The position numbers and the translations under genes were made by a program. Below, one piece after another: positions 1 to 64,000 of a DNA stretch of 64,000 nucleotides. Where the stretch lies: positions 558,001 through 622,000 of the forward strand of contig JAGYIE010000001.1 of NCBI GenBank assembly GCA_018402765.1, given 5' to 3'. This stretch comes from Vicingaceae bacterium. Its GTDB lineage: Bacteria; Bacteroidota; Bacteroidia; Flavobacteriales_E; Vicingaceae. Under the pieces are notes generated by a model, which worked only from the letters and a program-made list of their open reading frames with translations, was not told the origin of the DNA and ran no database searches. Numbering within the stretch: the first letter of the stretch is position 1; the number at the start of each line of letters is the position of its first letter.

Positions 1-104
1 CAATTGGTAGTTTGATTCCTCAACAAGCAGAAGCAGCCGGAATAGGCTTAACTGAACTATTTAATAATGCAATTGAGCAAGCAATTAAAAATAGCACGTA
101 TTAG
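1..104 (+). CDS. 3' end of an unidentified protein (partial)
   Basis: Only the last 33 codons are present. The frame entering at base 3 is open and ends at TAG 102-104. The peptide starts IGSLIPQQAEAAGIGLTELF and ends in Lys-Asn-Ser-Thr-Tyr. I do not recognise the family from this stub. The following glycosyltransferase starts 41 bp downstream on the same strand, so the two could be co-transcribed in a surface-polysaccharide cluster, but that is inference from position only. Confidence 0.5.
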   Translation, partial: IGSLIPQQAEAAGIGLTELFNNAIEQAIKNSTY

Positions 105-145
105 CAACTAATCATTTTTTTGCTAAAAAGATGCACCGATAACTT

Positions 146-1417
146 ATGAAAAAAGTCTTAATTATATCTTACTATTGGCCACCAAGTGGTGGTGCAGGTG
201 TGCAACGATGGTTAAAACTTTCATCAAGCCTTGCAGACCTCGGTGTTGATGTGCATATTCTTACAGTAGATGAAAAAAAAGCCAGCTATATGCAATGGGA
301 TGAATCATTACTCGACGATGTACATCCTGATGTTAAGGTATATAAAACGAACTCTTTTGAACCAATCAATTATTACGCGAAACTAGTTGGTAAAAAAAAT
401 GTTCCAACTGCAGGATTTTCAAACGTTGATAATTCAAATTGGAAACAAAAATTAATCAATAGTGCGCGCAGCAATTTTTTTATCCCTGACCCAAGAATTG
501 GTTGGAAAAAACATGCTATTAGAAAAGCCAAAGAATTAATTAAATTACATGATATACCTATAGTTATAACTACAAGTCCGCCCCACTCTACACAATTAAT
601 AGGACTAAAACTTAAAGCAAAATTTCCCGATATAAAATGGATAGTAGATTTTAGAGATCCTTGGACAGATATCTATTATTATGATTTACTTGGTCATACT
701 TCACTCTCTAAAAAGCTTGACAGCAAATATGAAAGACAAGTGATTAACAAATCAGATCAGTTAATTACTGTAGGTGAAAAATTTGCTGAATCTTTTAAAT
801 CTAAAACCAAAAAAGACATTTCGTCCAAAATAGCGGTTATTCCGAACGGATTTGATCCAAATGATTTTGGAATAACTTGTCCACAAAATGAACGATTTAC
901 AATCTCATACACAGGGACAATGTCAGACTATTATCAGCCGGAAGTATTTTTTGAAGCGTTGGCTGAATTAATCGAAAAATACAGCACGGAGGCTATTGAT
1001 TTCGTTTTTATCGGGAGCCTTTCAGCTAACTTAAAAAAATTTATTTCTGATAAGATTGGAGATCATTCAACATTTTTAGCACCTGTACCACACAAAAAAA
1101 TTGTGAACTACATGATGCAATCGCATGTATTACTTTTGGTAACGCAAGGCACCGAAGGGACAATTCCGGGGAAGACATTTGAATATTTAGCTGCTAAAAG
1201 AACCATTGTTTGTATTGGAAAAGGAGATGCTGCCGACGCTATAGAAAAATGCAATGCAGGCGAAAGTTTTGATAGAGATGAAAAGGATAAGATTACTGCC
1301 TACTTAGAAACGTGCTTTCAAGCATTCAAAAATGGAATAAAGCAAAAAACTATTGATAGTGAAATTGAAAAACTCTCTAGACCATATCAAGCAAAGCAAG
1401 TATATAAATTACTCTAA
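146..1417 (+). CDS. glycosyltransferase, GT4-like (group 1)
   Basis: This 423-residue cytoplasmic protein is probably a nucleotide-sugar-dependent glycosyltransferase of the GT-B fold. The N-terminus has the glycine-rich loop YYWPPSGGAGVQRW (residues 9-22) typical of group 1 enzymes that build surface polysaccharide or LPS. A mid-protein segment IVDFRDPWTD lies near residues 165-175. The C-terminal donor-binding half holds PGKTFEYLAA near residue 346, equivalent to the conserved sugar-nucleotide loop. There is no signal peptide or membrane helix. The ATG at 146 is preceded by an A/T-rich stretch without a Shine-Dalgarno site, as usual in Bacteroidota. The acceptor and sugar cannot be told from sequence. 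Confidence 0.85.
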   Translation: MKKVLIISYYWPPSGGAGVQRWLKLSSSLADLGVDVHILTVDEKKASYMQWDESLLDDVHPDVKVYKTNSFEPINYYAKLVGKKNVPTAGFSNVDNSNWKQKLINSARSNFFIPDPRIGWKKHAIRKAKELIKLHDIPIVITTSPPHSTQLIGLKLKAKFPDIKWIVDFRDPWTDIYYYDLLGHTSLSKKLDSKYERQVINKSDQLITVGEKFAESFKSKTKKDISSKIAVIPNGFDPNDFGITCPQNERFTISYTGTMSDYYQPEVFFEALAELIEKYSTEAIDFVFIGSLSANLKKFISDKIGDHSTFLAPVPHKKIVNYMMQSHVLLLVTQGTEGTIPGKTFEYLAAKRTIVCIGKGDAADAIEKCNAGESFDRDEKDKITAYLETCFQAFKNGIKQKTIDSEIEKLSRPYQAKQVYKLL

Positions 1418-1511
1418 GTTCATGTTTTTATAAATGTAAGTTCAAGTAATAAATGCAACAAAAATAATTTGATAAATTTATAGCACTAAATTTTATATAA
1501 CCGATTGTTTA

Positions 1512-1961
1512 TTAGTAATGGTCAAGTATTTTCATCTCATTGCTTTTAAAAACAATCTCATCTCCGGTTGTTTTTTTATTCAAAAGTTGTCCCATTGGAG
1601 AAGCTAATGAAATAATAAAGTATTCGTCTTGCTCTATAACTATTTTTCCGAAAGGAACTGCAATAAAATAGTTTCCCTTATTGGTTTCTACTAAACTGCC
1701 AATAGCAATAGATGTATTTGGCATTAAGGAGATGGCATTGATTTCGTTCAATAATTTTGCGGTTTTAGCCGCTTGATTTTCTAGATTATTTAGTTCAAGC
1801 TGAACCATTTCTCGCGACGTTTCAAATTTGTCACCCGCACTACTTTTGGTGTCACTATCTCTAGCTTCTTTTGTTTCTTTTATATGCTGACTTAAATCGT
1901 TTAGTTTGTCTGTTAATAAACTTGCAATTGTATTTATTAGGTTTTCTTTTTTAATTTTCAT
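1512..1961 (-). CDS. GreA/GreB C-terminal-domain protein
   Basis: This 149-residue protein has a charged coiled-coil N-terminal half (about residues 1-70) followed by a GreA/GreB-type C-terminal domain. The segment LASPMGQLLNKKTTGDEIVF matches the SPIGxALLGKKxGDEV signature of transcript-cleavage factors. The layout, coiled coil plus FKBP-like globular domain, is that of factors which enter the RNA polymerase secondary channel. It lies 3 bp downstream of the DUF1456 gene on the same strand, so the two form an operon. It is clearly divergent from true GreA. Similar proteins in this phylum often carry a misleading 3-oxoacyl-ACP synthase label; nothing here supports that. Confidence 0.7.
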   Translation of the reverse strand: MKIKKENLINTIASLLTDKLNDLSQHIKETKEARDSDTKSSAGDKFETSREMVQLELNNLENQAAKTAKLLNEINAISLMPNTSIAIGSLVETNKGNYFIAVPFGKIVIEQDEYFIISLASPMGQLLNKKTTGDEIVFKSNEMKILDHY

Positions 1962-1964
1962 AAG

Positions 1965-2438
1965 CTATTCTTCATCAGGCCCTGGACGATACTTTAGTTG
2001 CATGCCATAAATAAAATTACGCAATACTTGGTCCTTACACTTTCTAAAATGTTTATGGTCAGGCTTTCTAAATAATGCGCTCAACTCAGATTTACCAAAT
2101 CTAAAATTGGCCAAATCTAAAATTTCTAGTATGTCTTCATCTTTTAAATTTAAAGCTATCTTAAACTTTCGCAGCACTAAATTGTTATTAAGACTTTTTT
2201 CAGGTTTGGGTTGTTCACCTTCTTTTTTACCTCTCTTTAAATTTATAAAACCATTCAAGAAAATAGCCAACTCCTTATCGTACAGTTGTTTTTGCTCTGG
2301 GTTATCGTCTTTTTTTAACCAATCGCTTATTTCAGCACGTGTTGTTTCATGATCCGCCAATGCAAATACCTTAATCATTTGATCGTCGTTTAAGTCAAAT
2401 GTATATCTAGTTCTGCGTAGGATGTCATTGTTATTCAT
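1965..2438 (-). CDS. DUF1456 (YehS-like) protein
   Basis: This 157-residue protein contains two copies of the DUF1456 repeat. Each starts NNxxLR (residues 2-7 and about 84-90), runs through an L-x-D-x-x-(I/M) helix and ends in a W/F-containing helix (ISDWLKK; LSALFRK). The linker between them is Lys/Glu/Pro rich. Two copies in about 155 residues is the usual length of the YehS family, whose function is unknown. It is the first gene of a two-gene operon with the GreA-like gene, which hints at a nucleic-acid-related role, but this is only contextual. Confidence 0.8.
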   Translation of the reverse strand: MNNNDILRRTRYTFDLNDDQMIKVFALADHETTRAEISDWLKKDDNPEQKQLYDKELAIFLNGFINLKRGKKEGEQPKPEKSLNNNLVLRKFKIALNLKDEDILEILDLANFRFGKSELSALFRKPDHKHFRKCKDQVLRNFIYGMQLKYRPGPDEE

Positions 2439-2681
2439 AGGTTCTGGTTTGTCTTGTTTAGAGAGTCAAAACTACTAATTATTAAATAGCAGGCAGTGGT
2501 AGAAAATGTTTGCTGTGTTCAACTCATAAATGCAACACATCTGAATTTGTGACTATTTTGGTAGTTGATGTAATGGAAAGATTAATTACAAGAGAGCATA
2601 TAATTGTTCAAATTGGAAACCTATCCTAGTAAACATAAGATTCATAAAGGAAAAGTTATAAAGTAAATTATTAGCCATAAA
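2439..2681. other. gene-free spacer upstream of the DUF1456 gene
   Basis: This stretch lies between the DUF1456 start and the terminator of the peptidase operon. No reading frame resembles a protein, and I see no strong repeat or consensus promoter box. It must hold the promoter of the DUF1456/GreA-like operon, reading leftward, but I cannot place it. Confidence 0.4.
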
Positions 2682-2721
2682 AATAAAACGGGCGATTCTA
2701 AATTGAATCGCCCGTTTTATT
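2682..2721 (-). terminator. intrinsic terminator of the M16 peptidase operon
   Basis: This is a perfect 17-bp inverted repeat: arms 2682-2698 and 2705-2721, core ACGGGCGATTC / GAATCGCCCGT, 6-nt loop. On the minus strand it is followed by a T-rich tract (A-rich on the plus strand before 2690). It lies 20 bp past the stop codon of the downstream peptidase gene. Confidence 0.9.
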
Positions 2722-2740
2722 GTGCTCGATGTTATATGAC

Positions 2741-4837
2741 TTACTCTACAGAGAAAACCCCTTTCGTAAGTTTCGAATTCACTTCCATTGATTCCATTTT
2801 CATATCAAATGTTTGTGGACCAAATGATTGTTTTATGCTATATGGGAACATAACTCCATTCACTTCTGTATAATTACTTAGCTTTTTGGTTGCTATAAAT
2901 GCTCCTTGAGGTGTTTCTTCAGTTGTTTCCGACTGAATTAGCAAACCAGTATTTACACTATAGTAGTTAGTCATTTTATTGCCTAAAGGATTAGTTATGT
3001 CCATTACGTAAACCTCTTCTCCACTTACTTTATCAATACCTTTCAGCTCAAGCGTAAAGTTTTCTTTTTCATAGTTTAATTCAGGAAAAATTTGAGCTTC
3101 TAATGCTAAGCTAGCTAAGTCGTCACCTTCTAATTCTCTAGATCCTTGCATCCCTGACTCCATGCCTTTTAAGCCATTATAGACTTGTTTCTGAACTACC
3201 ATCTCCCCCATCTTCATTTCTAGTAAAAACTTATTGGGGTTTGCAGCAGTTACTTCAATCGAGATAGCTTTTCCCATCATTTCAGCAGACATTACTGATT
3301 TTATGTTATTCACCTTCTGTATATTTTCCATACCTCCAATTGCATTAATGTATCCATTTATAACTGATTGTGAGGTAACACCTGCAGGGACGGGCTTTAA
3401 TGTTTCTACTACAACATTTCCTTGATTATCTAAAAATGTAACCTGTCCAGTAGGGCTAAGCTTTTTCAAGTCATCAGCTACTTCATCTTTATTTCCTACT
3501 ACTAAAATGTAGGCATTCATCGGACGAATGTACTTTGAAGCCATTGTTTTAATATCATCTTCTGATACTACAGCTACATTTTTTAAATAATTAGTATAGT
3601 AGTCTGAAGGTAAATTATTAATCTGCTTATTAATCTCAAATCTTGCTACAGTTTGCGGGTTTTCCAGACCAATGGCAAAGTTGCCAGTGATATAGTTTTT
3701 GATGCCTTGTAGTTCATCAGCAGTAACCCCTTGCAGCATGTTTACCATTTCTTTCATTGTTTCAATAACCGCACTATCTGTAACTTCATTTCTAACTTTT
3801 GCAGTTGCATTAAAGTATCCAATTAATTGATCATCACTTAAAGTACTTCTAGCTCCATAAGTATACGAATGATTCTCTCTAAGATTTAAGTTTAAACGCG
3901 ATGTAAATCCACCTCCAAAAAGAGTGTTCATTACTGATGATGGAATTTTATCTGCATCACTAGGTTTTAAATCTACAGGATAACAAACACTAATTACCGA
4001 TTGAACCGCACCTGGTTTATTCACAAACACAATTTCAGTTGCTTCAGGAGCTTGTGGTTTATCATAATCAAATGAAGGGATTTCTCCTTTTTTCCAATCA
4101 GAAAAAGTCTTTGTAACTAACTTTTTTACTTTTTTGAAATTTACATCCCCTACAATTGCCATATATGCAATGTTTGGTTTGAAATAAGTTGAGTAATAAT
4201 TTTTAGCATCTTCAAGCTCAATACGCTCGATAGATTCTTCTGTTGGAAGTTCTCCATATGGATGGTCTTTACCATAAACCAAAACTTGGCGAACGTTATT
4301 TGCAATTGCATCAGGATCATCTTTTTCAGAGGCTAAACCTGAAATGTATTGCTTTTTCAACTTATCCAACTCTTCTTGAGTGAAGTTTGCATTCATTGCA
4401 ACATCGGCAAGCATTGAAATTAATTTTTCATTGTACTTGCTTAATCCTGAGATATATAAACTACTTGAAGAAGTGTTGAAATTCGCTCCGATAAAGTCAA
4501 CAGATTCGTTGAACTTGTCTTTACTCATTGTTTTAGTTCCAGTAGCCAATAAATCGCCTGCAATATTAGAATATCCTGTCTTTTTACCCTCAGTAAATGG
4601 TTTTACATCAAAACTTAATGATATCGCTACTCTTGGCAGTTTATGATTTTCTACAACAAAAACTTTCAATCCGTTATCCAATGTAAACGATTGTGATTCA
4701 CCAATTTTTATTTCAGGGGCAGGGCCTGCAATCGGCCGCTGACTTCTGTCTAATTGTGCAAATGTGGGTATCGTTAATAAACCAACTAACGATAATATAG
4801 TTATTTTTTTCATTTTCATCTGTTTAATAGTATTCAA
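2741..4837 (-). CDS. M16 family peptidase-like protein, inactive partner
   Basis: This 698-residue exported protein has a signal peptide (KKITILSLVGLLTIPTFA) ending near residue 27. Two M16-type half-domains follow, and then a C-terminal domain of about 190 residues resembling outer-membrane lipoprotein-sorting modules (from about residue 500). At the position of the catalytic HxxEH motif it reads SNIAGDLLATGTKT, so zinc ligands and the catalytic Glu are absent. M16 proteins often work as pairs of one active and one inactive subunit. Here the active one lies directly upstream, 9 bp away. The start could also be one of the downstream Met codons at residues 7 or 9, which give a tidier signal peptide. 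Confidence 0.85.
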   Translation of the reverse strand: MNTIKQMKMKKITILSLVGLLTIPTFAQLDRSQRPIAGPAPEIKIGESQSFTLDNGLKVFVVENHKLPRVAISLSFDVKPFTEGKKTGYSNIAGDLLATGTKTMSKDKFNESVDFIGANFNTSSSSLYISGLSKYNEKLISMLADVAMNANFTQEELDKLKKQYISGLASEKDDPDAIANNVRQVLVYGKDHPYGELPTEESIERIELEDAKNYYSTYFKPNIAYMAIVGDVNFKKVKKLVTKTFSDWKKGEIPSFDYDKPQAPEATEIVFVNKPGAVQSVISVCYPVDLKPSDADKIPSSVMNTLFGGGFTSRLNLNLRENHSYTYGARSTLSDDQLIGYFNATAKVRNEVTDSAVIETMKEMVNMLQGVTADELQGIKNYITGNFAIGLENPQTVARFEINKQINNLPSDYYTNYLKNVAVVSEDDIKTMASKYIRPMNAYILVVGNKDEVADDLKKLSPTGQVTFLDNQGNVVVETLKPVPAGVTSQSVINGYINAIGGMENIQKVNNIKSVMSAEMMGKAISIEVTAANPNKFLLEMKMGEMVVQKQVYNGLKGMESGMQGSRELEGDDLASLALEAQIFPELNYEKENFTLELKGIDKVSGEEVYVMDITNPLGNKMTNYYSVNTGLLIQSETTEETPQGAFIATKKLSNYTEVNGVMFPYSIKQSFGPQTFDMKMESMEVNSKLTKGVFSVE

Positions 4838-4846
4838 TACGGTTGC

Positions 4847-6175
4847 TTATTGATTTTGAGATTTAGGTAGATAATAAAGTACAACTCTATTTTCAGGAGT
4901 AAAGTACTTTTTTGCTACCCGTTGAATATCTTCTCTTGTAACACTCATAAATTTATTAATCTCAGTATTTACAAGATTAGCATCACCAAAGTAAACATGA
5001 TAATTGGCTAAATTTTCGGCCAATCCTGCTACCCTTCCATTTGCGGAAACAAAATCAGAAGTCGTTTGATTTTTTAATTTTGTCAATTCTTCCTCAGAAA
5101 TCAATTGATTTCTAACTTTTTCAACTTCTGCATTAATTGAAGACTCTAATTGATTAGGCTCTACACCCATATTGGCTATACCAAACATTAATGCTATGCC
5201 CGGATCTTCTGATGGAATCAAAAATGAACCCACAAACACAGCTTCTTGCTTAGCATCTTTAACATTTTTCTGTAATCTACTGCTCTCACCTTGGGATAAT
5301 AAAGTAGACAACATACTTGCAGCATAGTAATCCTCTGTTCCTTGTGCAGGAATGTGATAACCTTGAACCACAGCAGGTAACTGAATATTGTCATACACCG
5401 TGTCTCTTACTTCAGCTGTCTTTAAAGGCTCTACAATTGTTGGTCGAGGAATCTCTTTAGTTCCCTTTGGAATACCTGAGAAATATTTATCAATTAACGT
5501 TTTAGTTTCTTCAACATTTATGTCTCCCGCTATAGATAAGGTAGCATTATTAGGAACATAAAACGTTTTGTAGAAATCTAAAAACTCCTCAAGTTTTGCT
5601 TGGTTAATATACTCGGGAGATCCACCTGGAGTCCATCTATAAGGATGTTCAGTAAATGCGTGACCATAAACTTCATTTAGTATAGAACCGTAAGGGGTAT
5701 TTTCATTACGTTGCTTAAGCTCTTCTTTAACAACACCTCTTTGAGTTTCTACTCCTTCAGGGTCTATTTTTGCATGAAGCATTCGCTCAGACTCTAACCA
5801 AAGACCTAGCTCTAGTTGATTAGATGGCAATATTTCGTAATAAAATGTCCTATCAAATGAAGTATTCGCATTTAATGAACCCCCATTATTTTGAACTAAT
5901 TTAAAATATTCTCCACGTTCAATATTTTCTGAACCCTCAAAAAGTAAATGTTCAAAAAAGTGAGCAAAACCGGTTCTAGAAGGATCCTCATTTTTTGAGC
6001 CAACATGATACAAAACAGTTACCGCAACAATAGGGGTTGAATGATCTTCCTGTAATATAACATGCAAACCATTTGGTAAATCATATTCGACAAACTCAAT
6101 CTTATTTTCCTTTCCCTTTGAGAATCCACTAAATGCTAGACAGAACGCCAGGGCAGCAATGAAACTTTTCTTCAT
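4847..6175 (-). CDS. M16 family zinc peptidase, active subunit
   Basis: This 442-residue periplasmic or surface metallopeptidase belongs to the pitrilysin/processing-peptidase family. It has a signal peptide (AALAFCLAFSGFSKG). The inverted zinc motif HFFEH is at residues 72-76 within GFAHFFEHLLFEGS, followed about 75 residues later by the conserved downstream Glu region (VVKEELKQR). One N-terminal and one C-terminal half-domain fill the expected length. It is the first gene of a two-gene operon whose second product lacks these residues, so an active/inactive heterodimer that degrades peptides in the envelope is likely. Confidence 0.9.
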   Translation of the reverse strand: MKKSFIAALAFCLAFSGFSKGKENKIEFVEYDLPNGLHVILQEDHSTPIVAVTVLYHVGSKNEDPSRTGFAHFFEHLLFEGSENIERGEYFKLVQNNGGSLNANTSFDRTFYYEILPSNQLELGLWLESERMLHAKIDPEGVETQRGVVKEELKQRNENTPYGSILNEVYGHAFTEHPYRWTPGGSPEYINQAKLEEFLDFYKTFYVPNNATLSIAGDINVEETKTLIDKYFSGIPKGTKEIPRPTIVEPLKTAEVRDTVYDNIQLPAVVQGYHIPAQGTEDYYAASMLSTLLSQGESSRLQKNVKDAKQEAVFVGSFLIPSEDPGIALMFGIANMGVEPNQLESSINAEVEKVRNQLISEEELTKLKNQTTSDFVSANGRVAGLAENLANYHVYFGDANLVNTEINKFMSVTREDIQRVAKKYFTPENRVVLYYLPKSQNQ

Positions 6176-6300
6176 TTTTCGTTTTTTTTAATTTAGTTTG
6201 CTAATTTAAGAAAAGGACTAAGGTATTCCTATTTGATTACAGCAGTGGTCAAATGATTTTATAAATGGGAGTAAGTATGCTGTAATTATTAAGGTAAAAG

Positions 6301-7446
6301 TTAAATTTCAGTTTTCTCAGTATTCTCTAAATTCATTTTAAGTGTTAATAATGAATAATTTGGCTGAATTTTTTCAAAATGTAAATTTAACTTATTCTTA
6401 GTATTTTCTCCAAACTCTATTAACTCTTGACCAGTTTTAATTAAGCCATTTTCAAACAACTGACTCTTTAAAAAATACCTATCTAAATTATCATATTCAA
6501 ATTCAATTAAATCCTCAATCTGTGGCTTAATTAAACTATCCTGTTCATTAGGAATTAGATTTCCTAAAGTAAAAAGTAAATGGTCTCTTTTATCACTTTT
6601 ACTCATTAAAAATATACCAGGAATACCATCTAGTTTAGATATATCTGCTGAATTATGTGTGATATTTACTAGCATTTCATACATCAATGATAAAATTATT
6701 TTAGTCTGCTTTTGTTTTGTCTTCACTTTAGAAGTTTTGATTGACTCAACAATATCGCCAACATCTTCAAGGTCATATACTCCTCTTAATAAAATCATTA
6801 TATTTTCTTTCATTAGATGGTTATAGAGTTCACTCATTTCTGTAAAGCTTTGATCCAACAAATTCTTATCTAAATGCTCTTCATCATCTTCAGTAGTTAA
6901 ACTCATTTTTAAAAAAAAGAACTTAGATTCCTCATCAATATCAACGAACTGATAATTCAATTTTTGACCTGATTTTCTGGCCATATCTACTAGCCCAATT
7001 CCCGCACCACCTTTTTTAGAAAAAGTTCCGTTATTTAATAACTCCTGATAATATGATTTTAATTCTAACTTATCCATCTTATTAATCTGATCCAACAACT
7101 TCTTTAGTTTATCAACTTCTTCACTTTGAACCAGATTACCTGTAGAAATAGAATACTTATTGAATTGTTTTCGAATACAAAAGATCCCATCGTAATTTGA
7201 ACCAACCTCTTTTGAAATTTGATGCCGAGTTATATTCTGCAAACCCTCAACCATTAGATTATAGGCCCTTTTTCGTATTGTAAAATTCTCACAACTACTT
7301 TCTAATTGCCGTTCTACAATTTGTAAAATATGATTTACCACTTCATCAGAAAAGTATCCCTTATAAATGTATTCCATTTCAATATTCTGAGAATTTACCA
7401 AGTAGTTTTTAGTAAAATCTACCTTGTGAAGATCCATTGGTTTCAA
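6301..7446 (-). CDS. SiaB-like (DUF6272) kinase domain protein, tandem duplication
   Basis: This 381-residue cytoplasmic protein carries two copies of a SiaB/DUF6272-type histidine-kinase-like fold. Copy one has an N-box-like EGLQNITRH (residues 67-75) and an intact glycine box KKGGAGIGL (144-152). Copy two has YEMLVNITHN (256-265) and the following GIPGIFLMSKSD strand, but the glycine box is replaced by NTKNKLNLHF. SiaB-type proteins phosphorylate anti-sigma-antagonist-like partners in stress or surface signalling switches; they are usually about 180-190 residues. The second copy is therefore probably regulatory. No SiaA or SiaC partner is visible nearby. Confidence 0.75.
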   Translation of the reverse strand: MKPMDLHKVDFTKNYLVNSQNIEMEYIYKGYFSDEVVNHILQIVERQLESSCENFTIRKRAYNLMVEGLQNITRHQISKEVGSNYDGIFCIRKQFNKYSISTGNLVQSEEVDKLKKLLDQINKMDKLELKSYYQELLNNGTFSKKGGAGIGLVDMARKSGQKLNYQFVDIDEESKFFFLKMSLTTEDDEEHLDKNLLDQSFTEMSELYNHLMKENIMILLRGVYDLEDVGDIVESIKTSKVKTKQKQTKIILSLMYEMLVNITHNSADISKLDGIPGIFLMSKSDKRDHLLFTLGNLIPNEQDSLIKPQIEDLIEFEYDNLDRYFLKSQLFENGLIKTGQELIEFGENTKNKLNLHFEKIQPNYSLLTLKMNLENTEKTEI

Positions 7447-7694
7447 AGCTTTTAAGTCGGTGATTATTGGTTAGGAGATTGAATTAGGTCGAAAATTAAT
7501 AAATATTTATCAGCATAAAAATAAATCGACAAAAAATAGACTTAAATATAAAAATAAGTGCTTAAAATCGACTATTATTAGCTTTTAACCTAAATATAAA
7601 GATTGACAAATAGAAGAATATAATAGTAGATTATTTAAACCTTTTTGTGAATTACTGGTCTGGTATACATCTCTAAAATGAATATTTTCACAAA

Positions 7695-10124
7695 ATGAAT
7701 TTAAGAACCTCTTTACTAATTATATTATTAATCTCATTTATAGGTCTTAGTAGTCAAATCAGGCCGTCCGAAACTCAAAAATTTGTACTTACAGGAAAAG
7801 TGATCGATAAACTAACAAAAGAACCACTACCTTATGCCACTATATCAATTTATAGTATGAGAGATTCAACACTTATAGATGGTGGAATAACGAATGAAGC
7901 AGGCAAGTTCAAATTATCTCTTAATAAGGGCATCTATTGGGTTGATATCTCCTTCATCTCATACATTAAAAACACTAAATCTGATATTAATATGATAAAA
8001 GGCGATGTTGATCTTGGTGTAATTTTATTAGCGTCCGACAACAAAACATTAGATGAAGTTGAAGTTGTGGCAAAAAGAAGCCAAATGGAATTTAAATTAG
8101 ATAAAAAAGTTTTTAATGTTGGCAGTGATGCTACAATGAAGGGAGCTAATGCATCTGATTTATTGGACAATATTCCTTCTGTAGAAGTAGATGTTGACGG
8201 AAACGTAAGCCTTAGAGGAAGTCAAAATGTAAGAATACTTATTAATGGAAAACCATCAGGCTTAGTTGGAACAAGCACTACAGATGCCCTTAGACAAATG
8301 CAGGGAAGTATGATCGAGCGTGTAGAAGTTATCACTAACCCATCTTCAAAGTACGATGCTGAAGGAGAAGCGGGAATAATTAACATCATTCTTAAAGAAG
8401 AAAAAAGAACTGGTATTAATGGATCTGTTGAATTAAGAACAGGAATTCCTGACAATCATGGCATTAGCTTAAGCCTAAATATGCGAAGAAAGAAGTTTAA
8501 CACCTTTATCAACTACGGTTTAGGCTACAATGATTTAGATGGAGGTGGAACTTCCAAACAAAACTTTTTCTTAGCAGATACCACCTATGGAACCAACATT
8601 GATCGAAATTTTAACAACAATGGAATCGCTCAAAATATCCGTTTAGGTACAGAACTTTATCTAAATGAGTTAAATACCTTAACGATTTCAGGCTTATATA
8701 GATTTTCTGATGAGCAAAACCTTGGAACGATAAAATATGATGATTTCAACAATGATGAACAACTGATAAATACAAGTTTACGTGAAAATGATGAAGTAGA
8801 AAAGGATCAAAATCGCGAGCTAAGTATTTCATACAAAAAAAGTTTTGAGCAGGAAGGAAAAGAATTAACGGCTGATTTTAAGTATAATAATGGAGGAGAA
8901 ACGGAAAAATCGGACATACTAGAATATATAACCAAAGGAATTGGATTAGGCGATCCAGCTCTCATTCAGTTTTTTGAAAACACTGAAAATGAAATAAATT
9001 ACCTCATTCAAACGGACGTTGTTTTGCCTTTACCTAAAGATCAAAAAATAGAAACAGGATTAAAAGCAACTTTACGAACTATTGATACGGATTATAAAGT
9101 GAGCGAAGAGCAGAACGGTGAAGTTGTTCAACTAGATGAATTCACAAACATTTTTGAATACGTTGAAGATGTGTATGCAGCGTATGGAATTTATAGTAAA
9201 CAATTCGATAAATTTTCCTATCAAATAGGACTTAGAATGGAACATTCTGAAATTCAAACCTCCCTGCTAACCACCAACCAAAATAATAGAAAGTCATACA
9301 CTGACTTTTTCCCTTCTGCAGCATTTACATATAAGCTCGAAAATGAAAATTCATTACAATGGAGCTACAGCAGACGAATTAGTCGTCCTAGATTTTGGTA
9401 CTTAAACCCATTCTTTACATTCAGCGATGCCCGAAACATAAGAACGGGTAATCCCGACTTAGATCCTGAATACACCAATAGTCTTGAAATAGGCTATTTA
9501 AAGTATTGGAAAAAAGGTTCTTTTTACGCAGGTACATATTACAAGAAATCGAATCAAGTAATTGATAGAATAAGCTTCGCAAATGATACTGGAGTCACAT
9601 TTTCTTTGCCTGTCAACTTGTCCAATCGTGACTCTTATGGAATTGAAACAAACTTTTCCAAAGACATCACCAAGAACTTTAAAGCAAATGGTTCAGTCAA
9701 TATTTTTGTATCCAATCAGCGAGGAGATTATGATGCTGTAAATTATAGCGTTAATGCTTTTAACATGAACTCTCGTTTTAATATTAAATATTCATTAGAT
9801 AAACAAACCGACTTTCAACTTACAGGAATGTACAGAGCACCAAACAATAGTGCTCAAGGAAGAGTTAAATCTTTGACAGTTGTAAATTTTGCAGCAAGCA
9901 GGGATATTTTAAAAAGTAATGGAACCCTTACTTTTAGCATTCAAGATATCTTTAATTCAAGAAGATGGCGATCAATAACGGAAACTGCAAACTTTTATTC
10001 AGAATCAAACTATCAGCGAAGACCAAGACAATTTCAATTAACATTCTCTTATCGATTTAATCAGAAAAAAACAAGACAACGTTCCTCCCATGAGGAAGGT
10101 GGAATGGACGATGCTGGATTCTAA
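7695..10124 (+). CDS. outer-membrane beta-barrel / TonB-dependent receptor family protein
   Basis: This 809-residue outer-membrane protein has a signal peptide (residues 1-21). A carboxypeptidase-regulatory-like beta-sandwich follows at about 30-115 (VLTGKVIDKLTKEPLPYATI). Next come a plug-type domain at about 120-235 (LLDNIPSVEVDVDGNVSLRG, VEVITNPSSKYDAEGEAGII) and a large barrel to the C-terminus. The barrel holds the family signature SYSRRISRPRFWYLNPF. It matches the PF14905-type Bacteroidota receptors rather than classical SusC. The ligand is unknown, and no SusD partner follows. The 248-bp upstream spacer is very A/T rich and must hold its promoter and that of the divergent SiaB-like gene. 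Confidence 0.9.
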   Translation: MNLRTSLLIILLISFIGLSSQIRPSETQKFVLTGKVIDKLTKEPLPYATISIYSMRDSTLIDGGITNEAGKFKLSLNKGIYWVDISFISYIKNTKSDINMIKGDVDLGVILLASDNKTLDEVEVVAKRSQMEFKLDKKVFNVGSDATMKGANASDLLDNIPSVEVDVDGNVSLRGSQNVRILINGKPSGLVGTSTTDALRQMQGSMIERVEVITNPSSKYDAEGEAGIINIILKEEKRTGINGSVELRTGIPDNHGISLSLNMRRKKFNTFINYGLGYNDLDGGGTSKQNFFLADTTYGTNIDRNFNNNGIAQNIRLGTELYLNELNTLTISGLYRFSDEQNLGTIKYDDFNNDEQLINTSLRENDEVEKDQNRELSISYKKSFEQEGKELTADFKYNNGGETEKSDILEYITKGIGLGDPALIQFFENTENEINYLIQTDVVLPLPKDQKIETGLKATLRTIDTDYKVSEEQNGEVVQLDEFTNIFEYVEDVYAAYGIYSKQFDKFSYQIGLRMEHSEIQTSLLTTNQNNRKSYTDFFPSAAFTYKLENENSLQWSYSRRISRPRFWYLNPFFTFSDARNIRTGNPDLDPEYTNSLEIGYLKYWKKGSFYAGTYYKKSNQVIDRISFANDTGVTFSLPVNLSNRDSYGIETNFSKDITKNFKANGSVNIFVSNQRGDYDAVNYSVNAFNMNSRFNIKYSLDKQTDFQLTGMYRAPNNSAQGRVKSLTVVNFAASRDILKSNGTLTFSIQDIFNSRRWRSITETANFYSESNYQRRPRQFQLTFSYRFNQKKTRQRSSHEEGGMDDAGF

Positions 10125-10158
10125 TGAAATTGTATAGTTTTGTTAAAACAATAATTCA

Positions 10159-10962
10159 ATGAAAAATTACTTTTTAATTATTTTTTTCTCTTTTTTCCTA
10201 TTCAGCTGTTCAGAAACATCAAAAAAGTCAAATGATAAACATGCCAATGCGCTCGTTTTAGAAACTGTTAATCAAGTATTCACTGAAAAATCAACTGAAT
10301 GTAATGAAAAAATAGAAAGAGGTTGTACTAGGTTAAAAGCAAGCTACCCTATTCTTAAGAGCTCTAAAAATGATAGTTCTAACGCATTCTTAAAGTCGAT
10401 CAATGACAGCATTTATGGTTCCTTCGCTAGGGTTTTTATTGAATTTATACCTGAAGGAAATTTAACGCTAAGTGATAAACCCGAAAGGTTAATTGGTAGT
10501 TTTTTTAAGAAACAAAAAAAAGATTTAACTGAATTTGAAGAGCCTATCGGTTATGAGCTCAATAACGATGTTAAAGTTGCTTTCTATACCAACAAATTTG
10601 TTAGTATAAGCCAATCTGTAATGACGTATACTGGTGGAGCTCATCCAAATTCTTTTATCATCTATAAAACATTAGACTTAAAAACAGGTGTGTTGATTAA
10701 CACATCTAAGTGGTTGAAGGATACTGTTAAATTAAAAGCAACTATTTTAACCAAGTTAAAAGAGCATATGCAAATGGATGTATCGACTGATATAGAAGAC
10801 AAGGGTTTCTTTATTCCTGATAATGAAATCTATATTTCAAATAACATCTTAATTGAAAAGGACTCAGTTAGCTTTATGTATAATCAATACGATATAGCGC
10901 CTTATTCTTATGGAAATTTCAATATAAGATTATCAAAAGAGCAAGTAGGTATTGAGTATTAA
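10159..10962 (+). CDS. DUF4163/DUF3298 (RsiV-like) lipoprotein
   Basis: This 267-residue lipoprotein has a signal peptide ending in the lipobox LFSC (residues 14-17). The body has the DUF4163 and DUF3298 arrangement, including MTYTGGAHPNSFIIYKTLDL (about residues 155-174), which is the TGGAH motif typical of DUF3298. The best known family member, RsiV of Bacillus, binds lysozyme; here there is no sigma factor nearby, so the role is unknown. The gene starts 34 bp after the receptor gene and may be co-transcribed with it. Its stop overlaps the stop of the convergent ruvX gene by 4 bp. Confidence 0.8.
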   Translation: MKNYFLIIFFSFFLFSCSETSKKSNDKHANALVLETVNQVFTEKSTECNEKIERGCTRLKASYPILKSSKNDSSNAFLKSINDSIYGSFARVFIEFIPEGNLTLSDKPERLIGSFFKKQKKDLTEFEEPIGYELNNDVKVAFYTNKFVSISQSVMTYTGGAHPNSFIIYKTLDLKTGVLINTSKWLKDTVKLKATILTKLKEHMQMDVSTDIEDKGFFIPDNEIYISNNILIEKDSVSFMYNQYDIAPYSYGNFNIRLSKEQVGIEY

Positions 10963-11378
10963 AAAGAAGAGAATCGATCTAAATAGTCTTGTAAAATTAT
11001 TGTTGCACTTATTTTATCCAAGTTGCCCTTTATTTTTCTATCTTTTTTTTTCATTCCACCTGTAATCATTGCACTTAAAGCGAGTTTAGAAGTAAAACGT
11101 TCATCTTGTCGTTCTACTTTTATTTGCGGAAAATTATGGACAATTTTTCGCTGTAATTTCTGAATTATCGGCTCAATCGCTGAAAGCTCATTATTAAGTC
11201 GAAGCGGTAAACCCAATACAATTGTATCCACGTCTTCTTTTGCAAGGTAGGCTTGTAAAAATTCCCATAATGTAGCAGTATCTATTGTAGTTAAAGCACT
11301 TGCAATTATTTTTAATGAATCTGTAACAGCTATACCGGTTCTTTTCTCACCGTAATCTATTGCTAAAACTCTACTCAC
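10959..11378 (-). CDS. ruvX: Holliday junction resolvase-like RuvX (YqgF)
   Basis: This 139-residue protein has the RNase H-like fold of the YqgF/RuvX family. The N-terminal LAIDYGEKRTGIAVTD holds the first catalytic Asp (residue 7). TIVLGLPLRLNN corresponds to the second conserved strand, and the region ERFTSKLA holds the conserved E/R pair. The ending LDKISATIILQDYLD corresponds to the usual C-terminal KxDxxAAxxILQxYL helix. Family members act in pre-16S rRNA 5'-end processing and have been called Holliday junction resolvases. Length is normal. The gene is divergent from ribBA across a 119-bp spacer with a TAnnTTTG box on each strand. Confidence 0.92.
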   Translation of the reverse strand: MSRVLAIDYGEKRTGIAVTDSLKIIASALTTIDTATLWEFLQAYLAKEDVDTIVLGLPLRLNNELSAIEPIIQKLQRKIVHNFPQIKVERQDERFTSKLALSAMITGGMKKKDRKIKGNLDKISATIILQDYLDRFSSF

Positions 11379-11412
11379 ATTAATTCCTCTTTTAATCCGT
11401 TAAAAAGCTCAA

Positions 11413-11420
11413 CAAAGGTA
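11413..11420 (-). promoter_or_regulatory. -7 box of the ruvX promoter
   Basis: On the minus strand the sequence reads TACCTTTG, a full match to the Bacteroidota -7 consensus TAnnTTTG, 34 bp before the ruvX start codon. I do not see a convincing -33 TTTG at the usual spacing. Confidence 0.6.
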
Positions 11421-11463
11421 GTATTTATCTGTTTTATAACCTCCAAAGACTTGATTTTTTAAG

Positions 11464-11471
11464 TAACTTTG
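11464..11471 (+). promoter_or_regulatory. -7 box of the ribBA promoter
   Basis: TAACTTTG is a full match to TAnnTTTG, 26 bp before the ribBA ATG, so the leader is only about 20 nt. That leaves no room for an FMN riboswitch, and none is seen. Confidence 0.65.
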
Positions 11472-11497
11472 TACACGATTTTAAAGAAAAAAATTCC

Positions 11498-12712
11498 ATG
11501 GAATTAAATACAATTGAAGAAGCATTAGTAGACATCAAGAAAGGTAAGGTAATTATCGTAGTTGATGATGAAGATAGAGAAAACGAAGGCGACTTCATTG
11601 CTGCTGCTGAGGCAGTAACACCTGAAATGATCAATTTTATGGCAACTCATGGACGTGGATTAATTTGCGCTCCGCTTATTGATAACAGATGTGATGAATT
11701 GGGTTTAGATCTTATGGTATCTAATAACACCGTACTTCACCATACACAATTTACCGTTTCAGTTGATTTAATTGGTCATGGATGTACTACAGGTATCTCT
11801 GTGCACGATAGAGCTAAAACCATAAAAGCATTGGTAGACCCTAACACAAAGTCAGAGGAGTTAGGAAAGCCTGGACATATATTTCCGCTTAGAGCTAAGC
11901 CAGGTGGAGTTTTAAGAAGAGCAGGTCATACCGAAGCATCAATCGATTTAGCTCGCCTAGCAGGTTTTCAGCCAGCAGGAATTTTAGTAGAAATACTAAA
12001 TGAAGATGGCAGCATGGCTCGATTACCCCAACTAAAAGAAATTGCTAAAAAATTCGATTTAAAGTTAATCACGATTAAAGACCTAATTGCTTATCGAATT
12101 AAAAATGAAACACTTATTGAAAAACAAGTCGAAGTCAAAATGCCAACAGAGCATGGTAATTTTAACTTAATTCATTATAAACAACTAACGAATAATCAAG
12201 AACATTTAGCCTTAGTTAAAGGCACTTGGGAAAAGGATGAACCTGTGCTAGTTCGAGTTCACTCTTCATGTATAACAGGTGATATATTTGGCTCTTGTAG
12301 ATGTGATTGTGGACCTCAACTTCAAAAATCAATGGAAATGATTGAAAAAGAAGGCAGGGGTGTTATTGTTTATATGAATCAAGAAGGTCGAGGTATTGGC
12401 TTACTAAATAAATTAAAAGCGTATAAACTTCAAGAAGAAGGTTACGATACTGTAGAAGCTAATTTAAAACTTGGTTTTAAAATGGATGAGCGTGATTATG
12501 GAATTGGAGCGCAAATATTAAGGGATTTGGGAGTTTCTAAAATGAGATTGATGACCAACAATCCACAGAAAAGAACAGGTCTAATTGGTTATCAATTAGA
12601 AATAGTAGAAAACATCAACCTTGAAATAGAATCAAACGAGCACAATGAACTATATTTAAAGACCAAAAAAGAGAAAATGGGTCATTTATTAAGTTTAAAG
12701 AGTAAGCTTTAA
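11498..12712 (+). CDS. ribBA: bifunctional 3,4-dihydroxy-2-butanone 4-phosphate synthase / GTP cyclohydrolase II
   Basis: This 404-residue fusion enzyme supplies both precursors of riboflavin. The N-terminal RibB domain (about 1-205) holds [12 protein letters not shown] near residue 25, HGRGLICAP, and the [14 protein letters not shown] loop, which make DHBP from ribulose 5-phosphate. The C-terminal RibA domain (about 210-404) holds the zinc site [16 protein letters not shown] and NQEEGRGIGL-type catalytic residues ([13 protein letters not shown]), which convert GTP to the pyrimidine precursor. All key residues look present. The length is normal for RibBA. Confidence 0.95.
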
Positions 12713-12724
12713 TACCCATAATAA

Positions 12725-13840
12725 TTGAAAAGGTTTACGTTTCTTACCTCTATCTTTTTTGGAGTGAATAGTCTCTTTGCAGTAGCGCTATTATTAAGCT
12801 ATTATGCAGAAAATGTCAATCCAAACTCGTTTTGGCCCCTTGCATTATTTGGTCTTGCCCTACCTTATTTATACTTCTTAAACAGCTTATTTGTTTTAGG
12901 CTGGATAATTGCAGGAAATAAACGATTAGTATTATCTCTTGCAGTTTTAATCCTTGGTTATAAAAGTATTCCAAAAATAATTCAGTTTAATTCCATTATG
13001 CCAATCTCTGAAGAATCAATCAAAGTGATGAGTCATAATGTTAGATTGTTTGACTTATATTTATGGCAAAAAGAGAAAACCACAAGGAATGAAATTTTCA
13101 AATTAATTAAAAATGAATCTGCCGATATACTTTGTTTGCAGGAATTCTATTTTAGTAAAGATCCAACATATGAATTTGAAACATTGGATAGTCTGCTGAC
13201 TTATCCAAAAAACAAGTACGTTCATGATGAATATTCTTATGTAAAAGGGCCAAACAAATGGGGAATTGCGACATTCAGTAAGTATCCAATAGTTGGAAAA
13301 GGAAGGTTAAAGTTTGATACAGGCAACCACAATATTTGCATTTACACTGACATTAAAACACCAAAAGAAACCATTCGTGTTTACAACTTTCACCTCGCAT
13401 CTATCCGTTTAGAAAAAGTAGATTATAAAACAATAGATGATGTGTATGCAAACAGCTTTTCAAGTTATTTTGGAAGCGAAAAGCTATTGATCAATAAGTT
13501 AAAAAGTGCTTTTAAAAGAAGAGCCCATCAAATCGAGATAATCAAAGAAAGTATTTCATCTTCACCTTATAAAGTTATCGTATGTGGAGATATGAATGAC
13601 ACTCCAAATTCCTATGCGTATAAAGCCTTAAATGAAAACCTTATGGATTCCTTCTTAGAAGCAGGTAGAGGATTGGGTCAAACATATATTGGAAAATTTC
13701 CTTCCTTTAGAATAGATTATATTCTTCACGACACTAGCTTTACCGCCGAGCGATATGTTACTTTACCTGCAAAATTAAGTGATCACCATCCAATTACAGC
13801 TAATCTAGTTTTAACCAAAACGGATAATAGCGCAAACTAA
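12725..13840 (+). CDS. membrane-anchored endonuclease/exonuclease/phosphatase family protein
   Basis: This 371-residue protein has two or three hydrophobic N-terminal helices (residues 1-85) followed by an EEP-fold hydrolase domain (about 95-365). The motifs are SHNVRLFD, LCLQEFY (metal-binding Glu), VCGDMNDTPNS (GDxN) and SDHHPITANL (catalytic SDHxP). Such DNase I-like enzymes cleave phosphodiester or phosphomonoester bonds; the substrate is unclear. No ATG fits the frame, so TTG at 12725 is the likely start, 12 bp after the ribBA stop; the two are probably co-transcribed. Confidence 0.85.
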   Translation: MKRFTFLTSIFFGVNSLFAVALLLSYYAENVNPNSFWPLALFGLALPYLYFLNSLFVLGWIIAGNKRLVLSLAVLILGYKSIPKIIQFNSIMPISEESIKVMSHNVRLFDLYLWQKEKTTRNEIFKLIKNESADILCLQEFYFSKDPTYEFETLDSLLTYPKNKYVHDEYSYVKGPNKWGIATFSKYPIVGKGRLKFDTGNHNICIYTDIKTPKETIRVYNFHLASIRLEKVDYKTIDDVYANSFSSYFGSEKLLINKLKSAFKRRAHQIEIIKESISSSPYKVIVCGDMNDTPNSYAYKALNENLMDSFLEAGRGLGQTYIGKFPSFRIDYILHDTSFTAERYVTLPAKLSDHHPITANLVLTKTDNSAN

Positions 13841-13845
13841 AATAT

Positions 13846-15114
13846 TTATTTTCGCTTATAAGGTCGAATTATAAGCCTTACTCCTTTTTCAAAGATAAAA
13901 TAGTTATAAACCCAATTGAAAAAAGTTACAATCTTGTTTCTAAAACCTACAAGAGAAATTAAATGCACAAACATCCATACTAGCCAAGCAAATGTGCCTT
14001 GAAATCTAAATTTATGCAGATCAACTACTGCTCGATTTCTTCCAATGGTAGCCATTGATCCTTTATCAAAGTATTTAAAGGGTTCCATTGGTTGTCCTTT
14101 CAATTCTTTTGTAAAATTATTAGATAAATGGGCCCCCTGTTGATTTGCAACAGGAGCTACCATCGGATGACCTTTAGGGTATTGCACTGTTTTCATTAAT
14201 GCAACATCTCCAATTGCAAAAATATTATGATATCCTTTAACCTTGTTAAATTCATCTACAGCTATCCGACCATGTTCTATTGCTCTTTCTTTCAACCCAT
14301 TAATTATAGCCCCTTTTACGCCTGCTGACCAAATCAGAGTTTTTGTTTTAAAGTTTTTTCCATCTTTTATCGTTACAGTTTCACCGTCATAATTTTCTAC
14401 AGTGGTATTTAACCAAACATTAACACCCAGATTTTGTAAATACTCTAAAGCTTTCTCTGATGCTTGTTTTGACATTGGAGGAAGGACCTTATCAGCAGCC
14501 TCAACCAAATTTATTTTCATTCGTCTAAGATCTAAATCAGGATAATCTTTTGGCAAAACATGCCTCTTCAGTTCAGCCAAAGCACCGGCTAACTCCACCC
14601 CTGTGGGTCCTGCGCCTACCAAAACAAAGTTCATGTAGCTATTCTGTTCTTCAAGATCAGAAGTAAGCAGTGCGCTTTCGAAATTCTGTAAAATATAACT
14701 CCTTAAATCTAACGCTTCTGATACACTCTTCATCGTCATGGATAGCTTCTCTAGCTCTTTCATCCCAAAAAAGTTAGTATCTGAGCCGCTAGCTATCACT
14801 AAGTAATCAAAATCTATAGGTCCTATTGATGTTTCTAAAATATTATTCTCCGTATCTATTCGTTGAGCTTCAGCCAGTCTAAAAAATAAATTTGGTTGAT
14901 TTTCAAATAATTTACGTAATGGATAGGCTATCGAGTCAGGCTCTAACCCGGCGGTTGCAACTTGATATAATAAGGGTTGAAAAGTGTGGTAGTTGTTTTT
15001 GTCTATCAATACTACTTGTGCATTCTTTTGTCGTAACGACTGAGCAATTGTTATACCTCCAAAACCACCTCCTATAACTACAATTCTAGGGATTTCAACA
15101 TTAGGGATATTCAT
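13846..15114 (-). CDS. ndh: type II NADH dehydrogenase (NDH-2) family
   Basis: This 422-residue FAD enzyme oxidises NADH without proton pumping and passes electrons to quinone at the inner membrane. It has two Rossmann motifs: VVIGGGFGGITIAQSL (from residue 12) for FAD and LVGAGPTGVELAGALAEL (from about residue 167) for NADH. The FAD-binding IFAIGDVA is near residue 300. The C-terminal part has hydrophobic and basic segments (FAWLVWMFVHLISLVGFRNK) that anchor NDH-2 to the membrane. The gene is convergent with the EEP hydrolase, with a 5-bp gap, and lies 17 bp downstream of the NAD(P)-binding gene on the same strand. Confidence 0.92.
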   Translation of the reverse strand: MNIPNVEIPRIVVIGGGFGGITIAQSLRQKNAQVVLIDKNNYHTFQPLLYQVATAGLEPDSIAYPLRKLFENQPNLFFRLAEAQRIDTENNILETSIGPIDFDYLVIASGSDTNFFGMKELEKLSMTMKSVSEALDLRSYILQNFESALLTSDLEEQNSYMNFVLVGAGPTGVELAGALAELKRHVLPKDYPDLDLRRMKINLVEAADKVLPPMSKQASEKALEYLQNLGVNVWLNTTVENYDGETVTIKDGKNFKTKTLIWSAGVKGAIINGLKERAIEHGRIAVDEFNKVKGYHNIFAIGDVALMKTVQYPKGHPMVAPVANQQGAHLSNNFTKELKGQPMEPFKYFDKGSMATIGRNRAVVDLHKFRFQGTFAWLVWMFVHLISLVGFRNKIVTFFNWVYNYFIFEKGVRLIIRPYKRK

Positions 15115-15131
15115 ATTAAGAGATTATTCGT

Positions 15132-15782
15132 TTATATTTTATGAAGGTTATTGTTTTCAATTATAGTTTCTGCAGGATGTTTGGCGTAATAAATCATAGC
15201 GGTAGCTACTTTTTGAGCTGAAATTGCTTTATATTTCTTTAAAGGTCCAACCATTAAAAACCCAAAGAGTGAGAATACAACTTGAGCAATCCCCTCTCCT
15301 ACTCTTTTCTCTTCACGCTTACCTAACAATAAAGAAGGCCTAAGCAAGGTAAGGTGCTTTAGATTATACTGCATCAACTTATTTTCCATACGGCCTTTAA
15401 TACTTGAATAAAAATTATTGCTCTTTTCGTCAGCACCCAATGAAGAAATAACAACGAAATTTTTAACTCCACTTCGTTCTGCTATTTTTCCCATTACGAC
15501 AGGAATTTCGTAATCTACCTGCTTAAATGCCTCTTTACTTCCAGCTTTTTTTATGGTTGTTCCAATACAGCAGAAAATATGATCGACATTCACTTGTTTT
15601 ATCGAGTTTTCGATATCCTCAAAATCAACTACTGTTTCCTTAATTTTTTGATGCTGATAACCAACCGTCCTTCTATTTAATACTATGATTGATCTATAAT
15701 ACTCATCCTGCACTAACAGGCTAATTAACTTTTCACCAACTAATCCAGTTGCACCAAGTACTAAAGCAATTTTCGATTTCAT
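15132..15782 (-). CDS. NAD(P)-binding oxidoreductase, HTATIP2-like SDR family
   Basis: This 216-residue atypical short-chain dehydrogenase-like protein starts with the Rossmann motif ALVLGATGLVGEKLISLL (residues 6-23). HIFCCIGTTIKKAGS and FVVISSLGADEKSNNFYSSIKGRME follow; the latter has the S/Y-x3-K arrangement of the family. The C-terminus is shorter than in extended SDRs, as in the TIP30/HTATIP2 group. No substrate can be assigned. It precedes ndh by 17 bp, so the two are likely one transcript. Confidence 0.8.
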   Translation of the reverse strand: MKSKIALVLGATGLVGEKLISLLVQDEYYRSIIVLNRRTVGYQHQKIKETVVDFEDIENSIKQVNVDHIFCCIGTTIKKAGSKEAFKQVDYEIPVVMGKIAERSGVKNFVVISSLGADEKSNNFYSSIKGRMENKLMQYNLKHLTLLRPSLLLGKREEKRVGEGIAQVVFSLFGFLMVGPLKKYKAISAQKVATAMIYYAKHPAETIIENNNLHKI

Positions 15783-15794
15783 TTGTTATAATCT

Positions 15795-15802
15795 TAGATT
15801 TG
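15795..15802 (+). promoter_or_regulatory. -7 box of the TPR gene promoter
   Basis: TAGATTTG matches TAnnTTTG exactly and lies 19 bp before the ATG at 15821. Transcription from here would begin near 15808, after the longer upstream frame opening at 15749, so it supports 15821 as the real start. Confidence 0.6.
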
Positions 15803-15820
15803 CAAAATAAACATAATCAT

Positions 15821-16459
15821 ATGGATTCAATGAATTATCGTGCCAAAGCAATAGAATTGCTAAAGCAACAGAAATATAAAGATGCAGGAGAACTGCTAAG
15901 TATGGCTATTTCAGAGTATCCAAACTCTGCTGAGCTAATTAGTGAGCGTGGAGTATTACACTTACACTTAGGAAACAAACATGAAGCATTACAGGATATG
16001 GACAAAGCTGTTGAATTACAACCACACAACAGCTACAGATATTCAAGTAGAGCATTCACAAAGGATCGATTTGGCGATACCGAAGGTGCTATAGAAGATT
16101 ATCAAAAAGCTGTAGAATTAGATCCTGATGATGACATAGCTCACAATAACTTAGGACTACTTCAGGAGAAATTAGGGTACATTGATAAAGCAAAAACAAA
16201 CTTTGAAAAAGCAGACAAGCTAAACTTAGAAAAAGCAGACAAGCTAAACTTAGAAAAAAATAGTCAAAGTACGGTTGGAGGTAGACACAACAACGAATTA
16301 GCAGCTGAAAAAATTGAACCTAGAAATATTCAACAAGAAATTGAGGCAGAAAGAAAATTAAAGAAATCTTTTTCTCAGCAATTGTTAAGCATATTTACAG
16401 ATAAGGATGAGCGAAAATCTTTTATTGATTTCATAAAATCAGGATTTAAAATAAAATAA
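15821..16459 (+). CDS. tetratricopeptide repeat protein
   Basis: This 212-residue cytoplasmic protein has three or four TPR units (about residues 5-140), for example AIEDYQKAVELDPDDDIAHNN and AELISERGVLHLHLGNKHEALQD. A charged linker and a basic C-terminal helix follow. TPRs mediate protein-protein contact; the partner is unknown. I place the start at ATG 15821 because a promoter box sits just upstream and the 24 codons before it do not look like protein. The segment around residues 128-145 contains an exact in-frame duplication of eight residues. Confidence 0.8.
   Translation: MDSMNYRAKAIELLKQQKYKDAGELLSMAISEYPNSAELISERGVLHLHLGNKHEALQDMDKAVELQPHNSYRYSSRAFTKDRFGDTEGAIEDYQKAVELDPDDDIAHNNLGLLQEKLGYIDKAKTNFEKADKLNLEKADKLNLEKNSQSTVGGRHNNELAAEKIEPRNIQQEIEAERKLKKSFSQQLLSIFTDKDERKSFIDFIKSGFKIK
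16205..16252 (+). repeat. 24-bp perfect tandem duplication inside the TPR gene
   Basis: The unit GAAAAAGCAGACAAGCTAAA plus CTTA occurs twice back to back (16205-16228, 16229-16252). It encodes Glu-Lys-Ala-Asp-Lys-Leu-Asn-Leu twice and keeps the frame. The lack of any divergence suggests a recent duplication. Confidence 0.95.
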
Positions 16460-16509
16460 ATTATTTACTAGTAGCCTAATCAATACGTATGATCTTAAAG
16501 CAAATATAA

Positions 16510-17325
16510 ATGAGTTTGAGAATTAAGTTATACCACATCGTTTTTGGCACTGATACTAAAGCTGGTAAACGTTTTGATATCGTCTTATTATGGATGATTC
16601 TATTGAGCGTATTGGTCGTAATGTTAGAGAGTGTACCGGCGATTAGACAAAATTTTGAATTTGAATTCTATTCACTGGAATGGTTTTTCACAATCATATT
16701 TACAGTAGAGTATTTGCTTCGCCTTTGGATTAGTCAAAAGTCATTTAAATACATGATCAGTTTTTGGGGAATCATTGACTTGCTATCCATCGTGCCTACC
16801 TACTTAAGTTTTGTTACCGAAGGCTATCACTACCTTTTAGTCGTTCGTATCTTTAGGCTATTAAGAATATTTAGAATTCTAAAATTAGTGCGCTTTAGCA
16901 GTGAAGCCCAAGTATTATTAAAAGCCTTAAAATCGAGCCTTTATAAAATAAGTATCTTCTTTATGGCTGTACTGACCATTGTTACACTTATGGGAACTTT
17001 GATGTATGTTGTTGAAGGTGGTGAAGAGGGTTTTACAAGTATCCCACAGAGTATTTATTGGGCAATTGTTACGATTACTACTGTTGGATATGGTGATTTA
17101 GTTCCACATACCATTTTAGGAAAATTTTTGTCATCAGCAGCTATGATTATCGGCTATGCAATTATTGCTGTTCCAACAGGTATCGTAACAGTTGAAATGT
17201 CGAGGACAAAAGAACACTTATTAACATGTGAAGAATGTGACACTCAAAATGATGTTGAAGCCAACTTCTGCAGACATTGTGGAATCAAATTTGAGCATAT
17301 CGAAAGAACTAATTCCGGTAACTAA
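16510..17325 (+). CDS. voltage-gated potassium channel with C-terminal zinc ribbon
   Basis: This 271-residue inner-membrane ion channel has six transmembrane segments. S4 has regularly spaced arginines (VVRIFRLLRIFRILKLVRF, residues 111-129), giving voltage sensing. The pore holds the K+ selectivity filter TVGYGD (191-196). After S6 a cytoplasmic tail carries four cysteines (240, 243, 254, 257) in a CxxC-x10-CxxC zinc ribbon, a feature seen in some prokaryotic Kv-like channels. Length and order fit the KvAP/Kch ion transporter family. It lies 50 bp downstream of the TPR gene on the same strand. Confidence 0.9.
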   Translation: MSLRIKLYHIVFGTDTKAGKRFDIVLLWMILLSVLVVMLESVPAIRQNFEFEFYSLEWFFTIIFTVEYLLRLWISQKSFKYMISFWGIIDLLSIVPTYLSFVTEGYHYLLVVRIFRLLRIFRILKLVRFSSEAQVLLKALKSSLYKISIFFMAVLTIVTLMGTLMYVVEGGEEGFTSIPQSIYWAIVTITTVGYGDLVPHTILGKFLSSAAMIIGYAIIAVPTGIVTVEMSRTKEHLLTCEECDTQNDVEANFCRHCGIKFEHIERTNSGN

Positions 17326-17375
17326 GTAGAAAAAGCTATTAACTAATTAAATATTAAGTAAAGCAATACATATCA

Positions 17376-17987
17376 ATGCGTCTTTTTAATGACCAATCCC
17401 CAGTTTCAGTTATTTCATACGATGGACAGGCAGCCTACCATCCAACTTTCATAGATGATAAAGAAGCCTCAAAATATTTCGATCAACTTAAAGACGAGAT
17501 TAATTGGCAAAAAGACGAATTAATTATATTTGGAAAGACCATAATAACCAACCGATTAGTAGCTTGGTATGGTAGTGAACCTTTTGAGTATACGTATTCG
17601 AAAAAAACAAAGAAAGCACTTTTATTCAGCAAAACTTTATTGAAGCTAAAAGCACAAGTAGAAGGACTAACAGGTGCTAAATATAACAGTTGTCTTTTAA
17701 ACTTCTACCATTCTGGTGATGACGGAATGGGTTGGCATACCGACGATGAAAAAGAATTGGTTAAATACTCTTCAATTGCTTCAGTAAGCCTTGGCGCTCA
17801 ACGTAAGTTTGTATTTAAACATAAATTAAATGGTGAGAAGGTTGAAGTAGTATTGGAATCAGGAAGTCTTCTAAATATGTATGGAAAGATTCAAGAAAAC
17901 TGGCTGCATAGCCTACCTAAAACTAAAAAAATTAACCTACCAAGAATTAATTTAACATTTAGACTTTTTGAAGCTAAAAAAAAGTAA
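17376..17987 (+). CDS. alkB: AlkB-family alpha-ketoglutarate-dependent dioxygenase
   Basis: This 203-residue Fe(II)/2-oxoglutarate dioxygenase probably repairs alkylated bases in DNA or RNA by oxidative demethylation. The iron triad is visible: HTDDE gives H and D (about residues 128-130) and WLHSLP gives the distal His (near 185). The 2-oxoglutarate-binding arginines lie in PRINLTFRLF. NFYHSGDDGMGWHTDDE is the typical AlkB loop. The arrangement is closest to the eukaryotic-type ALKBH2/3 subgroup, common in Bacteroidota. Confidence 0.92.
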   Translation: MRLFNDQSPVSVISYDGQAAYHPTFIDDKEASKYFDQLKDEINWQKDELIIFGKTIITNRLVAWYGSEPFEYTYSKKTKKALLFSKTLLKLKAQVEGLTGAKYNSCLLNFYHSGDDGMGWHTDDEKELVKYSSIASVSLGAQRKFVFKHKLNGEKVEVVLESGSLLNMYGKIQENWLHSLPKTKKINLPRINLTFRLFEAKKK

Positions 17988-18196
17988 TAAACTGATACTA
18001 ATAATTTTAATAACTAATTTATTCTTTTTAAAACCTTAACTATTTTTTTCTAAAAATTTACTGAACACAGTAGACGCTTTATACTTTTTAAACGTCTTAT
18101 GCTTTTAGAGTGGTAATAACGTTTTAGTTTAAATAGAAAGCATTATTTTTTCCATTCCATAAAATAACTATATTTTGCTGTCTAGAAGCTGCAAAT

Positions 18197-18234
18197 AAAA
18201 GGCCCAAACAGAATTAAATCTGCTTGGGCTTTTT
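18197..18234 (+). terminator. probable intrinsic terminator
   Basis: Arms AAAAGGCCCAAACAGA (18197-18212) and TCTGCTTGGGCTTTTT (18219-18234) pair with one mismatch and one G-T pair, and end in a T-run on the plus strand. It is about 210 bp past alkB, so it either ends a long 3' tail or belonged to a gene now lost. The rest of 17988-18337 shows no coding remnant I can name. Confidence 0.75.
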
Positions 18235-18337
18235 CATTAGTAGAAGGTAAGTCTTATTTGTCGATAAATTTCTCGGTTGAATTGCGTTCATCAAAGGTGA
18301 ATATTTAAATAAATCCTAAACCATTATGTGCATTATT

Positions 18338-18476
18338 CAAAGTGAAAGTTGAAAGTGACATTCCATTTGGTCTTTTTGAATAATCAATATTCCACGCCTA
18401 TCATCTATACTCAACTGCACTATTTCAAAGGTGGCTTTAACATTAATATTACCTGGAGTTGGGTTTGGATAGATCT
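18338..18476 (-). pseudogene. decayed C-terminal end of a T9SS-secreted protein
   Basis: On the minus strand the frame ending at TGA 18338-18340 encodes IYPNPTPGNINVKATFE (from 18474 downward). This is the start of a type A T9SS sorting domain (family form IYPNPTxGxxxI). A stop codon (TAA) stands two codons before it, and the later part of the domain is scrambled, so the gene is dead. Short upstream pieces in other frames (LIGRIIDLNK, about 18547-18576) look like more of the same protein. The 124-codon open frame on the plus strand (18349-18723) is the antisense of this wreck and resembles no protein. Confidence 0.7.
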
Positions 18477-18782
18477 TTTAAGTAAAAACAATATCAAACC
18501 CCTTAATAGTAGATTTATCAGAATACTCAAATACACCATAAAAAACTACTTGTTTAAGTCTATGATACGTCCAATGAGTCAGGTATTCAAATCTATGATC
18601 GCTTCTCTTATTGAATTTTCATTGCCTAAAACTTTTCCCACCTCAATCCAAGTAGTTGCATCCTTTGATTACTCAATGCTAAAAATTACCTGTTTTGAAG
18701 TAAGCATTCCCCTATTTTTATAAAGTGTACATAGCGGTAGGCGTTTGTAACATTTGATACAATAAATAGTGCAGACAATAAG

Positions 18783-18790
18783 TAATTTTG
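18783..18790 (+). promoter_or_regulatory. -7 box of the rhodanese-thioredoxin operon
   Basis: TAATTTTG matches TAnnTTTG, 28 bp before the first rhodanese ATG. A TTTG at 18753-18756 could serve as -33 element, although the 26-bp gap is longer than usual. Confidence 0.55.
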
Positions 18791-18818
18791 AACCATCAAA
18801 AATTTATAATGAAAAATC

Positions 18819-19097
18819 ATGAATATAGAGCAAGCAATAAAAGAAGGAAAAGGAACAATTATAGATGTAAGAACAACAGCTGAATTTTCAGGCGGTCATG
18901 TTGCAAATTCAATTAACATACCTTTACAAGAAGTTCCAAGCAGAATGGAAGAAATTAAAATGCTAGAGATGCCTTTAATCCTTTGTTGTGCTTCAGGAAA
19001 TAGAAGTGGCCAAGCAGCACAGTATCTATCTAGCTATGGAATTGAATGCAGTAATGGTGGGTCTTGGTTGGATGTAAATTATTTAAAATCTATATAA
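18819..19097 (+). CDS. rhodanese-like sulfurtransferase (single domain)
   Basis: This 92-residue cytoplasmic protein has one rhodanese domain. IIDVRTTAEFSGGHVANSIN (residues 13-32) is the CH2A-like DVRxxxEFxxGHI motif, and the active-site loop CCASGNRSG (about residues 65-73) carries the sulfur-accepting cysteine. It is the first gene of a tight four-gene operon with a second rhodanese, a small membrane protein and thioredoxin. That suggests handling of persulfide sulfur, with electrons supplied by the thioredoxin. Its stop overlaps the next start (TAATG). Confidence 0.9.
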   Translation: MNIEQAIKEGKGTIIDVRTTAEFSGGHVANSINIPLQEVPSRMEEIKMLEMPLILCCASGNRSGQAAQYLSSYGIECSNGGSWLDVNYLKSI

Positions 19098-19411
19098 TGA
19101 GTTTTTTAAGGAGATTGTTTGGAATAGGACCTGCAGTTGATTTCAACAAATTAATGAGTGAAGGGGCTGTCATTATAGATGTAAGGACACCTGGAGAGTT
19201 TAGTCAAGGGAATATTAAGGGTTCTGTAAATATTCCTTTAAATACCCTTCAAAATAAGTTAAGTAAACTCAAAGATAAATCAAAACCAATAATTACCTGT
19301 TGTGCTTCTGGAATGAGAAGTGCTTCCGCAAAAGGTATATTAAATTCAAATGGATATACTGAGGTTCACAATGGTGGTGGATGGATGAGCTTACAAAACA
19401 AGATTAAATAA
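19097..19411 (+). CDS. rhodanese-like sulfurtransferase (single domain)
   Basis: This 104-residue rhodanese has DVRTPGEFSQGNIKGSVNI near residues 28-46 and the active loop CCASGMRSA near 75-83. It is a paralogue of the preceding protein. A short N-terminal extension (FLRRLFGIGPAVDFNKL) precedes the domain. I start it at ATG 19097, whose A is the last base of the previous stop, rather than 33 bp upstream inside the neighbouring gene. The TAATG junctions on both sides indicate translational coupling. Confidence 0.9.
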   Translation: MSFLRRLFGIGPAVDFNKLMSEGAVIIDVRTPGEFSQGNIKGSVNIPLNTLQNKLSKLKDKSKPIITCCASGMRSASAKGILNSNGYTEVHNGGGWMSLQNKIK

Positions 19412-19641
19412 TGTACCTATTCAAAAGAAGTTTTTGGAGTATCACCAGAATTATTCGGTTGTTGGTAGGTATAGTTGCAATAGGAGAAGCAATAAGTTCA
19501 AACAAGTTTGTTTTTTATGTGATAGGACTTATTTTACTTGTGCAAAGCATACTCGTGCAAAAGGATTGCAGCTATCATTGCGTTGAAGAACCAAAAGGTT
19601 CTGATAAAATAGACAACATAGAATTCGAAGAAATAAAATGA
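19411..19641 (+). CDS. small DUF2892-like inner-membrane protein
   Basis: This 76-residue protein has two hydrophobic helices (about residues 12-30 and 33-50), followed by CSYHC and an acidic tail. DUF2892 proteins next to rhodaneses and thioredoxins are common in Bacteroidota. They may place the sulfurtransferases at the membrane or pass sulfur species, but the function is not established. It is coupled to the preceding gene by a TAATG overlap. Confidence 0.75.
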
Positions 19642-19645
19642 AGTT

Positions 19646-19945
19646 ATGGCTAGTAAATTTTCAGAAATAATAAACAGTGATCAACCAGTTTTAGTCGATT
19701 TTTTCGCTGAATGGTGTGGCCCATGTAAAATGATGCAACCAATTCTTGCAGATTTAAAATCTACCATGGGTGAGCAAACTAAAATTATAAAGATTGATGT
19801 AGATAAAAACCCTCAAGCTGCTGCTGCTTATCAGGTTCAAGGTGTCCCGACATTAATCATCTTTAAAAATGGAGAAATAAAGTGGAGACAATCAGGAGTT
19901 GTTCCTGCCCATCAACTTGAGTCTTTATTAAATCAATTTAAATAA
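19646..19945 (+). CDS. trxA: thioredoxin
   Basis: This 99-residue cytosolic thioredoxin has the redox centre WCGPCKM (about residues 22-28) and the cis-proline region [11 protein letters not shown]. There is no signal peptide. As the last gene of the rhodanese operon it probably reduces the sulfurtransferases or releases sulfide from their persulfides. The length is close to the minimal thioredoxin fold. Confidence 0.93.
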
Positions 19946-20008
19946 AATTGATCTATTCATTCAACAATTGATTTTTATTCATGTTAACTTCAAAGAAAAA
20001 ATAAATAC

Positions 20009-20884
20009 ATGAAAAAGTCAATTGAACGCATATACTCTCCTACTCCACCTCATTTTGTAGGTGACGGATTTAGAGTCCACAATTTTATTCCAAGCGGTTA
20101 CTTAATGGATATGAAAAGAATGAGTCCATTTGTAATGTTAGATTATAACAGTAAATTCTACTTTCCACCAACAGACAAACCAAGAGGTGTAGGCGTGCAT
20201 CCGCACAGAGGATTTGAAACAGTAACTATCGCCTATAAAGGAAAAGTTGCACATCATGATAGTGGAGGCAATACAGGAGTTATTGGAGAAGGAGATGTTC
20301 AATGGATGACAGCAGCATCAGGAGTTCTTCATAAAGAATATCACGAAGAAAACTGGAGCCGTGAAGGTGGTGAATTTCAAATGGTGCAGCTATGGATAAA
20401 TTTACCTGCTAAATATAAAATGAGCAAACCACAATATCAAGAGATTCAGTCGAAAGAAATAAATGAAGTGGTATTGCCGTATGACTCAGGAAAAGTTAAA
20501 ATTATTGCAGGAGACTACAATGGTATTAAAGGAAATGCCTCCACATTTTCCCCAGTAAATTTGTTTAATGCTTACCTAAACAAGAATGGCAATGCTACCT
20601 TTAATTTCCCAAAAGAGTTTAATACAGTTGTTTTAGTAATTGAAGGAGGAATAAAAGTTAACGACACAGAAGAAATATCGACGGATCATTTAGGTCTGTT
20701 TGAAAATGTAGGAGAAGAATTCACACTAACTGCTTTAGAAGATTCAATTGTATTAGTGCTTAGCGGAGAACCAATTAATGAAGCTATAGCTTCTCACGGA
20801 CCTTTTGTGATGAACACTCGAGAAGAACTGTTGCAAGCATTTGAGGACTTTAATAACGGTAAGTTTGGCATTTTGGAAGATTAA
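20009..20884 (+). CDS. pirin family protein
   Basis: This 291-residue bicupin has the pirin signature HPHRGFETVTIAYKGKVAHH (from about residue 64) with the His metal ligands, followed by GDVQWMTAASGVLHKE. The C-terminal cupin (about 170-290) ends with GPFVMNTREELLQAFEDF, typical of bacterial YhhW/YhaK-type pirins. Some members oxidise quercetin and others act as redox-sensing regulators; the role here is not known. It sits between the sulfur operon and an Rrf2 regulator, which fits an oxidative or redox context. Confidence 0.9.
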   Translation: MKKSIERIYSPTPPHFVGDGFRVHNFIPSGYLMDMKRMSPFVMLDYNSKFYFPPTDKPRGVGVHPHRGFETVTIAYKGKVAHHDSGGNTGVIGEGDVQWMTAASGVLHKEYHEENWSREGGEFQMVQLWINLPAKYKMSKPQYQEIQSKEINEVVLPYDSGKVKIIAGDYNGIKGNASTFSPVNLFNAYLNKNGNATFNFPKEFNTVVLVIEGGIKVNDTEEISTDHLGLFENVGEEFTLTALEDSIVLVLSGEPINEAIASHGPFVMNTREELLQAFEDFNNGKFGILED

Positions 20885-20908
20885 ATGCACTCTCTATTTA
20901 CATTACCA

Positions 20909-20950
20909 CCATTCTTGTAAGGTTAACAATTGTTGATTTTGTAAGAATGG
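20909..20950 (+). promoter_or_regulatory. 42-bp palindrome, candidate Rrf2 operator
   Basis: Perfect 8-bp outer arms CCATTCTT (20909-20916) and AAGAATGG (20943-20950) and a perfect 10-bp central palindrome AACAATTGTT (20925-20934) share the same centre (20929.5). A near -7 box TGATTTTG (20934-20941) lies inside, and the Rrf2 ATG is 13 bp beyond. No T-run follows, so an operator is likelier than a terminator of the pirin gene. Confidence 0.6.
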
Positions 20951-20963
20951 CTATTTTTACTGC

Positions 20964-21395
20964 ATGCTCTCAAAAAAGACAAAATATGCCATAAACGCTC
21001 TTGTTTACTTGGCTAAAAATAACACTGGAAAACCAATTCCCGTTGGTCAAATTAGTGCTGACCAAAATATACCTCATAAATTTTTAGAGGCCATACTGCT
21101 AAATCTTAAAAACGCAAGAATTCTTAATAGTAAAAAAGGCAAATTAGGTGGCTATATGCTAAATAAAGAACCCAAAGAAGTTGATATGGCAGAAATAATG
21201 CGGCTCTTTGACGGAGCTGTAGCACTTTTGCCCTGCGTAACTTACCGGTTTTATGAACGTTGTGATGAATGTATTGATGAAGAAACTTGTGGCATCCGAG
21301 AAGTCTTTCTAGATATTAGAAATGAAACCGTTGAACGATTAAAAAATGCCACACTTTCCGATATCATAAATCGTGAGGAACGATTAAAAAAGTAA
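20964..21395 (+). CDS. Rrf2 family transcriptional regulator with four cysteines
   Basis: This 143-residue DNA-binding protein has a winged helix in residues 1-60 (KTKYAINALVYLAKN, IPHKFLEAILLNLKNARIL, SKKGKLGGYML). The sensor segment has cysteines at 91, 100, 103 and 109. Three cysteines in this region bind a Fe-S cluster in IscR/NsrR/RsrR-type members, so it may sense iron-sulfur status, NO or redox. The strong palindrome directly upstream suggests autoregulation. It may also control the SulP transporter that follows 97 bp downstream. Confidence 0.88.
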   Translation: MLSKKTKYAINALVYLAKNNTGKPIPVGQISADQNIPHKFLEAILLNLKNARILNSKKGKLGGYMLNKEPKEVDMAEIMRLFDGAVALLPCVTYRFYERCDECIDEETCGIREVFLDIRNETVERLKNATLSDIINREERLKK

Positions 21396-21492
21396 AAAAT
21401 CACTAGACAATATACTTTCTGTAAATTTACCCCGGCTTACATCATTTTTTTGGTGTAATCACAAAAACCAATCTTTACCTTCATTGTCATTT

Positions 21493-23061
21493 ATGCAAAA
21501 ACAATTTTTAAAAACAGACCTTCTATCCGGTCTTGTCGTGTTCCTAGTAGCCTTACCTTTATGTTTAGGCATTGCGTTAGCTAGTGGTGCCCCACTCTTT
21601 TCAGGTATAATCTCAGGAATAATTGGTGGTATTGTTGTTGGTTTATTATCCAATTCACAGATTAGTGTTTCTGGCCCAGCAGCAGGCTTAACCGCAATAA
21701 TAGTTACCGCAATTGGTTCGCTTGGAGGGTTCGAGCCTTTCCTACTAGCTGTCGTGTTAGCAGGAATTTTCCAATTAGGTCTGGGGTATCTCAAAGCAGG
21801 AAGTATTTCAAATTATTTTCCTTCAAATGTTATTGAGGGAATGCTTGCTGCAATTGGTATTATAATCATATTAACGCAGTTGCCCCATGCTGTAGGATAT
21901 GACATAGAGCATGAAGGAGATTTCTTTTTTATTGATAAAACCATGAATCACAATATTTTCTCTGATGTCATTGATGTAATAAATTTTTCTCATCTAGGTG
22001 CTGTTACCATAAGTATTGTTTCTCTACTAATATTAATTTCCTTTAGTACCAGCAAAATTCTTAAAAAAATCAAATTACTTCCGGGTGCTTTAGTTGTTGT
22101 AATTGCAGGGACGCTTATAAATTCAGCTTTCACAGCTTTTATTCCATCCTTAGCCATTGGTCAAGAACATCTTGTAAACCTTCCTACACCAAATTCAATT
22201 AACGATTTTATAGGTCAGTTTAAAACTCCCGATTTTAGTTCTATAACAAATCTTAATGTTTGGATTGTTGCTATAACTATTGCTATAGTAGCTAGCATTG
22301 AAACACTTTTGTGCATAGAAGCCGCAGTTAAAATAGATCCTTTAAAACGATTTACAAATTCTAATACTGAACTTAAAGCTCAAGGAGTAGGCAATATCTT
22401 GAGCGGACTAATTGGAGGGATTCCAATGACCGCAGTTATCGTTAGAACATCGGCGAATGTAAATTCAGGTGGAAGAACTAAACGATCCTCTATTGCTCAT
22501 GGGGTGTTTTTATTGTTGTCAGTTTTAGCTATTCCCTATCTTTTAAATAAAATACCCTTAGCCAGTCTAGCAGGTGTATTAATAATGATAGGATATAAAT
22601 TAGCAAGCCCTAGTATATTTAAAAAAATGTGGGCTAATGGTAAATATCAATTTATTCCATTTGCTGCTACAGTTATAGCGATAATAAGTACTGACCTTTT
22701 AAAAGGAATAGGTATAGGGCTAGTTGTTAGCGTATTTTTTATTCTTCGAGACAATTTAAAATTAGCCTATTTCTTTAAAAAAGAGCACCATCAAGAAGGA
22801 GAACATATAAAAATTAAGCTGGCACAAGAGGTATCCTTTTTAAATAAAGCTGCAATAAAGCAAACATTATACGAAGTGCCGAATAATTCGGCGGTTACAA
22901 TTGATGCTTCAAATTCAGTTTATATAGATTATGATGTACTTATAATTATAGACGAATTCATAAGATTTGGCTCAAAAGATAAAAATATTACTGTTCAATT
23001 GATAGGCCTTAAAAAAGAATACCAAATAGAAAACTCTTCTCATATTTCTTTGGAAAATTAG
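21493..23061 (+). CDS. SulP family anion transporter (possible BicA-like bicarbonate transporter)
   Basis: This protein of about 522 residues has 10 or more membrane helices and a C-terminal cytoplasmic STAS-like domain (from about residue 425; VTIDASNSVYIDYDVLIIIDEF). The N-terminal SGLVVFLVALPLCLGIALASG and SVSGPAAGLTAIIV are SulP signatures. SulP proteins move sulfate, bicarbonate, chloride or other anions. The neighbours, a CmpR/RbcR-type LysR and an SbtA-like permease, favour bicarbonate, but the substrate is not proven. I use ATG 21493 rather than the TTG at 21484. The gene's end overlaps the convergent LysR gene by 4 bp. Confidence 0.88.
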   Translation: MQKQFLKTDLLSGLVVFLVALPLCLGIALASGAPLFSGIISGIIGGIVVGLLSNSQISVSGPAAGLTAIIVTAIGSLGGFEPFLLAVVLAGIFQLGLGYLKAGSISNYFPSNVIEGMLAAIGIIIILTQLPHAVGYDIEHEGDFFFIDKTMNHNIFSDVIDVINFSHLGAVTISIVSLLILISFSTSKILKKIKLLPGALVVVIAGTLINSAFTAFIPSLAIGQEHLVNLPTPNSINDFIGQFKTPDFSSITNLNVWIVAITIAIVASIETLLCIEAAVKIDPLKRFTNSNTELKAQGVGNILSGLIGGIPMTAVIVRTSANVNSGGRTKRSSIAHGVFLLLSVLAIPYLLNKIPLASLAGVLIMIGYKLASPSIFKKMWANGKYQFIPFAATVIAIISTDLLKGIGIGLVVSVFFILRDNLKLAYFFKKEHHQEGEHIKIKLAQEVSFLNKAAIKQTLYEVPNNSAVTIDASNSVYIDYDVLIIIDEFIRFGSKDKNITVQLIGLKKEYQIENSSHISLEN

Positions 23062-23987
23062 GTCGAATACTCTTCTAGCCACTTAAAATAGCGCAAGATT
23101 ATTTCTTCTTTCTTCTCTTCTATATAAGTCTTGAACGCTTTCGCTATGGGTGAAAAGTTTTTCCCTTTCAAGGAAATTAAATTCCAATCAGATGTTATAG
23201 GAAAGTGCTTTACAGGAATTATTTGTAGAGAGCCGTTTTTGAGTTCATCTTTAATTCCTATTAAGGGCATAATTGAGTAACCTAATCCTGCAATTACAGC
23301 CTGCTTAACTGCTTCATTAGAAGTTAATTCCATATTTTTGCGTACAGGCAAAGTATTGTCTTTTATAAATTTTTCCATAGCATTTCGTGTTCCTGATCCC
23401 TCTTCACGGTAAATTAACGGCAGCTCATTTAGGATTTGGTAGTTGTATGGCTTTTTCTTAAATCTTCTTTCAGAGTTGCCAATTAAATAAAGTCTATTTT
23501 CCATCAATTGAATTGCATCTACTTTTAACTGCTCGGGAAGAACCGATACTAAGGAAAAGTCAACTGAATTTAATTCTAAACTTTTTATAACTTTAGATTT
23601 ATTAGTTACATCCAATACCAACTCTACCCCCTTATGTTCATTCAAAAATTGAGTTAAAAAATAAGGCATTATATACTTTCCTGTAGAAACAATTGAAATT
23701 TTTAGTCGACCAGACAACTGCCCTTTATGCGCCATTGTTTTGTAATTAATAGCATTCACTTCATTCAAAATATTCTCAGCCGCTTCTGCTATTTGCATAC
23801 CAAAATCAGTAACAAATAACTTTCTTCCTACGACTTCAGTTAACGGAATATCGAACTGATCTTGTAAATTTTTTAACTGAATAGATACGGCAGGTTGAGT
23901 TAAATGAAGTTCTTCAGCTGCCTTTGTAACACTCTTAAATTGAGTAATTTTTAAAAATACTTGCAATTGATGAAGGGTATAGTTCAT
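23058..23987 (-). CDS. LysR family transcriptional regulator
   Basis: This 309-residue regulator has an N-terminal winged HTH (residues 1-60; SVTKAAEELHLTQPAVSIQL) and a two-lobed effector-binding domain (about 90-300). The pattern LHQLQVFLKITQFKSVTKAA resembles the RbcR/CmpR/CysB branch, which controls carbon fixation, bicarbonate uptake or sulfur assimilation. It is divergent from icd across 101 bp with a perfect 6-1-6 palindrome, a likely binding site, and convergent with the SulP gene. The effector is unknown. Confidence 0.9.
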   Translation of the reverse strand: MNYTLHQLQVFLKITQFKSVTKAAEELHLTQPAVSIQLKNLQDQFDIPLTEVVGRKLFVTDFGMQIAEAAENILNEVNAINYKTMAHKGQLSGRLKISIVSTGKYIMPYFLTQFLNEHKGVELVLDVTNKSKVIKSLELNSVDFSLVSVLPEQLKVDAIQLMENRLYLIGNSERRFKKKPYNYQILNELPLIYREEGSGTRNAMEKFIKDNTLPVRKNMELTSNEAVKQAVIAGLGYSIMPLIGIKDELKNGSLQIIPVKHFPITSDWNLISLKGKNFSPIAKAFKTYIEEKKEEIILRYFKWLEEYST

Positions 23988-24002
23988 AAATATTACTAAT
24001 GG

Positions 24003-24015
24003 TTTGTATTACAAA
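24003..24015. promoter_or_regulatory. candidate LysR operator between lysR and icd
   Basis: TTTGTATTACAAA is a perfect inverted repeat (TTTGTA-T-TACAAA) and contains the LysR-type T-N11-A frame. It lies 15 bp before the LysR start and 73 bp before the icd ATG, where an autoregulatory or shared activator site would be expected. Confidence 0.5.
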
Positions 24016-24088
24016 TATAAATAAAAATATATGAGTTATTAAAGGAACATTTGTAGTGTAATGTAATTTTAAAAATATAAAAAAAACA

Positions 24089-25525
24089 ATGACTAGAATA
24101 ACAATTGCTAAAGGAGACGGAATCGGACCAGAAATTATGGATGCTACCTTAAATATACTTATTGCAGCAGGAGCTCAGATTGAAATTGATGAAATTGAGG
24201 TCGGAGAGAAAGTTTATTTATCAGGAATCACATCAGGTATAAAAGACGAGTCTTGGGACATTATCAGAAACAATAAAGTATTTTTAAAAGCTCCTATAAC
24301 AACTCCACAAGGCGGTGGATATAAAAGTTTAAATGTAACCACACGTAAATTTTTAGGATTGTATGCCAACGTCAGACCATGTGTAAGCTTCTACCCTTTT
24401 ATTTCTACTAAGCACCCAAAAATGGATGTGGTGATTGTTAGAGAAAATGAAGAAGACTTATACGCAGGTATTGAACATCAGCAAACTGATGAAGTTGTGC
24501 AATGTTTGAAATTAATTAGTAGACCAGGTTGTGAAAAAATAGTGCGCTATGCTTTTGAATATGCAAAGCAATATGGCAGGAAGAAAGTAACTTGTATGAC
24601 TAAAGACAACATAATGAAACAAACAGATGGATTGTTTAGAGAGGTCTTTAATGAAATAGCAAAGGAATATAGTGAAATTGAAAACGAGCACTGGATTATT
24701 GATATAGGTTCAGCAAAATTAGCTGACACACCTGAGGACTTTGATGTTATTGTAACTTTAAACCTTTACGGAGATGTAATTTCTGATATTGCTGCCCAAA
24801 TTACAGGATCAGTAGGTTTAGCAGGCTCCTCAAATATTGGCGAAGAATGTGCTATGTTTGAAGCCATTCACGGGTCAGCGCCAATGATTGCGGGAAAAGG
24901 GATTGCAAACCCAACAGGACTTATAGAAGGAGCAGTTCTTATGCTTAACCATATTGGACAATCCTCTGTGGCTCAAAAAGTAAAAAATGCGCTGCTTAAA
25001 ACGATTGAAGATGGGGTACATACGGCGGACATTTACAATCCTTCGATTAGTAAGCGTAAAGTAGGAACCAAAGAATTTTCTGAAGCTGTAATCAACAATT
25101 TAGGAAGCGAACCAAGTACACTTATGGCTGTAGATTTTAAAAATGGTGCAGCATTAAAACTCCCTCCATATATCAAAAAAGCTCAGAAGCAAAAAACGCT
25201 ACTTGGTGTTGATGCATTTGTTCATTGGAATGGGACTGACCCAAATGAGTTAGCTCAAATGCTTCATGAAATTAACCCAGAAGTTATGCCATTAAAAATG
25301 ATTACCAACAGAGGTATCAAAGTTTGGCCAAATGGATTTAAAGAAACTTTTTGCACAGACCACTGGAGATGCAGATTCCAAAACCCTGAAAAGGAAATTA
25401 TTACAAAGGAAGACTTACTAACACTACTCTCTAATGCTTTAGGTAAAAATATAGACATTGTAAAAACAGAAAATCTATATGCGTTTGATGGTAAACCATC
25501 TTTTTCATTAGGACAAGGACAATAA
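24089..25525 (+). CDS. icd: isocitrate dehydrogenase (Thermus-type, with C-terminal extension)
   Basis: This 478-residue TCA-cycle enzyme oxidatively decarboxylates isocitrate to 2-oxoglutarate and CO2. The catalytic core (about 1-335) has IAKGDGIGPEIMDATL, VRENEEDLYAGIEHQ, DVIVTLNLYGDVISDIAAQ and the cofactor loop EAIHGSAPMIAGKGIANPTG. A C-terminal extension of about 140 residues follows, as in the Thermus thermophilus type. Whether it prefers NADP or NAD is not decided here. It is divergent from a LysR gene, which may regulate it. Confidence 0.92.
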   Translation: MTRITIAKGDGIGPEIMDATLNILIAAGAQIEIDEIEVGEKVYLSGITSGIKDESWDIIRNNKVFLKAPITTPQGGGYKSLNVTTRKFLGLYANVRPCVSFYPFISTKHPKMDVVIVRENEEDLYAGIEHQQTDEVVQCLKLISRPGCEKIVRYAFEYAKQYGRKKVTCMTKDNIMKQTDGLFREVFNEIAKEYSEIENEHWIIDIGSAKLADTPEDFDVIVTLNLYGDVISDIAAQITGSVGLAGSSNIGEECAMFEAIHGSAPMIAGKGIANPTGLIEGAVLMLNHIGQSSVAQKVKNALLKTIEDGVHTADIYNPSISKRKVGTKEFSEAVINNLGSEPSTLMAVDFKNGAALKLPPYIKKAQKQKTLLGVDAFVHWNGTDPNELAQMLHEINPEVMPLKMITNRGIKVWPNGFKETFCTDHWRCRFQNPEKEIITKEDLLTLLSNALGKNIDIVKTENLYAFDGKPSFSLGQGQ

Positions 25526-25534
25526 AAAGTATAG

Positions 25535-25729
25535 ATGACCTTGAAAAAAGAAATAACTCGTATGAAGTTAGCGGTGATGTGGGTAATCGTTGGATTACTC
25601 CTCACTTCTTATGAACCAACTAGCTTAGCTTTTCAAGCATTTTTAGGGATTGGAATCTTCGCTATTGCCTTGATGTGGAAAAGGATGCAATTTAAATCAT
25701 CAAAAAAAATTAATGATCATGAAGAATAA
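25535..25729 (+). CDS. small membrane protein of unknown function
   Basis: This 64-residue protein has two short hydrophobic segments (LAVMWVIVGLLLTS and LAFQAFLGIGIFAIALMW) flanked by basic residues, so it is probably a two-helix inner-membrane protein. It starts 9 bp after icd and overlaps the next small gene by 11 bp, so the three are probably co-transcribed. I do not recognise a family. Confidence 0.6.
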   Translation: MTLKKEITRMKLAVMWVIVGLLLTSYEPTSLAFQAFLGIGIFAIALMWKRMQFKSSKKINDHEE

Positions 25730-26012
25730 TCACGTATTTAAATTAATCGACGGAAACTTTGGTAACGATGATGCAGAAAGAATTTTAATCGCCTTGGTTA
25801 GCAATAAAATAAAATTTCACAACGTCGATTCTTTTAGAATTCAAGAACGCTTTAATGGAAATATTTCACATTCAGAAAAAAGAGTAAAAGAATTAACTGC
25901 TGTTAAAGAAACACTTAAAGAACTGATTGCGGATGCAAAAGAGAATAATCTAGATTTTAAAATCAATTGCACTGTAAATATTGAATTGGTTGCATCAAAG
26001 GACATTGTTTAA
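25719..26012 (+). CDS. hypothetical soluble protein
   Basis: This protein of about 97 residues has no signal peptide or membrane helix. The pattern beta-alpha-beta with an AERILIALVSNKIKFHNVD segment and a middle helix SEKRVKELTAVKETLKELI suggests a small alpha/beta fold. I do not recognise the family. It overlaps the preceding small membrane protein and ends 3 bp before the Sua5 gene, so it belongs to the same operon. ATG 25719 or 25713 could be the start. Confidence 0.65.
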   Translation: MKNNHVFKLIDGNFGNDDAERILIALVSNKIKFHNVDSFRIQERFNGNISHSEKRVKELTAVKETLKELIADAKENNLDFKINCTVNIELVASKDIV

Positions 26013-26015
26013 CAT

Positions 26016-26975
26016 ATGAATTCACTAATTAGCAAAGATTTAGAAGCAGCAGCGCAGCTGTTACTTAATGGCAACGTGGTAGGAGTGCCCACTGAAACAG
26101 TATATGGACTGGGTGCATCAATTTACAATACTACTGCCATTGACTATATTTTTGAATTAAAAAAGCGACCTAAATCAAATCCACTTATTGTCCATACTTC
26201 ATCTATTGAGCAAGTTCAAAAACTAACGACAGCCTTTCCTGATAAGGCCAAACAATTAGCAAATTATTTTTGGCCCGGTTCACTTACAATGGTTCTTCCA
26301 AAATCAGCAACGGTTCCTAATCAAATAACCGCAAACAAATCAACTGTTGCAATTCGGATACCAAACCACCCAGTATTTTTAAAATTGATTGATTTAGTCG
26401 GGCCTATAGCAGCTCCTAGCGCTAACCCCTATGAAAGAATTAGTCCTACAACTGCAAAACATGTGGCAAACTACTTTCCAACAGGCCTTCCCTTAATTTT
26501 AGATGGAGGTTCTTGTGAAAAGGGTATAGAATCTACAATTATTGGATTCGATGATCATGAAGTAATAGTTTATCGATTAGGTTCAATAAGTGTTGAAGAA
26601 ATTGAATCCATAGTGGGAAAAGTAACAGTTAAAAATGAAGTTAATGGAACTTATACTTCTCCCGGTATGGTGTTAAAACACTATGCTCCCATTACAAAAA
26701 CAATTGTTACAAATTCAATTGAAGAATATATTGATGAGTTCAGAAATAAGAAAATTGGAGTTATCCGATTTAAAGATGATTCAACTTTTCCAAATGTAGC
26801 AAAACAACTTACATTATCTAAAAAAGGAGATTTAACTGAAGCTGCAGCGAACATCTACGCTTTTATGCACATTCTAGACCAATTAAAATTAGACTTTATG
26901 CTAATTGAACCTATGCCCAATAACAGTTTAGGCCGATCTATAAACGATAGATTAAAACGCGCAACACATCTTTAA
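26016..26975 (+). CDS. tsaC: L-threonylcarbamoyladenylate synthase (Sua5 type)
   Basis: This 319-residue enzyme makes threonylcarbamoyl-AMP from Thr, bicarbonate and ATP, the first step of the t6A37 tRNA modification. The YrdC domain (about 1-200) holds GVPTETVYGLGASIY and KKRPKSNPLIVH. The extra C-terminal Sua5 domain (about 225-319) starts after SPGMVLKHYAP. Bicarbonate is a substrate of this enzyme, and the gene lies next to an SbtA-like permease; this may be coincidence. Confidence 0.93.
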   Translation: MNSLISKDLEAAAQLLLNGNVVGVPTETVYGLGASIYNTTAIDYIFELKKRPKSNPLIVHTSSIEQVQKLTTAFPDKAKQLANYFWPGSLTMVLPKSATVPNQITANKSTVAIRIPNHPVFLKLIDLVGPIAAPSANPYERISPTTAKHVANYFPTGLPLILDGGSCEKGIESTIIGFDDHEVIVYRLGSISVEEIESIVGKVTVKNEVNGTYTSPGMVLKHYAPITKTIVTNSIEEYIDEFRNKKIGVIRFKDDSTFPNVAKQLTLSKKGDLTEAAANIYAFMHILDQLKLDFMLIEPMPNNSLGRSINDRLKRATHL

Positions 26976-27002
26976 TTTTTATATTCCAAATACCTAATCC
27001 AC

Positions 27003-27971
27003 ATGAATTTAGATTTACTCATCGATAATTTAACGAATCCTGCACTTTTATTTTTTGTCTTAGGAATCGTTGCTGTAAGGCTTAAAAGTGATTTAGAAAT
27101 TCCTGCAAACTCATCAAAGTTCATTTCTTTGTATTTGTTATTTGCCATAGGGTTTAATGGTGGAAGAGAACTAGCTCATAGTGAATTAAATTCAGAAATA
27201 ATTTATGCAATGTTATTTGGAATCCTATCCGCTTCCATTATACCAATTTATACCTTTTTTATCTTAAAAAGACAACTAAGTATCGAAAATTCTGGAGCTA
27301 TTGCCGCTTCTTACGGTTCTATTAGTGCGGTTACTTTTGTGACTGCAGTTATGTTCTTAGAAGCTTTGCAAATACCTTACAGTGGATACATGGTAGCTGT
27401 TATGGCACTAATGGAAGCTCCGGCAATTATCGTTGGCGTGATTTTAATTAAAATTTATAAAAAGAAAGACCCTAATGCTCGAGTAATTAGTATTGTTTCT
27501 GTTATAAAACATGCACTGACCAATGGTAGTGTGATTTTAATTCTTGGTAGTCTAATAATTGGTTTATTGGCAAGTGAAAAACAATCAATGGGAATTGAAC
27601 CATTTACCACTGACTTATTTAAAGGATTTTTAGCGATATTCCTTCTAGATATGGGCATTATCTCAGGTAAAAAATTATTTGATTTCCTAAAAAGTGGTTG
27701 GTTTACCACCTCTTTTGCTATCATAATTCCCTTGATCAATGGAAGTCTCGTTGCGGTAATAAGTAGCTGGATATCTGACTCAGTAGGAAACAGACTAATG
27801 TTTTGTATTTTAGCAGCAAGTGCGTCCTATATTGCGGTTCCTGCAGCAATTAAAATTGCGGTTCCAAAAGCCAATCCAGGTATTTTTATCCCTATGGCTT
27901 TAGCGATCACCTTTCCATTCAATGTAACTTTTGGTATGCCTATCTATTTATGGATAATCAACTATTTCTAG
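27003..27971 (+). CDS. sbtA: SbtA-type sodium-dependent bicarbonate permease
   Basis: This 322-residue inner-membrane permease has about ten helices arranged as an inverted repeat. The start NPALLFFVLGIVAVRLKSDLEIP and LLFAIGFNGGREL are characteristic of the SbtA family (PF05982), as are the second-half features GSISAVTFVTAVMFLEA and ASASYIAVPAAIKIAVPKANP. The family includes Na+/HCO3- symporters of cyanobacteria. No SbtB (PII-like) gene is adjacent. With the SulP transporter 4 kb away it may supply bicarbonate for anaplerotic carboxylation. The substrate is inferred from the family. Confidence 0.85.
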   Translation: MNLDLLIDNLTNPALLFFVLGIVAVRLKSDLEIPANSSKFISLYLLFAIGFNGGRELAHSELNSEIIYAMLFGILSASIIPIYTFFILKRQLSIENSGAIAASYGSISAVTFVTAVMFLEALQIPYSGYMVAVMALMEAPAIIVGVILIKIYKKKDPNARVISIVSVIKHALTNGSVILILGSLIIGLLASEKQSMGIEPFTTDLFKGFLAIFLLDMGIISGKKLFDFLKSGWFTTSFAIIIPLINGSLVAVISSWISDSVGNRLMFCILAASASYIAVPAAIKIAVPKANPGIFIPMALAITFPFNVTFGMPIYLWIINYF

Positions 27972-28017
27972 GGCTCAATTTATCTAACCCAATTGATTTA
28001 AATTATTTACTAGCAGC

Positions 28018-28463
28018 CTAACCAAACATCTTCATTAGCAAATCGCTACATCTTTTAACTGGATTTTGGCGGAACAGGTTTTCATCCTCAGCAATTTTCA
28101 TAAAAAGACCATCTGCTTCTACAGCTGCGCTATTCAATGACAATTCTACTTCATGTACTTGATTCTCTAATCCTTTAGACCTTAAATCTTTGGCAACATT
28201 TGTGTAATGTCCCCAGAAAAGGAATTCTTACTACGGGTTAATTAGCATAGCCCACTGCTTTGGAAAAGTTGTAATTCCTGTAGTTGTTCCCCTTAATTAA
28301 AAGCTTCCTTTAGGCCTGCCCTCATTTTCAAAACTTAAAGTGCGGAGAATGTAATTTGAGGAGAACCCAATATATATCTGCCTAAATCTTTAGCAATTGG
28401 CTTCAGTGCTTTACAACCTGTTAAAAGTAGTATTTCAATACCTAAAATAATGAAAAATTTAAT
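28018..28463 (-). pseudogene. DUF4197 lipoprotein pseudogene
   Basis: Pieces in several frames on the minus strand rebuild a DUF4197 protein. A lipoprotein signal ends ILLLTGCKAL (from about 28450; its first codon is ATT, not ATG). A middle part reads GTTTGITTFPKQWA. The C-terminal frame VAKDLRSKGLENQVHEVELS runs to NPVKRCSDLLMKMFG and stops at TAG 28018-28020. Several frameshifts, stops and an internal deletion of most of the central domain make it non-functional. The gap from 27972 to the K+ channel holds nothing else I can name. Confidence 0.75.
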
Positions 28464-28598
28464 GCGCCAAAGTTAACCAGTTTATAATAATTGAGCTGAT
28501 TCAATTCTACGAAGTAAACCATTTTGCGAATCAGTCGATTTATTTAATATAAAACGGCTATTCAGTTTTTGTCTAAGATTTCAGTAGTCAATATTTGT

Positions 28599-28606
28599 TA
28601 TATTTG
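28599..28606 (+). promoter_or_regulatory. -7 box upstream of the two-helix K+ channel
   Basis: TATATTTG is an exact match to TAnnTTTG. Transcription would start near 28612, just at the first codons of the open frame, so the leader would be extremely short. No -33 element is evident. Confidence 0.5.
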
Positions 28607-28613
28607 ACAAAAA

Positions 28614-29015
28614 ATAGCTATCAAAGATTTTCTATTTATACGCACCTTAGTTTCTTTCTTAAGAAATGATGACTATCGAGATTTACTGATTACGACATTC
28701 ATCACCTTAGCCATTGGCAGCGCTGTATATCACTATTTAGAAGGTTGGAGTTGGTTGGATTGTATTTATTTTTCGATTATCACATTAACAACAGTCGGAT
28801 ATGGTGATTTTTCACCACAAACAGATGAAGGTAAGTTATTTACGATTGTTTATATCCTAATAGGAGTGGGTATAATTCTAAGTTTTATTAATACTGTTTA
28901 CTCCCACTATAAAGATGTAAAAACGGACGACAAACTACCAATCAAAAGATACCATAAAAAGTACAGAAGGCGTAAAAGTAGTTCATCAGAAAAAGCTGAT
29001 GGAAAAGATGATTAG
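28614..29015 (+). CDS. two-transmembrane potassium channel without a canonical start codon
   Basis: The frame is open from 28608 and encodes TM1 (LLITTFITLAIGSAVYHYLE), the pore with TVGYGD (28796-28813), TM2 (LFTIVYILIGVGIILSFI) and a basic tail. This is a complete small Ion_trans_2 channel. No in-frame ATG, GTG or TTG precedes TM1. The expected start is ATA at 28614 (IAIKDFLF), or TTG 28604 if the A6 run at 28609-28614 were one base shorter. A start at TTG 28755 would delete TM1. It is either a gene with a non-standard start or a recently inactivated one. Confidence 0.6.
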   Translation: MAIKDFLFIRTLVSFLRNDDYRDLLITTFITLAIGSAVYHYLEGWSWLDCIYFSIITLTTVGYGDFSPQTDEGKLFTIVYILIGVGIILSFINTVYSHYKDVKTDDKLPIKRYHKKYRRRKSSSSEKADGKDD

Positions 29016-29058
29016 TATTATCTGCTCTATATCCGTGAAGTTCAAGTTACTTAAAACT

Positions 29059-29520
29059 GGGTCGTCCTAAAGTAGGTTATCAAAATTAGTGAATAAAATT
29101 GGTGAAAAGCATTGAGAATATTCTCACTGCTTTTTTGGTGATTTCATATTTAAACTCAAAGGTCTTATTTCATTGTATGCTTATATCAATTAAGCTATTA
29201 GCGTCCTTAATTTCTTTTAATCTTGACATTTATAGATTACAAACTCATGTTTTAAGATTCCGTTTATTCTTTCAGCAAATGTATGTTGGTAGCAATCGTA
29301 TCCATCTTTCATTGATGGGATTATTTTATTCATATCTATTTCTTTCTGATAAATAGAGTAGCAATACTGCAATCCTCTATCAGAGTGATGAATTAATGGT
29401 AAAGTGCCGGATCTGTTCTTTACAGCTACTTGTAATGCTTTCACTACATTTTCTGCACTCATATCATCACTTAAATGATGTCCTACTATTTTTCTGCTAT
29501 ATGTATCAGCTCCGAAGGGT
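29059..29520 (-). mobile_element. remnant of an IS3-family insertion sequence (orfB 3' part)
   Basis: The minus strand encodes ADTYSRKIVGHHLSDDMSAE (from about 29512), then PLIHHSDRGLQYCYSIYQ and HTFAERINGILKHEF. This is the DDE integrase domain of IS3 OrfB, keeping one Asp (HHSD) and the Glu (AER). A stop follows (29217-29219). Later conserved residues (PLSLNMKSPKKQ) appear in another frame, so the end is decayed too. GTCGTCCTAAAGTAGGTTAT at 29061-29080 resembles an IS3 terminal repeat. The 5' half, including orfA and the first catalytic Asp, is missing. Confidence 0.75.
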
Positions 29521-29689
29521 TTGCAAATCTTCGGAAAATGCTTTCATAATTAAATGAGGGCCAACACGACAGCATCTTGGTTAAACAATGGAATCATTTC
29601 TTGCTCTACAATTCGTATCGCTATAGTATCAGGCAATACGCCTTCAAATCCATACCGCGCAGCTATAAACACCTGCCCGTTAATCATAA
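29521..29689. other. unassigned stretch between IS3 remnant and terminator
   Basis: The minus strand holds an open frame (YGFEGVLPDTIAIRIVEQEM region) that runs backwards through the downstream terminator, so its start cannot be real. It may be the tail of a gene cut by the IS3 element, but I cannot name it. Short arms TCCGAAG / CTTCGGA at 29512-29536 form a weak hairpin. Confidence 0.3.
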
Positions 29690-29724
29690 AAAAGGGGTTC
29701 GAATAAACATATTCGACCCCTAAA
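29690..29724 (-). terminator. terminator of the peroxiredoxin gene
   Basis: Arms GGGGTTCGAATA (29694-29705) and TATTCGACCCC (29710-29720) pair with one bulged base and a 4-nt loop. On the minus strand the 3' side runs into a T-tract (A-run 29689-29693 on plus). It lies 20 bp past the gene's stop codon. Confidence 0.85.
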
Positions 29725-29741
29725 AATTTAATCAATACCGC

Positions 29742-30458
29742 TTATTTTTTAAGAATACGGCCCAAAACTAGATCTTTATCTAGTTTTTTGGTACAGAAAA
29801 ACCAATCTTTACAATCCAATTCTTCCGTGTCATTCATTCGCTCTTTTGCTACTCCACAAGATCCTGCAGGAGAAATAATTACATCATCTCCAGGCACCCA
29901 ATCTGCAGGTGTTGCTACATTAAACTCATCTGAAGTTTGAAGCGCTATCAGTGTTCTGTATATCTCTTGGAAATTTCTACCTGTACTTAGCGGATAATAA
30001 AGAATTGTTCTAATAATTCCTTTGGGATCAATAAAGAAAACTGCTCTTACAGCTTGAGTCGTGCTTTCTCCTGGCTGAATCATGCCATACTTTTTAGCAA
30101 CATTCATTGAGATATCCTCAATCAACGGAAAATTAACCTCCACATCTTTCATTCCTTTGTATTCAATTTTCTCTTTGATGGTTCTCAACCATGCAATATG
30201 GCTATATAAACCATCAATTGAAAGTCCAATTAATTCAGTATTTGCCTTTTTAAAATCATCATGCATTACAGCAAATGTCATAAACTCTGATGTGCACACT
30301 GGCGTAAAATCAGCAGGATGACTAAATAGTATAGTCCATTGACCTTTATAATCACTCGGGAAATTGATATCCCCTTGGGTAGTTTTTGCAGTAAATTCTG
30401 GAGCTTGATCTCCAATTCTGGGCATAAATACAATTTGTTGTTCTTTTATATCTTCCAT
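29742..30458 (-). CDS. peroxiredoxin (Prx6/archaeal-type, AhpC/TSA family)
   Basis: This 238-residue cytosolic thiol peroxidase reduces hydrogen peroxide, alkyl hydroperoxides and possibly peroxynitrite. The peroxidatic cysteine is Cys55 in HPADFTPVCTSEF. The C-terminal arm carries a second pair in CKDWFFC (216-222), like the C-x-D-W-W-F-C arm of archaeal Prx6-type enzymes, where these cysteines resolve the sulfenic acid. The length fits that subgroup. It is monocistronic, with its own terminator and a TAnnTTTG box upstream. Confidence 0.92.
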   Translation of the reverse strand: MEDIKEQQIVFMPRIGDQAPEFTAKTTQGDINFPSDYKGQWTILFSHPADFTPVCTSEFMTFAVMHDDFKKANTELIGLSIDGLYSHIAWLRTIKEKIEYKGMKDVEVNFPLIEDISMNVAKKYGMIQPGESTTQAVRAVFFIDPKGIIRTILYYPLSTGRNFQEIYRTLIALQTSDEFNVATPADWVPGDDVIISPAGSCGVAKERMNDTEELDCKDWFFCTKKLDKDLVLGRILKK

Positions 30459-30484
30459 AATAATTACGTATTTTATTTATACCG

Positions 30485-30492
30485 CAAATTTA
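30485..30492 (-). promoter_or_regulatory. -7 box of the peroxiredoxin promoter
   Basis: The minus strand reads TAAATTTG, an exact TAnnTTTG match, 26 bp before the peroxiredoxin start codon. No good -33 element is seen. Confidence 0.55.
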
Positions 30493-30621
30493 TGTTACAC
30501 AGACTAGCCGGTAAGCTACATTTGTTACAAAAGGCTATTTTTAGCTTTAATTATACTCATGTATACTCGTTCCCGCCGTCTTGCGGTCTTTGATCCATTA
30601 AGCGAAAACTTCTATCCGGTG

Positions 30622-31137
30622 CTAATCAATTGACCTCCAAATAGAGTCCGTATTGCTATTAAACCAATCAAACTTTCCATTGGTAGTTATAAACTGGTCT
30701 AAAGTTAGCTCATCCAAAGCACCGTCAATAAAAGCATAAAAGTTTAAATCCTCTACTTTTAAACTATCTAATGTCGGTTGGCCATTTCGCTTATTGAGAA
30801 TATTCGTTTTTAAGGTGGGTGTGGTTAAGGAGATACTTCCGATTTCTAGCGATCTACTAAATAAAAGAGCAAAAAGATCAAAATCTTTTACTGCAAAAGA
30901 TTCAGCTGTTCCAATATATTCGAATTTACTGCTGTCTATAGGATATGCAAAAGACAAATTAGGTAACTCGAGTTTTCTATCCCACAAGCTAATAGAAACA
31001 TCCTCATAATCATAGTAAAAGTTCGATCCCAACTTTGTTTTAAGCTCTTCTGCTAATTTGTTTTTAAATAGGAAAATCAGACCCAAAATACCAATTAGCA
31101 GCGATATGATAAGAAGTATGATTACCTTTTTACTCAT
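30622..31137 (-). CDS. truncated AsmA-like membrane-anchored protein
   Basis: This 171-residue protein has one N-terminal membrane helix (VIILLIISLLIGILGLIFLF) followed by beta-rich sequence (YYDYEDVSISLWDRKLELPN, FDLFALLFSRSLEIGSISLT). It resembles the first part of AsmA/DUF748-like proteins, which are usually 500 residues or more and repeat this beta pattern. It ends abruptly after WFNSNTDSIWRSID, and no continuation is visible downstream in other frames. A truncated remnant is likely; a short independent protein cannot be excluded. Confidence 0.5.
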   Translation of the reverse strand: MSKKVIILLIISLLIGILGLIFLFKNKLAEELKTKLGSNFYYDYEDVSISLWDRKLELPNLSFAYPIDSSKFEYIGTAESFAVKDFDLFALLFSRSLEIGSISLTTPTLKTNILNKRNGQPTLDSLKVEDLNFYAFIDGALDELTLDQFITTNGKFDWFNSNTDSIWRSID

Positions 31138-31230
31138 GAACTCGAATTTAATTCCTCTGTAAATGAATAAAGATATTGTTCACTAAAGTTAGGGAAGTTG
31201 TATTTATTAAGCAGGCAAATGGCTAACATC

Positions 31231-31276
31231 AAAAAAAGATTGAGATGTGCTAAAGTCTATGCTCATCTCAATCTTT
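31231..31276 (-). terminator. terminator of the TonB receptor operon
   Basis: Perfect 13-bp arms AAAGATTGAGATG (31235-31247) and CATCTCAATCTTT (31264-31276), 16-nt loop. On the minus strand they are followed by a run of T (A-run 31231-31237 on plus). It is 10 bp past the receptor stop. Confidence 0.9.
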
Positions 31277-31285
31277 CTAAAAGTT

Positions 31286-33559
31286 CTACTTTTCTGAATC
31301 TTTCGCAATTCTAAACCTAAATCCGGCGTAGACCATTCGTCCAAAAATTGGTCCCCAAACTAAACCACTGTCAAACTCTGAGCCTGCACCTAAAGGATTA
31401 TCAGCATCAATTATTGGATTTTCTTGGCGGTAATTGCCAATATTTTCCATTCCTGCATACACATCCCATCGTTTATTAAACGTGCGTGTAATTTGAGCAT
31501 TAGCAGTTATAAATCCAGGTGAAGTTAGCGGTCGCTGATTATCTGAAGCATTTATAGACGTAGAAGGAATTCGTTGCTCTCCCAAAAATTGAACAGTTGC
31601 ATCAAATTTCCAATTTCCACCCTTCGCATTGGTTTTAGTTTCATAACCGATATTTGAAAAGATCCGGTGCATTGCAGTCAATGGTTTTTGCTTAAAACCA
31701 ATTTGATAGTCCGTCTTTACATCCAAATAGCGGTAAGCTACTTTTACATCTACAAACTTTAAAACTTCATAACTTAATTCAGCTTGAATACTTGTAGCGT
31801 ATGACTGCCCATCTAAATTGTAAAACTTTACCGTTCTCGCATCTTCCAAGTCATAAACGACTTGATTTTCAAATCGGGTATGGTAAACATCTACACCGAT
31901 ATATCCATCTCTATAGGCCAATCGGAAATCCTTAGTTAAATTTAAACCAAAGTTATAAGCTCGCTCTTGCTTCAAGCCAAAAGGAATACTGTTTTGATTT
32001 CCCATTAATTGAAATGATCTAGCGCTAGCAAACATCCCTTGATTTTCAGCAAAAATATTGACAGTCCTTTGTCCACTTCCGGCAACAGCTCTAAACACTA
32101 ATTTTTCTGAAGCTGCCCATCGAGCATGTAAGCGAGGCGTAAAATATGTTCCATAAATCGAATTGTAATCACCTCTTAATCCACCTACCAATGAGAAGGT
32201 ATTGCTAGGAGCAAATGTATATTCTATAAATACACCCGGAACGCTCTCAGTTCTATTAAACGTAGAGTCATAAGCGATTTCCTCGAATCGATCGTAAACG
32301 AAACTTGCTCCTGTGGTGATGGTGTGTTGATCGTTTTTAATTTGAGTTCGGTATAGATAATTTAAATAAACCGACTCCTGTAATGCATCATAATCATTTG
32401 ATCCAAAATTAGATGTCTGCTTATGCCTACTCACAGAACCTTGCAAACCCATACTTTTGTAAGGCTTATTTCCAAACACATAACCAGACTTCCCAAATAC
32501 CTCAATTCGCTCTGTATTAATTTCTAAGCCAAATTTAGGTTGTAAGTTTTGGGCAATTGACGGCTCATATCCCGGTTGTCCTCCTACTCTATAGTCATTT
32601 ACATACCAAACTCCTAGTTGAGCAGCTAGTCCTTCGTTGCCATAATACTTCCATCGGTTAATTACATTTATTTGATTTCCTGTGGGAAAATCCATAAATC
32701 CATCTGAGTTATTATCGACTTCGAAGGGTCTTGCACTTCCATGAAGTAATAACATGGTGCTCCACTTATCCGTGACTTGATAGTTTTGATTAAAATTTAA
32801 CTCTGCTCTACCAGATTGATTGAGATACATATTTACGAAGAGTTCTTCTTCTTCAGGTTTTTTAAGTTCTACATTAATCTGACCTGCAATACTCTCATAC
32901 CCATTAACCACAGTTCCTACTCCTTTTGACAACTGCATTGATTTAATCCAGACACCAGGAATAAAAGTCAAACCATATGCACTACCAAGACCTCGAACTC
33001 CGGGCATATTCTCACGACTGATAAAGGTGTTTGGGCCTTCTAGACCTAACATCCTAATTTTTCGTGTACCCGTTACAGCATCCGTAATAGCCACATCTAT
33101 GGATGGAATCGTTTCGAAACTTTCAGACAGATTACAACAAGCTGCTTTTTGCAACTGTTTTTCAGTAATTTGTTCTACTTTTTTGCTATTCATATACGAA
33201 ATAGAAGAGCCAGTTTCTCGAACAGTAATTTCTACTTCATCTAATTGAACTGAATTCTCAAGCTGAATAACAATGGATGTTTGTCCTTTCCTTACTATTA
33301 CTGTATCAGAAGTATACCCTACAGAACTTACCACAAGTGAATATAAGTTCACAGGCCTTTTGATACTGAAAGTACCATCCTTTAGTGTGGTTGTCCCGGA
33401 GTAAGAATTAAGCCAATATACGTTGGCAAATGGAACGGGCTCTCCCGAAGTGGCAGTTACTTTTCCATTAATCGTTTGTGCTGAGATTTCCCCAATTGCA
33501 AAAATAATGCAACAAGCAAACCCTAGCAATTTTGCTAAGTTGTGCATTGTGTTATTCAT
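31286..33559 (-). CDS. TonB-dependent receptor, probably for copper or another soft metal
   Basis: This 757-residue outer-membrane receptor has a signal peptide (residues 1-27). A carboxypeptidase-like beta domain follows (about 28-110; INGKVTATSGEPVPFANVYW). The plug (about 115-235) carries an unusual Cys-Cys pair in KAACCNLSESFETIPS, and a 22-strand-type barrel follows. It lies downstream of an HMA metal-binding protein and an HYC_CC_PP protein, both linked to copper. I infer that this operon handles copper or a similar metal. Direction of transport and ligand are not shown. Confidence 0.88.
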   Translation of the reverse strand: MNNTMHNLAKLLGFACCIIFAIGEISAQTINGKVTATSGEPVPFANVYWLNSYSGTTTLKDGTFSIKRPVNLYSLVVSSVGYTSDTVIVRKGQTSIVIQLENSVQLDEVEITVRETGSSISYMNSKKVEQITEKQLQKAACCNLSESFETIPSIDVAITDAVTGTRKIRMLGLEGPNTFISRENMPGVRGLGSAYGLTFIPGVWIKSMQLSKGVGTVVNGYESIAGQINVELKKPEEEELFVNMYLNQSGRAELNFNQNYQVTDKWSTMLLLHGSARPFEVDNNSDGFMDFPTGNQINVINRWKYYGNEGLAAQLGVWYVNDYRVGGQPGYEPSIAQNLQPKFGLEINTERIEVFGKSGYVFGNKPYKSMGLQGSVSRHKQTSNFGSNDYDALQESVYLNYLYRTQIKNDQHTITTGASFVYDRFEEIAYDSTFNRTESVPGVFIEYTFAPSNTFSLVGGLRGDYNSIYGTYFTPRLHARWAASEKLVFRAVAGSGQRTVNIFAENQGMFASARSFQLMGNQNSIPFGLKQERAYNFGLNLTKDFRLAYRDGYIGVDVYHTRFENQVVYDLEDARTVKFYNLDGQSYATSIQAELSYEVLKFVDVKVAYRYLDVKTDYQIGFKQKPLTAMHRIFSNIGYETKTNAKGGNWKFDATVQFLGEQRIPSTSINASDNQRPLTSPGFITANAQITRTFNKRWDVYAGMENIGNYRQENPIIDADNPLGAGSEFDSGLVWGPIFGRMVYAGFRFRIAKDSEK

Positions 33560-33566
33560 TTAAGAA

Positions 33567-33914
33567 TTAGTGAGAATTGATTCCGTCGTCGTATTTACAG
33601 CAGTCCGGTAATGATTTATAGGCAACGCTATCTGCAGGCTGTTCACCGATTCTGTGTCCTGTTTTAGCAACAGACTCACGAATCGTTTCTTCATCAACCT
33701 TCTTACCGTTATAAACCAAATGAAGAATTTTATCGGTCTTATGCCATTCGGCAAATTTTACCCCTGTAGTTCTCATAGCAGCTCCTTCAATGCGTTCTTT
33801 ACACATCTTACAAACTCCTTCTACATGTATTTCTAGTTTTTCATTTTTTGACTGCGCTGTTAAGCCATTGGATAGGATTGCAAAAAAGGCAATCAGTATA
33901 AATTTGATTTTCAT
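33567..33914 (-). CDS. exported heavy-metal-associated (HMA) domain protein
   Basis: This 115-residue protein has a signal peptide (ILIAFFAILSNGLTA) and a ferredoxin-like HMA domain with the metal motif CKMCKERIEGAA (about residues 36-47; M-x-C-x-x-C variant). A C-terminal PDCCKYDDG follows, giving a second Cys pair. It is probably a periplasmic copper or other soft-metal binder that passes the ion to or from the receptor encoded 7 bp downstream. It is in the same operon as the HYC_CC_PP gene. Confidence 0.85.
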   Translation of the reverse strand: MKIKFILIAFFAILSNGLTAQSKNEKLEIHVEGVCKMCKERIEGAAMRTTGVKFAEWHKTDKILHLVYNGKKVDEETIRESVAKTGHRIGEQPADSVAYKSLPDCCKYDDGINSH

Positions 33915-33965
33915 GATTCTAATTTTTAATGATACTATAATTAAACTATTGATTAGTCTATACTA

Positions 33966-34412
33966 TCATCCATAAAAATTAAAACGTTTAAAAAGTAGAT
34001 ATAATGGAGGACCATTAATGGGGATAATTTGAGTAAAAAGTATACTTGTTAACCCTCTTGGTATTGCATTTAGAAAATTGTTGCTGCTGATAATTTGATT
34101 TGCTGCTACAACTTTAATTTTTTGTTGGTTATTGTCGGGATACTTTAACTGATCTTCTAAAGCAATTCGACTGTACTCATCACTGCAACAGTTGTCTTCA
34201 TTATCAAGATTACCATCATTATGTTGATGAAATGGGCAGTTTTCTGATTGTTTTTTTGCCGCTTCTGTTTCGTGGCAAGAGTCTGACTCATCAAAGAACC
34301 TTATTTCCTTTAGAATATCACCACAGTAGTGCTTATACATAGAAAAACCGGTAGAACTTACCATGATTAGGCAAGAGAGAATAACTAAAGTGATATGTTT
34401 TAACATTTCCAC
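33966..34412 (-). CDS. HYC_CC_PP family protein
   Basis: This 148-residue exported protein is named for its three motifs, all present: HYCGD after the signal/anchor segment (about residues 29-33), NCCSDE (about residue 76) and GPPLYLLFKRF near the C-terminus. A His/Cys-rich middle part (SDSCHETE, NCPFHQHNDGN) suggests metal binding. The family is restricted to Bacteroidota and typically lies beside HMA proteins and TonB receptors, as here, 51 bp before the HMA gene. Biochemical function is unknown. Confidence 0.85.
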   Translation of the reverse strand: MEMLKHITLVILSCLIMVSSTGFSMYKHYCGDILKEIRFFDESDSCHETEAAKKQSENCPFHQHNDGNLDNEDNCCSDEYSRIALEDQLKYPDNNQQKIKVVAANQIISSNNFLNAIPRGLTSILFTQIIPINGPPLYLLFKRFNFYG

Positions 34413-34571
34413 TGTTGCGAATTTACGCTTTTTTGATTGTTACAGAATTTACTTCATAAAAAATGAACTTAATAATCGTTAATATCTAAAAATTTAATCT
34501 AAGGCTTTCTTTAAGACAAAGTGCTCAATACTTTTATGAATCGTCTGAAACAGTTTTACCTAGAAATATAC

Positions 34572-34967
34572 TTAAAATCTCAGGCGACTATCTAGGCTAT
34601 ATTTTCCTGGGCCTGAAATAAGTAAAATCAAAAATGCAATAAGGTACACTAGACCTAATTCTTGCTTAGCGAATGGATCAGAACCATGAACTATAAAAAC
34701 AGCAACCACCATCGTAACTATCAAAGGAATACTTGCAAAACGCGTGAATAACCCTAAGATTAATAATATAGGGCAAAATACTTCCGAAAAAACAGCTAGG
34801 GAATAGCTTAATTCAGAGCCAATACCTAAAGGATCAGGAAAGGAAGAAAAAGCATTTTCAAAATTGAGCACCTTAGGCCAACCATGATTTAAAAACATAA
34901 GTGAAGCAAATGCAATACGAAGAAGCAGAAGTGATAAGTCGTTGAATGTAAGTGGAGAGTTTTTCAT
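34572..34967 (-). CDS. DoxX family membrane protein
   Basis: This 131-residue inner-membrane protein has four helices. The motif LLRIAFASLMFLNHGWPKVL (about residues 10-29) followed by FSEVFCPILLILGLFTRFAS is typical of DoxX/YphA. Family members include subunits of quinol oxidases and thiosulfate:quinone oxidoreductases, but most have no proven role. Its start overlaps the stop of the zinc-ribbon gene upstream by one base, so the two are translationally coupled. Confidence 0.88.
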   Translation of the reverse strand: MKNSPLTFNDLSLLLLRIAFASLMFLNHGWPKVLNFENAFSSFPDPLGIGSELSYSLAVFSEVFCPILLILGLFTRFASIPLIVTMVVAVFIVHGSDPFAKQELGLVYLIAFLILLISGPGKYSLDSRLRF

Positions 34968-35329
34968 TAATCGATGTATTCTTTTTTGATAACCAAAGCA
35001 AAGTTAACATCATCTATCTTTAAGTACCCTTGATCGTAAACATATTTATAAACACCACCATTTTTTGTAATGTATTCGCTGGTGAAATAATTAAAATTAA
35101 ATCCTTTACTCTCCAACTTGGCAGCAGTTGTTTTTGTTTTACCATATGGATTTAAGTCGGCTAAAATACGTCTGTTCTTTCGCAGAATATAATTGGTTGA
35201 ACGCACCAAATTATTGGCGTCTTTGTTCTGTCTATTATTATATATATTTCGGCATTGATCAGAACAAAACTTCTTATCAATACGGCCCTCAAATTCATCA
35301 TTGCATTCTAAACAATTTTTCATCTCCAT
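34967..35329 (-). CDS. small zinc-ribbon protein (paralogue at 50924)
   Basis: This 120-residue cytoplasmic protein has an N-terminal zinc-binding module CLECNDEFEGRIDKKFCSDQ plus C (CxxC-x13-CxxxC, residues 6-29). A helix LRKNRRILADLNPYGKTK and a C-terminal beta part (YKYVYDQGYLKIDDVNFALV) follow. It resembles DUF2116-like proteins. A clear paralogue lies at 50924-51298 in this window, with the same order of parts. It is coupled to DoxX by a one-base overlap. A nucleic-acid or protein-contact role is possible but unproven. Confidence 0.75.
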   Translation of the reverse strand: MEMKNCLECNDEFEGRIDKKFCSDQCRNIYNNRQNKDANNLVRSTNYILRKNRRILADLNPYGKTKTTAAKLESKGFNFNYFTSEYITKNGGVYKYVYDQGYLKIDDVNFALVIKKEYID

Positions 35330-35450
35330 TGGCTAAAAATAATAAAAGTCTTATAATTAAATACATAAAGATAAAATTTCTTTCAACCATACAAGTTCTA
35401 TTATTACTTTTTTTAAAAATGATTGTATCTTCGATTTCTCAAATTTAGCT

Positions 35451-36782
35451 ATGAGCAGCAACGAAAATACAAGTAATACTAAAACGTTACAGATAGGCGT
35501 ATTTTCTATTATTCTAGTATTTTTAAGCTCATTTTTCTACACTTCATTTCATCAATCATTGGCCGCTGATGATTTCTATTTTGCTTCCTACCTAAAAAAA
35601 TATGGAATTTGGGATAGTATGCAGCTTGAACGCGACCAATGGAATAGTAGATGGACGTCCCTTCTATTGAACTTTAGCTTATTAAAATTAAATACCCAAT
35701 TTTCACATACATTTTTACTTTACAACCTTTTTAATTTAGGATTATCCATTTATTTTTTCAAAACTTGGTCAAATCGGTTTACGAAATGGCCTGTAGCATT
35801 TGCAGGAATATCAGCTGCTATTTTGTTTTGGGGAACCTTTTCTATTGGAGAAGTATGGTTTTGGAGCTGCAGTACTACGGCATATCTCACCTCTACTCTA
35901 CTTTTAGCAATCTTACATATTCGCCTAGCGAATCAACTATCTGTAAAATCAGGAATTCTACTTGCTATCTCAGTGGTATATATAGGAGGCAGCAGCATGC
36001 CTGTAGCTCTTATCGGATTGTACCTACTCGGCAGGCGGTTAATTAAACAACTAAAAGGAAATCAAGAAAATGTTCAATGGACCATTCTCTTCATCTTATT
36101 ACTATTAATCAGCTTTTTATATCTTTTAAATGGAGAAGGTAGCTACAAAAGACAACTCAACTTTGAACAACTTACACTTTCTCAAATTCCACTTCTTCAC
36201 CTAAAACTCGTTACCTTATCGTTAGTAAAATACATTTTACCACAACTCGGTTTCTTGCTTATTATGGGACTACCGATTCTTATTATACCCTCAAATTTAC
36301 CACCTATAAAAGCAAGTAAAATTATAGGTTCAGTTGCATTTTATGCTATACAGTTTGGCATTGCTCTTTTTATCTATCAAGGAATATTTACTTATATCAC
36401 CCAAGACATAAGTGCTGCTAGAAGTTTCTTTCCAATTAATTTTTTGTTGGTTTTATACGCTTTAAAAACGTTCATATTACTGCATCAATACCTAAAAGGA
36501 AAAGTCAAAAATCAGTTTTTACAAATACTCTACATAGTGATCCCATTTCTATTTATCAGTTATAGTAGCATTAACAAAATAACTAAAGACTATACATACC
36601 GTAAACACTTCCAAGAAGTTCTATCTGAATTAGAAAATGAACAAGCACTATTAAACGCTCTGCCTGAAACAGGCCTCATATACCCAACCAAGATTTCGGT
36701 AGATAGCACCTACTTCACGAACCAACATTTAAAGCTATACTTCGAATTAACCAAAACTCCTGTTGTGAATGACACCAATTGA
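35451..36782 (+). CDS. polytopic membrane protein, DUF6056/glycosyltransferase-like
   Basis: This 443-residue protein has 10-12 hydrophobic helices. Near the N-terminus, after the first helix, it has AADDFYFASYLKKYGIWDSM followed by WNSRWTS. The acidic pair after TM1 and the later Arg are the pattern of GT-C-type lipid-linked sugar transferases and of DUF6056 proteins. A role in cell-surface glycosylation is plausible, but the family call is tentative. The end of the frame overlaps a DUF1801 remnant by 14 bp. Confidence 0.6.
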   Translation: MSSNENTSNTKTLQIGVFSIILVFLSSFFYTSFHQSLAADDFYFASYLKKYGIWDSMQLERDQWNSRWTSLLLNFSLLKLNTQFSHTFLLYNLFNLGLSIYFFKTWSNRFTKWPVAFAGISAAILFWGTFSIGEVWFWSCSTTAYLTSTLLLAILHIRLANQLSVKSGILLAISVVYIGGSSMPVALIGLYLLGRRLIKQLKGNQENVQWTILFILLLLISFLYLLNGEGSYKRQLNFEQLTLSQIPLLHLKLVTLSLVKYILPQLGFLLIMGLPILIIPSNLPPIKASKIIGSVAFYAIQFGIALFIYQGIFTYITQDISAARSFFPINFLLVLYALKTFILLHQYLKGKVKNQFLQILYIVIPFLFISYSSINKITKDYTYRKHFQEVLSELENEQALLNALPETGLIYPTKISVDSTYFTNQHLKLYFELTKTPVVNDTN

Positions 36783-37111
36783 TGAATATTACAATCGACT
36801 AGAAGAACCTATGCAAGGATTAATGCCAGCAATAAAAACAAGTATTCTGTCGATAGATCAACGCTTAAATCTGCAATAGAAGGACCAAATTCCATTTTTC
36901 TATGTAAATAATAGAATGTTTTTTTACAGACAATTAGCCAAAAAACAGGGGAATTGTATATAAGCTTTTCCGATGGATATAGACTAGAAAATCCGCTGTT
37001 GCAGTCAGATGGTAGAAAACGTTTTTAGTTGTTGTATATAGACCCCAATGAAGATTTACCAATTGATCATGTTCGTTCAATAGTTAATTCATTATTAAGC
37101 CATTACAAGTA
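36769..37111 (+). pseudogene. DUF1801 family pseudogene
   Basis: From ATG 36769 the frame reads MTPIDEYYNRLEEPMQGLMP, hits a stop, continues as PFFYVNNRMFFYRQLAKKQG, then shifts frame to GELYISFSDGYRLENPLLQS. After another stop it continues LLYIDPNEDLPIDHVRSIVN and ends SLLSHYK at TAA 37109-37111. These blocks are in the right order for a DUF1801 protein of about 115 residues (MPFF, NRMFxYL, FxxGxxLExP, LLxxDPxEDLP). The conserved block around the missing KWGMP motif is deleted. The gene is dead. Confidence 0.8.
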
Positions 37112-37187
37112 ATATTTTTCATGTTTGAATAGCATTTTTTGTTGTTTGATAAATTTTTATTATACTTGTTTTTCAAACTAATCGTGT

Positions 37188-38732
37188 ATGAAGTATCGTT
37201 TACTTTTTATTCATTTACTTTTATTCAATATATTTCAAATCAATACTATAAGTAGTCAAAATGGACTTTCTTTTGATGGTGTAGACGACTACGTGCAAAC
37301 GACTTTTAGCGGTATGTCAGGAGCCACGACTCCAATTACCATAGAAGCATGGATAAGAACAGCTGCCGATGCTCTCCCAAGTGCTAATGGTCAGCAAGTA
37401 ATTACCGATTTTGGAAGCTTTGTAACAGGAGGAAGGTTTACATTCAATGTTTTATGGGCTAATGCTATACGCTTAGAAGTTGGTGGTAACGGCCTTAGCG
37501 GAACTATTCCGGTAAATGACAGCATGTGGCACCATGTGGCAGTAGTTTATAATCCTTCAATTACCAATAAATTAAGCTTATATGTGGATGGTATTTTAGA
37601 CGTTTCGGGCAACGTTACGGTTCCAATAGCATTGGGAAGTACAACTAACTTTAGAATTGGCCAACGAATAGATGGGATTAATTCATTTACCGGAGATATT
37701 GATGAAGTGCGTTTTTGGAATATTGCATTAGACACTGCACAACTAATAGCTAGTATGAATAATGAATTCTGTAACCCTCCTGCAGGCTTATTGGCTTATT
37801 ATCCTCTAAATGAAGGAATACCAAATGGAACTAACACAACTATAACAACAACAGCTGATAAATCAGGAAATAATAATGGTACCTTAAATGGCTTCGCATT
37901 ATCAGGGGCCACTTCAAATTGGATCAATGGGGCACCAGTTACTTCAGGGGTAACCTCAAGTAGTATAACCGTTTCAGACTGCCAATCCTATACCTCTCCA
38001 AGTGGAAACACAATTTACACCGCAACAGGTACCTATTTTGACACCATTCCAAATAGCAAAAACTGCGATAGTATTATTACCATTAATTTAACGCTAGTAA
38101 ACAACCCAACATTTGCAAATATAACTGTAGTTGAATGCGATAGCTACACCTCTCCAAGTGGAAATTTTACTTTTACTTCTTCAGGTAGTTACTTAGATAC
38201 CATTCCAAATAGCCAAAATTGTGATAGTGTAATTGCAATAGCCCTTACTATAAACACCGTAAATAGCGGTATTGCATTAACAGGTAACGGTAGTACTGCT
38301 TCAGCAACGGAGGTTGGTGCTCGCTATCAATGGTTAGATTGCAACAATGGTTTTGCAATGCTTATAAACGATACAAACAGAACGTTTACGCCTAGTATGA
38401 ATGGGTCATATGCCGTAAAAGTGACAAAAAATGGCTGTACAGATACCTCCTCTTGTCTTACATTTACTTCAGTAGGATTACAGCAATCTTCCATTGAAAA
38501 TGAATTAATAATAAGTCCAAATCCTACGAATGGCCATATTTTAATCAATTTTGGAACAGCAAGAGGATTAAAGAACTACACCATTAGAAACATGGTTGGA
38601 CAAATTATTACACAAGGTAGCACTTCAAGTGAACAGGTAAACTATGTAATCACTGCAGATAAAGGACTTTACTTTATTGAAGTAGAAATGACCAATGGGA
38701 AAAAGACCATTCGTAAAATTGTGAAACACTAA
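37188..38732 (+). CDS. LamG-domain protein secreted by the type IX system
   Basis: This 514-residue extracellular or surface protein has a signal peptide (residues 1-23). A LamG/concanavalin-like domain (about 25-205; LSFDGVDDYVQT start, GDIDEVRFWNIALD end) commonly binds carbohydrate or other ligands. Two 50-residue repeats (about 258-352) both contain Y-T-S-P-S-G and DTIPNSxNCDS. A C-terminal type A T9SS sorting domain (SPNPTNGHILINF, GLYFIEVEMTNGKKTIRKIV) directs export and anchoring. The ligand is unknown. Confidence 0.9.
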   Translation: MKYRLLFIHLLLFNIFQINTISSQNGLSFDGVDDYVQTTFSGMSGATTPITIEAWIRTAADALPSANGQQVITDFGSFVTGGRFTFNVLWANAIRLEVGGNGLSGTIPVNDSMWHHVAVVYNPSITNKLSLYVDGILDVSGNVTVPIALGSTTNFRIGQRIDGINSFTGDIDEVRFWNIALDTAQLIASMNNEFCNPPAGLLAYYPLNEGIPNGTNTTITTTADKSGNNNGTLNGFALSGATSNWINGAPVTSGVTSSSITVSDCQSYTSPSGNTIYTATGTYFDTIPNSKNCDSIITINLTLVNNPTFANITVVECDSYTSPSGNFTFTSSGSYLDTIPNSQNCDSVIAIALTINTVNSGIALTGNGSTASATEVGARYQWLDCNNGFAMLINDTNRTFTPSMNGSYAVKVTKNGCTDTSSCLTFTSVGLQQSSIENELIISPNPTNGHILINFGTARGLKNYTIRNMVGQIITQGSTSSEQVNYVITADKGLYFIEVEMTNGKKTIRKIVKH

Positions 38733-38748
38733 CTATCTATAACTATTG

Positions 38749-38788
38749 AAAAGAGCGTTTGAATTAAATTTTAAGCGCTTTTTTTTAT
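38749..38788 (+). terminator. terminator of the LamG gene
   Basis: AAAAGAGCGTTT and AAGCGCTTTTTTTT form an imperfect stem around an A/T loop, ending in an eight-T run on the plus strand, about 20 bp past the stop codon. Confidence 0.75.
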
Positions 38789-38837
38789 AACCCTATGCAA
38801 ATACATTTTTCAATTACTTTGCAATAAATTACCTTAT

Positions 38838-39395
38838 ATGACCGAAGACCTGCATTTTGAAAAACTAACAACTGTAAAGCAATTAAATGATGATCATTAT
38901 GAAAACTGCACCTTTAAAAATTGCCATTTTACTCAAGGTGATTTCTCAAACATAAGTTTCATCGATTGTGAATTTATAGACTGTAATTTAAGCAATGCTA
39001 GAGTAACAAATACTGCTTTTAAGACCGTAAAATTTGAGCAGAGCAAACTAATTGGTATTCATTTTGAAGACTGCAACACTTTTCTCTTAGATCTATGTTT
39101 TACAGACTGCACATTAAATATCAGCTCCTTTTATCAGCTAAATTTAAAAAAGTCAGTCTTTACCAATTGCAGTTTACACGAAGTGGACTTTACCGAAACC
39201 AACTTAACAGATGCTAGCTTTACCTATTGTGATTTTATCGCTGCTATATTTGAAAATACCAACTTAGAAAAAGCAGATTTCAGAACATCGACTAATTATG
39301 CTATTCGGCCCGACAAGAATCGAGTGAAAGGAGCCCAATTTTCAGCTGACGGTTTAGCCGGATTACTGTACCACCATCAAATCAAAATTTCTTAA
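38838..39395 (+). CDS. pentapeptide repeat protein (Qnr/McbG-like)
   Basis: This 185-residue protein forms a right-handed quadrilateral beta-helix from A(D/N)LxX-type pentapeptides, for example CTFKN CHFTQ GDFSN ISFID CEFID CNLSN and LTDAS FTYCD FIAAI FENTN LEKAD. Cys and Phe fill the central positions, as in Qnr/McbG proteins. The break around NTFLLDLCF resembles the loop region of Qnr. Qnr-type proteins mimic DNA and shield gyrase from quinolones; whether this one does is not known. Confidence 0.85.
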   Translation: MTEDLHFEKLTTVKQLNDDHYENCTFKNCHFTQGDFSNISFIDCEFIDCNLSNARVTNTAFKTVKFEQSKLIGIHFEDCNTFLLDLCFTDCTLNISSFYQLNLKKSVFTNCSLHEVDFTETNLTDASFTYCDFIAAIFENTNLEKADFRTSTNYAIRPDKNRVKGAQFSADGLAGLLYHHQIKIS

Positions 39396-39467
39396 TGATA
39401 TCGATACACTTTTAGCGATTTAAATAAACTCAATTTTCTCTTAATGCAAACCAATTTAAACTCTTGA

Positions 39468-40997
39468 TTATAAAGTATCTACTGCTAATTTATAAGTAGG
39501 ATCCTCAACTACGTTTACATCAATAATTTCATCAGCATTGGCCAATAATCTTCTGCAATCTTCACTTAAGTGCTTTAAATGTAGTTTCTTACCAACCTTC
39601 AAATAGCGCTCAGTAATTTTATTCAAAGCTTCAATTGCCGACATATCCACCACCCTACTTTCAGCAAAATCAATTACTACTTCTTCAGGATCATTTAAAA
39701 TATCAAACTTGTCATTAAATGCAGTAACGGAGCCGAAAAACAAAGGTCCGTATATTTCATAATGCTTCACTCCGTTGTTATCGACATGCTTTCTAGCTCT
39801 AATTCGTTTGGCATTGTCCCAAGCAAATACCAAGGCTGCGATAATCACACCAATCAATACCGCTAAAGCTAGATTGTGAAGAACCGCTGTAACTAACGTA
39901 ACAAGGACCATCACAAAAATATCTGATTTAGGCATGCGCTTAACCGTTTTCAAACTTGCCCATTCAAACGTACCGATAGCCACCATTATCATCAAACCTG
40001 TCAATGCAGCCATTGGAAGCATTTCAATAAGCCCTGCACCAAACATAATAAATACCAACAGCATTACGGCTGCTACAATACCCGATAAACGAGCTCGAGC
40101 ACCTGAAGAAATATTAATCAAACTTTGGCCAATCATGGCACAACCACCCATTCCTGAAAATACACCTGAAAGCACATTCGCAATACCTTGTGCTACTGCC
40201 TCTTTATTTCCTCTTCCCCGAGTTTCTGTAATTTCATCTATAATGTTCAATGTCAATAAACTCTCGATAAGTCCTACACCGGCCATAATCGCGGCGAAGG
40301 GAAAAATGATGGACAAGGTTTCCAGCGTAAATGGGACTTCAGGGAAATGAAATGGCGGAAAACCTCCCGATATGGAAGCCATGTCGCCTACTGTTTTGGT
40401 ATCTATTCCAAAAGCCACTACAATACCGAAAATACTCAAGATCGCTACTAGTGAAGCAGGGATTACTTTTGTAATCTTCGGTAGTCCCCAAATAATCAAC
40501 ATAGTGACTAAGACCAATCCCAACATTATAAACAAAGGTGTTCCTGTAAGCCAAGCACCAGAAGCATCTTTAAACTGCTCTAGTTGAGACATAAAAATGA
40601 TAATCGCTAATCCATTTACAAATCCAAAAATAACAGGATGTGGCACTAAACGCATTAACTTTCCAAGCTTCAAGAAACCAGCAGCCATTTGCAGTATCCC
40701 TGCAAGCACCACAGTTGCAAGAATATATTCAATTCCATGAGATTTTGCCAATACAACTAAAACCACCGCCACAGCCCCTGTGGCTCCTGAAATCATTCCT
40801 GGCCTACCACCCAAAATTGACGTAACTAAACCCATCATAAATGCAGCATACAATCCAGTTAAAGGAGGAAGACCTGCAATAAGCGCAAAAGCAACTGCCT
40901 CAGGTATTAGTGCCATCGCTACTGTTAATCCTGAGAGAATTTCTGTTTTATAATTTACTTTTAAGGATAGGTCAAAAAGGTTGAAATACTTCTTCAT
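39468..40997 (-). CDS. SulP family anion transporter with STAS domain
   Basis: This 509-residue inner-membrane transporter has 12-14 helices (residues about 15-395). The SulP core contains IPEAVAFALIAGLPPLTGLY and SGATGAVAVVLVVLAKSHG, and a C-terminal STAS domain (about 410-500; VVIDFAESRVVDMSAIEALN) follows. It may carry sulfate, bicarbonate or dicarboxylates. It belongs to a different subgroup from the SulP gene at 21.5 kb, with a full STAS and a longer N-terminal motif. It stands alone, and no regulator is adjacent. Confidence 0.9.
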   Translation of the reverse strand: MKKYFNLFDLSLKVNYKTEILSGLTVAMALIPEAVAFALIAGLPPLTGLYAAFMMGLVTSILGGRPGMISGATGAVAVVLVVLAKSHGIEYILATVVLAGILQMAAGFLKLGKLMRLVPHPVIFGFVNGLAIIIFMSQLEQFKDASGAWLTGTPLFIMLGLVLVTMLIIWGLPKITKVIPASLVAILSIFGIVVAFGIDTKTVGDMASISGGFPPFHFPEVPFTLETLSIIFPFAAIMAGVGLIESLLTLNIIDEITETRGRGNKEAVAQGIANVLSGVFSGMGGCAMIGQSLINISSGARARLSGIVAAVMLLVFIMFGAGLIEMLPMAALTGLMIMVAIGTFEWASLKTVKRMPKSDIFVMVLVTLVTAVLHNLALAVLIGVIIAALVFAWDNAKRIRARKHVDNNGVKHYEIYGPLFFGSVTAFNDKFDILNDPEEVVIDFAESRVVDMSAIEALNKITERYLKVGKKLHLKHLSEDCRRLLANADEIIDVNVVEDPTYKLAVDTL

Positions 40998-41113
40998 AAA
41001 GTGAGTGGATTCGATGTGTTCTATTTTTGAGGGTGCAAAACTACTGATTTAATAAAGAACTCAAAGAATAGCTCCGCACTTCATTAAATTTGAACAATCG
41101 TAAAATTTAGAAA

Positions 41114-41536
41114 ATGAGCAAGAAAGGAAGAGTAACAGGAATTGACGGGATATTTTTTAAAACACAAAATCCCAACAATATAAAGTTATGGAATCAAACA
41201 CATTTGGGACTAAATACAGATGCTTATGGAAGCAGCTTTGAGTGGAGAGAAAGCGTGGATCCAACAAAAAAAGGCTTTACCCAATGGAGTCCTTTTAAAG
41301 AGGACACCACCTAATTTACTCCTTCTGAAAAAGCATTTATGATAAACTATAGAGTAAAAAACCTTGAGAAGCTAGTTGAGCAATTAAAAGCTGAAGGAGT
41401 GACTATTTTAGATGAAATGGAAACCTATTCCTACGGAAAGTTTATCCACATTTTAGATCCAGAAAATAATAAAATTGAATTGTGGGAGCCTGTTGATGAG
41501 GAATATGACAAAATAGCTGATGGACGCACGAAGTAA
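41114..41536 (+). pseudogene. VOC (glyoxalase-like) gene interrupted by one in-frame stop
   Basis: From ATG 41114 the frame encodes a VOC protein of about 140 residues: GIDGIFFKTQNPNNIKLWNQ, a stop at TAA 41312-41314, then in the same frame FTPSEKAFMINYRV and YGKFIHILDPENNKIELWEP with the metal-ligand Glu. Relatives usually have a Tyr, Lys or similar codon where the stop stands. There is no shift or deletion, so a single nonsense mutation, readthrough, or two separately translated halves (second start ATG 41339) are all possible. Confidence 0.8.
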
Positions 41537-41685
41537 AGGTTTATTTAATCTTCGTTTGCAATAGCGACTAGTAGCATTCTACAATTTTTAACCAGGAGAT
41601 TTGAAGGCGAGCTATGTATGAAGACAAAATAATATTTTATAAAAAATATAGGGACTTGTCCATAAATACGAATAAACAAAATAGT

Positions 41686-42768
41686 CTATTCAACTAATTG
41701 ACGCACGATTGCCTTCTCTCCAAAAGAATTTTTAACATGAATTAAATATAAACCACGTGTTAATTTTGATATATCTAAACGTAGACCTACTAAAGAGTTA
41801 TTATTATGGAAAATAACCGCCCCATGATAATCATAAATCACAACTTCTTCAATAGTTCCATCCATTATATCGATGTTTAAGTAATTAGAAGTAGGATTTG
41901 GATAAACTCTAACGAAATTACTACTTGGTTTTTCTTTTGTAATTCCGACCGATACATTTCCAAATCGATGACCATATATCGCTCTTACATACTCAGGATG
42001 ATCAACAAATGGATTCCGATTGTTTTGGTATTTATAAATAGTGTCATTTCTTCTTCGCTCAGAATTACTAACCGAATCAATTAAGTGCCAATGATATAAT
42101 GTACTTGCATTTCCATGCAAAGGAGATTGGTCTGTTCTACTTAATAAACTGTCTACTACTTCTAAATCCAGTTCTCCATTTTTACCTTCATACCTCACAT
42201 CCATATAAAAAATAACTCTTGCTACGTCGCCTTTCAAAGAATCAGGGGGCTCCCAAACCCATTTAGAAGCGGATGTAAATGCATCAGTAGAGCCATTATA
42301 AACTCCAGAATTATCAATATACCTTGTATCTCCAGTGTCAAAATTTCTATTGTTTCTGGCTGAATTGGTTGACACATCCTCAGCGAAAAGATTATGTAAA
42401 TCGGTTCCTTCGGTAGTTGACGTCCCAAAATTACCTCTTGATTTAGCCCAAACATGCTCTCTAGACCACCCTTGAGCACTATTATACTCTAAAGGACCAT
42501 TCATGCTAAATCTAGAGTATAAACCCACAACGTTAATTGAATTATTGGGATCTTTATCTGCCTGTTTTAATACGTCCCAACAATCCATTTGTGAGCTACT
42601 CGTATATGGAAATACAATATGACCACTTATAATGTTATTTAATTCTGCTTTTAAAGAATCTCCTGATAAACCTTGTGCAGTAGTGTAATAGTTTACAGGA
42701 ATTTGAGCGATTGATTTTAAACAAGAAAATACAATAATCAGTAATGAAATAAGTATTCTAAATATCAT
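41686..42768 (-). CDS. T9SS-secreted endonuclease I family nuclease
   Basis: This extracellular DNA/RNA nuclease has about 360 residues. The start is placed at the Met giving the signal peptide MIFRILISLLIIVFSCLKSI rather than 16 codons upstream. The endonuclease I domain (about 25-265) holds WSREHVWAKSRGNFG (catalytic His) and GTDLHNLFAEDVSTNSARNN. The C-terminus (about 285-360) has a T9SS type A domain (VYPNPTSNYLNIDI, LTRGLYLIHVKNS). It probably degrades environmental nucleic acid for phosphate or nucleosides. Confidence 0.9.
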   Translation of the reverse strand: MIFRILISLLIIVFSCLKSIAQIPVNYYTTAQGLSGDSLKAELNNIISGHIVFPYTSSSQMDCWDVLKQADKDPNNSINVVGLYSRFSMNGPLEYNSAQGWSREHVWAKSRGNFGTSTTEGTDLHNLFAEDVSTNSARNNRNFDTGDTRYIDNSGVYNGSTDAFTSASKWVWEPPDSLKGDVARVIFYMDVRYEGKNGELDLEVVDSLLSRTDQSPLHGNASTLYHWHLIDSVSNSERRRNDTIYKYQNNRNPFVDHPEYVRAIYGHRFGNVSVGITKEKPSSNFVRVYPNPTSNYLNIDIMDGTIEEVVIYDYHGAVIFHNNNSLVGLRLDISKLTRGLYLIHVKNSFGEKAIVRQLVE

Positions 42769-42816
42769 ATTAAAAGAGTATAGAGTGAAATTTAATTTTA
42801 TAAAATTAACTAACAC

Positions 42817-43232
42817 AAAAGCTGAACTTTTAATTCCCTCTACTTTTTCGGCAAAAGCACGCTATTAAGCGCTTTTTGACCGGTATTCTTTCTAATTAGT
42901 GATTGGGGAAATTGCTAGAATGGACAAAAAGCCCATTTCGAGTGTACAGGATGCGCATAATAGTGCCTAAAATGGACTATTTAGTGTCTATTTTAATATC
43001 GTGCTTTTTGAAAAACTTTAATATTAATGATCTCTCTCGGTTCAAATAGTTTAGCTAAAAGGTAGTTTTCCTAACGGTAAAATTGAATTTACGGAATAAA
43101 CCACATGGAGTGAATTGATTTTGTATCGTTATGCACTTTTTACTTATCTAAGTTAGTTGTGGAAGTAGAATTTTGTTGTCCCAGACAGCGATTACAATAG
43201 CTTCTTTGAAAATGGAATGAGAAAGCTAAAAT
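42817..43232. other. gene-free left edge of the accessory island
   Basis: No intact gene. Weak coding-like scraps exist (plus strand FVVPDSDYNSFFENGMRKLK, ending in stop 43232-43234, overlapping the HAD gene end), but I cannot name them. A CTAACG motif stands at 43071-43076, the same as the motifs before other genes of the island. A repeat GCACGCTATTAAGCGCTTTT lies near 42858. Confidence 0.35.
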
Positions 43233-43730
43233 CTAGGTAGTACTTGCACAATGAAAGTAATTTATGATGCTTTGAACAACTTGAGGTATACGTCCAACAG
43301 TTTTGTCCGTTTGAAAAAAGTTGTTCGTTTGAGAAATTAAATAATCTGCTTTGTCATCTAAAATAATATAATCAGAGAAGCTAAGCGGTTTAGACTTTAT
43401 GATGTTCTTATTATCTATAATCCACTTCAAAACTTCGTTTCCTCTAGTTAGATAACCAGCTCCTGCATTTAGGTTAGGCGTAAAGGATATTATTCCCCTT
43501 CTTATTCCAATACTACTAAACAGTTCATTCATTTGTTCTAAATCGAAATTCAATCTCCAAGTAGAAGTAAGTACAATTTGTGCATCTATTTTTTCTAGCA
43601 GTTCGTTTAATAACTTGATAGCTTCAGGGTCAAATTGGTCTTTAAGAAAATCATTGCTTGTATTTTGTCTTTTATTATCCCAAGCGTCTGAATTTAAAAC
43701 TCCATCTATATCTAAAAAGATTATTCTTAT
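43233..43730 (-). CDS. HAD-like phosphatase (PF18143 type) without canonical start codon
   Basis: This frame of about 165 residues has the HAD nucleophile motif FLDIDGVLNSD near its start and TSTWR as motif II (about residue 57). A later segment FSDYIILDDKADYL gives the acidic motif. It matches the HAD domain found in Swiss-army-knife RNA-repair proteins and in stand-alone cargo genes. The reading frame has no ATG, GTG or TTG before the catalytic DxD. ATA at 43728-43730 stands where relatives have the start (M-x-IIFLDIDG). A TTG start at 43553 would remove the catalytic core. Confidence 0.6.
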   Translation of the reverse strand: MRIIFLDIDGVLNSDAWDNKRQNTSNDFLKDQFDPEAIKLLNELLEKIDAQIVLTSTWRLNFDLEQMNELFSSIGIRRGIISFTPNLNAGAGYLTRGNEVLKWIIDNKNIIKSKPLSFSDYIILDDKADYLISQTNNFFQTDKTVGRIPQVVQSIINYFHCASTT

Positions 43731-43786
43731 GAAATTTCTATTTTATTTTGATATTCGTCATTCTTTCCAATTAAATATGAGGTTTT

Positions 43787-43844
43787 GCGTGTAGGCAATG
43801 TTGCCTTGTGTTGCGCCTGCGGCAAGGCTATGGCGCTTGCACGC
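43787..43844. repeat. fold-back element F between nuclease and HAD genes
   Basis: Outer arms GCGTGTAGGC (43787-43796) and GCTTGCACGC (43835-43844) pair at 8 of 10 positions. Inner arms GCCTTG (43803-43808) and CAAGGC (43823-43828) pair perfectly. It is much richer in G+C than its surroundings. The two nested stems with unpaired spacers resemble the layout of integron attC sites, but no GTTRRRY core is present. Confidence 0.65.
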
Positions 43845-43870
43845 TTTAGTGGTTAGTCCTTGGTTTTATT

Positions 43871-44446
43871 TCAGATTTCAAGCACATAATATTTCCATGT
43901 TGTATTATGAACATCCACATGGTTATTCCAAATTCCTCGATATTGATTATTAAGTTGTATCCCACCTTTTTTATGTAATAAATTTGGCAAATGTGCTACT
44001 TCAATAGTTTGGATATTTACATGTTGCCCATTAAATAATTGATAGATACCTGCATTAGCTTGTGGTGCTTGCCAAAAAGCTTGGCGCTCGGTTAACAAAA
44101 TAGCATAACAACCATCTAAATGATTTTGTCTCAACTGCTCAAGAAATTTTACATCTTGAATTGCACGGTACATTTCATTTGGCGTACCACAATCATCTTT
44201 TGGCATCTTTAATTCAATCACATAACGCTTACCATCTAGTGTCGTTATATAAATATCAATTTCTTTTTTTATTAAATCAGGTAATGGGTTAAATATTCTC
44301 GGGGTTGGGTATTCAAGTCTGACAATTAAGTCAGGGTAACTGCTTCTCAAAAAAAATGCAAGTTCATGTTGTAATCCGAACTCACTATAAAGCTCAATTG
44401 GCGCTTGTTGAATTGTATCGAAAAATCTATTTATTTTATCTAACAT
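43871..44446 (-). CDS. PD-(D/E)XK nuclease superfamily protein
   Basis: This 191-residue protein has the restriction-nuclease core KEIDIYITTLDGKRYVIELK (residues about 61-80), giving the E...D...E-x-K metal centre. Upstream ELYSEFGLQHELAFFLR supplies the usual helix with a conserved Glu. The C-terminal part (LLTERQAFWQ, NLLHKKGGIQ) is of unknown role. Such small stand-alone nucleases occur as defence or cassette genes. It is a single gene flanked by fold-back or CGTTAG-containing spacers in the accessory island. Confidence 0.7.
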   Translation of the reverse strand: MLDKINRFFDTIQQAPIELYSEFGLQHELAFFLRSSYPDLIVRLEYPTPRIFNPLPDLIKKEIDIYITTLDGKRYVIELKMPKDDCGTPNEMYRAIQDVKFLEQLRQNHLDGCYAILLTERQAFWQAPQANAGIYQLFNGQHVNIQTIEVAHLPNLLHKKGGIQLNNQYRGIWNNHVDVHNTTWKYYVLEI

Positions 44447-44603
44447 AATGTTTTACATTTTCGTTTTTAGGCTTACCACTAACGTTTAGTATATGGAAAG
44501 TAGGCAATTTCGAAGCATGGAACTTTCGGTTAAGCACAAAGTTCGATACGAGTCAAAAGGATTGGTTTTATTACTGTTTCGCCTATTCTTTATATACATC
44601 TTG

Positions 44604-44906
44604 TCAGGCGACGTTTTTATCAGCGTACTGTTTTATTTCATTCAACTCGTTTCCCCTATTTTCCTTTCCTTCTTCGATATCAAAATCGTCTTGAAGTCCG
44701 AGCCAAAATTTAGCTGAGTTTCCAAAATATTTACTCAATCGCAAAGCAGTATCAGCTGTTATTCGACGTCGACCTTTTACGATTTCAGAAATTCGAGTTT
44801 GCGGAATTTTCAAATCTTTAGAAAGTCGATAAGCCGAAATTTCAAGTGGCTCAAGAAATTCGTAAAGTAAAATTTCGCCAGGATGTACATTTGCTAACTT
44901 TTCCAT
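44604..44906 (-). CDS. higA: HigA-type antitoxin (XRE family)
   Basis: This 100-residue DNA-binding antitoxin starts with the HigA/VapI signature ANVHPGEILLYEFLEPLEIS. A helix-turn-helix follows (AYRLSKDLKIPQTRISEIVK), then GRRRITADTALRLSKYFGNS and FWLGLQ. It neutralises the HigB toxin encoded 11 bp upstream and probably represses the pair. Toxin-first gene order is typical of higBA. The pair stabilises mobile or cassette DNA in many genomes. Confidence 0.92.
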   Translation of the reverse strand: MEKLANVHPGEILLYEFLEPLEISAYRLSKDLKIPQTRISEIVKGRRRITADTALRLSKYFGNSAKFWLGLQDDFDIEEGKENRGNELNEIKQYADKNVA

Positions 44907-44917
44907 TTTCTCTGTTT

Positions 44918-45199
44918 TTAGTGATAATCGACTATTTCTACTTCGCTCGCATTTCCGCTATTCCACTCAAAAATTATTCGCCATTGTTTGTTAATTCGAA
45001 TGCTGTAAAATCCACTTAAATTTCCGCTTAGCTTTTCAAGTCGGTTGGAAGGTGTAATTCTCAAATCAGCTATGTTTTGCGAATTATTCAACATTCTCAA
45101 TTTTCGGCGTCCAATTTTTTGAATATCAATCGGCATTTTTTTTACTCGATATCCATTCCAAATTTGTTCAGTCTCTTTCGAGCGAAAAGAAACAATCAT
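44918..45199 (-). CDS. higB: HigB-type toxin (RelE/ParE superfamily)
   Basis: This 93-residue RelE-fold protein is probably a ribosome-dependent mRNA endonuclease. The family motifs are NIADLRITPSNRLEKLSGNL, SGFYSIRINKQWRIIFEW and the closing EVEIVDYH, the last forming the conserved C-terminal strand. It is the first gene of the higBA pair. The sequence CGTTAGTAACG stands 13 bp upstream of its start, the same 11-mer found upstream of the integrase gene. Confidence 0.92.
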   Translation of the reverse strand: MIVSFRSKETEQIWNGYRVKKMPIDIQKIGRRKLRMLNNSQNIADLRITPSNRLEKLSGNLSGFYSIRINKQWRIIFEWNSGNASEVEIVDYH

Positions 45200-45263
45200 A
45201 TTTTTGTTTTACGTTACTAACGCCAAAGATAAGTAAAATTTTCTAATTGGAATTCGAAATTAA

Positions 45264-45398
45264 ATGTTGCTAACGGTCTCGGCTATGCGTAGTGAGGGAT
45301 TTCAACTACTGAACTTCCTACGAAGAACTGAACTTTAATTTTACTACTTTCCTGTCCTACTAAGCACGAGACCCCTGCTTGCGTATAGGTGATGTTGA
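45264..45398. repeat. fold-back element D upstream of higB, interrupted at its end by IS91
   Basis: Arms GGTCTCG (45275-45281) and CGAGACC (45367-45373) pair perfectly across an 85-nt loop. Next to them CTATGCG and TGCGTATAG form a further imperfect pair. The left side begins CTAACG (45270-45275). I recall similar long GGTCTCG elements scattered in flavobacterial genomes, but cannot verify this. The right side runs into the IS91-like element after GATGTTGAAC (ending 45400). Confidence 0.6.
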
Positions 45399-45543
45399 AC
45401 GAATCCTCCCTTCGGTCGGAAGCTTTTGTAGCTAAAGTACAAGATTTTTTAATTTCGAATGAAATATAAACGATTAATCATGTATAAAAAAAAGTAAAAC
45501 CATTTCAGAGCGAGCCTTTGCGGAAGTACAAGGCTTTAGCGTA

Positions 45544-46383
45544 TTGCAAAACAAATTGCAACAGAGTTTTTCAATTAACGGTAAAGCGACAAGCACACTC
45601 AATAATTACCTTCGATGCTTGGCCCACTTAGCCTTACATTACAAAGAAAGTCCTGAAAAACTCTCGGTAGAAAATATTGAAGACTACCTTTACCATTGTC
45701 AAAAGCTTCATAAAACTCCATCTGAAAGCTTCTTTAAACACACCATTTATGGACTTCGAGCCACCTACAAAGTAATGGGCATGGAAGTCAAACGATTTGC
45801 TTTACCTCAAATCAAACGCGATCTTAAATTACCCATTGTCTTAAATCAAGAAGAAGTTAGACGTCTTTTAAATGCTCCAAAATACCTTAAACATCGTTTA
45901 ATTATTGGCGTATTATATGGTTGTGGACTTCGCAGTTACGAACTATGCAACCTAAAATTAAGCGATCTTGATTTTGATCGTAAAACAGTTTTTATTCCCA
46001 AGAAAAAAGGAAAAGTAGATCGTTATGTTCCCTTGAGTGATCACTTAGTTAGAGGGTTAAAAAAATACGTTAGAACAGAAAATCCTCAAGTATACCTTTT
46101 TAACAGTCAGGTTTCTAAAGATGGAAATACACGGGGATTAACCACCAATGGAATCCGTTGGATAATTAAAGAAAATCGAAGTAAAATAGGTAGTTCTAAG
46201 AAGGTAACCGCTCATACCTTACGACACACTTTTGCTACTCATTTGTTAGAGTATGGGGTTGATATTGTTAGTCTAAAAGAGCTGTTAGGTCATGCTCACA
46301 TTGAAATGACTTTGACTTATTTGCATGTAGCTAATTTACCAAGCAGCTCAAAGTTTAGCCCATTAGACAGGCTTTATCAGTAG
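45544..46383 (+). CDS. tyrosine recombinase of the IS91-like element
   Basis: This site-specific recombinase has 279 residues from TTG 45544. The core-binding domain is about residues 1-85. The catalytic domain has Arg130 (GCGLRSYE), His224 and Arg227 (HTLRHTF), His250 (LLGH) and the nucleophile Tyr259 (LTYLHV). The C-terminus reads SSSKFSPLDRL, like the tail of integron integrases. The frame is open further upstream, and ATG 45480 would join it after removal of one A from the A8 run 45486-45493. The real start may therefore need frameshifting. The stop overlaps the transposase GTG start by one base. Confidence 0.85.
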   Translation: MQNKLQQSFSINGKATSTLNNYLRCLAHLALHYKESPEKLSVENIEDYLYHCQKLHKTPSESFFKHTIYGLRATYKVMGMEVKRFALPQIKRDLKLPIVLNQEEVRRLLNAPKYLKHRLIIGVLYGCGLRSYELCNLKLSDLDFDRKTVFIPKKKGKVDRYVPLSDHLVRGLKKYVRTENPQVYLFNSQVSKDGNTRGLTTNGIRWIIKENRSKIGSSKKVTAHTLRHTFATHLLEYGVDIVSLKELLGHAHIEMTLTYLHVANLPSSSKFSPLDRLYQ

Positions 46384-47522
46384 TGCGCCCAAAACATACG
46401 GTAGCTGACATTTTAGAAATGGAAAAGCTACAACTTGATGGCTTGAGTTTAACCTCTTGGCACCATCGGGCTTTGCAGGCAATAAGAAGGTGTAGAACTG
46501 CGGCCATGGGTGGCCACATAGACCAATGTGATTGTTGTCATGGGCTACATATAAGTTACAACAGCTGTAGAAACAGGCACTGCCCTACCTGTCAAGGACA
46601 CAAACGTGAACAATGGATTAACGCTAGAGAAGGTGAATTGCTAAATGTGCCTTATTTTCATTTGGTATTTACCTTACCAAGTGAGTTTAATAGCTATGCT
46701 TTAAGCCACGGTAAAATAGTATACAGTAGTTTATTTAAAGCTGCTTGGCAAACATTAGAACAATTTGGAGCTAACCCAAAACATTTGGGTGGCAAAATGG
46801 GCATGATTGCTATTTTACACAGCTGGGGACAAAACATGACTTTACATCCTCATTTACATTGTATTGTTCCGGGTGGTGGAATATCTAAAAGCGGCAAGTG
46901 GAGAAAAGCAAAAAACAAGGAAAAATACTTGTTTAATGTAAAATCGATGAGCCATGTTTTTAGGGCTAAGTTCGTGGATGAACTTAGAAAAAGTGAGTTA
47001 ACTATTGCACAGAAAGTTTACGATGCTGTGTTCAAAAAGAAGTGGGTAGTATATGCTAAACAGCCTTTTAGAAGCCCAAAATATGTGATAGAATACTTGG
47101 GCAGGTACACCCATAAGATCGCCATCAGCAATCATCGAATCTTACAGATTAACAGCGAAAACAAGACAGTTACCTTCTCAGTAAAAGATTACAAGCATGG
47201 CGGAAGGAAGTCTATCTTAACATTGTCAAATCAGGAATTTATTCGGCGATTTGCATTGCATATTCTACCAAAAGGGTTTACGCGAATAAGGCATTATGGA
47301 ATTTTAAGCAGCAGTTGGAAAAAAGAAAAATTACCCCAACTACAGGCTAAGTTAAGCACTACTCAACTAGAAGTTTTAAGACCGAAAGAACCGCTCTTAC
47401 ATCGTAGATGCCCGACTTGTAAAAAAGGAAAATTGCATACCATTTATCTATTTAATGAAAGAGGTCCTCCCAAAAGGTGGAGAGAACTTTTAAAAGGTAA
47501 ATCACTAACAATGAGTAATTAA
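46383..47522 (+). CDS. IS91-family (HUH) transposase
   Basis: This 379-residue rolling-circle transposase starts with an N-terminal zinc finger with Cys clusters CDCCHGLHISYNSCRNRHCP (residues 49-68). The HUH-type metal motif HPHLHC (155-160) follows. The catalytic tyrosine region is YVIEYLGRYTHKIAISNHRI (from 234; candidates Tyr234, 238 and 242). A C-terminal Cys pair RRCPTCKKGKL ends the conserved part. It cleaves one DNA strand at the element's origin and transfers it to a GAAC/CAAG-like target. The GTG start overlaps the recombinase stop (TAGTG), so the two are translationally coupled. Confidence 0.92.
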   Translation: MRPKHTVADILEMEKLQLDGLSLTSWHHRALQAIRRCRTAAMGGHIDQCDCCHGLHISYNSCRNRHCPTCQGHKREQWINAREGELLNVPYFHLVFTLPSEFNSYALSHGKIVYSSLFKAAWQTLEQFGANPKHLGGKMGMIAILHSWGQNMTLHPHLHCIVPGGGISKSGKWRKAKNKEKYLFNVKSMSHVFRAKFVDELRKSELTIAQKVYDAVFKKKWVVYAKQPFRSPKYVIEYLGRYTHKIAISNHRILQINSENKTVTFSVKDYKHGGRKSILTLSNQEFIRRFALHILPKGFTRIRHYGILSSSWKKEKLPQLQAKLSTTQLEVLRPKEPLLHRRCPTCKKGKLHTIYLFNERGPPKRWRELLKGKSLTMSN

Positions 47523-47814
47523 AATTAATCTGCAAGACGGAAGCACTCCATTACACCCTAAAATGAAGTAACTTCTAAAAAACACAAGGAATTGCTTGCA
47601 GATTGCATATCAAATGGAATAGATCAACCTAAAATCAACGCCAAATAAAGGCATTTGAAAGATCTCCATCCTAGATCAAACACCAATTCTTAAGACCCAA
47701 GTTGCAGATTTCCCCATAGTCTCCGCCTTTGAAGGATAGTGCTTGAAACTTCGTCAACAGAGTATTCATTTTTGGCCTATCGGCAAAACGAATACTTAGT
47801 TATTGGCAAAAGTT

Positions 47815-48213
47815 TTATTCTAAATCCTCGTTATTAATTTCATATTCGTATTCAAAAAATCTTTTTGACGGCTCTCTTAACAACCAATATTCATCTATGT
47901 TATAGATATTTTTCCCAGTATCAGTCGGTTTGTAAACTTTTAAGATTTGTTCTGCATTATTTTTGACCACTACGGAATCATATTGAATTATGGAAGGTTC
48001 GAGAAAAGTACTTCCAGTTTCAGAGAATGCCTCAAAGAGTCTAGTTTCATTGGTAGGAATTACCAAAGTTTTACTTAAGTCTTGTTCAAATCGCACAAAT
48101 TCAATAGTTAAGTCCTGATTTGTTGTATTTTCTATATTGGCTTCCATATCGGCTCCTGGGTCACAACTGCATAAAACCGTTATTGCTGTAAGTGTTAAAA
48201 ATGTTTTTTTCAT
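47815..48213 (-). CDS. lipoprotein of unknown function (island gene)
   Basis: This lipoprotein of about 132 residues starts at MKKTFLTLTAITVLCSCDPG, with a lipobox ending at Cys17 or Cys19. I prefer this start to a Met 16 codons upstream because it places the signal peptide at the N-terminus. The mature part has beta-strand-like sequence (IENTTNQDLTIEFVRFEQDL) and an acidic tail ending EDLE. I do not recognise the family. It is a single gene in the accessory island, on the same strand as its neighbours. Confidence 0.75.
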   Translation of the reverse strand: MKKTFLTLTAITVLCSCDPGADMEANIENTTNQDLTIEFVRFEQDLSKTLVIPTNETRLFEAFSETGSTFLEPSIIQYDSVVVKNNAEQILKVYKPTDTGKNIYNIDEYWLLREPSKRFFEYEYEINNEDLE

Positions 48214-48346
48214 AGTGTTTTGTTTTTTAAATTTTTGCCATAAGTATCCAAAATTTAGCACCTGTCCAAATTGGCAGTTCTTGGTAAGTTTTGATAATCT
48301 CTTTTTCTGTCTAGATTTTCTGTCACTTTTATTTATAATTACGTCT

Positions 48347-48722
48347 TTATTCCCGGTTTGATTTTAGTGATTCGACTTTTCGATTTATTTCTGAAATTTT
48401 ATTTTGTCGTTTTTCTTCGTTTTGAGTTGATGAGAGGTTTTTATAGTCATTTGTCAAATGGTAAATTGTGTCCATGTACTTATCTATAGCTACTTCAGTT
48501 TGTCCTTTGAATTCGGCTTTTGCCAATTCATATCTGATTTTCCACTTTGTCGAACATTCTTTTATCAGATGAAGCAAGAAATAAATAATAAATCCAATTA
48601 AAGGGCTTAGGAATAAAGCAAATGAAAATGCAGCTGTAGAGCCAATATTTTATTCGACCCTAAAGAACCCACCACAAAGCACATAGTAGTATTAGCCAAA
48701 AGATAATTACAAAGAATGTCAT
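48347..48722 (-). pseudogene. broken small membrane protein with coiled-coil tail
   Basis: The original start appears to be ATG 48720-48722 (MTFFVIIFWLILLCALW). The protein continues in a second frame (GSLGSNKI) and a third (NIGSTAAFSFALFLSPLIGF), the latter running into the intact coiled-coil tail that ends at 48347. Two frameshifts therefore split a two-helix membrane protein of about 125 residues. Only the last 76 codons form a continuous frame, from a TTG. The GSNKxIGSTAAFxxALxLSPLIG pattern is common in Bacteroidota membrane proteins with a short cytoplasmic tail. Confidence 0.65.
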
Positions 48723-48761
48723 ATTAAATTAGTTTTAATTCTGAATAAAGTTCGGTTCATG

Positions 48762-48982
48762 TCCGCATAAATTTAAGTCGCTAAATTAGCCCAAATTTTC
48801 CGTTTATCTCGTTTTTCAATATACATTTCGTTCGTTTCATTGTTGGTCTATCCGAGCGTAGGCAAAAAAATAGGCTCTTTTGGTTTTTTGCGTTTGGATT
48901 GTGGGTCGGCAAAAAACCAAATGTGCCTGTTTGCGCGTTGGCTTTTTCAGCATGGCATACAACTTGTATATATCCGCATAAA
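48762..48982. repeat. 10-bp direct repeat flanking fold-back element A
   Basis: TCCGCATAAA occurs at 48762-48771 and again at 48973-48982 in the same orientation, 211 bp apart, one on each side of the large palindrome. Both copies follow a T/G-rich run (GTTCATG, GTATATA). It could mark the ends of a mobile unit or of a recombination site. Confidence 0.5.
48872..48928. repeat. fold-back element A next to the island integrase
   Basis: Perfect 13-bp arms TTTGGTTTTTTGC (48879-48891) and GCAAAAAACCAAA (48909-48921) enclose a 17-nt loop; outer AGGC (48872-48875) pairs with GCCT (48925-48928). A further arm GGCAAAAAAA (48861) faces GGCTTTTTCAGC (48939). On the minus strand this sequence translates as ANAQTGTFGFLPTHNPNAKN, an artefact seen when such elements are taken for genes. 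It lies about 80 bp past the integrase stop codon. Confidence 0.8.
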
Positions 48983-49006
48983 CATAGTACTTTTTTTACT
49001 TTTAAC

Positions 49007-50770
49007 CTATTCAATTGTTTCTAAACTATCTAATCGATCTAAAGGACTTTGTATTCGTGATGAACTTGCCTTACTCACATGCGTATATATAGTAGTCGTT
49101 TTTATACTACTATGCCCCAAAAATTTCTGTATAAATCGAATATCTGTGCCATTCTCCAACAAATGTGTCGCAAAACTATGACGTAAAGTATGCACTGATG
49201 CCCTCTTATCTATTCCAGACTTTTGTATCGCTGCGCGCATTACGGCTTGAACACTTTTAGTGCTGTATGGCTCTCCTGCTATTTGCCCTTTAAATATATA
49301 ACCATCCGAACCTTCCAAATGCATAAAATCCTTTAAATAACAAACAACACTATACGGCAACATCGCCATCCGATCCTTCTTCCCTTTTGCTTCTCTTATG
49401 TGTATCCTATGCTCCCCAAAATCAATATCCCTCCATTGTAAACTAACCACCTCACTAACGCGTAAACCTGCGCCGTATGTCAGTAATAAAATTAACTTAT
49501 GCTTACTGTTTCTAACAGCATTAAATACGCGCTTGCATTCTTCCATACTTAATACACTTGGCAAAGTCTTCTCCTTTTTTGGCCGTGGAATCTCCCAGTT
49601 TGTATCCTTCCATTCCAATACGTATCTGAAATAAAACTTTAAGGCATTCAAAGCATTATGACCTGAAGATGAACTTAATCCTCGCTCAGAAAATTGTGCT
49701 AAATACTTAATTACCTCCTTGCGTGTAATCGCTGATGGATCCCTAAAGTTGTAATATCCAATGAACGAAATGAATGCACCACTATAGGTTTTTAACGTCG
49801 AAGAACTGTAATTCATAGCCATTAACATGTCCATCAAATCATGCAAATAATTTGAAGCTCCTTCAGGCACGGTTTGTAACAAATGCTGCTTCACATTACT
49901 CAACTTTTTTGCCTTCGCGTTAATTGTGTTTTTAGCCGACAAATACTGCCTAGGTAATTCATTTTTAATCTCTGCTTCTGTAGGCTCAAAATGATACGCT
50001 AAGGCTGTTAATAAAGCAGGAGTCGCAGGCAGTAAGTAGCAGCCTAAATGTTTGCTATATATACTATAACTTAATCGCTTCACAATTTCTATTAGACGAG
50101 TACTCTCTGGCAAAAATACCCGCATATATCGAGGATCAATGTCGTGCGTCTGTAACTTTATTACAACTTTTTTTAATGGCTTTCTTTTAAAATCATAGAA
50201 ATTATTCGGAAAAATAGAAGCACCTATAATAGCTTCTACCTTATCTTTAACGAACTTATGTCTATAAATCATGTATACTCTATGAGAACTATTCCAATGT
50301 ACCCCCTTTACATTTTTTAAAGCATTAACGATAGGTGCAACATAATTAAGTTGCAAAACCCAATATTTTCCAACATCTTCTTTTAATACATACTTCAATC
50401 TAGGGTCAACTGTCTCTTTTGACAATTTATGTGCAGAATCAGAACCCGTTATCAAAACGTTCTGCTGCATTGCGCCAGTAAAGGCTATGGGGAGATGGTC
50501 TCGATTACTTTTAAAATCGGCTCCCGTTAGTGATGAATCTGTACGTTGAATTGCTGCGATCTTTAATACATAAGGCCAAGGCAGCGCCTTTAATAATTTA
50601 TAATTCGAAGAATTGTAATCACAATACCAACAACCGTGCGTTTTACTATAAATAGCGTTTACTTTTCTAAGTTCATTACGCAAAAAAGTATCGTAAGGAA
50701 AAAACAAACCAATCCTATCAGCACCTCTATGCCATATCTTTTGTACAGTAATTGACTTCTCTTTAATCAT
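49007..50770 (-). CDS. IntI-like tyrosine recombinase with three N-terminal HARP-like repeats
   Basis: This 587-residue protein has an N-terminal half with three similar units (about residues 18-66, 136-182, 214-262). Each has a hydrophobic strand, an aromatic/proline step, a helix and a closing aromatic strand (IYSKTHGCWYCDY; VHWNSSHRVYMIY; IYSKHLGCYLLP), like the HARP module. The core-binding domain is about 305-390. The catalytic domain has Arg437 (GLRVSE), Lys in EAKGKKDR, His527/Arg530 (HTLRHSF), His553 (LGHS) and Tyr562 (IYTHV). The tail SSSRIQSPLDRL matches the IntI form VRSPLD. The extra helix that IntI has between the Lys and the second His regions is absent. It borders the cassette-like genes. 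Confidence 0.85.
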   Translation of the reverse strand: MIKEKSITVQKIWHRGADRIGLFFPYDTFLRNELRKVNAIYSKTHGCWYCDYNSSNYKLLKALPWPYVLKIAAIQRTDSSLTGADFKSNRDHLPIAFTGAMQQNVLITGSDSAHKLSKETVDPRLKYVLKEDVGKYWVLQLNYVAPIVNALKNVKGVHWNSSHRVYMIYRHKFVKDKVEAIIGASIFPNNFYDFKRKPLKKVVIKLQTHDIDPRYMRVFLPESTRLIEIVKRLSYSIYSKHLGCYLLPATPALLTALAYHFEPTEAEIKNELPRQYLSAKNTINAKAKKLSNVKQHLLQTVPEGASNYLHDLMDMLMAMNYSSSTLKTYSGAFISFIGYYNFRDPSAITRKEVIKYLAQFSERGLSSSSGHNALNALKFYFRYVLEWKDTNWEIPRPKKEKTLPSVLSMEECKRVFNAVRNSKHKLILLLTYGAGLRVSEVVSLQWRDIDFGEHRIHIREAKGKKDRMAMLPYSVVCYLKDFMHLEGSDGYIFKGQIAGEPYSTKSVQAVMRAAIQKSGIDKRASVHTLRHSFATHLLENGTDIRFIQKFLGHSSIKTTTIYTHVSKASSSRIQSPLDRLDSLETIE

Positions 50771-50859
50771 TAATTATAAGTGCTTTACTATTAACTACAA
50801 AACTAAAATCTGAAAATAAACAATGGTAAAAATCTAAAAAAAATAAACAAAATTTGTAT

Positions 50860-50901
50860 TTATCCGATTATAAACGTTTATTAACCGTTAGTAACGGATA
50901 A
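50860..50901. promoter_or_regulatory. nested palindromes upstream of the integrase (candidate attachment or control site)
   Basis: TTATCCG (50860-50866) and CGGATAA (50895-50901) form outer arms. Inside are TAAACGTTTA (50871-50880) and CCGTTAGTAACGG (50885-50897), both perfect palindromes. The site lies 90 bp before the integrase start. Its CGTTAGTAACG core recurs upstream of higB (45212-45222, other strand). Confidence 0.55.
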
Positions 50902-50923
50902 TAACTACATCCATATCTAACAA

Positions 50924-51298
50924 ATGATGCAACGAATTAAAAAGTGTAAAATTTGCAAAAAAACAATTTCGGGAAGAGAAGATAAAGTCTTTTGCTCCAT
51001 CTACTGTAAAAATTATTATCATGTAAAATTGAGAAGTGTTACCAATAATGAGGCAAAGCAAATTGATGAAATCCTCCATAGAAACAGATCCATATTGCTA
51101 GAGGTGTTAGGTAAAAATATGATTCAAAAAAAGGTCGATCGACTAACCCTTTCAAAGAAGAAGTTTAACTTCAAATACCTAACACATTTCAACATTAATA
51201 AACAAGGTAAAATGTATCACTTCCTGTATGATATTGCCTGGATGGAGTTTTCAGACGACGAAATATTAATTATCCGAAGAAAGACATCAGCTCAATGA
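50924..51298 (+). CDS. small zinc-ribbon protein (paralogue of 34967)
   Basis: This 124-residue cytoplasmic protein has CKICKKTISGREDKVFCSIY plus C (CxxC-x13-CxxxC, residues 8-31), then LHRNRSILLEVLGKNMIQKK, KKKFNFKYLTHFN and a C-terminal YHFLYDIAWMEFSDDEILII. Order and spacing match the zinc-ribbon protein at 34967-35329, so the two are paralogues. It is divergent from the integrase and may be island cargo or the first gene outside it. The function is unknown. ATG 50927 is an equally good start. Confidence 0.7.
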   Translation: MMQRIKKCKICKKTISGREDKVFCSIYCKNYYHVKLRSVTNNEAKQIDEILHRNRSILLEVLGKNMIQKKVDRLTLSKKKFNFKYLTHFNINKQGKMYHFLYDIAWMEFSDDEILIIRRKTSAQ

Positions 51299-51301
51299 GC
51301 A

Positions 51302-51340
51302 CAAAAAAACCCTTATCCGGCTTTGACAGACAAGGGCTTT
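51302..51340 (-). terminator. terminator of rny
   Basis: Arms CCCTTATC (51310-51317) and GACAAGGG (51329-51336) pair with one mismatch, followed on the minus strand by a seven-T run (A-run 51303-51309). It lies 20 bp past the rny stop and may also serve the convergent zinc-ribbon gene. Confidence 0.85.
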
Positions 51341-51359
51341 ACATACTGTTTAAATTAGT

Positions 51360-52901
51360 TTACTTCGCGTAATTTACTGCTCTTCGTTCTCTAATCACTG
51401 TAACTTTCACTTGACCAGGATAGGTCATCTCGGTTTGAATTTTTTGAGCAATATCAAACGATAAGGTATCCGCTTCCAAATCGCTTACTTTATCACTCTC
51501 TACGATTACTCTCAATTCTCTACCTGCCTGTATAGCATAAGCTTTGGTTACACCATTGTGTGACATCCCTAGAGATTCTAATTCCTTAATCCTATTTATA
51601 TACGATTCTACAATTTCTCTTCTCGCGCCAGGTCGAGCACCTGAAACAGCATCACAAACTTGTACTATTGGAGAAATTAAAGAAGTCATTTCTATTTCAT
51701 CATGGTGAGCTCCAATCGCATTACAAACCTCAGGTTTTTCTTTGTACTTCTCAGCCAACTTCATACCCAAAATAGCGTGTGGCAATTCTGGCTCATCATC
51801 CGGCACTTTACCTATATCGTGCAACAATCCTGCTCGTTTAGCCACCTTAGCATTTAAGCCAAGTTCACTAGCCATAGTTGCGCATAAGTTTGCTACTTCT
51901 CTACTGTGCTGCAATAAGTTTTGTCCATAAGAAGAACGATACTTCATTCTACCGACCATTCGGATTAATTCAGGGTGTAATCCATGAATCCCTAAATCAA
52001 TACAGGTCTTTTTACCGGTATCTATAATTTCTTCTTCGAGTTGTTTCATTGTTTTAGAAACCACCTCTTCAATTCTCGCTGGGTGAATTCTACCATCTGA
52101 AACCAATTGGTGTAGCGCTAATCGAGCACACTCTCTCCTGATAGGATCAAAACAAGATAAGATAATCGCTTCAGGTGTATCATCTACAATAATCTCAACG
52201 CCTGTAGCAGCTTCCAACGCTCTAATGTTACGACCTTCACGGCCAATAATTCTACCTTTTAATTCATCGCTTTCTATATTAAATACAGAAACCGAATTCT
52301 CAATTGCTTGCTCTGTGGCAACACGCTGAATGGTTTGAACTACAATTTTCTTAGCTTCTTTATTCGCATTAATCTTAGCTTCATCTACAGTGTCCTTTAT
52401 ATAAGACATTGCTTCTGTTTTTGCTTCAGCTTTTAATGCTTCTACTAGTTGTGTTTTTGCTTCTTCCGCAGTCATTCCGGCCAATGCTTCTAACTGATCT
52501 ACCTGCTTTCTGCGATCTCGATCAATGTCCTCTTGCTTCTTTTGAACAAGCTCTAATTGCTTATTCAAATTTTCTTTAATCGCAGCGTTTTCTTTATCTT
52601 TCTTATTGACTTCAGCTAACTTTTGATTCAAAGTGGTCTCTTTCTGCTTCACTCTGTTCTCTCCATCAGACATCTTTCTTTCACGCTCAGAAATCACTTT
52701 TTCATGATCTTCTTTTAGCTGCAAAAATTTCTCTTTTGCTTGAAGAATTTTATCTTTTTTGATAACCTCTGCTTCAGCTTTTGCCTCTTCTATAAGGTCT
52801 GCACTTCGTTTCTCTATTGCTTTTTTAAGCACAAAGAAAACAACGGCTGCCCCTACTCCTAATCCAACGAGCAAGCCAATAATGATACTTACTATATCCA
52901 T
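51360..52901 (-). CDS. rny: ribonuclease Y
   Basis: This 513-residue membrane-anchored endoribonuclease starts global mRNA decay. It has an N-terminal membrane helix ([20 protein letters not shown]), a long coiled coil (about 25-195), a KH domain with [20 protein letters not shown] (about 215-234) and an HD domain with [11 protein letters not shown] (about 358-368) and AHHDE. Length and order are typical. The gene lies downstream of zapA, with a structured RNA candidate between. Confidence 0.96.
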
Positions 52902-52919
52902 CCTTTTGTATTAATTTAT

Positions 52920-53112
52920 TAAAAAAAACCCGAGCAAAAATGTTGTTTGAGTAAACCCCTAATAAAAGGATTTGAGTTTTCCGGAATACCGCAGACTTCC
53001 AACGTCTCTCAATAAATTGAGAAATCACCCAGCAAACTGGGATAATTAAAGGCCTGTCTTTGGCACCACTAAGTTAAACTCACGCTGTTAAGCATGTTGA
53101 GTTTACCAAACA
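52920..53112 (-). ncRNA. 6S-like structured RNA candidate between zapA and rny
   Basis: The 279-bp spacer is free of reading frames and rich in hairpins on the minus strand. A 9-bp closing stem pairs GGTAAACTC (53099-53107, minus) with GGGTTTACT (52949-52957, minus). Inside lie AAACTCA/TGAGTTT, CCCAG-TTTG-CTGGG and TCTCAAT/ATTGAGA hairpins. A TTTG and a CAAATTTG box stand upstream, and a T-run (52919-52927) follows. Length of about 170-190 nt, closing stem and position beside zapA fit 6S RNA. The identity is inferred; the large central bubble was not confirmed. Confidence 0.55.
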
Positions 53113-53180
53113 TTACAAATTTGCACGGGCATGCAGTATTCCCATCAAAGGGATTTTATTTTAAGAACGCTCTTTTTATT

Positions 53181-53468
53181 TCAAATAAGTTTAGAAACCA
53201 AGGCTTCCAAACCTTCTAACTCTTCACGTAATCCGTCGTCTTCACTGACGCTTTTCGATTCAATTTCTATTGACTTTGTTGCAAATTCTAATGCACACAT
53301 GGCCAACAAATCTTGTTTATCTTTCACAGCATACTTGCTTTCGTAATCCTTTAAAATATCGTTAATACGCTTTGCGGCTTTACGAATTGCTTCTTCTTCC
53401 TGCTCATTGCTGACAGTTAGCGGATAGGGACGATTAGCAATTATTACTTTTATTGAAAGATTCCTCAC
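53181..53468 (-). CDS. zapA: cell division protein ZapA
   Basis: This 95-residue cytosolic protein bundles FtsZ filaments at the division site. The N-terminal strand-rich part is LSIKVIIANRPYPLTVSNEQ, followed by EEAIRKAAKRINDILKDYES and a C-terminal helix that forms the dimer coiled coil (LLAMCALEFATKSIEIESKS). Length and features are those of the ZapA family. It lies 10 bp after the coiled-coil gene and precedes the RNA candidate and rny. Confidence 0.92.
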   Translation of the reverse strand: MRNLSIKVIIANRPYPLTVSNEQEEEAIRKAAKRINDILKDYESKYAVKDKQDLLAMCALEFATKSIEIESKSVSEDDGLREELEGLEALVSKLI

Positions 53469-53478
53469 GGATTAATCA

Positions 53479-53763
53479 TTACTTATTAAATTGTGCAATG
53501 CACTTATCTACTTCCCGTACAAGCTCATTCAACTTCAATTTCATTTCCCGATTACCTCCATCGCTAGTATTTCCGGTAATTTTTAAAACGTTATTTCTGT
53601 TTTCTAACTCGTTTATTTCAACTTTTAATCGAGCAATTTCTTCATTCAGCTGCATTACCTTTTTTCGCTCTTGCTCCAACTGGTCTTGTGTTTGCTGTTG
53701 CTTTTTAACCAAAGCTAACACTTTTGTTTTTATATTTTTGACCGTTAAACTTAGATTCTCCAC
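53479..53763 (-). CDS. coiled-coil protein upstream of zapA
   Basis: This 94-residue cytoplasmic protein is almost entirely helical. A coiled coil spans about residues 5-60 (VKKQQQTQDQLEQERKKVMQ, LEVEINELENR-like heptads), followed by a shorter helix LKLNELVREVDKCIAQFNK. Its place directly before zapA in the same operon suggests a division-related partner comparable in role to ZapB, but there is no direct sequence proof. Confidence 0.75.
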   Translation of the reverse strand: MENLSLTVKNIKTKVLALVKKQQQTQDQLEQERKKVMQLNEEIARLKVEINELENRNNVLKITGNTSDGGNREMKLKLNELVREVDKCIAQFNK

Positions 53764-53882
53764 TTCAGCAAATGAATTAAAAAATATGACTCATTAAGTC
53801 TTTTACAAAGCTAAGAATTTTTTTGAGCGATTAACTGTTGAAATAAATATCATTTAAAATTTTAAAGAGTTTGGCTAAAACC

Positions 53883-53890
53883 TAAGTTTG
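53883..53890 (+). promoter_or_regulatory. -7 box of the M23 peptidase promoter
   Basis: TAAGTTTG matches TAnnTTTG. Transcription would begin near 53897, leaving a short leader before ATG 53924 and almost none before ATG 53900, which supports the downstream start. Confidence 0.55.
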
Positions 53891-53923
53891 TATTGAATTA
53901 TGACCCATTTGTATTATCAATAT

Positions 53924-55642
53924 ATGCGCTTATTTTTTTCTTTATTTCTGCTCGCTAACTCACTTTTGTGCCTAGCTCAAGAAACCAATTATCCAACGGA
54001 TTACTTTGCAGCTCCCATGGATATACCGCTATTTATGTCTGGCAATTATGGCGAAATAAGATCCAATCATTTTCATGGTGGTGTAGATCTCAAAACTCAA
54101 GGTAGAGAAGGTATTCCTGTTAAAGCAGCTGCTGAAGGATTTGTGAGTCGTATTAAAATATCGCCTTTTGGCTATGGTAAAGCTATTTACATCACTCACC
54201 CAAATGGATATATCACTGTGTATGGTCACATTCAGAAGTTTAGCGACGCTATTGAAGCCTACATTAAAAAAAGTCAATACCAAAAAGAGAGTTTCTCTGT
54301 GGAGCTATTTCCGATGAGTAAAGAGTTACAGCTAAAACAAGGCGATCTTATTGCTTATTCAGGAAACACAGGTGGCTCGGGTGGTCCGCACCTTCACTTT
54401 GAAATTAGGGATTCTAAAACGGAAACACCTTTGAATGTATTGCTTTTTGGATTGGACATTAAAGATGCAATAAAGCCATCCATCAAGTCAATTATGGTGT
54501 ACCCAATGAATGACACAAGCACCGTAAATGGGAAATACACCAAGCAGCGATTTACGGTAACAGGAAGCAATGGTAATTACACAATCATAGGAAGCCCGAT
54601 ACAACTTCATGGAAAAATCGGATTTGGCATTGAAGCTATTGACCAAGCAAGTGGTGTATCGAATAGAATCGGTTGCTACAAAATAAATTTAAAGGCTGAT
54701 GATGAGTTAATTTATGCACATGAAATTGATCAAATACCCTTTAATAAGTCAAGGTTTATTAATGCCTATATCGATTATGAAGAAAAAGTAAAATCGGGAA
54801 GGAGGTATCAATTGAGCTATGTTCTGCCAAACAACCAACTACCTATTTACAAAACAGAGAAAACTTCTGGTCCAATTATCTTGAGCCCTAATGAACGTAA
54901 ACAAATGCTCTATGAGGTAATCGATGTGTATGGAAATAGCAGTAGTTTATCATTTGAAGTTGTTGAAAGTAATAATCATACTCCTAGAACAACTGTTGTA
55001 AAATCAAAAGAAAATAGATTTTTCAAGTACAACCGCAGAAATATAATCCTAGAAGATGATATTCTTGTAAACATTCCTCCTTTCTTTTTATACGACGATT
55101 TGGAATTTGAATTTTCAAGAAGCGAGGCTAAAAACGGATGTATTTCAACGATGTACAACCTGCACAATAAATATACGCCCCTTCACTCCTACATGAATGT
55201 TTCTATAAAACTAGAAGGACTAACGGAGTACCAAAAAGAGAAAAGCTTAATTGTTTCTTCTACAAATGGAGGGAAATCATTTTCAGCAGAAGGTGGAAAA
55301 TGGGAGAACGAAAATATTGCTATACGAAGCAGAAGTTTTGGTAGCTATTGCGTAAAACTTGATACTACAGCTCCAGTAATTACTCCAGTTAATATTTTTA
55401 ATGGTGCTAATATGAATGAAAAATGGTCCATCATGATCAAAGCGACAGACAATTTGTCTGGTATTAATTTTTACCGCGGTGAAGTGGATGGAAAATGGAT
55501 GCTATTTGAATACGATTACAAGAAGAACCTATTTTTTCACTATTTTGATGGATCAATTGAAAGTGGCAAGCATACATTAACGTTCAAAGTAATTGATGGA
55601 AATAAGAATGAAAGTACCTACACCACTACTTTTAACAAATAA
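53924..55642 (+). CDS. M23 family metallopeptidase (LytM type)
   Basis: This periplasmic zinc peptidase of about 572 residues probably cuts peptidoglycan cross-bridges or acts as a regulator of such enzymes. Signal peptide MRLFFSLFLLANSLLCLA. The M23 domain (about 25-165) has the zinc ligands in NHFHGGVDLK (H, D) and HLHFEIRD (H-x-H). The remaining 400 residues are beta-rich and of unknown fold (Ig-like, ending LTFKVIDGNKNEST), a usual extension in Bacteroidota. An upstream ATG (53900) gives a less convincing signal peptide. Confidence 0.9.
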   Translation: MRLFFSLFLLANSLLCLAQETNYPTDYFAAPMDIPLFMSGNYGEIRSNHFHGGVDLKTQGREGIPVKAAAEGFVSRIKISPFGYGKAIYITHPNGYITVYGHIQKFSDAIEAYIKKSQYQKESFSVELFPMSKELQLKQGDLIAYSGNTGGSGGPHLHFEIRDSKTETPLNVLLFGLDIKDAIKPSIKSIMVYPMNDTSTVNGKYTKQRFTVTGSNGNYTIIGSPIQLHGKIGFGIEAIDQASGVSNRIGCYKINLKADDELIYAHEIDQIPFNKSRFINAYIDYEEKVKSGRRYQLSYVLPNNQLPIYKTEKTSGPIILSPNERKQMLYEVIDVYGNSSSLSFEVVESNNHTPRTTVVKSKENRFFKYNRRNIILEDDILVNIPPFFLYDDLEFEFSRSEAKNGCISTMYNLHNKYTPLHSYMNVSIKLEGLTEYQKEKSLIVSSTNGGKSFSAEGGKWENENIAIRSRSFGSYCVKLDTTAPVITPVNIFNGANMNEKWSIMIKATDNLSGINFYRGEVDGKWMLFEYDYKKNLFFHYFDGSIESGKHTLTFKVIDGNKNESTYTTTFNK

Positions 55643-55680
55643 TAAGAACGAACATAATGAATAACCATTAATTTTAGCTG

Positions 55681-56328
55681 ATGAAAATACGTCAACGACT
55701 TTTATCTTTAGTGGTAATTTTTTTATTTTCTCTTTCAGCTATCGCTCAAAATGAGTCTGATGAATCACTAATTCAGTTTTCTGGAATCATTATTACCGGC
55801 GACAGCTTAAACCCTGTTCCGTATGCCAGTATAATCGTAAAGAATACGCAAAGGGGAACTACTTCTGATTACTACGGTTATTTCTCATTCGTAGCTAAGC
55901 CATCGGATACCATTGTATTTTCGTCCATAGGATTTAAAAAGTCGGAGTTTGTTATTCCTGACACTTTAAATGACAATCGATATTCATTAATACAAATGCT
56001 ACAAAATGATACGGTTATGCTAGATGAGGCGATCGTTTATCCATGGCCTACCCAGGATCAGTTTAAGCAAGCATTCTTAAATTTAGAAATACCTGACGAT
56101 GCACTAGAAATTGCGCGTAAAAACCTAAGTGAAGATCAGCTTGCAGCGCGCGCGGAGGCAATGCCTATGAATGCCAACATGAATTTTAGGTATCAGATGC
56201 AACAAAGAACAAACCAAATGTATTATGCAGGTCAGTATGTTCCGAATAATTTACTCAACCCTTTAGCTTGGGCGAAATTCGTAGAAGCATGGAAAAGAGG
56301 CGACTTTAAAAGAAAAGATAAGCGTTAA
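55681..56328 (+). CDS. exported carboxypeptidase-regulatory-like domain protein
   Basis: This 215-residue protein has a signal peptide (residues 1-22). A CarboxypepD_reg-like beta-sandwich (about 32-115; DSLNPVPYASIIVKNTQRGT, DTIVFSSIGFKKSEF) is followed by a helical, Gln/Met-rich tail (MNFRYQMQQRTNQMYYAGQY) ending in basic residues. The domain usually sits at the N-terminus of TonB receptors; here it stands alone without a barrel. It lies 38 bp after the M23 gene, and both may form one transcript. Function unknown. Confidence 0.8.
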   Translation: MKIRQRLLSLVVIFLFSLSAIAQNESDESLIQFSGIIITGDSLNPVPYASIIVKNTQRGTTSDYYGYFSFVAKPSDTIVFSSIGFKKSEFVIPDTLNDNRYSLIQMLQNDTVMLDEAIVYPWPTQDQFKQAFLNLEIPDDALEIARKNLSEDQLAARAEAMPMNANMNFRYQMQQRTNQMYYAGQYVPNNLLNPLAWAKFVEAWKRGDFKRKDKR

Positions 56329-56804
56329 GCCATCAGGCGAGCGTGCCAACTATCTTTTACTGCTGTTTTCCAGTTGGTCTCAAACTCTGCCTTTGTAGCA
56401 ACTAAGTTATTATAAACTATTGTATTCTCATTCAGTTGGCCTTCACGCAGTAATTCTTCAAACGTAGCCATTTTGGCAAGTTTTAAATCACCATCATCTT
56501 CGTAAGCAATTGTTAAACGGTCAAATAAATCAAGATTGAATCCTTTTTCCATATGTTTTACAAAACTTACAGAACTATCAATTGAGCATCCTGATGCCTT
56601 CGCCTTGGATTCATCAACAAAAAAGATTAGAAATGTATTTTTCAAAAGAGCAAAAGAAGCTGCCAGAGCTGACCCGTGAGCATTCCAATTCGCAATAAAT
56701 TCCTTAGCCTCATTTTCAATTACACGAACTTCATCATCCGATAAAATGCGATTAGACTGGTAAATCCATACTCTGCTATGTGGTGCTAATTCTTGGTAAT
56801 TCAT
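56325..56804 (-). CDS. conserved hypothetical protein of Bacteroidota
   Basis: This 159-residue soluble protein starts YQELAPHSRVWIYQSNRILS. The pattern continues with FIANWNAHGSALAASFALL and FFVDESKAKASGCSIDSSVS. Homologues are often labelled ABC transporter ATPase, but no Walker A or B motif is present, so that label is unsupported. The conserved W, H and C residues hint at a small enzyme or binding protein. It is convergent with the preceding gene, with a 4-bp overlap of the stops. Confidence 0.75.
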   Translation of the reverse strand: MNYQELAPHSRVWIYQSNRILSDDEVRVIENEAKEFIANWNAHGSALAASFALLKNTFLIFFVDESKAKASGCSIDSSVSFVKHMEKGFNLDLFDRLTIAYEDDGDLKLAKMATFEELLREGQLNENTIVYNNLVATKAEFETNWKTAVKDSWHARLMA

Positions 56805-56906
56805 TGCTCGTTTTTTTTCAAAATTAACTATTATAAAAAGCTCTCTCCACTTCTTAACAACAAAATTCAGAAAAAGGAATTATCTTTAGCCTAAAAGTTT
56901 GACACG

Positions 56907-57353
56907 ATGAAAGAACTATTAATGGAAAAGGAAGTTGTTTGGTTTATTATTGGACTAACTTTATTCTTGCTTGAATTTATTTTCCCTGGTTTAATTTTGA
57001 TCTTTTTTGGTGTTGGTGCATGGGTTACATCGATTTTCGCCTACTTTTTAGATATCAGCATAGATACGCAACTTTTCATTTTTATTGCCTCTTCATTAAT
57101 TAGTTTGGCCGCATTGCGGAAGTTATTAAAAGAGAAATATATGGATGTTAGTAATGATAAAAACAATCACCTAGCTGAAGATTTTGTAGGTCAAAATGCA
57201 ACGGCACTACTATCATTTAAAGCCGGCGTAAAAGGTAAAGTTGAATTTAGAGGGAGCCAATGGGATGCCATATCTGACCAAGATATTTTAGCAGGACAAA
57301 CCGTTAGTATTACAGGAATCAATAGCATTAAATTAATCGTATCACCATTATAA
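56907..57353 (+). CDS. NfeD family membrane protein
   Basis: This 148-residue protein has three or four N-terminal membrane helices (about 8-75; VVWFIIGLTLFLLEFIFPGL) and a C-terminal soluble OB-fold (about 90-148; VGQNATALLSFKAGVKGKVE, GQTVSITGINSIKLIV). NfeD proteins work with stomatin/SPFH proteins, and the paraslipin gene follows 11 bp downstream. Such pairs organise membrane microdomains and may support envelope protein quality control. Confidence 0.92.
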   Translation: MKELLMEKEVVWFIIGLTLFLLEFIFPGLILIFFGVGAWVTSIFAYFLDISIDTQLFIFIASSLISLAALRKLLKEKYMDVSNDKNNHLAEDFVGQNATALLSFKAGVKGKVEFRGSQWDAISDQDILAGQTVSITGINSIKLIVSPL

Positions 57354-57364
57354 ACAACTACACT

Positions 57365-58291
57365 ATGGGAACAGCTACAATTATTTATTTAGGCCTCATT
57401 ATTTTTGCATTTGTCATTTTTCTTTCAACAGTAAAAATTGTACCTCAGCGCAGCGCATTTATTGTAGAGCGATTTGGGAAATACCAAAAAACATTATTGG
57501 CAGGCTTCCACATTATAATTCCTATAATAGATAAAGTAGCCTACAAACATACTCTAAAGGAGCAAGTAATTGATGTATCTGCTCAGACATGTATAACCAA
57601 GGATAATATTTCAGTAGAAGTAGATGGGGTGCTCTATCTGCAAGTTGTAGAACCTAAGAATGCTTCTTACGGAATTGACAATTATCACTTTGCTTCTATC
57701 CAATTGGCACAAACAACCATGAGAAGTATAATCGGAAAATTGGAACTAGACAAAACATTTGAAGAGCGAGATACCATTAATTCGATAATTGTAGAAGCTG
57801 TGGACAAGGCTTCTGACCCTTGGGGCGTTAAAGTTGCACGGTATGAAATAAAAAACATAGCTCCACCGCAAAGTATAAAAGACGCCATGGAGAAACAAAT
57901 GCGTGCAACACGTGAAAAAAGAGCAATAATTGCGACTTCTGAAGGAGAAATGCAAGCTAAAATAAATCAAGCAGAGGGAGATAAGCAAGAATTAATTGCA
58001 CGATCAGAAGGTGAGAAAATGAAACGTATAAATGAAGCTGAAGGAAAAGGTAGAGAAATTGAGCGAATTGCTCAAGCAACTGCAGAAGGTGTCCGTTTAA
58101 TCGCCTTAGCGATTCAAGAAAAAGGTGGTAAAGATGCTGTAAACCTTAGAGTTGCAGAACAATATATTGGAGAATTTGGAAAGTTGGCCAAAACGAATAA
58201 TACCATTATTCTACCGTCAGATTTAAGCGATATAGCGGGACTTGTAGCTACTGCAACATCTGTTTTAAATAAAAAAGATTCACCATCTTAA
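57365..58291 (+). CDS. paraslipin/stomatin-like SPFH protein
   Basis: This 308-residue inner-membrane-anchored protein has an N-terminal helix (IIYLGLIIFAFVIFLSTVKI) and an SPFH domain (about 25-190) with VPQRSAFIVERFGKYQKTLL and GVKVARYEIKNIAPPQSIKD. A coiled coil (about 190-240; EGEMQAKINQAEGDKQELIA) and the C-terminal stomatin tail follow. It oligomerises at the membrane with NfeD, encoded just upstream. Length is standard for the QmcA/paraslipin group. Confidence 0.93.
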   Translation: MGTATIIYLGLIIFAFVIFLSTVKIVPQRSAFIVERFGKYQKTLLAGFHIIIPIIDKVAYKHTLKEQVIDVSAQTCITKDNISVEVDGVLYLQVVEPKNASYGIDNYHFASIQLAQTTMRSIIGKLELDKTFEERDTINSIIVEAVDKASDPWGVKVARYEIKNIAPPQSIKDAMEKQMRATREKRAIIATSEGEMQAKINQAEGDKQELIARSEGEKMKRINEAEGKGREIERIAQATAEGVRLIALAIQEKGGKDAVNLRVAEQYIGEFGKLAKTNNTIILPSDLSDIAGLVATATSVLNKKDSPS

Positions 58292-58522
58292 ATTTTAAAT
58301 GCCCAGAAAGTAAGGCCATTAATAGCTTGTATCAATCATTATTGTATCAACTGCTTTTTTACATATTCTATTTTTATCATAAATATCTCTTTACCCCAGG
58401 CATCAACATTTGCTTAGTATTTTGATTATCAAAAATTATTGACAACCTACTAATTGAATTAACTATCAATTATCGTGTTAGCTATTTTTTCAAGATTATG
58501 CAAGCAATTAGTTCTATATAAC

Positions 58523-58562
58523 TAAAAAAATAGGCTATTCTCTTATAAGAAAATAGCCTAAA
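58523..58562 (-). terminator. terminator of the persulfide dioxygenase-rhodanese gene
   Basis: Arms TAGGCTATT (58531-58539) and AATAGCCTA (58552-58560) enclose a further self-complementary TCTTATAAGA. A T-run follows on the minus strand (A-run 58524-58530). It is 20 bp past the stop. The rest of 58292-58522 shows nothing I can identify. Confidence 0.88.
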
Positions 58563-58581
58563 AGTGCTGTTAATTTATTGG

Positions 58582-59985
58582 TTACTCCTGAACCGATGGC
58601 ATCACTATTTCAATAGCACTGGCTTTTATTGCACCAAATCCGCCATTGATGTTTATAGCATTATGAATTCCTCTAGACTTTAAAATAGATATGGCAATCA
58701 TACTTCTATATCCACCTGCACAGTGCAAGAAAAAAGGTTCGCTAGGGAAATGCTCTAAGGCAGAATTAATCTCATCTAATGGAATCAATTTGGCAAATGG
58801 TAAATGACAAGTCTCATATTCACTCTCTTTACGAACGTCTACTACCGGAAAATGCGGATTTCCATTTAATGCATCGCTTAATCCATTTACATCGACCGAT
58901 GAAACGGTATCAACTTCCTTTCCTGCCGCAGCCCACGCTGAAAAACCACCATCTAAATATCCGATTACTTGGTCGAAACCAACTCTTGCAAGTCGTGTAA
59001 TCGCTTCTTCTACTCTACCTTCAGGAGCTACTAATAAAATTTGTTGCCTAACGTCAGCAATCATTGCACCTACCCAAGGAGCAAACTGCCCGTCCAATCC
59101 AATAAAAATGGACTGAGGTATATGTCCTTTCGCATATTCATCATGGTTTCGAACATCCAATACAATTGCATCAGTTGAGTTAGCAACTTGCTCAAAATCT
59201 TGTGGATTCAGCGCTGTCTGCCCCTTCTCCATCACAAGGTCGATAGAATCATAACCTTCCTTATTCATTTTTACATTTAATGGAAAGTAAGCTGGTGGAG
59301 GCAATAACCCATCAGTAACTTCTGCAATAAACTCGGCTTTAGTCATATCTGCCCTTAGCGCATAGTTCATTCTTTTCTGATTCCCTAATGTATCTACAGT
59401 TTCCTTCATCATGTTCTTACCACATGAACTTCCTGCACCATGTGCCGGATATACAGTAACATCGTCTGACAAAGGCATTATTTTAGTTCGCAAACTATCG
59501 AACAACATTCCTGCTAAATCATCTTGCGTGATTGACCCCATTTTTTGAGCCAAATCAGGACGGCCTACATCTCCTAAAAATAATGTGTCACCCGAAAAAA
59601 TAGCAATATCCTTACCTGATTCGTCTTTAAGTAAATAAGTAGTGCTTTCTAAAGTATGCCCAGGAGTGTGTAAAGCCGTTAAGGTAATATTCCCAACTTT
59701 AAACACTTGATTATCTTCAGCTATTAATGCATCAAAAGTTGTTTTTGCATTAGGCCCAAAGACAATCGTAGCTCCTGTTTTTTCTGCTAAAGTAACATGA
59801 CCACTCACGAAATCTGCATGAAAATGTGTTTCAAAGATATAGTTGATCTTAGCGCCATTAATCTCTGCTTTTTGAATATAATCCTTCACTTCTCTTAAAG
59901 GATCGATAATTGCCGCTTCTCCATTACTTTCAATGTAATATGCTCCTTGAGCTAAACAGCCCGTATATATTTGTTCTATTATCAT
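58582..59985 (-). CDS. persulfide dioxygenase-rhodanese fusion (MBL fold)
   Basis: This cytoplasmic sulfur enzyme has about 467 residues. The N-terminal metallo-beta-lactamase domain (1-235) has THFHADFVSGH, HTPGHTLESTTY and FSGDTLFLGDVGRPDL, the ETHE1-type glutathione-persulfide dioxygenase pattern. Two rhodanese domains follow. The first (about 255-350) has VLDVRNHDEYAKGHIP, but its active loop reads LLVAPEGR with no Cys, so it is inactive. The second (about 365-460) has HCAGGYRSM with the catalytic Cys. It oxidises sulfane sulfur to sulfite, which the rhodanese may use. I start at Met 10 of the open frame (MIIEQIYTG). Confidence 0.92.
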   Translation of the reverse strand: MIIEQIYTGCLAQGAYYIESNGEAAIIDPLREVKDYIQKAEINGAKINYIFETHFHADFVSGHVTLAEKTGATIVFGPNAKTTFDALIAEDNQVFKVGNITLTALHTPGHTLESTTYLLKDESGKDIAIFSGDTLFLGDVGRPDLAQKMGSITQDDLAGMLFDSLRTKIMPLSDDVTVYPAHGAGSSCGKNMMKETVDTLGNQKRMNYALRADMTKAEFIAEVTDGLLPPPAYFPLNVKMNKEGYDSIDLVMEKGQTALNPQDFEQVANSTDAIVLDVRNHDEYAKGHIPQSIFIGLDGQFAPWVGAMIADVRQQILLVAPEGRVEEAITRLARVGFDQVIGYLDGGFSAWAAAGKEVDTVSSVDVNGLSDALNGNPHFPVVDVRKESEYETCHLPFAKLIPLDEINSALEHFPSEPFFLHCAGGYRSMIAISILKSRGIHNAININGGFGAIKASAIEIVMPSVQE

Positions 59986-60090
59986 CTTTCCGTTTTTTTT
60001 ACAAAAATACATAAGGTAAACTAAACAAACCTAAATCTAAGTGCAGAACCTTTTTGAATAGTATCAAAAACACTTAATCGGTATAAAAAT

Positions 60091-60121
60091 AAAAAAGAAA
60101 GTGCTCACCACTTCCCTTTCT
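60091..60121 (-). terminator. probable terminator of the arsS operon
   Basis: On the minus strand AGAAAGGGAAGTG-GTGAG-CACTTTCTTTTTT forms a short stem with one G-T pair and ends in a T-run, a few bases past the arsS stop codon. Confidence 0.6.
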
Positions 60122-60127
60122 AATAGT

Positions 60128-61180
60128 TTAGGCAACTGTTCCTTGACAACTGGAGCCTGCCCCGGCTGTGCAACCATAACAATGCTGATTAACTAAAATA
60201 TTTCTTTTAGATAAGGCAATGATATCGAAATCATTGATATGCTGTGATGAAGGGGCAGCAACTTTCATGTCTAGCATTTGGTTGAAATCACAGTCATACA
60301 TAAATCCATCCCAATCAACAGAAATGGTATTTCTGCACATCACTCCTTTTACTGCTCCAGGGTTAAAAGCTGTTACTAGTTTGTACATGTATTCTTCATA
60401 ATTATCACTCGCTACTAAGTAATCTAAATATCTACTAATTGGAATATTAGTAATGGTAAACAGACTATTGAATTCGATACCAAAATCCTTTTTAAGGTTT
60501 TGCTTAAACTCCATCTCCAATTGAGCCTGATCTCCAGGTAAAAATGCTCCTGTAGGATTATATACAAGATCTAATTGTAAACCTGAATCAGGAACGCCAT
60601 ACCCTAATTCATTTAGACTTTGTAACGCTTCAATTGAGCTTTTAAAAACACCGTCACCTCGCTGAGCATCCGTCTTACCAGCCTGATAATAAGGTAAAGA
60701 AGAAACTACATGCACATTATGCTTCTTAAAAAACTCAGGTAAGTCATGGTACTTCTTATTGGCCCTAATAATTGTTAGGTTAGAGCGTACTATAATTTCC
60801 TGAACTCCAATTTTAGTGGCTTCTTCAACAAACCATCTAAAATGAGGATTCATTTCAGGAGCCCCACCTGTCAAATCAACCGTGTGGATTTTGGTTTTTT
60901 CTAAAATATCCAAACATTTTTGAAGGTAATCTTTGGTCATTACTTCTTTACGATCAGGACCAGCATCTACGTGGCAATGCTTACAAACTTGATTGCACAT
61001 ATACCCCACATTGATTTGAAAAATCTCAATGTTAGTTGGTTTCATTGGAAAATCATTCAACTGTTCTAATTTCTCCTTGAACGTTGGAAGTTCCCCATTA
61101 AATGGACTACTGTTTAAAATTTTTAATTGATTTTTTATTTCAGCTAGCTTATTCCCTCTAGCTTTAAGCGATTTAATCAT
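60128..61180 (-). CDS. arsS: arsenosugar biosynthesis radical SAM protein ArsS
   Basis: This 350-residue enzyme is thought to transfer a deoxyadenosyl group to a methylated arsenical in arsenosugar formation. Radical SAM 4Fe-4S motif CNQVCKHCHVDAGP (Cys62, 66, 69; CxxxCxxC). LTGGAPEMNPHFRWFVEEA is the SAM-binding GGxP segment. The C-terminal DUF3641 part has MCRNTISVDWDGFMYDCDFN and ends CYGCTAGAGSSCQGTVA, whose Cys residues fit the family's C-terminal motif. The peroxidase-like partner lies 14 bp upstream; an arsM methyltransferase is not in this window. Confidence 0.93.
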   Translation of the reverse strand: MIKSLKARGNKLAEIKNQLKILNSSPFNGELPTFKEKLEQLNDFPMKPTNIEIFQINVGYMCNQVCKHCHVDAGPDRKEVMTKDYLQKCLDILEKTKIHTVDLTGGAPEMNPHFRWFVEEATKIGVQEIIVRSNLTIIRANKKYHDLPEFFKKHNVHVVSSLPYYQAGKTDAQRGDGVFKSSIEALQSLNELGYGVPDSGLQLDLVYNPTGAFLPGDQAQLEMEFKQNLKKDFGIEFNSLFTITNIPISRYLDYLVASDNYEEYMYKLVTAFNPGAVKGVMCRNTISVDWDGFMYDCDFNQMLDMKVAAPSSQHINDFDIIALSKRNILVNQHCYGCTAGAGSSCQGTVA

Positions 61181-61194
61181 AAAAGATTACATTT

Positions 61195-61530
61195 TTACAT
61201 TGAAAGCTTTTTTGCTTTATTCATCATTTGTACTCCATGAACCATTGATGCTCCACCTCTTATTGCGCTAGCTACATGAACGGCCTCCATCATCATTGCC
61301 TCGTTGGCCCCTTTTTGCATAGCATCTTCTGTATATGCATCAATACAATATGGGCATTGTACAGCATGAGAAACAGCTAGAGCGATTAGCGATTTCTCGC
61401 GCTGCGTTAGTGCTCCCTCTTTAAAGACTGCTCCATACCAATCAAAAAACTTTTCAGCCAATTGTGGTTCAAATTCAGCTATTTGTCCAAACTTTTTAAG
61501 GTCTTTTGGGTCGTAATATGTTTTTTCCAT
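61195..61530 (-). CDS. arsenosugar-associated carboxymuconolactone decarboxylase-like protein
   Basis: This 111-residue AhpD-like protein has the redox motif CPYCIDAYTEDAMQKGA (CxxC about residue 59, followed by H in AVHVAS). The AhpD fold forms helical oligomers with peroxidase or thiol-transfer activity. The start DPKDLKKFGQIAEFEPQL and its linkage to arsS match the arsenosugar-associated group. It is the first gene of the two-gene operon and probably provides reducing or scavenging activity for the pathway; the exact role is unproven. Confidence 0.9.
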   Translation of the reverse strand: MEKTYYDPKDLKKFGQIAEFEPQLAEKFFDWYGAVFKEGALTQREKSLIALAVSHAVQCPYCIDAYTEDAMQKGANEAMMMEAVHVASAIRGGASMVHGVQMMNKAKKLSM

Positions 61531-61677
61531 GTAAAATATTTCTTTAAGTACGTACTAATTATTCAACCAGTTTTAGAATGATAAGTTTAAGCAAATTGAA
61601 GTAAGTCGCTAAATAAATAATAGTAAAAAGGCTTAAAAAATAATGATTTGTCACCTAGTGAACAGCTTAGCGGCAAG

Positions 61678-63300
61678 CTAATCTTTCAGGTAAAAGAAAT
61701 TAAACATAGATTGGCCGGTAGCTCCATTTGGAGAAGGAATCGATAACAAATCACTTAAGGTAACCGCAATGTCGCGTATTTCAACTTGCTCTACTTCTGA
61801 ACCATGCTTAATACCATTACCAAACCAAATCATGGGCACATGTGTATCATAATTATATGCTGTACTATGACCTGTACCACCTTTCTTTTGGTAATAATCA
61901 CTTAACCAACCAGGCTGAAAGCTGTAAAAAACATCTCCGCTCCTTTTAGGATCAAATCCATTGTACATTCGCTCACAAACCGCTTCATCGCCTACGCATA
62001 CTCGGCCTGTCATATCTGCTGCTGAAGTTATGTTTGGGTAGTTAAGTAAAAACTGAAGCAACTCTTCCTTTACATCTTTGGTGGTTAGTTGCTGACTATT
62101 AATCGTATCATAATTCAAATAAACCTGACTGTTGGTAACTTCTTCTACTAAATTTAGTCCGTACTTTTGATTAGACCATTTTAGCAAAGCATCTTTAAAC
62201 CCTCTATAATCATAATAATCAACGCTACCTTTTACATGAGCAGGAATATCAGCAACACCGTGATCTGCTGTAAGCACAATGGTATATTGCCCCTCTCCTA
62301 TTTGTTGATCTAAAAATTCGAGAAAACTGCCCAGATCTAAATCTAGTCGCAAATAAGTGTCTTCTATTTCAATAGATTGCGGGCCATACATATGCCCAAT
62401 ATAGTCGGTAGATGAAAAGCTAATACTAATTACATCTGTTATTTCATCAGCTCCTAAATCCTCATTTACAATTAATTCTTTAGCAAAATTAGCAAGCAAT
62501 GAATTACCGAAAGGTGTTCCTTTTATAAGCCCAAGTCCATTCTCTTTGATTAGATTGGGCAGCATGTGTGGGAAAGTAGGTGTCGTTTCTCCCTTAAATA
62601 CACCTTCAAAATCTGCCTGATCTTGACTGGATGCAGTATACGTTTCTATCGGGTACAGCGTGCTCCATGGCGTTTGCAAAAAAGCTTCTACACGTTTTTT
62701 AGCATTCGTTGAATTAACCCAACTTGGTAGTTCCTCCATGTAATAAGAACTTGAAATAAAGTGGCCTTTTTTACTGCTAAACCAATAAGCTGCATCTGCA
62801 GCGAACCCTACAGGTAAAATAGCTCCACGATCTTTTAAAGAAATACCATACACTTTACTCTTCGGAGAATTCAATTTTAGTTGATCAGAAAATGTATTCG
62901 ATTTCAAATTCCGTGGAGAATGCATTCCGTCTGCCCCTTCCACGCCAACTGAAACAACTGAAGAATCTTCAACGCAATAAACAGTCGTCTTTGTCGCTCG
63001 ATTATACCAGTCATTAGCAGCAATTCCATGATGCACAGGTGTAGTTCCAGTTCCTATGGTCGCATGCCCTACTGCTGTCATAGTTGGAACATAACTGAAG
63101 TTTGCATTCTTAAAATTATACCCTTTTTTGACAAGGCGTTTAAAACCTCCTTCCGAAAATCGCTCCCAATACTTTCCGATGTAATCGTAGCGCATTTGGT
63201 CAACTGTGACCATAACAACAAGTTTCGGTTTTTCATTATTTGCAAAAATTGAAAAACTAAAAAGAAAGAAAACCGGAATCAGTAGATTTTTAAATTTCAT
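61678..63300 (-). CDS. pafA: PafA-type alkaline phosphatase
   Basis: This 540-residue periplasmic phosphomonoesterase has a signal peptide (residues 1-20). MVTVDQMRYDYIGKY gives the first metal-ligand Asp. VPTMTAVGHATIGTG holds the nucleophile Thr (about residue 72). GISLKDRGAI carries the Lys-x-x-Arg substrate-binding pair typical of PafA, and TADHGVADIPAH, GTGHSTAYNYD give the remaining zinc ligands. PafA releases phosphate from many organic esters and is not tightly repressed by phosphate. A phosphate-permease-like gene lies 6 bp upstream in the same direction. Confidence 0.92.
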   Translation of the reverse strand: MKFKNLLIPVFFLFSFSIFANNEKPKLVVMVTVDQMRYDYIGKYWERFSEGGFKRLVKKGYNFKNANFSYVPTMTAVGHATIGTGTTPVHHGIAANDWYNRATKTTVYCVEDSSVVSVGVEGADGMHSPRNLKSNTFSDQLKLNSPKSKVYGISLKDRGAILPVGFAADAAYWFSSKKGHFISSSYYMEELPSWVNSTNAKKRVEAFLQTPWSTLYPIETYTASSQDQADFEGVFKGETTPTFPHMLPNLIKENGLGLIKGTPFGNSLLANFAKELIVNEDLGADEITDVISISFSSTDYIGHMYGPQSIEIEDTYLRLDLDLGSFLEFLDQQIGEGQYTIVLTADHGVADIPAHVKGSVDYYDYRGFKDALLKWSNQKYGLNLVEEVTNSQVYLNYDTINSQQLTTKDVKEELLQFLLNYPNITSAADMTGRVCVGDEAVCERMYNGFDPKRSGDVFYSFQPGWLSDYYQKKGGTGHSTAYNYDTHVPMIWFGNGIKHGSEVEQVEIRDIAVTLSDLLSIPSPNGATGQSMFNFFYLKD

Positions 63301-63306
63301 TCACCA

Positions 63307-64000
63307 TTATTTTAAAGGAACAAAATAACTAATAATTTCATCTCTTATGGCTGTATTTGCTCCTGACGCTAATGCTAAAGAAACAAATAGGCCTATTGCA
63401 GCATAGCTAACGTCTTTTCCGATCATTTTTAAGGATTTAATCTTGTGATTCATTCCTGCTTTATTTCTCGAAAGATTAACAGCGATTTCTCTTCCACCAA
63501 TTACACCTAAAAAGACCCAAGTAGTGCTCATCGGAACTGTACTTATAAATAATTTATAAATCAATAAAATGACATACGTAAAATCGATAAGAGTCGCTGC
63601 TCTCACATCAGATATCCTTGCCTTTTCACTGACCACTTTTTGAATCTTGTCGCCTTTTAAAAAGAATAGCAATCCCAAACCAAAGAAAATCGTTAACGCA
63701 AAAATTAAAAACTGCCACCACGATTGTTGTCTTGGCAAAAATACTGCTACATTAGCTCCGTCTTGCATTACCCATACAGCCCATAATGAGCCACTGACCA
63801 ACCATTGAATAACATTCCAATACCCATTCATTTTACGTTGACTAAAATGCTTTCGAATAGCATTATATGAAAAATACCAAACTAAAAAAGAAAGAATAAA
63901 TGCCATCCCATAACCTGAAAGACTTTTAGAGACAACAGATGTAATCCCACTAGAACTAGCACTAAACACACTAAGCATTAAAAAAGTGGTAGAGACAGGC
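63307..64000 (-). CDS. PiT-like phosphate permease family protein (5' end beyond the window)
   Basis: At least 230 residues of a polytopic membrane protein are present. The frame stays open through the window edge (PVSTTFLMLSVFSAS precedes the first internal Met), so the start is missing. Two P-(V/M)-STT motifs (PVSTTFLML; PMSTTWVFLGVIGG) recall the duplicated signature of PiT/PHO4 transporters, and VMQDGANVAVFLPRQ resembles their substrate region. About six helices are visible. It precedes pafA by 6 bp, which fits coupled phosphate release and uptake. The family call is moderate. Confidence 0.6.
   Translation of the reverse strand, partial: PVSTTFLMLSVFSASSSGITSVVSKSLSGYGMAFILSFLVWYFSYNAIRKHFSQRKMNGYWNVIQWLVSGSLWAVWVMQDGANVAVFLPRQQSWWQFLIFALTIFFGLGLLFFLKGDKIQKVVSEKARISDVRAATLIDFTYVILLIYKLFISTVPMSTTWVFLGVIGGREIAVNLSRNKAGMNHKIKSLKMIGKDVSYAAIGLFVSLALASGANTAIRDEIISYFVPLK

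Follow-up and report, generated by a model that had tools for sequence, protein, structure and literature searches.

The gene at positions 49,007 to 50,770 of the window (the 64,000-nt stretch of a Vicingaceae genome that was analysed) very probably encodes an integrase that serves an integron-like cassette system of the Bacteroidota, and the enzyme most likely acts as IntI does. Integrons are bacterial systems that collect gene cassettes, and in their integrases the IntI-specific insertion holds the extrahelical bases of attC. Judged on its sequence, the present system is a variant of the integron whose integrase is not an IntI and carries N-terminal modules that resemble HARP, a domain with which the human repair protein SMARCAL1 binds DNA. 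The accepted definition of an integron integrase requires the IntI-specific domain (PMC9668308, PMC8138268), and this insertion is reported to be essential for IntI function (PMC8138268). For the Bacteroidetes, the IntegronFinder 2.0 study records that only array-less integrases had been found earlier, and lists a single complete integron, from Salinibacter ruber (PMC9024848). The literature that we searched, with most subscription journals and all preprints outside its scope, contained no description of integrons or attC arrays of Bacteroidota, or of HARP joined to a tyrosine recombinase.

The integrase and its relation to IntI and Xer

The gene is a single uninterrupted frame, with the following parts (all on the minus strand).

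49007 to 50770, minus: integrase gene (HARP-like modules, core-binding domain and catalytic domain); uninterrupted 587-aa ORF
50585 to 50758, minus: module 1, HARP-like, the canonical family copy (residues 5–62; 51 bits to the relatives' HMM; AlphaFold2 pLDDT 87)
50228 to 50368, minus: module 2, divergent (residues 135–181; 5 bits; equivalent position in the homologue L108)
49973 to 50173, minus: module 3, divergent (residues 200–266; 12 bits; AlphaFold2 fold elements; equivalent position in L108)
49613 to 49840, minus: core-binding SAM-like domain (residues 311–386; Pfam PF13495, E = 6e-13)
49070 to 49552, minus: catalytic domain, full length, without the IntI-specific insertion (residues 407–567; Pfam PF00589, E = 3e-41)
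49031 to 49048, minus: SPLDRL tail at the C-terminus, common to IntI (from the translation)

The original prediction of a complete tyrosine recombinase is borne out by the core-binding and full-length catalytic domains, and by the catalytic residues Arg437, His527, Arg530, His553 and Tyr562, which are all kept and are invariant in the alignment of the family. The SPLDRL C-terminus that it pointed to is indeed present, and true IntIs have it too. Its description of the enzyme as IntI-like is apt for the simple catalytic domain, which is of the IntI/XerA type, but goes too far otherwise: the IntI-specific domain is absent, and the two catalytic boxes are separated by 60–66 residues in the family (approximately 62 in the window integrase) versus 103–104 in IntI. 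The highest scores against the curated NCBI families are to the integron integrase TIGR02249 (226 of the 265 bits required, where true IntIs reach 437–488 bits) and to XerA, NF040815 (216 of 220 bits). Because the IntI-specific added domain is absent and the curated cut-off is missed, the integrase is not an IntI in the usual sense, nor is it one by the accepted definition; the system is, nevertheless, integron-like in nearly every other tested feature.

With XerA, XerC and XerD, the enzyme shares a core-binding and a catalytic domain without an arm-binding domain, and XerA is its best equivalog. However, it attains only about half of the XerC and XerD equivalog cut-offs (175 of 335 and 174 of 330 bits, respectively), it is linked to cassette arrays, and, in a tree of 78 proteins, its catalytic domain is separate from the Xer proteins that the genome itself encodes. 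This tree unites the IntIs in a clade with support 100 and places the module recombinases in another (support 93); the latter comprises 39 proteins with a module and five without, and one module-bearing protein (L116) lies outside it. The phylogenetic check proposed with the original prediction thus came out in its favour, in that the catalytic domain groups neither with the genome's Xer proteins, as judged by the tree, nor with arm-binding phage or ICE integrases, as judged by domain content. An ordinary phage or ICE integrase was considered and ruled out, as there is no arm-binding domain and the family forms a clade of its own. Divergent from the integrase gene, a gene for a small zinc-ribbon-like protein (50924 to 51298) adjoins an rny-like gene.

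The N-terminal modules

An HMM made from the modules of relatives only, with the window protein left out of the build, scores 70.9 bits against the whole window protein (1000 shuffles reach at most 6.0 bits), and its three matches are collinear and in register. The internal three-fold repeat that had been proposed is, therefore, present as one strong and two divergent copies, and the same layout recurs in L108, an independent 585-aa homologue from a Saprospiraceae MAG (modules at residues 8–64, 130–176 and 209–251). Structure prediction agrees for two of the copies: AlphaFold2 (35 sequences) gives a confident β-β-α-β-β-α-β fold for module 1, and largely the same fold for module 3 (pLDDT mostly 70–82), but module 2 stays below a pLDDT of 50 and is placed by its sequence position and by L108 alone.

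The relatives are mostly of 360–430 aa, with one N-terminal module of approximately 65 residues; for those from the same class, the alignment to the window protein starts at about residue 204 or 310. Forms with two modules occur in Aquiflexum, Rufibacter and Adhaeribacter. A first scan of the genome contigs with a single protein as query gave no matches; searched with all modules, 142 of 295 Bacteroidia genomes contain the module recombinase family. The fusion of module and recombinase, put forward as undescribed, is not special to the window gene: it is the trait that defines a family found in approximately half of the Bacteroidia genomes sampled, and only the triplication is rare. Three family members of approximately 700 aa (L141, L144 and L151) have an N-terminal half that is apparently a second, degenerate core-binding/recombinase unit preceding the intact one. 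Outside the Bacteroidota, module-bearing recombinases were seen in metagenome bins only, through either transfer or misbinning: L133 (Spirochaetota MAG), L149 (Undinarchaeota MAG) and L116 (Firmicutes MAG).

The resemblance to HARP claimed at the outset holds for the family, but the window modules themselves fall below the Pfam cut-off. Among 177,635 sequences, the module profile picks up the solved HARP domain of SMARCAL1 (4o66) in register, with an E-value of 1.5; under the same profile, the SMARCAL1 domain outranks 5000 of its own shuffles, and hhalign of the profile with the SMARCAL1 HARP segment returns a probability of 87% and a score of 26.8, where 200 shuffles reach at most 15.5. With the Pfam HARP family itself (PF07443; cut-off 25 bits), one family member, L133, scores 29.2 bits and another, L110, 18.6 bits; the window modules give no match at the gathering score, and a search across 60 relative genomes returned sub-threshold matches only. 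Additionally, DUF5710 weakly matches nine module family members. The likeness to HARP and to the XPB damage-recognition domain comprises a Tyr/Trp sequence pattern, a predicted fold that may be common to them and a weak but specific profile match; the differences are that the module sits on a tyrosine recombinase, and not on an SNF2 or XPB helicase, and that the window copy is under the Pfam cut-off.

These comparisons also bear on the alternative that the modules are an arm-type or dimerization domain and not junction binders, in which case the likeness to HARP would be that of a common small α/β fold. The low Pfam scores of the window modules are in line with this, as are the structural searches: Foldseek found no significant match in the PDB for the module 1 model, and the best folds aligned by a finer method have a middling Z-score of 6.0 (2.3 Å over 60 residues), which is too low to tell kinship from a commonly recurring arrangement; moreover, 4o66 is absent among the best matches that this aligner listed, and was found by sequence only. 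On the other hand, the domains that rank first in that search are the damage-recognition domains of archaeal XPB, and the score of L133 and the margin by which SMARCAL1 HARP exceeds its shuffles also speak against this alternative. We regard the arm-type or dimerization reading as less likely than not, and homology of the module to HARP as likely. As HARP-type domains, the modules may help to select or hold a folded hairpin at junctions between single- and double-stranded DNA, in place of the missing IntI domain, and modules 2 and 3 would then be extra copies of the junction module.

Cassette arrays and attI sites of the family

In draft genomes, the end of the integrase gene and the end of the contig are often no more than a few hundred bases apart, which led us to suspect repeats downstream. 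Inspection of 20 regions from relatives indeed revealed, on the integrase strand, direct repeats that each fold as a long, imperfect hairpin of the form RYYYAAC...covarying stem...GTTRRRY, mostly approximately 130 or 190 nt in length; hereafter, these are termed attC-like sites. A scan for AACA...stem...CGTT in the first relative loci found 37 sites, all of them downstream and on the integrase strand, with none upstream, none on the other strand and 0.4 in shuffled sequence. An alignment of 23 sites has 13 stem pairs, 12 of which show compensated two-sided changes, and from it a covariance model, R1, was made, leaving out the window sequence. No Rfam family matched in the window or in two of the arrays.

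As an independent test, R1 was used to search 80 loci of named organisms that had been fetched with the family alignment. Where at least 1.5 kb of downstream sequence was available, sites occur at 17 of 22 module-bearing recombinases versus none of 33 without a module (p = 4e-10), and 73 of the 78 sites in these loci are downstream of the integrase and on its strand. The tail of a cassette (before AAC) is complementary at three out of three bases to its own head (after the preceding GTT) in 41 of 44 close pairs, as expected if the moving unit spans from one G/TT to the next, as in integrons; the corresponding figures are 12% for random pairs and 7/70 within one site. Most cassettes hold a single gene, and 35 of 37 have their longest ORF oriented with the array; 15 of 20 sampled cassette products have no Pfam family. 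Lastly, for 93 of 110 arm constructs the more favourable fold is that of the bottom strand and not of the top (p = 1e-14), compared with 47 of 99 random segments. The guess, made from the integrase sequence, that its substrates are folded single strands fits these arrays. A cation-efflux cassette gene is present at 89% identity in two genera (L085, 11800–12594, and L157, 14204–14998), where its flanks are unrelated and its attC sites differ.

The arrays begin at a site adjoining the integrase gene. Of 31 loci, by our own count, 23 carry a GTT no more than 400 nt past the integrase stop codon that is followed by four bases complementing the first attC tail; this attI commonly takes forms resembling GNATATANACNAGTT. 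In L011 and L012, two loci of different genera, 1714 bp are identical, integrase included, and the sequences diverge completely straight after CAATCGGGTATAAACAAGTT (CAAGTT), exactly at attI, as expected from the exchange of cassettes at this site. Of 56 family loci, 17 have the sequence TAnnTTTG, the −7 element of Bacteroidota promoters, in the first 100 nt past the stop codon, versus 3.1 in shuffled sequence and 5 on the reverse strand, suggesting that cassettes may be transcribed from a promoter near the end of the integrase gene.

Could the palindromic sites be unrelated repeats of the REP or MITE kind that lie by chance near an ordinary orphan recombinase, with no cassette system at all? 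Further palindromic elements do occur in the same regions, and 78 genomes bear sites without a detected module recombinase (see below). However, a dispersed repeat predicts none of the features just described, namely, the strictly same-strand and downstream-only placement, the head–tail complementarity (which holds also between attI and the first site), the split of identical loci exactly at attI, and the mostly single-gene intervals in one orientation; this strongly disfavours the explanation, and we consider it very improbable. For the integron-like system, we propose that the integrase would recombine attC sites with the attI that directly follows the 3' end of its gene, cutting at G/TT within GTTRRRY; that the attC substrate would be the fold adopted by the bottom strand of single-stranded DNA; and that promoter-poor gene cassettes would be inserted, excised and shuffled downstream of attI.

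The parallels with integrons are these: attI adjoins the integrase gene, attC is an imperfect hairpin with RYYYAAC and GTTRRRY cores, and the junction lies at G/TT; cassettes are single-gene, uniformly oriented and complementary from head to tail; the bottom strand gives the better fold; the cargo includes toxin–antitoxin and unknown-function genes; and the integrase has an SPLD tail. In contrast to IntI, the family integrase lacks the approximately 41-residue insertion, scores under the TIGR02249 cut-off and has HARP-like N-terminal modules. It is, furthermore, co-oriented with its array, so that attI is at the 3' end of the gene, and the sites are mostly approximately 130 or 190 nt; R1 finds no sites in 20 genomes from other groups, several of which encode a true IntI.

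Within the Bacteroidia, R1 sites (E ≤ 1e-5) are present in 211 of 295 genomes. Modules and sites co-occur in 133 of these 295, 9 have the module only, 78 sites only and 75 neither (p = 3e-17). The site-only genomes may contain leftover arrays or genes in fragments, or else an integrase of another type. We lean, if only slightly, towards the view that this is a second and very widespread integron lineage of the Bacteroidota, which never had or has lost the IntI clamp domain, recognizes folded single-stranded cassettes through a HARP-type junction domain shared with SMARCAL1, and has been overlooked by surveys based on the IntI domain. A main gene-capture platform of a phylum dominant in the environment and the gut may thus have gone unseen, because searches require the IntI-specific domain; this would raise the question of how a recombinase handles a folded attC without that domain, and would link single-strand recombination to a eukaryotic repair domain.

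The window array and related loci in the same genome

Downstream of the window integrase, on its strand, lie an attI-like site and two attC-like sites that flank a HigBA toxin–antitoxin cassette.

48979 to 48986, minus: TATGTTTA, candidate cassette promoter, one mismatch to TAnnTTTG (from the sequence)
48956 to 48974, minus: attI-like site GATATATACAAGTTGTATG (GATATATACAAG/TTGTATG), 44 nt past the stop codon; matches the relatives' attI and that of the genome's own second locus, GCGATATTTACGAGTTGGCA
45544 to 47522, plus: IS91-like insertion (279-aa tyrosine recombinase and IS91 transposase), inverted within the array (NF033538, 430 bits)
45268 to 45400, minus: attC-like site 1, both cores intact (R1 66.8 bits, E = 7.1e-15)
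44918 to 45199, minus: cassette gene, HigB-like toxin (PF05015, E = 3e-22)
44604 to 44906, minus: cassette gene, HigA-like antitoxin with HTH (PF01381, E = 8e-8)
44477 to 44606, minus: attC-like site 2, 5' core degenerate (TGACAAG; R1 55.3 bits, E = 5.7e-12)
43871 to 44446, minus: next cassette gene, 191 aa, without a confident family
43852 to 43857, minus: ACTAAC, complement of the GTTAGT that ends attC 2; probable remnant of the tail of a third cassette

The AACA...CGTT expression missed both window attC sites, and R1 found both; taken alone, their predicted folds show no preference for the bottom strand. The tail of attC 1 (GTTCAAC) does not match the head of the window attI (GTTGTAT), and together with the damaged 5' core of attC 2 this indicates that part of the array has probably been lost. 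The window system looks small and partly decayed, with one insertion sequence and one damaged-core site. The IS91-like element is placed between attI and attC 1 and is a single copy: a search for other copies in the genome, from which its ends might be defined, found none. The tyrosine recombinase upstream of its transposase likewise ends in SPLDRL. On the plus strand, the left side of the element is near the 5' core of the attC (GTTGAAC); as GAAC is a target of IS91-type elements, attC sites may attract it. A palindromic element of approximately 110 bp (GCACATTTGGTTTTTTGCC...AAAAAACCAAAAGAGC) lies at 48868 to 48932 of the window and is also found in L079, L085, L011 and L092; it often follows immediately after an attI or attC core, and is perhaps a common cassette leader.

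The rest of the genome contains five further strong R1 sites and a second locus (L102, 11017–14031; contig C10, 580000–599900). Here, an integrase remnant, whose best segment is 31 residues at 77% identity, is followed by the attI GCGATATTTACGAGTTGGCA, a GmrSD restriction gene and an attC with a complementary tail, TGCCAAC; neighbouring sites have lost GTT. On this evidence, the C10 locus appears to be a second, decayed integron of the window kind.

That decay has a bearing on whether the system, while real, survives in the window as a relic, its integrase and sites no longer moving cassettes. A truncated integrase and three sites without GTT elsewhere in the genome would fit, as would the features of the window itself: no more than two recognizable sites in the vicinity of the gene, the 5' core of one being mutated, the insertion inside the array, and an attI head unmatched by the first attC. 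Yet the 587-aa frame is intact with all of its catalytic residues, the attI-like site is intact, and attC 1 keeps both cores, and so we rate a relic as a serious possibility that falls somewhat short of even. Also in this genome (L103, 13086–18133), a defence-like pair of genes, for an AAA_13 ATPase and what seems to be an adenine-specific DNA methylase, lies beside an attC-like site that lacks the 3' core.
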